Source of the DNA: Ferrovaceae bacterium
GTDB taxonomy: Bacteria > Pseudomonadota > Gammaproteobacteria > Burkholderiales > Ferrovaceae
Reading direction: 5' to 3'
DNA length: 33,161 nt
Assembly (NCBI GenBank): GCA_027311025.1
Contig: DAICZS010000016.1
Span: forward strand, 1 to 33,161
In this document: positions 1-33,161 of the stretch, one piece after another
Numbering within the stretch: position 1 is the stretch's first letter
Layout: each line of letters opens with the position of its first letter
Translations under genes and position numbers: made by a program
The notes under the pieces: generated by a model
What the model saw: the letters and a program-made list of their open reading frames with translations, nothing else
Database searches by the model: none
Told to the model about the DNA's origin: nothing

Positions 1-47
1 CCCCCAAAAGTGGGCTGGCCCCTATTTCGGTTCTGTCCCCAATTTGT
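1..47. repeat. G-rich intergenic motif at window edge, possible REP/RAYT-type repeat remnant
   Basis: No gene is seen in these 47 bases downstream of the desaturase stop. Read on the minus strand, three GGGG runs recur about every 18 nt, two of them as GGGGACAG and GGGGCCAG. Similar GGGGACAG-containing text occurs near REP-associated tyrosine transposases in many proteobacteria, but no transposase is visible here and the region is cut by the window edge. The identification is tentative. Confidence 0.25.
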
Positions 48-1235
48 TTAAGCGTAGGCCTTCAGGGTGCGGGAAAAGCGCTGCAGTTCCTGGATGCCGC
101 TCATTTCAGCACGGTGGCACCAGTCCTTGAGCTGAACCAGCAGTTGTTCGCGTGTAGCATTGGTGCGCGTCCACAAGTCGGCCAGTTCGCGGCGCATGGC
201 CACCACCGTCTGCACGGAGCCGCTGGCGGCCATGGCTGCATTCAGGGTGTGCTGGTCGGTTTCGGGCAGATCCTGGGCATCCTTGTGCAGCCAGCGGCCC
301 ACCATGGCCATGGCTTCGCGCCGCGAGGGCACGGGTGCCTTGAGGTGCTCGCCCAGGCGTTGCAGCTCGGCGGAACAGGTCTGTGCCAGCTCTTGCGCGT
401 AACGCGCAATCACGTCGTAGCGGTTGAGAATGATGGCCTGCAGGGTGGCCTCGTCGCACTCGGATTTGTCGCGATCAAAGCGCACCGCGGGGGCAACGTT
501 CTTGACGCGCGCCTGCCCCACCATCTCCAGCATGCGGATGTACATCCAGCCGATGTCGAATTCATACCAGCGGTTGGAGAGCTTGGCCGAGGTGGCGAAG
601 GTATGGTGGTTGTTGTGCAGCTCTTCGCCGCCGATCAGGATGCCCCAGGGCACGATGTTGGTGCTGGCGTCCTTGCATTCAAAGTTGCGGTAGCCCCAGA
701 AATGGCCGATGCCGTTGATGACGCCCGCGGCCCAGAAGGGAATCCAGATGATCTGGGTGAGCCAGATCAGCATGCCGGGCACGACGCCAAACACGGCCAT
801 GTTGATGAGGGCCATCAGGGTAATACCGAGGCGGCTGTGGCGCGTATAAACGTTGCGCTCCATCCAGTCATCCGGGGTGCCGTGACCATAGCGGGAGAGG
901 GTGTCGGGTTTGCGCGTTTCCTGTACATACAGCACCACCCCGGACCACAACACGCGGTGAATGCCCAGCACCTGCGGGCTATGCGGATCGTCAACCGTCT
1001 CGCATTTGGCATGGTGCTTGCGGTGCACCGCTGCCCACTCCTTGGTGACCATGCCCGTGGTCATCCACAACCACAAACGGAAAAAATGACTGATGGCTGG
1101 CGCCAGATCAAGGGCCCGATGCGCCTGGTGGCGATGCAGGAATATGGTGACGGAGGCAATGGTGACATGGGTCATGACCAGTGCGGCAATGACGTCTCCC
1201 CACCACGGCAAATTGAGCATTCCTGAAAACAGCAT
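48..1235 (-). CDS. Fatty-acid (acyl-CoA/acyl-lipid) desaturase
   Basis: This is a membrane di-iron fatty-acid desaturase, expected to introduce a double bond into membrane acyl chains in the inner membrane. The three histidine boxes are present: HRHQAH (residues 34-39), HRKHH (71-75) and HNNHH (207-211), with hydrophobic segments near 13-33, 52-64 and 136-175. The protein is 395 aa. The roughly 150 residues after the third box form a mostly helical hydrophilic tail. I start at the ATG at 1235 because AAGGAG lies 8 nt upstream; the GTG nine bases earlier overlaps that ribosome-binding site and is unlikely. The gene follows mscS on the same strand after a 67-nt gap that holds a promoter-like sequence. 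Regiospecificity (probably delta-9) cannot be read from the sequence. Confidence 0.9.
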   Translation of the reverse strand: MLFSGMLNLPWWGDVIAALVMTHVTIASVTIFLHRHQAHRALDLAPAISHFFRLWLWMTTGMVTKEWAAVHRKHHAKCETVDDPHSPQVLGIHRVLWSGVVLYVQETRKPDTLSRYGHGTPDDWMERNVYTRHSRLGITLMALINMAVFGVVPGMLIWLTQIIWIPFWAAGVINGIGHFWGYRNFECKDASTNIVPWGILIGGEELHNNHHTFATSAKLSNRWYEFDIGWMYIRMLEMVGQARVKNVAPAVRFDRDKSECDEATLQAIILNRYDVIARYAQELAQTCSAELQRLGEHLKAPVPSRREAMAMVGRWLHKDAQDLPETDQHTLNAAMAASGSVQTVVAMRRELADLWTRTNATREQLLVQLKDWCHRAEMSGIQELQRFSRTLKAYA

Positions 1236-1284
1236 GGGTACCACTCCTTCAATCCATTAGGCGCAACCGGACATGCTATCAAAA

Positions 1285-1290
1285 ATTATA
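1285..1290 (-). promoter_or_regulatory. Perfect -10 hexamer upstream of the desaturase
   Basis: On the minus strand the AT-rich gap between mscS and the desaturase carries a perfect TATAAT. The predicted start would be near 1278, giving a leader of about 43 nt. No convincing -35 hexamer is found 16-18 nt upstream, so this is a candidate promoter only. It would allow the desaturase to be expressed separately from mscS. Confidence 0.4.
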
Positions 1291-1302
1291 ACAAAAAGCA
1301 AA

Positions 1303-2562
1303 TCAAACCTGGGTGGTCTGTACCCCGTCGCGCAGGGGGACGGCAATCTGTGCTGCCCGCAGGCCCTGCTGGATGGCCTGCAACATGTTGGAGCGCAGCC
1401 CGAGGTCGCTCACGCCGGGGTCGGCAATCCAGAACTGCAGGGACAATTCCACGCCATAACCGGTATGGCGCAGCAGCGCCACCGAGGGGGCGGGTTCGGC
1501 CAGCACACGCGCCTGCTGGCGTGCAGCGTCTTCCAGGATGACGCGCACCCGTTCCAGATCGGTGCCGAAGGCCACTTCCAGGGTGAGCGTGCGGCATACG
1601 CCGCCCCCGCCCAGCGTGTGGTTGGTGATGGTCTGGGTCATGAAGGTTTCGTTGGGCACGATGAAAACCGTGCCGTCCGTGGCGCTCAGGGCAATGCACC
1701 GGGCCTCCAGGCGGATGACGGTGCCCTGGCGCCCGTCCACGGTGATGACGTCGCCCATGCGGATGGAGCGATCCATCAGGATGATGAAGCCGCTCACATA
1801 GTTGCTGGCAATTTTCTGCAGGGCAAAGCCCAGCCCCACACCCAGCGCCCCGCCCAACACGGACAGGAAGGTAGAATCGATGCCCACCAGGGGCAGGGCA
1901 ATCACGACACTCATGAACACCAGCAAGCCCCGCAGCAACTTCACGGCCACCACCCTGAAATGCTTGTCCAGGGCGTCGGTGCGCATCAGGCGCCGTTCCA
2001 TCGCCCCACCCAGCCACAGGGCCAGCACCAGCATCACCGTGATCACCACCACCGCCTGCAACACCTGCAGCAGCGAAATGTAAGTGTTGCCGATGGTCAG
2101 CCCGATGTCCTGCAGCAGGTCCATCAACGGCTCGAGCAACCCCGTCACGTGCAGGGCAAACAGCACCCAGACGGTACGCACGAAAAACGCCTGCAGGGTA
2201 ATGGTACGGCGCGACAGCCCCACCACGTAGTTGAGCACATACACCCCGGTGCGCGCAGCGCCCAGGGCCAGGGTGAGCGAGAGTGCCATGTGCAGCAGGG
2301 CAGAGGGGCGGCCATGGCCAAAGTAGCGCCCGAACAGCATCAGGGCTGCGGCGCTGACGAGAGCAAAGGCAATGCCCCGCAGGCGCCGCGAGCGCTCGAT
2401 GTCCACCCCGGTCGGGTGGCGTCCACGCCCCATGGCGATAGCAGCGCCCGCACCCACCAGCAGCGACACCAGCAGCACAGGCAACTGCCACAGATGCTGT
2501 GCCTGCAGCAACGAGGTGACAAACCCCGTGAACCCGGAAAACATTTCTTGAGCTTGGTCCAT
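1303..2562 (-). CDS. MscS-family mechanosensitive ion channel
   Basis: This is an inner-membrane channel of the small-conductance mechanosensitive family, which releases solutes on hypo-osmotic shock. The 419-aa protein has several hydrophobic segments (about 27-45, 62-78, 90-113, 128-145, 165-186 and 206-227). Next comes the glycine/alanine-rich pore helix GGALGVGLGFALQK (237-250), then the hallmark sequence running from ASNYVSGFIIL to the DVI/VDGRQG beta domain (about 252-280). It is longer than E. coli MscS (286 aa) because of extra N-terminal membrane helices. The ATG at 2562 has AAGGAG 9 nt upstream; the ATG at 2571 directly abuts that site and is less likely. The gene begins 14 nt after the end of the methyltransferase gene on the same strand. 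The ion or osmolyte specificity is unknown. Confidence 0.9.
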   Translation of the reverse strand: MDQAQEMFSGFTGFVTSLLQAQHLWQLPVLLVSLLVGAGAAIAMGRGRHPTGVDIERSRRLRGIAFALVSAAALMLFGRYFGHGRPSALLHMALSLTLALGAARTGVYVLNYVVGLSRRTITLQAFFVRTVWVLFALHVTGLLEPLMDLLQDIGLTIGNTYISLLQVLQAVVVITVMLVLALWLGGAMERRLMRTDALDKHFRVVAVKLLRGLLVFMSVVIALPLVGIDSTFLSVLGGALGVGLGFALQKIASNYVSGFIILMDRSIRMGDVITVDGRQGTVIRLEARCIALSATDGTVFIVPNETFMTQTITNHTLGGGGVCRTLTLEVAFGTDLERVRVILEDAARQQARVLAEPAPSVALLRHTGYGVELSLQFWIADPGVSDLGLRSNMLQAIQQGLRAAQIAVPLRDGVQTTQV

Positions 2563-2576
2563 CCAGTCCATCTCCT

Positions 2577-3863
2577 TCAACCTGCCTGGCGTTCCCACAC
2601 CGCCGCAAAAAATCCGTCGGTGTGATGCCGGTGCGGCAATAATCGAAACCGTTCCCCCATCTCCAGCGCAATCTGCTGGGCCGCCAGAATCTCGCCACAG
2701 TGTACCGGCTTGAATTGGGGATGGGCTGCGGCAAAGCGATCGGCCTGCGCGTCGTTTTCCTCGTCAAGCAGGCTGCAGGTGGCATACACCAGCCGTCCAC
2801 CGGGCTTGACCAGCGTGGCGGCCGCCTCGAGGATGGCCGCCTGCTTGACCACGAGTTCGGCCACCGAAGCGTCGTTCTGGCGCATCTTGAGGTCGGGATT
2901 GCGGCGCAAGGTGCCCAGCCCGCTGCAGGGCGCATCCACCAGCACCCGGTCAATCTTGCCGGCCAGCCGCCGCACGCGTGCTTCCGTCTCGCTTGCAATC
3001 AGCACCGGGTTAAGGTTGGACAGGCCGGAACGCTTGAGGCGCGGCTTGAGGTTGTTGAGGCGGCGCTCGGACACGTCAAAGGCATAAACCCGACCCTGAT
3101 TATGCATCAGGGCGCCCAGCATGAGCGTCTTGCCTCCTGCACCGGCGCAGAAATCCCCCACCATGTCGCGGCGCCGCGGGGCCACGAGAAAGCCCAGCAA
3201 CTGGCTGCCCTCGTCCTGCACTTCCACATGGCCCGCCGTAAAGAGTTCGAGGCGATTGACGGAGGGGCGGCCCTCCAGGCGAATGCCGATGGGCGACCAG
3301 GGGGCGGGCACGCCCTTCAACCCTGCGGCCTCGAGCGCCTGCAGCACGGCATCGCGCGTGGTCAGCAGCGTGTTGACCCGCAGGTCGAGCGGCGCCTGGG
3401 TCTGTAGCACGCGTCCCATGGCCAGCACTTCTTCGGTGGGATACCGTTGCAGCAGCCGCGTGACCACCCACTGCGGCAAATCCGCCTGGACCGCCAGGGT
3501 ATCGGGCACCGGTTGCGCCTTGAGCGCTTCAAGCCAGGCGCCTTCCTCACCCTGGCACAAGGGCTGCAGCTCGCGCGCACTGCGCCCCAGCACCCGGTAG
3601 AGGGTGGCAAGCGCCATGCGTCGCGGAGAGGTTGTGGGTGCCAGGACCTTGATCAACTCCACGCGGCGCAGCAGGGCATAGACCCCTTCCGCCACAAAGG
3701 CCCGGTCCTGCATGCCCATTTCAGGATGGCTGCGAAAAAACTGGTGCAGGGCCACATCCGCCGGCATGCTGGCCGGCAGGACCATTTCCAGAGCGGACAC
3801 CAGGACCCCGAACTGGTTTTCGGTGATGGCCTTGCTGATTGCCTTACTGGGGGTACGACTCAT
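2577..3863 (-). CDS. RsmB/NOP-family SAM-dependent RNA (cytosine-5) methyltransferase
   Basis: This is a predicted rRNA/tRNA m5C methyltransferase of the NOL1/NOP2/Sun family, cytoplasmic. The 428-aa protein has a helical N-terminal region (about 15-150), then the Rossmann-fold catalytic domain. That domain carries SAM motif I as GDFCAGAGGKT (236-246), the conserved DAPCSGLG (310-317, Cys313) and YATCSLLDEEN (360-370, Cys363). The two cysteines are the catalytic and release residues of the family. Motif I reads CAGAGGKT rather than the common AAPGGKT. The ATG at 3863 overlaps the DUF3108 stop as ATGA, so translation is probably coupled. The exact RNA target cannot be assigned: the E. coli rsmB gene sits beside fmt, and this one does not. 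Confidence 0.88.
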   Translation of the reverse strand: MSRTPSKAISKAITENQFGVLVSALEMVLPASMPADVALHQFFRSHPEMGMQDRAFVAEGVYALLRRVELIKVLAPTTSPRRMALATLYRVLGRSARELQPLCQGEEGAWLEALKAQPVPDTLAVQADLPQWVVTRLLQRYPTEEVLAMGRVLQTQAPLDLRVNTLLTTRDAVLQALEAAGLKGVPAPWSPIGIRLEGRPSVNRLELFTAGHVEVQDEGSQLLGFLVAPRRRDMVGDFCAGAGGKTLMLGALMHNQGRVYAFDVSERRLNNLKPRLKRSGLSNLNPVLIASETEARVRRLAGKIDRVLVDAPCSGLGTLRRNPDLKMRQNDASVAELVVKQAAILEAAATLVKPGGRLVYATCSLLDEENDAQADRFAAAHPQFKPVHCGEILAAQQIALEMGERFRLLPHRHHTDGFFAAVWERQAG

Positions 3864-4582
3864 TCCATTTCCACTCGCAGCATGCGCTGCTCCCATTGAT
3901 GACCCCGTTCGGTCACGCGCATGCGAACGGGAGGATAACGGCGGTCTTCCGGCAACCATAGCTCGAAACGGGACGGCGCCTGTTCGCCCTCGTCCCCCAC
4001 ATACAGCGTCTTGAAGCGACCGGCATCGGTGACGGTCTCCCCTGATTCGTGCGCCACGAGGTGGTGGACTTCCAGCTTTTTTCCGGTGCTCATGGAAATG
4101 TCGCGTCCCAGCATGGTCTTGCCTGCCACGCGGTAGAGATACTTGATCGACAGCATGTCCTGGGTGCCCGGTGGCAGCGGCACCGTCTCGGTCTTGCCAT
4201 CGAAGTGCTGTTCGAGCAGGCCCGTGTCCCAATGAAAATCTGACGCAAAGCGCTGCGTCGCATCGTTGCGGGCATGCTCGAAATACACGGGGCGCAAATC
4301 CTGTTCCAGCACGATGCCGCGGCTCGTTTCCTGGAAGGAGGGGGCCAGCCACTGCAGCACCGCATAGGGCTGGGCGGTGCTGCCGATGTCGTAGTTGTCG
4401 CCGGTGCGGGTCCACACCTCGACGACCTCGCCCACGGGCACGCCGCTGTAGTACAGCCGGTAGGCCACGCGCAAGGTTTCATGAACCGGGGCGGCGTCTT
4501 CGGCATGGGCCCCGATGCCACTCCACAACACCGCCGCCAGAAGCGCCCCGAAGATTGCTCCGGAACGCCGCTGCCCGCTCAT
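3860..4582 (-). CDS. DUF3108 exported protein of unknown function
   Basis: This 240-aa protein belongs to the DUF3108 family, whose function is not established. A signal peptide is evident: a basic start (MSGQRRSG), a hydrophobic core to about residue 23, and an AHA/E cleavage site near 26-27, so a periplasmic or envelope location is expected. The mature part is beta-rich with many aromatic residues, beginning VAYRLYYSGVPVGEV, which is characteristic of the family. It sits between purN and the methyltransferase with ATGA overlaps at both ends (shared with the purN stop at 4579-4582 and with the methyltransferase start at 3860-3863). It is therefore surely cotranscribed. The functional link to purine synthesis is unclear and may be only positional. 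Confidence 0.8.
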   Translation of the reverse strand: MSGQRRSGAIFGALLAAVLWSGIGAHAEDAAPVHETLRVAYRLYYSGVPVGEVVEVWTRTGDNYDIGSTAQPYAVLQWLAPSFQETSRGIVLEQDLRPVYFEHARNDATQRFASDFHWDTGLLEQHFDGKTETVPLPPGTQDMLSIKYLYRVAGKTMLGRDISMSTGKKLEVHHLVAHESGETVTDAGRFKTLYVGDEGEQAPSRFELWLPEDRRYPPVRMRVTERGHQWEQRMLRVEME

Positions 4583-5223
4583 GGACCCTCGGGGACGATC
4601 AGGCTGCCGGCCCCTTGCAAGGGCACATCGCGAACGCGAATCCGTCCATCCTGCAACGACGCCAGCCGGCCCTCGGCCCACCAGCGCAAGGCGCGCGGGT
4701 AGATCTCGTGCTCGCATCGCAGCACGCGTGCACCCAGCAAGGCCTCGGTGTCTTCCACCAGCACGGGCACGGCAGCCTGGGCCACGATGGGGCCATGGTC
4801 GAGCTGGTCAGTGACGAAATGCACGGTGCAGCCGTGAATGCGCACGCCGGCCGCCAGTGCCTGGCGATGGGTGTGCAGTCCGGGAAAGGCAGGCAGCAGC
4901 GAGGGATGGATGTTGATGAGGCGCCCCTGATAATGGGCCACGAACTGCGGTGTGAAAATGCGCATGAATCCTGCCAGTACCACCAGCTGCGGCGCATGGC
5001 GATCGATTGCGGCCATGAGGGCTGCATCAAAGGCCGCGCGCTCGGCGTATTGGCGATGGTCCACGACGGCGGTGGGAATGCCCTGTGCTGCGGCCAGTTC
5101 CAGCCCGCCCGCATGGGGCACGTTGCTGATGACCGCGGCCACTTCCAGCGGCAGCCCTGCCGCCAGGATGGCCGCCATGTTGGAGCCCCGCCCCGATATC
5201 AGGATGACGATGCGCGCGCGCAT
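4579..5223 (-). CDS. purN: Phosphoribosylglycinamide formyltransferase (GAR transformylase)
   Basis: PurN transfers a formyl group from 10-formyl-tetrahydrofolate to GAR, the third step of de novo purine synthesis. The 214-aa protein has the phosphate-binding loop SGRGSN (10-15), the active-site segment NIHPSLLPAFPG with catalytic Asn104 and His106, and Asp142 in DQLDHGPI. These correspond to Asn106, His108 and Asp144 of the E. coli enzyme. The ATG start at 5223 lies 6 nt after the purM stop, the usual purM-purN order, and the stop overlaps the next gene as ATGA. The folate and ribonucleotide sites look intact. Confidence 0.95.
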   Translation of the reverse strand: MRARIVILISGRGSNMAAILAAGLPLEVAAVISNVPHAGGLELAAAQGIPTAVVDHRQYAERAAFDAALMAAIDRHAPQLVVLAGFMRIFTPQFVAHYQGRLINIHPSLLPAFPGLHTHRQALAAGVRIHGCTVHFVTDQLDHGPIVAQAAVPVLVEDTEALLGARVLRCEHEIYPRALRWWAEGRLASLQDGRIRVRDVPLQGAGSLIVPEGP

Positions 5224-5229
5224 GGACCC

Positions 5230-6292
5230 TCAAACCACCCGCGTGGGGGCCTCATCGGCCGTGCGCGGCACGATGCGGCCGATAGTCCAGGCATCAAGGC
5301 CTTCCTTGCGGAGAAAAGCCAATGCTGCGGCCTCATCCTGCGCATCCACCACGAGGGTCAACCCGATGCCGCAATTGAAGACCCGGTGCATCTCGGCGTC
5401 GGCCACGCCACCGGCCTGCTGCAGCCAGGAAAACACGGGGGGCATGGGCCAGGCATCGCGCTGCAGCACTGCCGCGAGATGTTGAGGCAGGACGCGCGGC
5501 AGGTTGTCCACAAGGCCGCCGCCCGTGATATGCGCCATGCCCTTGAGGGTGACCTGCTGCATCAGGGCCAGGATGGGTTTGACGTAGATGCGCGTGGGCT
5601 CCATCAGGAGGTCCGCCAAGGTCTTGCCGGGGGCAGCCCCACCGGGCAGGACTGCGTCAAGCCTGGCGCCGGAATGCGCGATGATTTTGCGAATCAGAGA
5701 AAAACCGTTGGAGTGGGGCCCACTGGAGGCGATGCCAATGACCGCGTCTCCCGCCGATGGTGCGGCCGTTGATGAGGCGCGATTTCTCGGCCACGCCCAC
5801 GGCAAAACCCGCAAGGTCGTATTCCCCATCCGGATACATGTCGGGCATTTCTGCGGTCTCGCCGCCGATGAGGGCGCACCCGGCCTGCTCGCAACCCAGC
5901 GCGATGCCCTGGATGACGGTGGCCGCGGTGGCCACGTCGAGGTGCCCGCAGGCAAAATAATCCAGGAAAAACAGCGGTTCGGCACCCTGCACCAGAATGT
6001 CGTTGACGCTCATGGCCACGAGGTCGATGCCCACCGTGGCGTGACGCTCAAGCTCGAAGGCAAGGCGCAGCTTGGTGCCCACCCCGTCAGTGCCAGACAC
6101 CAGCACCGGTTCGTGAAAGCGCTTGCCAATCTCCACCAGGGCCGCAAAGCCGCCGATGCCGCTCAACACTTCCGGACGCAGGGTGCGTTTGGCAAAGGGT
6201 TTGATGCGCTCCACCAGCGCGTCGCCGGCATCGATATCGACCCCGGCATCCCGGTAAGACAGCCCCCCTTGAGGCACGGATTGGTTTGACAC
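5230..6292 (-). pseudogene. purM: purM, phosphoribosylformylglycinamidine cyclo-ligase, interrupted by a frameshift
   Basis: PurM (AIR synthetase) converts FGAM to AIR with ATP in de novo purine synthesis. The reading frame is broken. From the GTG start at 6292 (GGAG 7 nt upstream) it reads normally through [26 protein letters not shown] and [12 protein letters not shown] to [13 protein letters not shown]. It then enters a wrong frame that stops at 5657. The correct continuation ([19 protein letters not shown] through to the stop at 5230) is in another frame. The switch falls within 5750-5758, at CCGCCG on the plus strand. Restoring two bases there (for example GGCGCGGG for GGCGGG on the coding strand) gives an uninterrupted protein of about 354 aa, close to the usual 345-350. 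Both halves are otherwise well conserved, so a sequencing or assembly error or a very recent mutation is more likely than old decay. Confidence 0.85.
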
Positions 6293-6335
6293 GAAAAGTC
6301 TCCAGAACGATCGCACCAGCATTCGGGGTGCGACC

Positions 6336-6344
6336 TGCTAAAAT
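6336..6344 (+). promoter_or_regulatory. Extended -10 promoter element before the AI-2E-type permease
   Basis: The 100-nt gap between divergent purM and the permease holds TG-C-TAAAAT, an extended -10. Transcription would start near 6351. No good -35 is visible, which is acceptable for an extended -10 promoter. Immediately downstream, GTGTAAT occurs twice with a 10-nt period (6345-6351 and 6355-6361). The call rests on sequence alone. Confidence 0.35.
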
Positions 6345-6392
6345 GTGTAATCGGGTGTAATGATGCCCTACAGGCCCCAAATTCTATCGCAA

Positions 6393-7454
6393 ATGACCAC
6401 GACTCGCCCTGCTTCCCGCATCAACCTCTGGATGATGGCCCTGGCTGCCCTGGCAATCTGGCTGGTGTACGCGCTGTCCACCATCCTGATGCCCTTCGTC
6501 CTGGCTGCCCTGCTGGCCTACGTATGCCATCCCCTGGCGCGCTGGCTGACACGCCCCTGGTTTCCCCCGGCACTGGCCTCCTTGCTGGTGCTGCTGCTCT
6601 TGACGGGTGTAGGCGCCGCCTTTGGCGTGCTGATCCTGCCGATGCTCTACTACGAACTCAATCAGGTCCTGGCCAAGCTGCCCGCCACCCTCAACGGCCT
6701 GCGCGACCTCTCCACACCGTTTCTGCAGCAGACACTGGGCATCGACCTGCACACCAACCTCGACCAGTTGCGCGACATGCTGCAGCAAAACATCGGCACC
6801 ACCGAGGCCGCCCTGCAGAAAGTACTGCGCTCGGCGGGCGAAGGCGGCGCCTGGATATTGAGCGTGATCGTGACGCTGCTGCTGGTGCCTGTGGTGCTGT
6901 TCTACCTGCTCAAGGACTGGAGCCGGCTGCTCACGATCACCCTGGGGGCCGTGCCCCCCCGCTACCGCACCCAGGTGGAGGGCTTTGCCCGGGAGATTGA
7001 TGCGGTGCTGGGCCAGTTTCTGCGCGGTCAAATGGTGGTGATGGCCATCATGGCCACCTTCTACGCCGCGGGCCTGCACCTGGTGGGCCTGAACTCAGGC
7101 GTTGCCATTGGCATCACCACCGGCATCCTGGTGTTCATCCCCTACGTAGGCGTGTTTACCGGCCTCGTCCTGGCGATGCTGGCGGCCACCGTGCAGGGCC
7201 CGGGCCCGGACATGCTGTTGCCGGTGCTGGGCGTGTTTGCCGTGGGCCACATGCTGGAAGGTTCGCTCATCACGCCACGTTTCGTGGGCGAGCGCATCGG
7301 GCTGCATCCGGTGATGGTGATTTTTGCCCTGCTGGCCTTTGGCAAGCTGCTTGGTTTCTTTGGTGTCGTCATCGCCCTGCCCGCCTCGGCCGTGTTGCGC
7401 GTGACGCTCTCCCGCCTGGATCGCGCCTTCCTGCAGGATGACGAGCCCGCCTGA
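6393..7454 (+). CDS. AI-2E family (PerM-type) inner-membrane transporter
   Basis: This is a polytopic inner-membrane protein of the AI-2 exporter/PerM superfamily. The protein is 353 aa with hydrophobic segments near 12-48, 58-82, 152-172, 212-238, 240-266, 272-292 and 303-332. It carries the family-typical SLITPRFVGERIGLHP stretch and the LKDW/RxxQVEGFAREID cytoplasmic region. Family members export diverse substrates; the true substrate here is unknown and the AI-2 name should not be taken literally. ATGs at 6360 and 6363 could extend it by 11 or 10 residues; I prefer 6393 because the longer form would leave almost no leader after the predicted promoter. Neither start has a strong ribosome-binding site. 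The stop overlaps the hda start as TGATG. Confidence 0.85.
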   Translation: MTTTRPASRINLWMMALAALAIWLVYALSTILMPFVLAALLAYVCHPLARWLTRPWFPPALASLLVLLLLTGVGAAFGVLILPMLYYELNQVLAKLPATLNGLRDLSTPFLQQTLGIDLHTNLDQLRDMLQQNIGTTEAALQKVLRSAGEGGAWILSVIVTLLLVPVVLFYLLKDWSRLLTITLGAVPPRYRTQVEGFAREIDAVLGQFLRGQMVVMAIMATFYAAGLHLVGLNSGVAIGITTGILVFIPYVGVFTGLVLAMLAATVQGPGPDMLLPVLGVFAVGHMLEGSLITPRFVGERIGLHPVMVIFALLAFGKLLGFFGVVIALPASAVLRVTLSRLDRAFLQDDEPA

Positions 7455-8122
7455 TGCGTCAGCTGATTCTTGACATCGCCCCGGGTGAACCGCCGCGTCT
7501 GGAAGATTTCGTGGTGGGCCGCAACGCCGAGGTTCTGGACACCCTGCAGCAATGGGTGCGTGGGGCGTGCCCCGAGCGCTTCGTGTACCTGTGGGGCGAG
7601 CCGGGCGCGGGCAAATCCCATCTGCTGCAGGCGCTCTGCCCTGGGCGTTACGTGGCCTGCACCCCGGACACCCGCTTTCTGCCCGACCCAGACCCGCTGC
7701 TGCTGGTGGACGACGTGGCACGCCTCTCCCCCGAGGGGGCCGTGACCCTGTTCCATCGCTACAACGAGCGGCGCGACGAGGGTGCGCGCCTGCTGGCCAG
7801 CGGCCCCTGCCCCCCCAGCCAGTTGTCCCTGCTGCCCGACCTCGCCACCCGCCTGGGCTGGGGCCTCGTGCTGCGCGTGCATGCCCTGGACGACACCGAA
7901 AAGATGGCGGCGTTGCAGGCGCGCGCGGCGCACATGGGGGTGAGCCTGCCGCAGGAAGCGGCGCGCTACATCCTGACCCACTGGACGCGCGACACCGCAT
8001 CGCTGTTTGCCCTGATGCAGGAGCTCAACCGCTGGTCCCTTTCAGCGCATCGTGCCATCATCACCATTCCATTGATTCGGGATGCACTGGCTTCCCTTCA
8101 ACCTCGTCCTTCCGGAATGTAA
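7454..8122 (+). CDS. hda: DnaA-regulatory inactivator Hda
   Basis: Hda is a DnaA-like AAA+ protein that, bound to the DNA-loaded sliding clamp, stimulates hydrolysis of DnaA-ATP and so prevents re-initiation of replication. The 222-aa protein begins with the clamp-binding peptide QLILDI (3-8), followed by Walker A GEPGAGKS (48-55) and Walker B LLLVDD (82-87). The C-terminal part (about 160-215) is the helical lid. The length and the absence of a DNA-binding domain IV separate it from DnaA. It starts inside the permease stop (TGATG) and ends with a TAATG overlap with the HAD gene, so it is cotranslated with both neighbours. Confidence 0.92.
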   Translation: MRQLILDIAPGEPPRLEDFVVGRNAEVLDTLQQWVRGACPERFVYLWGEPGAGKSHLLQALCPGRYVACTPDTRFLPDPDPLLLVDDVARLSPEGAVTLFHRYNERRDEGARLLASGPCPPSQLSLLPDLATRLGWGLVLRVHALDDTEKMAALQARAAHMGVSLPQEAARYILTHWTRDTASLFALMQELNRWSLSAHRAIITIPLIRDALASLQPRPSGM

Positions 8123-8796
8123 TGCGACTGGTTCTTTTTGATCTCGACAACACCCTGCTGTCCGGCGACAGCGATTTTGAGTGGGGGCTTTTTCTGGCGG
8201 CCCAGGGCGTGTACGACCGTGAGGCCTATGAAGCGCAGAACCTGGCCTTCTATGAAGACTACAAGGCGGGCACGCTGGACATCCAGCATTTCCTGCAATT
8301 CCAGCTGGGCCCCCTGGGCCGTCACAGCCGCAACCAGCTGGACCACTGGCACCGCCAGTTCATGCAGGAGCGCATCACGCCGCTGATCAGCGACAGGGCA
8401 CGCCAGCTGGTGCGCGACGAGCAGGCGCGCGCCGATCTCACGGCCATCGTCACGGCCACCAATCGCTTTGTCACCGGCCCCATTGCCACGGCCTTCGGCA
8501 TCGAACACCTGGTGGCCACCGAACCCGAAATCGGGCCCGACGGCCAGTTCACCGGCAAGCCCCTGGGCCTGCCCTGCTTTCGCGAAGGCAAGATCGCCTG
8601 CGTGGACGCCTGGCTGGCCTCGCTGGGACGGCGCTGGTCCGATTTCGACACCACCGTGTTCTACAGCGATTCGCTCAACGACCTGCCCCTGTTGGGGCGC
8701 GTCTCCCATCCTGTGGCCGTCAACCCGGACGACACGCTGCGCGCCCATGCGCGCGCGGCGCATTGGCCCATTCTTGAACTGCACGCCTCACCATGA
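8122..8796 (+). CDS. HAD-IB family phosphatase (SerB-like)
   Basis: This is a haloacid-dehalogenase phosphohydrolase of subfamily IB, 224 aa. Motif I is FDLDNTLL with nucleophile Asp7 and acid/base Asp9. A VTATN stretch supplies motif II, a conserved lysine lies in CFREGKI, and motif IV is YSDSLNDLPLL with Asp183 and Asp187. A helical cap lies at about 17-95. Relatives include phosphoserine phosphatase and histidinol-phosphatase-like enzymes; the substrate cannot be told from the sequence. It overlaps hda by one base (TAATG) and pcnB by four (ATGA). This placement between hda and pcnB is common in betaproteobacteria. Confidence 0.85.
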   Translation: MRLVLFDLDNTLLSGDSDFEWGLFLAAQGVYDREAYEAQNLAFYEDYKAGTLDIQHFLQFQLGPLGRHSRNQLDHWHRQFMQERITPLISDRARQLVRDEQARADLTAIVTATNRFVTGPIATAFGIEHLVATEPEIGPDGQFTGKPLGLPCFREGKIACVDAWLASLGRRWSDFDTTVFYSDSLNDLPLLGRVSHPVAVNPDDTLRAHARAAHWPILELHASP

Positions 8797-10103
8797 TCCG
8801 AAAATTCATCCAGAAAGTATTGCGCCGCGGCGCCAGCGGGCCTGTAGCCAAATTGCGCGTGGTGCCCGCCTCACAGCATGGCATCCATCCCGACAGCATC
8901 AGCCCCTGCGCGCTGCGCGTGGTCAAGACCCTGCAGGAAGCAGGCTTCAAGGCCTACGTGGTGGGCGGCGCGGTACGCGATCTGCTGGTGGGCAACGAGC
9001 CCAAGGATTTTGACGTGGCCACCAACGCCACCCCGGACCAGGTACGCCGATTGATCCGGCGCTCGCGCGTCATCGGCCGCCGCTTTCAGATCGTGCATGC
9101 CATGTGCCATGACGAGGTGGTGGAAGTCACCACGTTTCGCGGCTCGGCGCGCGAGGACGATCGCCAGCAAACCGACGAGCATGGTCGCCTGACGCGCGAT
9201 AACGTCTTCGGCACCATCGAGGAAGATGCCGCGCGGCGTGACTTTACCGTCAACGCGTTGTACTACGACCCGGTGCAGAACGAAGTGCTGGATTACTTCC
9301 ATGGCGTGGCCGACGTGCACGCCAAGCGCCTGACCATGATTGGCGACCCCGCCACGCGCTATCGCGAAGACCCGGTGCGCATGCTGCGCGCGGTGCGCTT
9401 TTCAGCCAAGCTGGGGCTGGTGCTGGACCCTGCCACCCAGGCCCCGATCAAGGATCTGGCCGACCTGCTGCTCAACGTGCCCGAGTCACGCCTGTTTGAC
9501 GAAATCCTCAAGCTGTTGCTCTCGGGCCACGCCCATGCCTGCGTGTCGCGCTTGCGTGCCGAAGGTCTGCACCACGACCTGCTGCCACTGCTGGACCTGA
9601 TCCTCGACCAGCCCCAGGGCGAAAAATTCATCCGCCAGTCGCTGGAGAACACCGACCGTCGCGTGCGCGAAGACAAACCGGTGTCACCGGGATTTTTGTT
9701 TGCCAGTTTGTTGTGGCACCCGGTACTGGATGCCTGGAAAAAGCGCCAGGCAGACGGCGAGCGTCCCACGCCAGCCCTGTTTGAGGCCATGACCGACATC
9801 CTCGAGGCGCAGCGCAAGAAGCTCGCCATTCCGCGACGCTACGATGCGGTCATGAAGGAGATCTGGAGCCTGCAGCCGCGCTTTGAACAACGCGGGGGGC
9901 AACGCCCTTTCCGCCTGCTGGAGCATCCGCGCTTTCGTGCCGCCTATGACTTCATGCTGCTGCGCGCCGATAGCGGCGAACTGGATGAAGGCATCGCCGA
10001 CTGGTGGACCGATTTTCAGCAAGTCGGCCCTGAAGAACGCGAGGCCATGCTGGTGGCGGAAGAAAAACCCAAGCGTGGCGGACGCCGCCGGGGACGCCGA
10101 TGA
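8793..10103 (+). CDS. pcnB: Poly(A) polymerase I
   Basis: PcnB adds 3' poly(A) tails to RNA, which promotes decay by exonucleases and affects plasmid copy number through antisense RNAs. The 436-aa protein belongs to the class II nucleotidyltransferases: VGGAVRDLL (57-65), the metal-binding KDFDVATNA with Asp72 and Asp74, then VTTFRG and RRDFTVNALYYD. The RNA-binding and neck/body domains follow. It differs from a CCA-adding enzyme by its length, the N-terminal basic extension (MIRKFIQKVLRRG) and the arginine-rich C-terminus (KPKRGGRRRGRR), both usual in bacterial poly(A) polymerases. Start and stop both overlap neighbours as ATGA-type junctions. Confidence 0.92.
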   Translation: MIRKFIQKVLRRGASGPVAKLRVVPASQHGIHPDSISPCALRVVKTLQEAGFKAYVVGGAVRDLLVGNEPKDFDVATNATPDQVRRLIRRSRVIGRRFQIVHAMCHDEVVEVTTFRGSAREDDRQQTDEHGRLTRDNVFGTIEEDAARRDFTVNALYYDPVQNEVLDYFHGVADVHAKRLTMIGDPATRYREDPVRMLRAVRFSAKLGLVLDPATQAPIKDLADLLLNVPESRLFDEILKLLLSGHAHACVSRLRAEGLHHDLLPLLDLILDQPQGEKFIRQSLENTDRRVREDKPVSPGFLFASLLWHPVLDAWKKRQADGERPTPALFEAMTDILEAQRKKLAIPRRYDAVMKEIWSLQPRFEQRGGQRPFRLLEHPRFRAAYDFMLLRADSGELDEGIADWWTDFQQVGPEEREAMLVAEEKPKRGGRRRGRR

Positions 10104-10594
10104 GCCACACGGCCTACATTGGCCTGGGCGGCAACCTGCAGGACCCCCAAGGCCATCTCGCCCAGGGATTTGATGAACTGGCCGCCTTGCCGCAAAGCCG
10201 CCTGACGGGTCGCTCGCGCCTGTACCGCAGTGCGCCCATGGGGTATCTCGACCAGCCCGACTTCGTCAACGCAGTGGCCCGCATCAGCACGTCGCTCAGT
10301 CCCGATGCGCTGCTCGAAGCCCTGCTGGCCATCGAAGTGCGCCACGGACGGCGACGCGAATTTCCCAATGCGCCGCGCACGCTCGACCTCGACATCCTGA
10401 TGTACGATGCCGTGCAGATGGCCACTGCGCGACTGACCCTGCCGCATCCGCGCATGGGCAGCCGCGCCTTTGTGCTGCGCCCGCTGCAGGAACTGGCCCC
10501 CGACCTCGTGATTCCAGGCCAGGGGGCAGTGGCGACGCTGCTGGCCGAATGCACTGACCAGCGGGTGACGCCGCTGGCAGGGGGTGAACCGTGA
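10100..10594 (+). CDS. folK: 2-amino-4-hydroxy-6-hydroxymethyldihydropteridine pyrophosphokinase (HPPK)
   Basis: FolK transfers pyrophosphate from ATP to 6-hydroxymethyl-dihydropterin in folate synthesis. The 164-aa protein shows the N-terminal GLGGN (8-12), the substrate loop through YRSAPMGYLDQPDFVNAV (42-59), and the signature RTLDLDIL with magnesium ligands Asp96 and Asp98, followed by LPHPRM. It starts at the ATG overlapping the pcnB stop and ends in a GTGA overlap with the kinase. Length and motifs are standard. Confidence 0.95.
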   Translation: MSHTAYIGLGGNLQDPQGHLAQGFDELAALPQSRLTGRSRLYRSAPMGYLDQPDFVNAVARISTSLSPDALLEALLAIEVRHGRRREFPNAPRTLDLDILMYDAVQMATARLTLPHPRMGSRAFVLRPLQELAPDLVIPGQGAVATLLAECTDQRVTPLAGGEP

Positions 10595-11235
10595 CGAACC
10601 TTGCCGAAAAATATCGCTACATCGTGGTGGAAGGCCCCATTGCCGTGGGCAAGACAAGCCTGGCGCGCCTGCTGGCCACGCGCCTCTCGGCACACCTGAT
10701 GCTGGAGGACGCCCAGTCCAATCCGTTTCTGGAACGCTTCTACCGCTCGCCGGAACGCTATGCCTTCGCCACCCAGATGTTCTTCCTGTTCCAGCGCGCC
10801 CTGCAGGCCGGCGAACTCAAGCAGCGCGACCTGTTTGACAGCCCCACCGTGGCTGATTTTCTGCTGGACAAGGATGTGCTGTTTGCGCGCATGAACCTCG
10901 CCGACGACGAGTTTGAGCTGTACCAGCGCATGTACCAGTTTCTGCAACCGCGCACGGCCACCCCCGACCTCGTCATCTACCTGCAGGCTCCGGCCGACGT
11001 GCTGGTCGAGCGCGTGCGCCGACGCGGCTGGACGGTGGAACGCCCCATCTCGGAACGATACCTGCGCGAGGTGGCCGACATGTACGCAGAATATTTTCAC
11101 AATTACGAAGCCTCGCCGCTGCTCATCATCAACAGCGAAAACCTCAATTTTGTGGACCAGCCCAAGGACTTCGACCTGCTGCTGGAGCGCATTGGCAATT
11201 TGCGCAGCCGCCGGGAATTCTTTAATCGCGGTTAG
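10591..11235 (+). CDS. Deoxynucleoside kinase (deoxyadenosine/deoxyguanosine kinase family)
   Basis: This 214-aa P-loop kinase phosphorylates a deoxynucleoside for salvage. Walker A is GPIAVGKTS (15-23). The conserved Glu in MLED, the QxMFFLFQR helix (about 67-75), the DRY/DS-like segment DLFDSPTVADF, and the lid RRRGWTVERPISERYL are all characteristic of the dNK family. The start is GTG, overlapping the folK stop as GTGA. Between this gene and panC, many betaproteobacteria carry panB; here there is only a 47-nt gap. The preferred nucleoside cannot be assigned. Confidence 0.87.
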   Translation: MTNLAEKYRYIVVEGPIAVGKTSLARLLATRLSAHLMLEDAQSNPFLERFYRSPERYAFATQMFFLFQRALQAGELKQRDLFDSPTVADFLLDKDVLFARMNLADDEFELYQRMYQFLQPRTATPDLVIYLQAPADVLVERVRRRGWTVERPISERYLREVADMYAEYFHNYEASPLLIINSENLNFVDQPKDFDLLLERIGNLRSRREFFNRG

Positions 11236-11282
11236 GCGTGAGACAATCCGCCTGTTACCGACTTTGAGTTTTGGGAGCATTC

Positions 11283-12116
11283 ATGGATGTGATTCACTCC
11301 GTGGCCGAACTGCGCGCACGGTTGTATAACGAGCGACAGGTGGCCCTCGTCCCCACCATGGGCAATCTGCATGATGGCCACATTGACCTGATCCAGCTGG
11401 CCAAGCCACGGGCAGCCTGCCTCGTGGCCAGCATTTTCGTCAACCGCCTGCAGTTTGGACCCCATGAGGATTTTGAGCGTTACCCACGCACGCTGGCTGC
11501 CGACTGCGAACGGCTGGCCCAGGCGGGTTGCAACGTGGTATTTGCGCCGGACGAGCAGGAGGTCTATCCTGAACCTCAGGAATACACGGTAGACCCCTCC
11601 GGCATCCAGAACCTCCTGGAAGGGGCCTTCCGGCCGGGACACTTTCGGGGTGTGGCCACTGTGGTGCTGAAGCTGTTCAACATGGTGCAGCCGCAAATTG
11701 CCATCTTCGGCAAGAAGGATTATCAGCAGTATCTGGTGTTGCGTGAAATGGTCAAGCAGTTGGCCTTGCCCATTGAGATCATCCCGGCAGAAACGGTGCG
11801 TGCACCGGATGGGCTGGCGTTGAGTTCACGCAATATGTACTTGAGTCCGCTGGAGCGCGTCGAGGCCATCGCCCTGTATCACCACATCAATACCATTCGC
11901 GAGGCGCTGCAGTCCGGGCGCCGGGACTTTGCGGCACTGGAATCCCAGGCCGTGGACGCGCTCAACGCGCGGGGGTGGAAAACCGACTATGTGGCCATCC
12001 GCCGACAATCCGACCTGATGCAACCCGATGCCCACGCGCACGCACTGGTCGTGCTGGCCGCAGCGCGCCTGGGAAACACCCGATTGATCGATAACCTGGA
12101 AGTGGATCTGTCCTGA
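11283..12116 (+). CDS. panC: Pantoate--beta-alanine ligase (pantothenate synthetase)
   Basis: PanC condenses pantoate and beta-alanine with ATP to form pantothenate, the vitamin precursor of CoA. The 277-aa protein shows the nucleotidyltransferase signature PTMGNLHDGHIDL (24-36, HxGH at 30-33), SIFVNRLQFGPHEDF, FGKKDYQQ, and the LSSRNMYL loop equivalent to KMSKS. The more usual GALHEGH is replaced by GNLHDGH and the usual FVNPLQF by FVNRLQF, both tolerable. The ATG at 11283 has GGGAG 5 nt upstream; an in-frame TTG at 11271 overlaps this site and is not the start. panB is not next to it and must lie elsewhere if the pathway is complete. Confidence 0.94.
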   Translation: MDVIHSVAELRARLYNERQVALVPTMGNLHDGHIDLIQLAKPRAACLVASIFVNRLQFGPHEDFERYPRTLAADCERLAQAGCNVVFAPDEQEVYPEPQEYTVDPSGIQNLLEGAFRPGHFRGVATVVLKLFNMVQPQIAIFGKKDYQQYLVLREMVKQLALPIEIIPAETVRAPDGLALSSRNMYLSPLERVEAIALYHHINTIREALQSGRRDFAALESQAVDALNARGWKTDYVAIRRQSDLMQPDAHAHALVVLAAARLGNTRLIDNLEVDLS

Positions 12117-12141
12117 AAACCCAACCGCGGGGAGGAAAGCA

Positions 12142-12336
12142 ATGGAAGCATCCGTTCAAGATCGCATCAGCCGCCTGCAAACCGAGCACCGGAACCTGGA
12201 TGAAAAAATTCTCAACAGGGTTCGCAATGCCCAGCCCGACCAGATCGAACTGCAACGCCTCAAAAAACGCAAACTTCAGTTGAAGGACCAGATCGCCGCA
12301 CTGCAGGCCAGCCTCGTGCCCGACATCTCTGCCTGA
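12142..12336 (+). CDS. DUF465 (YdcH-like) small coiled-coil protein
   Basis: This is a 64-aa, highly charged helical protein with a DUF465 signature (LKKRKLQLKDQIAAL, 39-53). The family is widespread in proteobacteria, and its function is not established. A strong ribosome-binding site (GGGGAGGAA) precedes the ATG. It follows panC by 25 nt and converges on alaS, whose stop is only 3 nt away. No terminator hairpin fits between the two ends. Confidence 0.82.
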   Translation: MEASVQDRISRLQTEHRNLDEKILNRVRNAQPDQIELQRLKKRKLQLKDQIAALQASLVPDISA

Positions 12337-12339
12337 CCC

Positions 12340-14934
12340 TTACAAACGCTCCTTCACCCAGGCGCCCACCGACGCGAGCGCCTGCGGTAACCCGGCCGGG
12401 TCGGTGCCGCCAGCCTGGGCCATGTCCGGGCGTCCGCCACCCTTGCCGCCCACCTGTTGCGCCACGAAATTGACCAGTTCACCCGCCTTGATGCGTGCAG
12501 TGAGGTTGGGCGTCACCCCGGCGATCAGGCTGACCCTGCCCTCGGCGTCGGCCCCCAGCACGATCACGGCAGAAGGCAGGCGGCCCTTCAGGGCGTCCAG
12601 GGTGTCGCGCAGGGTTTTGGCGTCGGCCCCCGGAAGGCGCACGGACAGCAACTGCACTTCGGCAGTCAGCGGCACGGCCTGGCCGATGAGGTCGGCACTT
12701 TCGCTCACGGCCACTTTGGCCTTGAGGCGATCCAGTTCGCGTTCCAGGGCGCGTACGTTGTCCAGCACGCTGGCCAGCTTGGCCACGATTTCCTGCGGCT
12801 GCGCCTTCAGGCGGCCGGCCACCTCGGCCAGCTGGTCCTGCTCGCGATGGGTCCATTCCAGCGCACCCTCACCGGTGACGGCTTCGATGCGGCGCACGCC
12901 CGAGGCCACGCCCGATTCACCCACGATGCGGAACAGGCCAATGTCACCCGAGCGGTGCACATGCGTGCCCCCGCACAGTTCGGTGGAGAAATCGCCCATG
13001 CCCACCACCCGCACCTCATCACCATATTTTTCGCCGAAAAGCGCCATGGCCCCCTTTTTGACGGCGTCATCGTATTTCATGATGCGCACCTCCACGGGAT
13101 GGTTGCGACGGATTTCCTGATTGACGAGGTCTTCAATGGCACGCAGCTCGGTTTCGGTGACCGGCTTGTCGTGCGAAAAATCAAAGCGCGTCTTGAAGGG
13201 ATCCACGAGCGACCCCTTCTGGGCCACATGCGCGCCCAGCACGGTGCGCAGGGCCGCATGCAGGAGGTGGGTGGCGGAGTGATTCCAGGCGGCACGCTGG
13301 CGCGCGCCGGTATCCACGCGGGCATCTGCCCTGTCCCCGGCCTGGATGCGTCCGGTTTTGACCTGGCCGTGGTGGCCGAACACGCCAGCCTGGATTTTTT
13401 GCGTATCCGCCACCGCAAAGGTGCCATGCGAGGTGGCCAGTTCGCCACGATCACCCACCTGCCCGCCTGATTCGGCGTAAAAGGGCGTGCGGTCCAGCAC
13501 CACCACGCCCGTATCCCCGGCTTCCAGCGCGGTCACGGCAACGCCGTCGCGGTACAGCGCCACGATGCGCCCTTCCACCTGCAGCGACTCGTACCCCAGA
13601 AACTCGGTGGCCTCGCCGCGGTAGTCCACCGCACCCTGCGCGGTAAACCGGGAAGCGGCGCGCGCGCGTTCGCGCTGCTGTTCCATGGCGCGCTCAAAGC
13701 CTGCCAGGTCGACGGCCACGCCGCGTTCACGCGCAATGTCGGCCGTGAGGTCCACGGGAAAGCCGTAGGTGTCGTACAGGCGGAACACGGTTTCGCCGTC
13801 AAGCATGCGGTCTTCCTGGTGCAGGGCCGCTTCCAGAACCACCATGCCGTTTTCGAGCGTTTCGGCAAAGCGTTCTTCTTCCTGGCGCAAGACTCCAGCC
13901 ACCGATTCCTGTACGGCCACGAGCTCGGGGTAGGCCTCGCCCATCACGATGGCAAGGTCCGCCACCAGCTTGTGGAAAAACGGCTGTTGCTGGCTCAGCT
14001 TGTAGCCATGGCGGATGGCGCGCCGGATGATTCGGCGCAGCACATAGCCGCGTCCTTCGTTGCTGGGGATGACACCGTCCACGATGAGAAAGGCACAGGC
14101 GCGGATATGGTCGGCGATGACCTTGAGGGAATTGCTGGAGAGATCCTGCGCGCCGGTGTAGCGGGCCGCGGCGGCGATGAGCGCCTGGAACAGGTCGATC
14201 TCGTAGTTGCTGTGCACGTGCTGCATGATGGCCGAGATGCGCTCCAGCCCCATGCCGGTATCCACCGACGGCTTGGGCAGGGGGTGCAGCTTGCCCGTCT
14301 CGTCACGGTTGTACTGCATGAACACCAGATTCCAGATTTCGATGTAACGGTCGCCGTCCGCTTCGGGCGTGCCGGGCGGCCCCCCCGCCACTTCGGGGCC
14401 GTGGTCATAGAAGATTTCGCTGCATGGGCCGCACGGACCGGTGTCGCCCATCTGCCAGAAATTGTCTGCGGTGCTGATGCGGGTGAGGCGCGAGGCGTCC
14501 ACGCCGATTTCCTTCAACCAGATATCTGCCGCCTCATGGTCGTCGTGGTACACCGTCACCCACAGTTTGTCCTTGGGCAGATGCAGCACTTCGGTGAGGA
14601 ACTGCCAGGCAAAGCGGATGGCGTCGCGCTTGAAATAGTCGCCGAAGCTGAAGTTGCCCAGCATCTCGAAAAAGGTGTGATGGCGCGCGGTATAGCCCAC
14701 GTTTTCGAGGTCGTTGTGCTTGCCCCCGGCGCGCACGCTGCGCTGGCTGCTGGTGGCGCGGGTGTAGGGGCGCTTGTCCTGCCCGAGGAACACGTCCTTG
14801 AACTGCACCATGCCGGAATTGGTGAACAGCAGGGTGGGGTCGTTGCCTGGCACCAGCGGGCTGGAAGGCACGATGGTATGGCCATGGCTGGCAAAGTATT
14901 GAAGAAACTTGTCGCGAATTTCGGCAGATTTCAT
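12340..14934 (-). CDS. alaS: Alanyl-tRNA synthetase
   Basis: AlaS charges tRNA-Ala and clears mischarged Ser/Gly. The 864-aa class II synthetase has the usual order. The catalytic core comes first (motif 1 region [22 protein letters not shown]-like [15 protein letters not shown], and GMGLERI). The editing domain carries zinc ligands His552 and His556 (HSATH) and Cys654 and His658 (CGGTH). The C-terminal dimerisation domain ends with the conserved [12 protein letters not shown] stretch. The length matches the family (about 870-880). The start is the ATG at 14934. The 88-nt gap upstream holds a TAGAAT -10-like hexamer at 14993-14998 (minus strand) without a good -35, and the recX terminator. 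recA-recX-alaS is a conserved order in beta- and gammaproteobacteria. Confidence 0.97.
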
Positions 14935-15000
14935 GGAACGCCCTCAAACCCCGGCCACGGCCTGGGCTGCATGTAGTGTGAAATAACCGTGAATTCTACC

Positions 15001-15021
15001 AAAAGCGGGGCCAAAGGCCCC
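15001..15021 (-). terminator. Rho-independent terminator after recX
   Basis: Two bases past the recX stop, the minus strand forms a perfect 6-bp GC hairpin, GGGGCC-TTT-GGCCCC, at 15007-15021, followed by GCTTTT. The T tract is short, so termination may be partial. It separates recA-recX from alaS. Confidence 0.65.
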
Positions 15022-15022
15022 A

Positions 15023-15460
15023 TCAATCGTCGCTGCGCAGAATCTTCTGGATGATGGCGAGCGAAAAGCCGCGGTTTTGCAGGTAGCGCCCCTGGCGGGC
15101 ACGTTCCTCGGCATTGGTGGGGGGATGTGCAAATTTTTTGCGCCAGACGCTGCGTGCGGATTCCAGCTCGCCCTCGCGGGCCGCCTCCAGCGCGGTACTG
15201 GCCACCTCGGCGGGGACGCCGCGTTGCTGAAGTTCCTGGCGGATTTTAAGCAGCCCGTGGCGCCCGGTACGCGTGCGCAGGATGGCATCGGCAGCGCGCT
15301 GGTCGGACAGCAGTCCCGCTTCGGTCAGTTCGTCGAGCAGGGCCTCGATGGCCCCTTCGTCATCGCTATGGGCTGCCAGTTTTCTGGAGAGTTCCCGCCG
15401 GGTATGTTCCCGGCGGGACAAGAGTTGCAGCGCGCGTGACCACAGGTCAGCGCCGTCCAT
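15023..15460 (-). CDS. recX: RecA regulatory protein RecX
   Basis: RecX binds RecA filaments and inhibits their extension and ATPase activity. The 145-aa, highly charged, all-helical protein contains three-helix RecX repeats: SRREHTRRELSRKL near the start, TRTGRHGLLKIRQELQQRGV in the middle, and RGFSLAIIQKILR at the end. I start at the ATG at 15460, 7 nt after the recA stop. An ATG inside the recA 3' end (15484) would add eight residues and cannot be excluded. It is expressed with recA, so it should be SOS-inducible, and is followed by a hairpin terminator. Confidence 0.9.
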   Translation of the reverse strand: MDGADLWSRALQLLSRREHTRRELSRKLAAHSDDEGAIEALLDELTEAGLLSDQRAADAILRTRTGRHGLLKIRQELQQRGVPAEVASTALEAAREGELESARSVWRKKFAHPPTNAEERARQGRYLQNRGFSLAIIQKILRSDD

Positions 15461-15467
15461 CTGTGAC

Positions 15468-16511
15468 TCAGTCTTCGTGGACATCGGCCAGTGCGGTGGT
15501 GTCAGCCGTCTTGTCAGCCACCTTGATGCCGCTGATGGCGCGAATCTTGGCTTCAATTTCCTGGGCCACTTCGGGGTGCTCACGCAGATACTCGCGCGCG
15601 TTATCCTTGCCCTGGCCAATTTTTTCGCCCTTGTAGGCATACCAGGCCCCGGACTTGTCGATGAGCTTGGCCGTCACCCCCATCTCGATGACTTCCCCAA
15701 GGCGGGAAATGCCCTCGCCATAGAGGATGTCGAAATCGGCCACCCGGAACGGTGGCGCCACCTTGTTCTTGACCACCTTGACCCGGGTTTCGCTGCCGAT
15801 GACTTCATCGCCGCGCTTGATGGCGCCCACGCGCCGGATGTCCAGTCGCACGGAGGCGTAGAACTTGAGCGCATTGCCGCCGGTGGTGGTTTCGGGGTTG
15901 CCGAACATGACACCGATCTTGAGGCGAATCTGGTTGATGAAAATGACGAGGGCATTGGAACGCTTGATGTTGCCGGTGAGCTTGCGCAGGGCCTGGGACA
16001 TCAGGCGGGCGTGCAGGCCCACGTGGGAGTCGCCCATCTCGCCCTCGATTTCGGCGCGCGGCGTCAATGCCGCCACCGAATCCACCACCACGATGTCCAC
16101 CGAGCCGGAGCGCACCAGCATGTCGGCGATTTCGAGCGCCTGTTCGCCGGTGTCGGGCTGGGAGATGAGCAGGTCTGAGACGTTGACCCCCAGCTTCTGG
16201 GCATAGGCGGGGTCGAGCGCGTGCTCGGCATCGATGAAGGCGGCCACCCCACCCTTTTTCTGCATTTCGGCAATCACCTGCAGGGTCAGTGTGGTCTTGC
16301 CCGAAGATTCGGGGCCGTACACCTCGACGATGCGCCCGCGTGGCAAGCCGCCCACGCCTAGTGCCAGGTCGAGCCCCAGCGAGCCGGTGGAGACGACGTC
16401 GAAGTCGCGCACCACTTCGGTTTCGCCCATGCGCATGACGGCGCCCTTGCCGAACTGTTTTTCGATCTGCGACAGCGCTGCTGCCAATGCCTTGCTTTTG
16501 TGGTCATCCAT
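15468..16511 (-). CDS. recA: Recombinase A
   Basis: RecA forms the ATP-dependent filament on single-stranded DNA for homologous recombination and triggers LexA self-cleavage. The 347-aa protein has Walker [10 protein letters not shown] (66-74), the DNA-binding loops ([14 protein letters not shown] and FINQIR...[13 protein letters not shown]), and the acidic C-terminus. The ATG at 16511 has GAAGGA 8 nt upstream. Its promoter region, 16512-16644, contains a LexA operator over the -10 element. recX follows after 7 nt, ending in a terminator. Confidence 0.98.
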
Positions 16512-16609
16512 GACGTTCGTCCTTCAGTATTCGATTCGGGATTATGATAGCGCCACCGAAATGCTGCCATTCGAGAACAGTGACGGACCCGGCCTGTTTG
16601 AACCGTGTA

Positions 16610-16625
16610 CTGTAATTATATACAG
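16610..16625 (-). promoter_or_regulatory. LexA operator (SOS box) of recA
   Basis: The 16-nt site CTGTAATTATATACAG has both conserved half-sites, CTGT-N8-ACAG, with an AT-rich centre, as in the gamma/betaproteobacterial LexA consensus. It covers the recA -10 hexamer, so LexA bound here would block RNA polymerase directly. It lies about 100 nt before the recA ATG. Confidence 0.9.
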
Positions 16626-16642
16626 TATCCGGAAATTTACAA
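16615..16642 (-). promoter_or_regulatory. Sigma-70 promoter of recA
   Basis: On the minus strand TTGTAA (16637-16642) and a perfect TATAAT (16615-16620) are separated by 16 nt. Transcription should start near 16607-16608, giving a leader of about 96 nt. The -10 is embedded in the LexA operator. The -35 lies 2-3 nt past the pncC stop, so recA is transcribed independently of the upstream gene block. Confidence 0.75.
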
Positions 16643-16644
16643 CC

Positions 16645-17133
16645 TCACGCGTGCAACAGCTGCAAGACGCCTTCCAGGGCCCGGTGCACGGTATGCGCCC
16701 GCACTTCATCGCGGTTGCCATGAAACAGCATGGTCTGTACCACTGGCGCCGCACCGCGACGCTGCCATGCCAGGCACACCGTACCCACGGGCTTTTCTGG
16801 CGAACCGCCGCCCGGCCCCGCAACGCCGCTGACCGCCACGGCAATGTGCGCCCGGCTGTGCGCCAGCGCGCCTGCGGTCATGGCGCGCACCACCGCCTCG
16901 TTGACGGCCCCTTCGGTGCGCAGCAGCGCCGGATCCACCCCCAGCAGTTCCACCTTGCTGTCGTTGCTGTACACCACGAAGCCCCGATCCAGCCAGCCCG
17001 AGCTGCCGGGGATGTCCGTCACCGCCGCAGCAATGCCCCCGCCGGTACAGGATTCGGCCGTGACCAGCATGAGCCCGGCACGCTGCAAGGCTTCACCCGT
17101 ACGCTGCGCGAGCGCGCGCAGCGACTCAGACAT
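16645..17133 (-). CDS. pncC: Nicotinamide-nucleotide amidase (CinA C-terminal domain protein)
   Basis: PncC deamidates nicotinamide mononucleotide to nicotinate mononucleotide in pyridine-nucleotide recycling. The 162-aa protein is the stand-alone CinA C-terminal domain with AESCTGG (26-32), VSGVAGPGGGSPEKPVGTV in the middle, and a helical end. The N-terminal competence-damage domain of full CinA is absent, as is usual in proteobacteria. The ATG at 17133 lies inside the pgpA end (8-nt overlap). It is the last gene of the pmbA-to-pncC block and is directly followed by the recA promoter. The adjacency to recA is conserved in many bacteria. Confidence 0.9.
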   Translation of the reverse strand: MSESLRALAQRTGEALQRAGLMLVTAESCTGGGIAAAVTDIPGSSGWLDRGFVVYSNDSKVELLGVDPALLRTEGAVNEAVVRAMTAGALAHSRAHIAVAVSGVAGPGGGSPEKPVGTVCLAWQRRGAAPVVQTMLFHGNRDEVRAHTVHRALEGVLQLLHA

Positions 17134-17611
17134 GAAACACCCCGCGCAGGTGCCAGACCGCCAGCATGGCGTAGCCCGCCGCCAGCACGTCGTCGAGCAT
17201 GATGCCAAAGCCGCCCTTGACGTGCCGGTCCACCCAGTTGATGGGAAAGGGCTTCCAGATGTCGAACAGGCGAAATGCCGCAAAGGCGCCCAGATAACCC
17301 AGCGGCGATCGGGGGGCCACCAGCAGCACCAGGGCAAAGGCAACCACCTCGTCCCAGACGATGGCGCCGGGGTCACCACCGCCCAGTGCGGGGGCCGTGC
17401 ATTCGCACACCCAGACCCCCAGCACGAACAGGGCCAGCAGCAGCACCAGTTGCAGCCACAGCGGCCCCAGCGAGAGCAACCAGAACAGGGGAAAGCCCAG
17501 CAGGGTGCCCACGGTGCCGGGCGCCACGGGAGAGAGCCCGGTGCCAAAGCCCAGGGCCACCCAGCGCGTCCAGTGGCCGCGCATGAAATCGGAAGTGGGC
17601 ATGGGGCTCAT
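17126..17611 (-). CDS. pgpA: Phosphatidylglycerophosphatase A
   Basis: PgpA dephosphorylates phosphatidylglycerophosphate to phosphatidylglycerol at the inner membrane. The 161-aa protein has the family signature segments GTGLSPVAPGTVGTL (22-36), DPGAIVWDEVVAF, RLFDIWKPFPI and GGFGIMLDDVLAAGY, with three to four hydrophobic helices. The acidic residues in these segments are the proposed metal-binding set. It starts one nucleotide after thiL ends and overlaps pncC at the other end. A second in-frame ATG at 17602 is possible; neither has a strong ribosome-binding site. Confidence 0.92.
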   Translation of the reverse strand: MSPMPTSDFMRGHWTRWVALGFGTGLSPVAPGTVGTLLGFPLFWLLSLGPLWLQLVLLLALFVLGVWVCECTAPALGGGDPGAIVWDEVVAFALVLLVAPRSPLGYLGAFAAFRLFDIWKPFPINWVDRHVKGGFGIMLDDVLAAGYAMLAVWHLRGVFHV

Positions 17612-17612
17612 G

Positions 17613-18578
17613 TCAGTCCGGCCTGAAGTGATCAAAACCTTGCCATGCAAAGGACATGGGGGCGCCCGTCGCGTCGCGCAGCACGCGTTCGCGCGCAGCA
17701 GTGATGGTGCCGATGCAGGTGACGGCAACGCCGGCCTGCGCGGCCGCCTGCTGGATTCGGGAGTCGCTGCCCGGCGCCGCGGTGAAGCACAGTTCGTAGT
17801 CATCACCGCCGGCAAGCATCAAGGCGTCAGCGCCCGGGCTTGCCTCGCGTTGGCGCATCGCCGCCGAGCGGGGCAGGCGTTCGAAGTCGAGGGTGGCACC
17901 CACGCCGGAGGCATCGAGGACATGCCCCAGGTCGGCCAGCAGGCCATCGGACACGTCGATGGCGGCATGGGCAAGGCCCCGCAGTGCCTGCCCCAGGGCC
18001 ACCCGGGGCGTGGGCGCCTCGAGGCGGTCGAGGCAGAACTGTCGCGCTTCGGGCGTGAGGGCAGGGCCTTCCTGCAGCAGGCATTGCAGACCGAGGGCAG
18101 CATCGCCCAGCGTGCCCGATACCCACACGTCGTCACCGGGCACCGCCCCCGTGCGGCGCAAGGCCTGCAGGGGGGGTACTTCGCCCAGAATGGTGACGGA
18201 AATGGTCAGGGGCCCGGCCGTGGTGTCACCCCCCACCCAGTCCACGCCATGGGCTGCGAGCAGGCCGCGGAACCCGGCAGAAAATGCGTGCACCCAGGCC
18301 TCATCCACTTGCGGCAAGGCCAGCGCCAGGGTAACCCAGCGCGGCGTGGCGCCCATGGCGGCGATGTCCGAGAGATTGACGGCGGCCGACTTGTGGCCCA
18401 GGCGGCGCGGGTCTGTCCCCAAAATGAAATGGCGGCCGGCCACCAGCATGTCGGTGGAGACGGCCAGCGCATGCCCCGGCGTGCACGCCATCAGCGCGCA
18501 GTCGTCGCCCACCCCCAGCATGGTGTGCGGCGTGGGCGTGGTGAAATGGTGGCGGATGAGGTCGAATTCGCCGGGCAC
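17613..18578 (-). CDS. thiL: Thiamine-monophosphate kinase
   Basis: ThiL phosphorylates thiamin monophosphate to the active cofactor thiamin diphosphate. The 321-aa protein is of the PurM/HypE-like ATP-binding fold. It shows GVGDDCA (22-28), STDMLVAGRHF (41-51), the conserved NLSDIAAMGA (68-77), VGGDTT, and the C-terminal AIDVSDGLLADLGHV. The GTG start at 18578 has AGGGG upstream and lies 1 nt after the nusB stop; upstream in-frame ATGs lie inside nusB. nusB-thiL-pgpA is a conserved order in proteobacteria. Confidence 0.94.
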   Translation of the reverse strand: MPGEFDLIRHHFTTPTPHTMLGVGDDCALMACTPGHALAVSTDMLVAGRHFILGTDPRRLGHKSAAVNLSDIAAMGATPRWVTLALALPQVDEAWVHAFSAGFRGLLAAHGVDWVGGDTTAGPLTISVTILGEVPPLQALRRTGAVPGDDVWVSGTLGDAALGLQCLLQEGPALTPEARQFCLDRLEAPTPRVALGQALRGLAHAAIDVSDGLLADLGHVLDASGVGATLDFERLPRSAAMRQREASPGADALMLAGGDDYELCFTAAPGSDSRIQQAAAQAGVAVTCIGTITAARERVLRDATGAPMSFAWQGFDHFRPD

Positions 18579-18579
18579 G

Positions 18580-19020
18580 CTAGCCCCTGCCACGCACGCG
18601 GGCTGCGATCTCCTCGGGGCGCTCCTGGGCTGCCAGGCGATCGAGGACGCCGTTGACGTACTTGTGGCCATCGGTGCCGCCAAACAGCTTGGCCAGCTCA
18701 ACGGCTTCATTGATGATCACCCGAAAGGGCGTTTCGGGGTGATGCCGCAACTCGAACGCGGCAATCCACAGGATGGCGCGTTCAATGGGGCTGACCGCTT
18801 GCGGCTCGCGATCGAGGAAGGGGCGCAGGCTTTCGTCAAGTGCCGCCGTCTCGGCAATCACGGCGGGCAACAGCTGGGCAAAGTAGGCCTGGTCCGCACG
18901 GGCAAAATGTTCCTGGGCCACGATGTGGTCCTGAATCGCCGCAGCCTCATGCCCCGTCAACTGCCACTGGTAGAGCCCCTGAACCAGCCCTTCGCGGGCG
19001 CGGCGACGGGCGGACTTCAC
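18580..19020 (-). CDS. nusB: Transcription antitermination protein NusB
   Basis: NusB pairs with NusE (S10) on boxA RNA to support antitermination of rRNA operons. The 146-aa all-helical protein begins with the basic RNA-binding MKSARRRAREGLVQGLYQW and contains the conserved SPIERAILWIAAFEL and RVIINEAVELAKLFGGTDGHKYVNGVLD. It starts with GTG overlapping the ribH stop (GTGA), with GGGG a few bases upstream. The ribH-nusB junction is widely conserved. Confidence 0.95.
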   Translation of the reverse strand: MKSARRRAREGLVQGLYQWQLTGHEAAAIQDHIVAQEHFARADQAYFAQLLPAVIAETAALDESLRPFLDREPQAVSPIERAILWIAAFELRHHPETPFRVIINEAVELAKLFGGTDGHKYVNGVLDRLAAQERPEEIAARVRGRG

Positions 19021-19475
19021 AAGACCCCGCTTTTGATTTCGCGCAGCAGGTGGGCCATTTCAATGGCCGCCAGGGCGCAATCCTGACCCTTGCTCTCGGC
19101 GCGCGCAAAGGCCTGCGCATCATTTTCCGTGGTCAGCACGCCATTGGCGATGGGCACGCCGGTGGCCATCTGGACGGCAGCGATGCCGGCTGCAGATTCG
19201 TTGGACACCACCTCGAAGTGGTAGGTGTCGCCACGCACCACGCAGCCCAGGGCGATGAGTGCATCAAACCGCCCGGTCTGGGCCAGCGCCTGCAGCGCCA
19301 GGGGCAATTCAAGCGCGCCGGGCACCCTGACGACGGGCATGTTGGCCTCTTCCACCCCGCGCGCCATCAGCATCTTGCCGGTGGCCGCCAGCAGCTGTTC
19401 GCCGATGGCCTCGTTGAAACGCGCCAGGGCAATGGCGATCTTGAGCCCCTTGCCGTCACAGGAAATGTCGGCCAT
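19017..19475 (-). CDS. ribH: 6,7-dimethyl-8-ribityllumazine synthase
   Basis: RibH condenses the ribityl-aminouracil with dihydroxybutanone phosphate, the penultimate step of riboflavin synthesis. The 152-aa protein has ARFNEAI (18-24), VPGALELP (51-58) and the active-site RGDTYHFEVV (81-90, general-acid His86). The C-terminal helix follows ANGVLTTEN. Upstream in-frame ATGs at 19487 and 19499 could lengthen it by four or eight residues; I chose 19475 for its GGGA spacing and its length match to the family. It follows ribBX and overlaps nusB. Confidence 0.94.
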   Translation of the reverse strand: MADISCDGKGLKIAIALARFNEAIGEQLLAATGKMLMARGVEEANMPVVRVPGALELPLALQALAQTGRFDALIALGCVVRGDTYHFEVVSNESAAGIAAVQMATGVPIANGVLTTENDAQAFARAESKGQDCALAAIEMAHLLREIKSGVL

Positions 19476-19491
19476 GCCGGTATCCCAGGAT

Positions 19492-20619
19492 CTATTCATC
19501 GGGTGTGACATAACCAGTAACCTCCAATCCAAAACCCGCCATGCTGGGCATCTTGCGCAGGCGCGATAACACTTTCATTTTTCCCACCCCGACGTCATGC
19601 AGGATCTGAGCCCCCACGCCGTACAGGCGTGGATCCCATTTGCGTTCGGGAGGGTGTTCGTCAATCGTGGCGTCGGCCCATGCGATCAGGTCTTGCGCCG
19701 TTTCGGCGCCGTGCAGCAGCACCAGCACGCCCGAGCCTGCAGCGGCGATTTTTTGCAATGCCGTCTGGATGCGGTAGGAATGGCGCCCTGCGCCGTCATC
19801 AAAAATATCCACCACTGAAAAGGGTTCGTGCACCCGCACCAGGGTTTCGCGGCTGCGCTCGATGTGCCCGTACACCAGGGCAAGATGCGTGCGGTTGGCC
19901 ACCGCATCGAAGTACGCCACCACCTGAAACTCGCCAAAGGGCGTGGTGAGCTGGCGCGTGGCGGCACGCTCGATGAGTTTTTCGTTCTGGCTGCGATAGT
20001 GGATGAGGTCGGCAATGGTGCCCAACTTCAAACCGTGCTCCTGGGCAAAGACCTTGAGATCGGGCAGGCGGGCCATCTCGCCGTTGTCCTTCAAGATTTC
20101 GCAAATCACGGCAGCCGGTTCGAGGCCCGCCAGATGGGCGAGGTCGCACCCGGCCTCGGTGTGGCCCGCACGGATCAGCACCCCGCCGCGTCGCGCCATC
20201 AGCGGAAAGATGTGCCCCGGCTGCACCAGGTCTTCGGGCCGCGCAAAGCGGGCCACCGCCGCCTCGATGGTGCGCGCCCGGTCTGCTGCGGAAATGCCCG
20301 TGGTGACGCCCTGGGCCGCTTCGATGGACACGGTGAAATTGGTGGTCATGGAGGAACGGTTGTCCGACACCATGAGCGGCAGGTTGAGCTGACGGCAGCG
20401 CCCCTCGGTGAGGGTGAGACAAATCAGGCCGCGCCCGAAGCGGGCCATGAAATTGATGGCTTCGGCATTGACGTGCTCGGCGGCCAGGACGAGATCGCCT
20501 TCGTTCTCGCGATCTTCATCGTCCACCAGCACCACCATCTTGCCGGCCTTGAGGTCGGCAACGATGGCCTCGGTGGAGGAAATGCCTTCGGCGAGGGTAC
20601 GAGCAGGGGGGGTGACCAT
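19492..20619 (-). CDS. ribBA: 3,4-dihydroxy-2-butanone-4-phosphate synthase with degenerate GTP cyclohydrolase II domain (RibBX type)
   Basis: The N-terminal half (about 10-205) is an intact Rib[13 protein letters not shown] (33-44), [12 protein letters not shown], and [17 protein letters not shown] with the catalytic His and Glu. It makes the four-carbon riboflavin precursor from ribulose 5-phosphate. The C-terminal half (about 210-375) aligns with GTP cyclohydrolase II. However, the zinc-binding Cys-X10-Cys-X-Cys motif is replaced by a stretch reading [20 protein letters not shown], and the substrate-binding RQEGRNIGL is missing. This is the RibBX form found in several proteobacteria, in which the second domain is not a cyclohydrolase. 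A separate ribA would then be needed elsewhere. The ATG at 20619 has AGG 9 nt upstream. Confidence 0.92.
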
Positions 20620-20668
20620 AATTGCAACCTAAAGAGCGCAGAAAATCAAAGCGCCATTCTACAGGAAA

Positions 20669-21262
20669 TCAGTCCCCACCCCACGTTCTTGCGCGTTCTG
20701 CGTAGCGCGCCAGGAGATCCACCTCCAGGTTGACCGGGTGGCCTGCCCCAAGCTGGGCAAACGTGGTGACGGCCCGCGTGTGCGGAATGATGTTGATGTC
20801 GAAGACGTCGCCGGCGACGGCATTGACCGTGAGGCTGACCCCATTGACCGTGATGGAACCCTTGCGCGCGATGTAGCGCGGCAAGTCGCCGGGGGCGGCG
20901 ATGCGCAGAAACCAGCTTTCGCCGCGAGGCTCGAAGACCATCACGGTGCCCACTCCGTCCACGTGGCCACTGACGAGATGTCCGCCGAGGCGGTCCGAGA
21001 GGCGCAGCGCCTTTTCCAGATTGACGAAGCCGCCCTCGACGAGACCGCAGGTCACCTCGAGCGTGGCGGCAGAGACGTCCACCGCAAATTGCGACGCATG
21101 GCAATCCACCACCGTGAGGCAAACGCCGTTGACGGCAATGGAGTCTCCCAGGGCCACATCGGCGAGATCCATGGCCCCGGCATCCACGGTGAGGCGCACG
21201 CCCTCCTCCAGCGGTTTTGCCGAGACGATTCTGCCCACTGCGCTGACGATGCCGGTAAACAT
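20669..21262 (-). CDS. ribE: Riboflavin synthase alpha chain
   Basis: This enzyme dismutates two lumazine molecules to riboflavin (the gene is named ribE or ribC in different species). The 197-aa protein is the expected tandem of two lumazine-binding barrels: MFTGIVSAVG at the start, VNGVCLTV and GGHLVSGHVDGVG in the first repeat, and VNGVSLTV with the NIIPHT stretch in the second. It starts 3 nt after the ribD stop. A 49-nt gap precedes ribBX; it is too short for an FMN riboswitch and shows none. Confidence 0.95.
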   Translation of the reverse strand: MFTGIVSAVGRIVSAKPLEEGVRLTVDAGAMDLADVALGDSIAVNGVCLTVVDCHASQFAVDVSAATLEVTCGLVEGGFVNLEKALRLSDRLGGHLVSGHVDGVGTVMVFEPRGESWFLRIAAPGDLPRYIARKGSITVNGVSLTVNAVAGDVFDINIIPHTRAVTTFAQLGAGHPVNLEVDLLARYAERARTWGGD

Positions 21263-21265
21263 GAT

Positions 21266-22384
21266 TTATGCCGTGCCTCCACTGCTGGTTTTATTGCGCG
21301 CCACGATGCGCCAGTCGCGGCCCACCGGGGTCACGCTGATGACGTCGAGGTCGAAGCGCTGTGACAGATCGGTCAACGGCTGGATGGCCATCACGCCGGC
21401 GGCCCCCTCCCCCAACAGGGTGGGCGCCACATAAAACACAAACTCGTCAAAGACGCCGGCTTCCAACAGCGGGCCGTTGAGGCGCGAGCCCGCCTCCACC
21501 GTCACCTCGTTCAAGCCGCGTTCACCCAGGACGCGCACCATGGCCGAAAAATCCAGGCGGCCATTGGCAGAGGCCGGCAGCACCACCACCTCGACGCCGC
21601 GATCCTGGTAGGGACGGGCGCGCGCTGCATCCTCGCACACCGTCAACAACCAGGCATTTCCACCGGCAAGCACCCGGGCGTCGAGCGGCGTTTCCAGGTG
21701 GTTGTCCACCACGATGCGAATGGGCTGGCGGACACTCTCCACGAGGCGCACCGTCAACGCCGGATCATCCTTGCGCACGGTGCCCAGTCCCGTCAGCATG
21801 GCGCAGGAACGCGCACGCCAGCGGTGCGCGTCCGTGCGCGCCTCGGTGCCGGTAATCCACTGGCTGGCGCCATTGCCCAGCGCCGTGCGGCCATCGAGGC
21901 TCATGGCGATCTTGCTGCGCATCCAGGGTCGGGCACGCGTCATGCGCGAGATGAAGCCGATGTTGAGTTCGCGCGCTTCCCGCTCACGCAGCCCCACTGC
22001 CACGGCAATGCCCGCGTCCCGCAGGCGCGCCAGTCCCTGCCCTGCCACCAGCGGATTGGGGTCCTGCATGGCCGCCACCACGCGCGCCACCCCCGCCTTC
22101 ACCAGGGCATCGGCACAGGGTGGGGTTCGTCCCGTATGGCTGCAGGGCTCGAGCGTGACGTAGGCGGTGGCACCCCACGCCGCTGCGCCCGCATCACGCA
22201 GGGCGTGCACTTCGGCGTGCGCCGAACCGGCGCGTTCGTGCCAGCCCTCACCCACCACCTCGCCTCCCTTTACCAGCACGCAACCCACCCGCGGGTTGGG
22301 CATGGTGCTGTAGAGCCCGCGAGCAGCCAGCGTCAAGGCGCGGTCCATGAAGCGCTGATCGGCCTCCGAAAATTCAAAGGTCAC
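21266..22384 (-). CDS. ribD: Bifunctional riboflavin deaminase/reductase RibD
   Basis: RibD carries out the second and third steps of riboflavin synthesis. The 372-aa protein has an N-terminal zinc deaminase domain with HAE (56-58) and [11 protein letters not shown] (80-90), followed by the NADPH-dependent reductase domain from about 155 ([45 protein letters not shown]). The GTG start at 22384 overlaps the nrdR end by 11 nt and has AGGGA about 8 nt upstream. nrdR-ribD is a conserved pair in many bacteria. Confidence 0.95.
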
Positions 22385-22817
22385 GAATCACGTCCCTGAA
22401 ATCGTCCACGTCCTGAAAACTGCGGTACACGGAGGCAAATCGCACATAGGCCACCTTGTCCAGGCGGCGCAGCTCTTCCATCACCATCTCGCCCACGCGC
22501 AGCGAGGGAATTTCGCGTTCGCCGCGCGCCAGCAAATGCTGCTTGATGCGATCGATGGCGCCATCCACCAGCTCGACGGAAACCGGGCGCTTGTGCAGGG
22601 CGCGCATGAAGCTGATGCGCACCTTGTCTGAGGAATAGTCCTCGCGCTGGCCGTTTTGCTTGACCACCTGGGGCATGCGGATGTCTGCCGTTTCATAGGT
22701 GGTGAAGCGCTTGTTGCAGGACATGCAGCGGCGCCGACGGCGAATGCTGTCGCCCGCTTCGGACACGCGCGAGTCGATGACCTGGGAATCGAGCGTGCCG
22801 CAAAAAGGACATTTCAT
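22374..22817 (-). CDS. nrdR: Transcriptional repressor NrdR
   Basis: NrdR senses ATP/dATP and represses ribonucleotide reductase genes by binding NrdR boxes. The 147-aa protein has an N-terminal zinc ribbon (Cys3, Cys6, Cys31, Cys34, with the basic RRRRR at 26-30) and an ATP-cone domain (about 49-139). The ATG at 22817 is preceded by GGGGAG at 4 nt. In many betaproteobacteria glyA lies upstream; here pmbA does, 29 nt away on the same strand. Confidence 0.95.
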
Positions 22818-22846
22818 GAATCTCCCCTCCTCCGCACGACCGCCGC

Positions 22847-24205
22847 CTAATCTCCGGCGATGGTCATTTCTCCCACCAGAATCGATCCGGTGATCTTGGA
22901 ACCGCGAATGACCACGTCATTGCCCACGGCCACGATGTTGCGAAACATGTCCTTGAGATTGCCGGCAATGGTGATTTCATGAACCGGATACTGGATCTCG
23001 CCGCGCTCCACCCAAAAACCGGCTGCACCGCGCGAATAGTCGCCGGTGACGGCATTGACCCCGTGGCCCAGCAGTTCGGTGACCAGCAGGCCCCGGTCCA
23101 TTTGCCGCAGGAGGTCTTCAAAGCCGCCACCAAAGGGGGCCAGTACCAGGTTGTGGTTGCCGCCCGCGTTGCCCGTGGAAGCCATGCCGAGCTTGCGCGC
23201 CGAGTAGCTGCCCAGAAAATAGCCCTGCACCACGCCATCCACCACCACATCGCGCGCCCGGGTGGCCACGCCGTCATCATCGAAGGCGCTGCTGGCCAGC
23301 CCCTTGAGGCGATGGGGGTCTTCGCGCAGCTGGATCTCGGCAGCAAACACCTGCTGCCCCAGGCTGTCGGGCAGGAAACTGGATTTACGGTACAGCGAGC
23401 CACCACTCACTGCGCCCACGAAATGCCCGATCAGGCTGGAGGCCAGGGTGGCCTCAAACAGCACCGGCGCATGGCAGGTTTTGAGCTTGCGCGCCTTGAG
23501 GCGGCGCACGGTGCGCATGCCGGCTTCACGCCCCACCGCTTCCACCGACTGCAGGTCATGCGGATCGCGTGCCGTGGTATACCAGTAATCGCGCTGCATT
23601 CCGGAATCGGCACCGGCAATCACCGAACAGCTGATGCCATGACTGGAGCCCGCGTAACCGCCCATGAACCCCAGCGAGTTGCCGTAGGCAAACTGCGACT
23701 CCTGGGTATAGACGGTGGCTCCTTCCGAATTGGAGATGCGCTTGTCGCATTGAAGCGCTGCGTGCTCGCAACGCTGCGCCATGGCGATGGCGTCATCCAC
23801 CGACAGGGGCCAGGGGTAGTAGAGATCGAGGTCGGGCAGGTCGGGGCCGGCCAGGAGGGCCGGGTCGGCAAGCCCGGCAAAGGGGTCGGACGCCGTATAA
23901 CGCGCAATGCTGCAGGCCTTTTCAACGGTGTCGCGCAGGGCTGCCGGCGAAAAATCGGAAGTACTGGCATGCCCACGTTGATGGCCAAACAGCACCGTGA
24001 TGCCGATGTCCTTGTCGCGGTTGTATTCGATGGTTTCCACTTCATCCAGGCGTACCGTGACGGAGTGTCCAAACCCTTCGCTCACGTCCGCCTCGGCGGC
24101 ACTGGCCCCATTACGGCGGGCGTGATCGAGCGCATCCTGCACCAGGGCGCGCAAATAGTCCTGGCTGTAAGAGAATCGGCTGTTGTCTGGCACCTGGGAA
24201 TCCAT
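22847..24205 (-). CDS. pmbA: Metalloprotease PmbA (TldE)
   Basis: PmbA/TldE is the non-catalytic partner of the TldD metalloprotease. The TldD/E pair processes ribosomally made peptides, such as microcin B17, and degrades CcdA. The 452-aa protein shows the family sequences [50 protein letters not shown], the [17 protein letters not shown] segment and the C-terminal [12 protein letters not shown]. No HExxH-type zinc motif is present, as expected for TldE. tldD is not in this window. It is the first gene of the minus-strand block and divergent from darP across a 50-nt gap. The start at 24205 lacks a strong ribosome-binding site. Confidence 0.93.
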
Positions 24206-24255
24206 TGCAATTTAATCCGGTATCATAGCAACATTGATTGCCCCATGGAAAAGCT

Positions 24256-24789
24256 GTGTCCATCGAAGAACTGCCAGAACCCCCAAGTAAAACCCAGCGC
24301 AAGAACGAGATGCACGCCCTCCAGGACCTGGGGACCGCCCTGAGCGCCTTGAGTCCGGAGCGGATTCGTTCGCTGACGCTGCCCGAAAGCCTGGAACGCG
24401 CCCTGCTGGAGGTGAAGAAACTCAAGGCCCACGGCGCCATCCGGCGCCAGTTGCAGTACATCGGCCGGCTGATGCGCGAGGTTGACCCTGCCCCGCTGCA
24501 GGCCTACCTGGACGCGCTGGCGGGCGTGTCGCGCACGGCCGTGGCCGCACACCACCTGGTGGAGCGCTGGCGTGATCGCATGATGGAAGACCTTGCCGCC
24601 GTGGACGAATTTGCCGCCACCCATCGCGAAGCGGACCGCCAGCAACTGCGCCAGATGGTGCAGGCCGCCCTGCGCGAGCGCAGTGCCCAGAAACCGCCGC
24701 GACAGTACCGCGAACTGTTCCGGACCATCGCCCGCATCCTGGGCACGCCGGCGTCCCCTGAACCCATCCCCCCCACCGACCATGACTGA
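24256..24789 (+). CDS. darP: Ribosome-associated protein DarP (YjgA, DUF615)
   Basis: DarP (formerly YjgA, DUF615) takes part in late 50S ribosomal-subunit maturation. The 177-aa helical protein has the hallmark PPSKTQRKNEMHALQDLGTAL near its start, then KKLKAHGAIRRQLQYIGRLMR and a C-terminal RQYRELFRTI. I start at GTG 24256 (GGA about 7 nt upstream); an in-frame TTG at 24238 would add six residues. It has an 8-nt overlap with mogA and is divergent from pmbA, the usual betaproteobacterial arrangement. Confidence 0.9.
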   Translation: MSIEELPEPPSKTQRKNEMHALQDLGTALSALSPERIRSLTLPESLERALLEVKKLKAHGAIRRQLQYIGRLMREVDPAPLQAYLDALAGVSRTAVAAHHLVERWRDRMMEDLAAVDEFAATHREADRQQLRQMVQAALRERSAQKPPRQYRELFRTIARILGTPASPEPIPPTDHD

Positions 24790-25345
24790 CCCCTTCGACC
24801 CCATCAAGATCGGCCTGCTCTCCATCAGCGATCGCGCCTCCAAAGGCATATACGAAGACGCCGGCATTCCGGCCCTCAAGGCATGGATTGCCGAGGTCCT
24901 GCTCAACCCGGTGGACATCGACGCGCGCCTCATTCCCGACGAGCAGCCCGAGATCGAGGCGCATTTGCGCCAGATGGCGGATGAGGCGGGCTGCAGCCTG
25001 ATCCTCACCACCGGCGGCACCGGCCCGGCGCCCCGCGACGTCACCCCCGAGGCCACGCTTGCGGTAGCCGAGCGGGTGCTGCCCGGCTTTGGCGAGCAGA
25101 TGCGCTTCAACAACCTGCGCTACACGCCCACGGCCATCCTGTCGCGACAGGAAGCCGTCACCCGCAAGCAGTCCCTCATCATCAACCTGCACGGGCAACC
25201 CAAGGCCATCCGCGAAACACTGGACGGCATCTTTGCCGCCGTGCCCTACTGCGTGGACCTGATCGGGGGCCCATACATCGAAACCCGGCCGGAACGCATC
25301 CAGGCGTTTCGCCCCAAATCTGCCGTGCGCCCGCCGCGCGCCTGA
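24782..25345 (+). CDS. mogA: Molybdopterin adenylyltransferase
   Basis: MogA adenylates molybdopterin before molybdate insertion in molybdenum-cofactor synthesis. The 187-aa protein has the MoCF fold: IGLLSISDRASKGIYED (10-26), the nucleotide-binding TTGGTGPAPRDVTPEAT (76-92) and the LSRQEAVTRKQSLIINLHGQ stretch. It overlaps the end of darP by 8 nt. No other cofactor gene lies nearby. Confidence 0.93.
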   Translation: MTDPFDPIKIGLLSISDRASKGIYEDAGIPALKAWIAEVLLNPVDIDARLIPDEQPEIEAHLRQMADEAGCSLILTTGGTGPAPRDVTPEATLAVAERVLPGFGEQMRFNNLRYTPTAILSRQEAVTRKQSLIINLHGQPKAIRETLDGIFAAVPYCVDLIGGPYIETRPERIQAFRPKSAVRPPRA

Positions 25346-25356
25346 AGGAAACCATC

Positions 25357-26025
25357 ATGTCCCTGTTGCCCGCCCTGGAACTTGCCACCAACCACAACCC
25401 CACCGCCAGCGTCATCTGGCTGCACGGCCTGGGTGCCGACGGCCACGATTTCGTCCCGGTGGTGAAAGAACTGCAACTGCCCGACACGCTGCCCGTGCGC
25501 TTCATCTTTCCCCACGCGCCGCAACAGCCCGTCACCATCAACAATGGCATGGTGATGCGCGCCTGGTATGACGTGTCCTACGACGGCCTGGAGCGTCGCA
25601 CGGATGAGGCCGGCGTGCTCAAATCCGTGCAAGCCGTCAACGATCTCATCGCCCGCGAAATTGCGCGTGGCATACCGGCGCGGCGCATCATCCTTGCGGG
25701 GTTTTCGCAAGGGGGGGCCGTGGTTCTGACCGCGGGAACGCGCCATCCGCAACGCCTGGGCGGCATCCTGGCGCTCTCCACCTACCTGCCCATGCCCGAA
25801 CAGCTGGCCACGGCCGGCAGCGAAGCCAACCGCAGCGTGCCCATCTTCATGGCCCATGGGCAACAGGACACCGTCATTCCGCTGCGCATGGCCGAAGCCT
25901 CACGCGCCGCGCTGGAAGCCCAGGGCTATGCCGTGGCCTGGCACACCTATCCGATGGCGCATTCGCTGTGCATGGAGGAAGTGGAAGCCCTGTCGCGCTG
26001 GCTGCAACAACACCTGGGCTCCTGA
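25357..26025 (+). CDS. Alpha/beta-hydrolase carboxylesterase (phospholipase/carboxylesterase family)
   Basis: This is a 222-aa cytoplasmic serine esterase of the carboxylesterase/acyl-protein-thioesterase-like family. It has the oxyanion segment WLHGLGADGHDF (21-32), nucleophile Ser117 in GFSQGG, Asp171 in HGQQDTVIP, and His202 in YPMAHSLC, so the triad is complete. AAGGA lies 7 nt before the ATG. It follows mogA by 11 nt and converges with relA across only 4 nt. The natural substrate is unknown; homologues hydrolyse short-chain esters. Confidence 0.9.
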   Translation: MSLLPALELATNHNPTASVIWLHGLGADGHDFVPVVKELQLPDTLPVRFIFPHAPQQPVTINNGMVMRAWYDVSYDGLERRTDEAGVLKSVQAVNDLIAREIARGIPARRIILAGFSQGGAVVLTAGTRHPQRLGGILALSTYLPMPEQLATAGSEANRSVPIFMAHGQQDTVIPLRMAEASRAALEAQGYAVAWHTYPMAHSLCMEEVEALSRWLQQHLGS

Positions 26026-26029
26026 AACG

Positions 26030-28201
26030 TTACTGGCGGTAAGCGGCCTCGACCCCTGCCACCGACTGCAGCGCCTCGAGCGCCCGCGCCATCTGGTCGA
26101 GTGAGGTAATCTGCACGGTAAAGCGCATGCGCGCGCGATCACCGCGCGACTGGGTGTTGACGGCCGTGACGTTGATGCGCTCGCGGGTGAAGGTTTCAGA
26201 AATGTCGCGCAATAATCCCTGCCGGTCCACCGCATCCACCGCAATGTCCACGCTGAACACGCCCTGGGAGGTTTTACCCCAGGAGGCCGGAATCATGCGC
26301 TGCCACTGGTTGGTGGTGAGGGCCGCGAGACTGCGGCAATTGGCCCGGTGGATGCTGACGCCGCGCCCGCGCGTGACAAACCCGACGATGGGCTCGGGCG
26401 GCACCGGCTTGCAGCATTTGGCCATGAATGTGGCAATGTTGGTGACGCCCAACACCAGTACGCCTTCGCTGCCGGTTTCTGCGGCACGGCGCAGGGTGGG
26501 GGTGAGGTCGGCTTCGACAGGGGGCGCCTGGGGCTCGAGCAGCAATTCAATCTGGCGCGGTGAAACATCACCGCGTGCCAGTCCCACCCAGAAATCTTCC
26601 ACGCGCGGAAAGCCCGACTGGGCGGCGAGGCGCTCCAGGTTGGGGTGGCCCTTGCCGAGGCGTGCCAGGATCTTTTCCAGGATGGCGCGCCCCTGCGCGA
26701 TGTCCTCTTCCAGGTGCTGCTGCTTGAACCATTGCCGCACCTTGGCCTGGGCGCGCGGGCTTTTGAGGTAGCCGTACTCGGGATTGAGCCAGTCGCGGCT
26801 GGGGCCGCCCTGCCGCACGGTAATGATTTCCACACGCTGCGCATTTTGCAGCGGCTGGTTGAGGGGCACGATGGCGCCGTCCACCTTGGCGCCGCGGCAG
26901 CGATGACCCAGATCGCTGTGCACATGATAGGCAAAGTCCACGGGCGTGGCCCCACGCGGCAGGTCGATGACGCGTCCCTGCGGCGTGAACACGTAGATGG
27001 TCTCGTCTGCCGGGGCCTGGGCCGCACCCCGTGTGGCGGCATGGGAGACCTCCTTCTGCCATTCCAGCATCTGCCGCAGCCAGGCCACGCGCTCGTCAAA
27101 ACGGCGGTCGGCGCGAGACCCGCCTTCCTTGTAGCGCCAGTGCGAGGCGATGCCGAGTTCGGAATCGCGGTGCATTTCGCGCGTGCGAATCTGGATCTCC
27201 ACCGCCTTGCCTTCCGGCCCGATGACGGCGGTATGCAACGAGCGGTAGTGGTTGCCCTTGGGGCGCGCGATGTAATCGTCAAACTCCCCCGAGATGGGGG
27301 TCCAGAGATGGTGGACGATGCCCAACACCGCGTAGCAGTCGCGAATCTCTTCGACGATCACGCGCACCGCGCGCACGTCGTAGAGCCCTTCAAAATCCAG
27401 GCTTTTGCTGCGCATTTTCTTGACGATGCTGTAGATGTGCTTGGGGCGCCCCTGCACGGTGCCGGTGATGCCTGCCGTTGCCAGTTGTTCTTCAAGGGTC
27501 TGGATCAGGGTGGCAATGTAGCGTTCGCGGTCCACCAGGCGCTCGTCCAGGCGCCTCGCAATGGCCTTGTAGGTATCGGGTTCGATGATGCGAAACGACA
27601 GGTCCTCGAGCTCCCATTTGAGCTGCCACACGCCCAGCCGGTTGGCCAGCGGCGCGTACAGATCCATGGTCTGGTGGGCCACGGCCAGCTGCTCGGCAGG
27701 ATCGCGTTGCTGGAGGCTGCGCATCAGCCACACCCGCTCGGCCAGCGCCACAATCACCACGCGGATGTCCTGGGCCATGGCCAGCAGCAGCTTGCGCACC
27801 CCCTCCAGGCGCTGGGCGTCGTTGGCAAGGCGGTCGCGGGTGCGGAAAATGCCCGCCAGGGTGGTGTCGATCCGGTGCAGGTCGGCGGCCAGGGCCGCAA
27901 CATCGGGGTCGTAACTGTGGGCCAGATCCAGGCGTTCCTGCTGCTCCCAGGTCAGTGCGCGCAAGAGCGCCACCACGATGCAGGCCGGATGCGCCTCGAG
28001 GTCGCTCAACAAGCGCGCCGTGGTGAGCGCGCATTGCAGGGACTCGGCGTCTCCTTCCTGGGTGCGTTCCTGTTCGGTAACCTGGAGGAAGGCGCGCTCG
28101 ATCAGGACCGCGTCCGGCTGGAGATAACGTTGGTTGAGCCCCAGCCCGGCCAGCCCATGGCCTGCGTCGGAAACCTCCAAAACGTGTGTGCGTGAAACCA
28201 T
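26030..28201 (-). CDS. relA: GTP pyrophosphokinase RelA
   Basis: RelA makes (p)ppGpp when uncharged tRNA stalls ribosomes. The 723-aa protein has an N-terminal pseudo-hydrolase region in which the SpoT HD motif is lost (ALLRALTWEQQERLD). The synthetase domain carries GRPKHIYSIVKKMRSK, YDVRAVRV and EFDDY (306-310, the RelA-type acidic EXDD), followed by the ASHWRYKEG segment. A TGS domain runs from about 403 (YVFTPQGR) and a C-terminal ACT domain from about 645. This marks it as RelA, not a bifunctional SpoT/Rel; a hydrolase must be encoded elsewhere. The ATG at 28201 has AAGGA 6 nt upstream. The upstream gap is shared with the sigma-54-controlled cluster. Confidence 0.94.
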   Translation of the reverse strand: MVSRTHVLEVSDAGHGLAGLGLNQRYLQPDAVLIERAFLQVTEQERTQEGDAESLQCALTTARLLSDLEAHPACIVVALLRALTWEQQERLDLAHSYDPDVAALAADLHRIDTTLAGIFRTRDRLANDAQRLEGVRKLLLAMAQDIRVVIVALAERVWLMRSLQQRDPAEQLAVAHQTMDLYAPLANRLGVWQLKWELEDLSFRIIEPDTYKAIARRLDERLVDRERYIATLIQTLEEQLATAGITGTVQGRPKHIYSIVKKMRSKSLDFEGLYDVRAVRVIVEEIRDCYAVLGIVHHLWTPISGEFDDYIARPKGNHYRSLHTAVIGPEGKAVEIQIRTREMHRDSELGIASHWRYKEGGSRADRRFDERVAWLRQMLEWQKEVSHAATRGAAQAPADETIYVFTPQGRVIDLPRGATPVDFAYHVHSDLGHRCRGAKVDGAIVPLNQPLQNAQRVEIITVRQGGPSRDWLNPEYGYLKSPRAQAKVRQWFKQQHLEEDIAQGRAILEKILARLGKGHPNLERLAAQSGFPRVEDFWVGLARGDVSPRQIELLLEPQAPPVEADLTPTLRRAAETGSEGVLVLGVTNIATFMAKCCKPVPPEPIVGFVTRGRGVSIHRANCRSLAALTTNQWQRMIPASWGKTSQGVFSVDIAVDAVDRQGLLRDISETFTRERINVTAVNTQSRGDRARMRFTVQITSLDQMARALEALQSVAGVEAAYRQ

Positions 28202-28227
28202 GAGTCATCCTTGCACTGATGCCTGTG

Positions 28228-28233
28228 AGTATA
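28228..28233 (-). promoter_or_regulatory. -10 element of the relA promoter
   Basis: The minus strand has TATACT 27-32 nt before the relA ATG, predicting a leader of about 20 nt. The -35 region at 17-nt spacing (28251-28256) reads GTCAAG, which is weak, so an activator may be needed. An NtrC-like dyad begins at this -35. Confidence 0.4.
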
Positions 28234-28255
28234 GCCCAAGCGGAAAGGCGCTTGA

Positions 28256-28272
28256 CGCACCGGTTTGGAGCA
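28256..28272. promoter_or_regulatory. NtrC-like binding site
   Basis: The sequence CGCACCGGTTTGGAGCA matches the enteric NtrC consensus TGCACC-N4-TGGTGCA at 11 of 13 conserved positions (mismatches at the first and fourteenth bases). Its centre is about 104 nt before the predicted sigma-54 start at 28368, a standard enhancer distance. A further GCACC half-site starts at 28288, 31 nt (three helical turns) downstream. The site also abuts the relA -35. Identification is by eye from the consensus. Confidence 0.5.
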
Positions 28273-28321
28273 TTCGCCCGCGGGGCCGCACCATGAAAGC
28301 CCCCAGCGCGCCAGAATGCCC

Positions 28322-28340
28322 CAAAACGCCCGGGGTTTTG
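28322..28340. repeat. Inverted repeat just upstream of the sigma-54 promoter
   Basis: A perfect 6-bp dyad, CAAAAC-N7-GTTTTG, with a CCCGGG core ends 2 nt before the -24 element. No T-run follows, so it is not a terminator. It might be an operator or have no role. Confidence 0.35.
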
Positions 28341-28341
28341 A

Positions 28342-28357
28342 TGGCACGCTCCTTGCT
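28342..28357 (+). promoter_or_regulatory. Sigma-54 (RpoN) promoter of the ATP-grasp/Anbu cluster
   Basis: TGGCACG-CTCC-TTGCT is an exact match to the sigma-54 consensus TGGCACG-N4-TTGCW, with GG (28343-28344) and GC (28355-28356) exactly 10 nt apart. Transcription should start near 28368, about 33 nt before the ATG of the first gene. No convincing IHF site is seen between it and the NtrC-like dyad. Confidence 0.8.
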
Positions 28358-28400
28358 GCTCTGTTGGGCAAGTGCAAACCATTGAGGGGCCTTACCCATC

Positions 28401-29840
28401 ATGTCGCTCCAGCAACGGCAAGCCGCGACCCCGGGCGCTCACGACGAGATGCACCGACCCGACGGGAGCATCCACACGGCCTACTCAGACTATGCGCGCT
28501 GGCTGGGCGAGGTTTCGCCCGAGGTGCTCAACCAGCGCCACAGGGAAGCCGAGCTGCTGATTGCCCGGCTGGGCATCACCTTTGCAGTGTACGGCGATGA
28601 AACTGGCGTCGAACGCTCCATTCCCTTCGACGTCATCCCCCGCATCCTCTCGGCGCGTTCCTGGGACACCATTGAACGCGGCTGCATACAACGCATTCGT
28701 GCCCTGAATGCGTTTTTGAAAGACATCTACTTCGACCAGGAAATCATCAAGGCCGGGCTCATCCCGCGCGCCCAGGTCACGGGCAACGCCATGTTCCGTC
28801 CGGAAATGATTGGCATTGCCCTGGCCCAGGACATCTACGCCCATGTGGCGGGAATCGATGTGGTCAAGGTGGATGAGGAACGTTTTTACGTGCTGGAGGA
28901 CAACCTGCGCACCCCCTCCGGCGCATCCTACATGCTGGAAAACCGTCGCATGATGATGCGCCTGTTTCCTGATCTTTTTAGCCGCATGCCGGTTCTGCCC
29001 CTGGACCATTACCCGGACCTGCTGGTGGAAGGATTGCGCGCCGTATCCCCGCGCCACATCAGCAGCCCCACGATTGTCCTGCTGACACCGGGATCGTTTA
29101 ACAGCGCCTATTTCGAGCATGCTTTCCTGGCGCAGCAAATGGGCATCGAGCTCGTCGAGGGCCAGGACCTGTTCGTCAAGGGCGACGTGGTGTACATGCG
29201 GACCACGCAGGGACCGCAGCAGGTGGATGTGATTTACCGGCGCATCGACGATGACTTTCTCGACCCGCTGGCATTCCGCCCGGATTCCGTGCTGGGCGTG
29301 CCCGGACTGCTCAATGCCGTGCGCGCGGGAAGTGTCACGCTGGCCAACGCCGTGGGTACCGGGGTTGCGGACGACAAATCCACTTACGTGTACGTGCCCG
29401 AGATGATTCGCTTCTATCTGGGAGAAGAGCCCATCCTGTCCAACGTGCCCACCTACCGCCTGTCGCGACCAGAAGATCTCGTCTATGTCCTGGCCAAATT
29501 ACCCGAACTGGTGGTGAAGGAAGTGCAGGGATCGGGTGGGTATGGCATGTTGATCGGCCCCAGGGCCTCGCAGGCGGAACTTGCGGCGTTTCGCGAACGC
29601 ATCAAGGCCAACCCCGATAACTATATTGCGCAGCCCACCCTGGCACTGTCCACCTGCCCCACGCTGGTGGCGGATGGCATTGCCCCACGTCATGTGGATT
29701 TGCGCCCCTACATCATCAGCGGCCGGGACGTGCGGATCACACCCGGCGGGCTGACGCGCGTGGCCCTCCAGCAAGGATCGCTGGTGGTTAATTCGTCCCA
29801 GGGTGGTGGTACCAAAGACACCTGGGTACTGGGGAGCTGA
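28401..29840 (+). CDS. Circularly permuted ATP-grasp protein (type 2; DUF404/DUF407)
   Basis: This 479-aa protein is of the circularly permuted ATP-grasp family, predicted to form peptide or amide bonds with ATP. It shows the diagnostic LEDNLRTPSGASYML (165-179), a tyrosine/aspartate-rich N-terminal region (HTAYSDYARWL), and the glycine-rich nucleotide-binding KEVQGSGGYG (373-382) followed by SGRDVRITPGG near the end. Family members occur in operons with alpha-E, transglutaminase and Anbu proteins, as here. The substrate is unknown. The ATG at 28401 is preceded by GAGGGG at about 11 nt. It is the first gene after the sigma-54 promoter. Confidence 0.92.
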   Translation: MSLQQRQAATPGAHDEMHRPDGSIHTAYSDYARWLGEVSPEVLNQRHREAELLIARLGITFAVYGDETGVERSIPFDVIPRILSARSWDTIERGCIQRIRALNAFLKDIYFDQEIIKAGLIPRAQVTGNAMFRPEMIGIALAQDIYAHVAGIDVVKVDEERFYVLEDNLRTPSGASYMLENRRMMMRLFPDLFSRMPVLPLDHYPDLLVEGLRAVSPRHISSPTIVLLTPGSFNSAYFEHAFLAQQMGIELVEGQDLFVKGDVVYMRTTQGPQQVDVIYRRIDDDFLDPLAFRPDSVLGVPGLLNAVRAGSVTLANAVGTGVADDKSTYVYVPEMIRFYLGEEPILSNVPTYRLSRPEDLVYVLAKLPELVVKEVQGSGGYGMLIGPRASQAELAAFRERIKANPDNYIAQPTLALSTCPTLVADGIAPRHVDLRPYIISGRDVRITPGGLTRVALQQGSLVVNSSQGGGTKDTWVLGS

Positions 29841-29842
29841 TC

Positions 29843-30802
29843 ATGTTAAGCCGCACTGCCGATCATCTGTACTGGATGGCGCGCCACATGGAACGCGCCG
29901 AAAACACGGCGCGCATGCTGGATGTCACCTCGCGCATGATGTTGCTGCCCAGCAGCATGAAAGTGCCTGAACAACCCTGGGCCGCGCCATGGGCGGTTCC
30001 CCAGATCACCACGGGACTGGCTTCCCACTACTACGCACTCTATTCCGACCTCAGCGCACAGAACGTGCTCAAGTTTCTGGTTACCGACATCGACAACCCC
30101 TCCAGCATTTGCGGCAGCATTTTTGCCGCACGCGAAAATGCACGCTCGGTTCGAGGGGCCATCACCTCGGAAATGTGGGAGAGCATCAACGCCACATGGA
30201 TCGAATTTCGCAACGTCAGCCCGCAGTCGCTGGAGGCAGGTCAGATCGGCAATTTTTTTGACCGCGTCAAATTAAGTTCGCACATGTTTCGTGGCGTATC
30301 GGTAGGCACCTCGCTGCACGACGAGTCCTATCACTTCATCCGTCTGGGCACCTTCCTGGAACGGGCCGACAACACGGCACGCATCCTGGACGTCAAATAC
30401 CACATCCTCCTTCCATCGCCAACGGACGTGGGTGGGGCCCAGGACTACTACCAATGGGGTGCCTTGCTGCGCTCGGTGAGTGCCTTCGAGGCCTATCGCA
30501 AAATCTACCGCGATGTCATCGTGCCGCTCAAGGTGGCCCAGCTGCTGATCCTGCGCATGGACATGCCGCGATCGCTGCACGCCTGCATGGACGAAATTCA
30601 CGACATTCTTGAAATCCTGGTGGGAAACACCGGTACGGAAGCGCGACGCATGGCCGGGGAGTTACACGCCCGACTGCACTACGGACGCATCGAGGACATC
30701 ATGACTTACGGCCTGCACGAGTATCTCACCGATTTTCTTGAACAGACCCATCGCCTGGGAAGCCACATCAATCAGAGCTTTTTCTCCCATGAGCTTCAAT
30801 AA
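29843..30802 (+). CDS. Alpha-E domain protein (DUF403)
   Basis: This is a 319-aa all-helical protein of the alpha-E family (COG2307), beginning with the typical MLSRTADHLYWMARHMERAENTARMLDV. A second copy-like segment, IRLGTFLERADNTARILDV, occurs near 170-190 and suggests an internal duplication. The biochemical role is not established; it is predicted to act with the ATP-grasp enzyme. GGGGAG lies 6 nt before the ATG, and the gap to the preceding stop is 2 nt, so the two are translationally linked. It ends with TAA, then a 77-nt gap before the Anbu gene. Confidence 0.9.
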   Translation: MLSRTADHLYWMARHMERAENTARMLDVTSRMMLLPSSMKVPEQPWAAPWAVPQITTGLASHYYALYSDLSAQNVLKFLVTDIDNPSSICGSIFAARENARSVRGAITSEMWESINATWIEFRNVSPQSLEAGQIGNFFDRVKLSSHMFRGVSVGTSLHDESYHFIRLGTFLERADNTARILDVKYHILLPSPTDVGGAQDYYQWGALLRSVSAFEAYRKIYRDVIVPLKVAQLLILRMDMPRSLHACMDEIHDILEILVGNTGTEARRMAGELHARLHYGRIEDIMTYGLHEYLTDFLEQTHRLGSHINQSFFSHELQ

Positions 30803-30809
30803 ACCCGGC

Positions 30810-30838
30810 TTGCCTTGTACGAGCGGCTCCATTACAGT
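30810..30838 (+). promoter_or_regulatory. Possible weak internal promoter in the gap before the Anbu gene
   Basis: The 77-nt gap (30803-30879) holds TTGCCT and TACAGT with 17-nt spacing, each matching the sigma-70 hexamers at four of six positions. No hairpin terminator is seen. This may be chance. Confidence 0.2.
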
Positions 30839-30879
30839 CGGCGCTTGGCTGAATTTCCGATTTTTGGAGTGGAACCCCC

Positions 30880-31638
30880 ATGACTTACTGCGTTGCCGCC
30901 AATCTCAATGCCGGCATGATCTTCGCTTCCGATTCGCGCACCAATGCAGGCGTGGACAACGTGGGGCGCTTTTGCAAGATGCGAATTTTCGAAAACCCGG
31001 GCGATCGCGTCATTGTCACGCTCACCTCCGGAAACCTGGCCATCAGTCAGGGCACGGTCAATCTGTTGATCCAAAACGCACGGCTTTCGGACCGCAAAAA
31101 TATCTGGAACTGCACTTCGATGTACGAAGTGGCCATCCTGCTGGGCGATTGTCTGCGCGAAATCCAGCAACGCGACGGCCCCTACCTGACGCAACGCAAT
31201 ATCGACGCCAGCGCCTCCTTTCTGGTGGGGGGGCAAATTCAGGGCGAAGAACCCCGACTGTTCAACATCTATTCCGAGGGGAATTTCATCGAAGCCTCGC
31301 TCGATACACCGTTCTTCCAGATTGGCGAAACCAAATATGGCAAGCCCATCCTGGATCGTGTGCTGGTGCCACAGACACCGCTGCGCGAAGCATCCAAATG
31401 CGTGATCGTTTCTTTCGATTCCACCATGCGCAGCAACATCTCGGTGGGCCCACCCATCGATCTTCTGGTTTACGAAAAGGACGCCTTGCGCGTGCGGTTG
31501 CACAAACGTTTCGACGAGAACAACCCGTATCTCTCCCTGGTTCACCACCAATGGGGAGAGGGGTTGCGCCAGGCCTTTGGTCAGCTCCCGGACATGGACT
31601 GGACTGACGATGGCCATCCGCGTAACACTGAGCCATAA
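30880..31638 (+). CDS. Anbu-type proteasome-like peptidase
   Basis: This is a 252-aa Ntn-hydrolase of the Anbu (bacterial proteasome homologue) family, related to HslV and 20S beta subunits. The start MTYCVAANLNAG fits removal of Met to expose Thr2 as nucleophile. Asp18 (ASDSRTNAGVD) and Lys33 (FCKM) match the Asp17/Lys33 pair of proteasomal subunits. The rest has the alternating beta/alpha pattern with SFLVGGQIQGEEPRLFNIY. Members form oligomeric assemblies; peptidase activity and natural substrates remain poorly defined. GGAG lies about 10 nt before the ATG. The 3' end overlaps the next gene by 29 nt. No ATPase unfoldase is adjacent, so protein unfolding by this complex is doubtful. Confidence 0.92.
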   Translation: MTYCVAANLNAGMIFASDSRTNAGVDNVGRFCKMRIFENPGDRVIVTLTSGNLAISQGTVNLLIQNARLSDRKNIWNCTSMYEVAILLGDCLREIQQRDGPYLTQRNIDASASFLVGGQIQGEEPRLFNIYSEGNFIEASLDTPFFQIGETKYGKPILDRVLVPQTPLREASKCVIVSFDSTMRSNISVGPPIDLLVYEKDALRVRLHKRFDENNPYLSLVHHQWGEGLRQAFGQLPDMDWTDDGHPRNTEP

Positions 31639-33161
31639 GACCTTCTATCGGTTCGATCGCCCCACCCAGATCTTTCCCCACGAAATCCGCCTGCGTCCTG
31701 CGGCGCACTGCCGCACACCCGTGAGCGGGTATGCGCTGCACGTTGCCCCCGGACACCATTTCGTCAACTGGCAACAGGACGGCTACGGCAACTGGGTAGC
31801 CCGGCTGGTGTTTCCGGAACCGGCCAACGCGCTGGAAATTGAAGTGGGCCTCGTGGCAGAGATGACGGTGATCAATCCCTTCGATTTTTTCATCGAGCCT
31901 TACGCCGAACATTTCCCCTTTGCCTATCCCGAGCCCCTTGCAGGCGAACTGGCCCCCTTTCTGGAAACCCTGCCACCAGGCCCGCTGCTGGAACGGTATG
32001 TGCAGTCACTGAAGCAGGACGTGTCGGCAACCCCACCGCTCACCATCGATTTTCTTGTCGCCATGAATCGCCGGTTGCAGCAGGATATCCGTTACAACAT
32101 CCGTCTGGCGCCGGGCGTACAGACCCCTGAAGAAACGCTATCGCAACGGCTGGGCTCGTGTCGCGACAGCGCCTGGCTACTCGTGCAGGTTGCCCGACAT
32201 CTGGGCCTTGCAGCCCGGTTTGTCTCGGGATACCTGATTCAGCTTGTGGCCGATCAAAGGCCGCTGGAGGGGCCGTGCGGACCTGCAGAGGATTTCACCG
32301 ACCTGCACGCCTGGGCCGAAGTCTATCTTCCCGGGGCAGGCTGGCTGGGCCTTGACCCCACCTCCGGATTGCTGGCCGGCGAAGGTCATCTCCCGCTGGC
32401 CTGCACGGCCTCGCCCCAATCGGCAGCGCCAGTGACAGGCGCCACGGGCCCATGCGAAGTGACGTTCGGCTTCGCCATGACGGTCACCCGTATTGATGAG
32501 GCACCACGGGTGACGAAACCCTACACCGAGGCCCAATGGACCGCCATCGATGCCTTGGGACAGCAAGTGGATCAGGAGCTGGCAGCAAACGGGGTGCGCA
32601 TGACCATGGGAGGCGAACCCACCTTTGTCGCCGTGGACCATCTGGAAAGTCAGGAATGGCATACCCAGGCCCTGGGCCCCCATAAACGACAGCTGGCCGG
32701 CCTGTTGTTCCAGCGACTGGCGGCCCATTGGGCTGCGGGTGGGGTGCGGCATCATGGCCAGGGCAAATGGTATCCGGGTGAGCCCTTGCCCCGATGGGCA
32801 CTCAATCTGTTCTGGCGGACGGATGGGCAACCGCTGTGGCACAACCCACAGCTGTTGGCCCATGACGATCCTGAGGTTGCAGCAAAACCCGAAGCGGCAC
32901 AACGGTTTGCCGCGGCACTGGCCACCCGCCTGGGGATTGTTCCGGCGCGTGTGATCGCGGCTTTCGAAGACCCCCTGCAGTTCCTCAAGGAAGAGGCCGC
33001 CCTGCCGGCAAACCTGGACCTGTCGCGCGCAGCGTTACACGACGATCTGGAACGCGCACGCCTGGTCCGTTTGCTGGCGGGTGATCTGCAGCAACCGGCA
33101 GGTGCCGTCATTCCCCTGCAGCCAGCCCCACGGCTCGACCCCCGGCAGCCCACCACCTGGA
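31610..33161 (+). CDS. Transglutaminase-like / DUF2126 fusion protein (partial, runs off the window)
   Basis: An open frame runs from the ATG at 31610 to the window end with no stop (517 codons seen). The N-terminal region is the bacterial transglutaminase N-domain (VTLSHKTFYRFDRP, MTVINPFDFFIEPYAEHFPF). The catalytic domain follows, with Cys184 (GSCRDSAWLL), His233 (DLHAWAEVYLP) and Asp249 (LDPTSG), a complete papain-like triad. The DUF2126 part starts near 290-330 (MTMGGEPTFVAVD at 331-343). Full-length relatives are about 1,100 aa, so roughly half is missing. The start lies within the Anbu gene, so coupled translation is likely. The predicted role is cleavage or formation of amide bonds; the substrate is unknown. 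Confidence 0.9.
   Translation, partial: MAIRVTLSHKTFYRFDRPTQIFPHEIRLRPAAHCRTPVSGYALHVAPGHHFVNWQQDGYGNWVARLVFPEPANALEIEVGLVAEMTVINPFDFFIEPYAEHFPFAYPEPLAGELAPFLETLPPGPLLERYVQSLKQDVSATPPLTIDFLVAMNRRLQQDIRYNIRLAPGVQTPEETLSQRLGSCRDSAWLLVQVARHLGLAARFVSGYLIQLVADQRPLEGPCGPAEDFTDLHAWAEVYLPGAGWLGLDPTSGLLAGEGHLPLACTASPQSAAPVTGATGPCEVTFGFAMTVTRIDEAPRVTKPYTEAQWTAIDALGQQVDQELAANGVRMTMGGEPTFVAVDHLESQEWHTQALGPHKRQLAGLLFQRLAAHWAAGGVRHHGQGKWYPGEPLPRWALNLFWRTDGQPLWHNPQLLAHDDPEVAAKPEAAQRFAAALATRLGIVPARVIAAFEDPLQFLKEEAALPANLDLSRAALHDDLERARLVRLLAGDLQQPAGAVIPLQPAPRLDPRQPTTW

Follow-up and report, generated by a model that had tools for sequence, protein, structure and literature searches.

A predicted NtrC-activated sigma-54 promoter in front of an ATP-grasp/Alpha-E/Anbu gene cluster in a Ferrovaceae bacterium

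In the stretch of DNA analyzed here (the window; 33,161 nt of a Ferrovaceae genome), a cluster of genes for ATP-grasp, Alpha-E, Anbu and transglutaminase-DUF2126 proteins is very probably switched on under nitrogen limitation by an NtrC-activated sigma-54 promoter at positions 28342-28357. NtrB would phosphorylate NtrC when nitrogen is limiting, and phosphorylated NtrC would bind at 28257-28271, loop to the closed complex and open the promoter with ATP; transcription would then begin near 28368 and run through the whole cluster. More tentatively, the products might both form and cut amide bonds (the ATP-grasp and DUF2126 proteins as ligases, together with the transglutaminase and the Anbu hydrolase), and the nitrogen of proteins or peptides might be recovered or re-used in starvation. 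Since this kind of control is already known from Burkholderia cenocepacia and Pseudomonas putida, the Ferrovaceae locus is to be regarded as a new member; what is new concerns the candidate activator of the Ferrovaceae cluster, the counts on conservation and an apparently promoter-specific change at -12 in Oxalobacteraceae-type genera.

The Gene Cluster and Its Neighborhood

The first gene of the cluster (28401-29840, + strand) encodes a circularly permuted ATP-grasp protein of 479 aa, which matched the Pfam families PF14403 (549.9 bits) and PF04174 (512.6 bits). It is followed on the same strand by genes for an Alpha-E protein (former DUF403) of 319 aa (29843-30802; PF04168, 329.1 bits), for an Anbu proteasome-like subunit of 252 aa (30880-31638) and for a transglutaminase-like protein with a DUF2126 domain (putative amidoligase; 31610-33161; PF08379, PF01841, and PF09899 over the cut-off), the last of which is cut by the contig end at 33161. 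Searches of the Anbu subunit against Pfam and NCBIfam yielded no match; five PDB sequences named Anbu or Peptidase were matched (best 5loy_A, E 4.4e-94). By eye, the subunit also has Thr1, Asp17, and Lys32, as compared with the residues named in a structural paper (PMC6376114). All four kinds of genes by which an Anbu cluster is recognized are therefore adjacent and co-directional in the window. Among the best 80 of 593 confirmed related stretches, an Alpha-E gene was present in all 80 loci and an Anbu gene in at least 58 within the DNA covered.

Four other genomes of the same genus (G001-G004) gave no match to the ATP-grasp protein. As each of these is less than 90% complete, this may reflect either missing sequence or a gain or loss within the genus. 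At another locus (L126, G024:C64:2-1464), a C-terminal ATP-grasp piece immediately precedes the N-terminal portion of a further copy, an arrangement that may represent tandem copies or an assembly fault.

Upstream, the cluster shares the intergenic region 28202-28400 with a divergent gene of the RelA/SpoT family (26030-28201, - strand), identified by a profile match.

The Promoter Word

Sigma-54 promoters are described as carrying GG at -24 and GC at -12, 10 nt apart, in a TGGCAC/TTGCW context (PMC5491218). The word TGGCACGCTCCTTGCT (28342-28357, + strand) shows 0 mismatches to TGGCACG-N4-TTGCW with a GG-to-GC gap of 10 nt, exactly as the preliminary description of this DNA had claimed for the RpoN consensus. 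The description also placed this promoter in front of the ATP-grasp/Anbu cluster, where it indeed lies, but its distance of 44 nt to the ATG has to be corrected, as 43 nt separate the end of the word from the ATP-grasp ATG at 28401. The geometry of sigma-54 promoters, with a start 12 nt past the C of the -12 GC, puts the predicted transcription start at 28368 (+ strand), ahead of a probable ribosome-binding site, GAGGGG, recognized by eye at 28384-28389 (+ strand). A simple and rather crude scan of 28100-28450 found no sigma-70-like promoter.

In 400 dinucleotide shuffles of the window, with both strands counted, the mean number of occurrences per shuffle was 0.0275 for the 12-position word and 0.295 for the 10-position word TGGCA-N6-TTGCW. 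When the 199-nt intergenic stretch was shuffled 20000 times, 35 of the resulting sequences contained the latter on the + strand. Across the 2.23-Mb genome the 10-position word was found 17 times, compared with 5 times for a reversed-word control, and TGGCACGCTCCTTGCT is the sole one of the 17 with the full TGGCACG form. Words with up to two mismatches showed no excess, the window containing 6 where the shuffles predict 5.53, and were discarded as evidence; the weight therefore lies only on the exact match and on its conservation. Considered without conservation, the word is suggestive of a promoter.

Conservation Before Orthologous Clusters

Conservation provides the main evidence for the proposed promoter. 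The orthologue set consisted of the best 80 of the 593 confirmed related stretches and of 20 further loci including the window's own, the upstream region being defined as a maximum of 300 nt ahead of the start. Loci with less than 100 nt of upstream sequence (L032, L037, L060), the window itself (L106) and a locus whose 150 nt upstream are identical to those of L049 (L114) were excluded, which left 95 regions; partial or second ATP-grasp matches (L126-L133) were likewise kept out of the counts. The same species may recur across the two sets, as only identical upstream DNA was removed.

At the same position before these orthologous clusters, where the preliminary description had suggested looking for it, a sigma-54 word with at most two mismatches was present in 79 of the 95 other regions, in 75 cases not more than 80 nt from the start. 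Eight regions contained a word with 0 mismatches and 40 a word with at most one. When the letters of the motif were permuted 1000 times, the number of regions averaged 1.86 and never exceeded 10 at up to two mismatches, and averaged 0.12 and never exceeded 2 at up to one. On the opposite strand, a word with at most two mismatches was found in 3 of 97 regions. Counting from the start of the alignment for the best 80 of 593 gave a similar picture: the motif scored in 69 of 80 loci, whereas its reversed form reached 8 and a search of the minus strand 3. Due to shared ancestry, and as several come from one genus, the 95 regions are not independent trials.

Sixteen of the 95 regions lacked a site at this threshold; they include the three loci from Ralstonia and two from Herbaspirillum. 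L028, L079 and L096, also among the 16, are artefacts of start-codon choice, each having a two-mismatch site when counted from the start of the alignment. In two Cupriavidus loci and one Burkholderiaceae locus (L077, L081, L104) there is no near site, and the best words, of the TGGCAARCATCTTGCT type, lie 192-241 nt upstream; these far words possibly reflect relocation of the promoter, an extended leader or misassignment of the start codon.

The related loci among the best 80 of 593 are mostly betaproteobacterial, with some gammaproteobacterial loci with a site among them (e.g., L043, L057, L064, L080, L082). In a class-wide draw, the ATP-grasp gene was found in 55 of 185 genomes, and a site with up to two mismatches in 10 of the 29 best loci excluding the window (permuted mean 0.60, maximum 5, in 300 trials), 4 of the 10 being within 80 nt of the start; leaving aside the two nearest loci (L135, L136), the count was 8 of 27. 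With a site in just 10 of these 29 loci, control of this type is patchy among distantly related members of the class.

The Upstream Site and the Activator

A putative NtrC-like activator site, GCACCGGTTTGGAGC, which the preliminary description had overlooked, is located upstream at 28257-28271 (+ strand), with one mismatch to GCACC-N5-GGTGC, the NtrC dyad word. Its center lies about -103 from the predicted start and 78 bp before the promoter word, and it thus falls within the distance of about 100-150 nt upstream that is usual for NtrC sites (PMC5491218). When that stretch of DNA was shuffled 3000 times, a one-mismatch site arose in 47 cases, and by itself the match carries modest weight. Four of the 11 same-family loci were aligned with the window: the dyad block GCAC-N7-GNGC is invariant among them, and no invariant runs are longer than GCAC in one half of the dyad and GGCA and TTGCT in the promoter. 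Among the 75 promoter-near regions (from the best 80 of 593 and the 20 loci), 30 have a dyad with at most one mismatch at a gap of 5, compared with 0-8 regions for the 14 other gap lengths tried; the remaining 45 of the 75 fall short of the one-mismatch mark. In the window's own genome, TGGCACGCTCCTTGCT is the only one of the 17 matches to the 10-position word to have an NtrC-like site with up to one mismatch within 200 nt upstream. A genome-wide search for a complete pair (exact NtrC half-sites, 40-70 nt, GG...TTGC) yielded no signal over its control, with one match on the reverse strand of contig C32 and, for the control pattern, one forward and one reverse match; owing to its one mismatch, the window's own pair cannot match this pattern.

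The genome contains one match for rpoN and seven for the sigma-54 activator domain, three of them strong. One of the strong matches is NtrC (TIGR01818, 713.9 bits versus a curated cut-off of 558.6), encoded beside a gene for NtrB (NF008293, 343.1 bits versus a cut-off of 240). As all but two of 41 relatives (39) carry rpoN whether or not they possess the cluster, and the ATP-grasp gene occurs in 21 of 41, presence of rpoN is weak and non-discriminating evidence and was dropped as an argument in its own right. The sigma-54 control asserted in the preliminary description nevertheless finds support in the conserved position of the site, together with the presence of an rpoN gene and the outcome of the sigma-70 scan. 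The description further held that an AAA+ activator is needed and left its identity open; the analysis agrees with this need, and NtrC is the most likely activator, as indicated by a site at the right distance, the conserved spacing and the NtrB and NtrC genes.

Of the two other strong activators, L002 is nearest to GlrR and L004 was assigned to no type; neither passed a cut-off among the 25 models listed per protein. Given three strong activator genes, the promoter could be a genuine sigma-54 promoter that is driven by one of these two proteins and responds to a signal other than nitrogen. We consider this improbable, as the conserved dyad has the spacing of NtrC sites and is common to the glnA promoter, and as the comparable cluster of B. 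cenocepacia requires ntrC (PMC5491218).

The glnA locus (longest frame 469 codons) of the same genome likewise has a sigma-54-like word with NtrC-like dyads upstream, including one with a single mismatch. It differs from the cluster promoter in the two mismatches of its word and in its longer leader (103 nt). At the ammonium-transporter loci L165 and L166, no sigma-54 word with up to two mismatches was found, and these loci can therefore not serve as a positive control; glnA serves as one.

The Divergent relA-Type Gene

It has also to be considered that the NtrC-like site might act as a shared enhancer, which would drive the divergent relA-family gene as well and couple nitrogen starvation to (p)ppGpp. 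This would add to NtrC-dependent control of the cluster and would not replace it. The relA-type gene is divergent not only in the window but also in 5 of the 11 same-family loci (flanks up to 1.5 kb) and in L026-L028, i.e., 3 of the best 80 of 593 loci, and the two responses are reported to be coupled in Escherichia coli (PMC4066584). However, no conserved sigma-54 word directed towards the relA-type gene was found in the window and eight relatives: the best word on this side has 3 mismatches in the window, and those of the eight relatives have 3-5 and lie in other places. A divergent sigma-54 promoter for this gene was rejected on these grounds, shared control is unsupported on the relA side, and a dual role of the site appears quite unlikely.

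Expression of Related Clusters

In nitrogen-limited B. cenocepacia H111, loss of ntrC was reported to change the expression of the genes I35_5080-5083 by log2 -8.2, -9.4, -9.4, and -6.0; they belong to the most NtrC-dependent genes and are named among the common sigma-54/NtrC targets (PMC5491218). By locus number, this cluster comprises genes for DUF404/DUF407 (ATP-grasp) and DUF403 (Alpha-E) as well as two of the transglutaminase-like kind and in this resembles the one studied here, a likeness of domain names only and not of sequence. No Anbu gene is named for I35_5080-5083, whereas the Ferrovaceae cluster has Anbu between Alpha-E and the large transglutaminase/DUF2126 gene, its control being deduced from sequence.

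P. putida KT2440 offers a second comparison, PP_2685-PP_2688, with proteasome-like and transglutaminase genes, three of the four being induced by nitrogen limitation and assigned to NtrB/NtrC by the authors (PMC7801951). In the wild type, PP_2686-2688 were 12.6-, 11.0-, and 14.7-fold up, and the 20S-proteasome-like gene PP_2685 hardly moved (1.12; PMC7801951, Table 2). The cluster differs in that induction persists in an rpoN mutant, with 14.2-, 16.0-, and 19.6-fold increases for PP_2686-2688 (PMC7801951, Table 2); strict sigma-54 dependence can for this reason only be predicted for the cluster in the window. These data are difficult to read, because the urt genes, also assigned to NtrC, likewise stay induced in this mutant (PMC7801951). 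Either the mutant or the condition was unusual, or sigma-54 is dispensable in P. putida. A relA/spoT mutant of this species showed stronger induction of the cluster (PMC7801951).

The promoter word could, lastly, be a chance match and the cluster be constitutively expressed from an unrecognized sigma-70-type promoter, as might be argued from the 17 genome-wide occurrences of the 10-position word, many of them inside open frames, from the rpoN-independent induction in this one P. putida data set and from an Anbu expression reported as moderate and constitutive, unchanged under several conditions with the exception of nitrogen limitation in P. putida (PMC5666114), but in view of a site in 79 of 95 regions, 75 times within 80 nt of the start, and of the crude scan of 28100-28450 that revealed no sigma-70-like site, this is most unlikely.

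Other reports touch on the same genes. The link of Anbu to nitrogen is repeated in its structure papers (PMC5666114, PMC6376114). According to a survey from 2025, the sigma-54 regulon includes a COG3484 proteasome-type protease, with enrichment among alpha-, beta-, and gammaproteobacteria (PMC12316311); the survey applied a position weight matrix to many genomes, and its passages on Anbu-type genes do not include NtrC sites at the cluster. In marine metagenomes, DUF403/404/407 were tied to urea metabolism domains (PMC3597751), and a passage of a Caulobacter NtrC paper concerns another transglutaminase gene, hvyA (PMC10274813). Within the limited collection of literature searched, no paper containing both Anbu and NtrC as whole words was found.

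Variation at -12

Of 81 sites (from the best 80 of 593 and the 20 loci), 55 have an intact -12 GC, while A stands in place of its C in 21 and T in 5. Sites with A or T belong to Oxalobacteraceae-type genera, to Limnobacter and to L046, L062, L114, and L118. The genera concerned (Undibacterium, Massilia, Duganella, and the like) we take to be Oxalobacteraceae. Twelve loci of such genera have A or T in place of this usually invariant C upstream of ATP-grasp: L040, L053, L058, L068, L083, L089, L091, L098, L099, L101, L103, and L105.

In these 12 genomes, picked for the A or T at -12 of the cluster promoter, TGGCACG-N4-TTGHW words were counted by hand, and 71 of 107 retained TTGC; the reversed-pattern control gave 35 in all, and many of the 107 may be chance matches. 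Of the 36 words without TTGC, 8 are, judging from their sequence, the site of the cluster itself. Since 71 of 107 words genome-wide keep TTGC, the change looks promoter-specific. It would accordingly be particular to the cluster promoter in Oxalobacteraceae-type genera and is new here.

The pair of NtrC site and sigma-54 promoter may even be an old core switch of ATP-grasp/Alpha-E/Anbu systems across Betaproteobacteria and some near gammaproteobacterial lineages, with a promoter that was re-tuned by lineage (-12 GC to GA or GT in Oxalobacteraceae-type genera and Limnobacter), changing how tightly it is held off. We put this forward tentatively and regard it as possible, though rather doubtful. 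If it holds true, the system would be devoted to nitrogen starvation, making and breaking amide bonds in order to recover the nitrogen of proteins or peptides. For Anbu, there are a solved particle and recognizable enzyme families in the cluster, and the available passages of the structural papers report no substrate (PMC6376114, PMC5666114); a switch tied to NtrC and nitrogen limitation would provide a growth condition in which to seek substrates and phenotypes. The conservation suggests that such control is widespread in betaproteobacterial relatives and not a quirk of the two studied strains. Proof of the generality of the switch in Betaproteobacteria, and the role of the induced enzymes, would be new.

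Other Sigma-54-Like Words in the Genome

Two other matches to the 10-position word in the same genome are of interest. At L018 (G000:C66:6207-6222), the TGGCA-N6-TTGCW word TGGCACAACCCTTGCT is accompanied by an NtrC-like dyad with two mismatches and lies, as judged by eye, near the 5′ end of a frame resembling the urease accessory protein UreD. At L021 (G000:C72:78488-78503), TGGCACAGTCGTTGCT is located 44 nt before a transporter-like frame of 414 codons (MFS by eye) and is a candidate for a second sigma-54 promoter in this genome.
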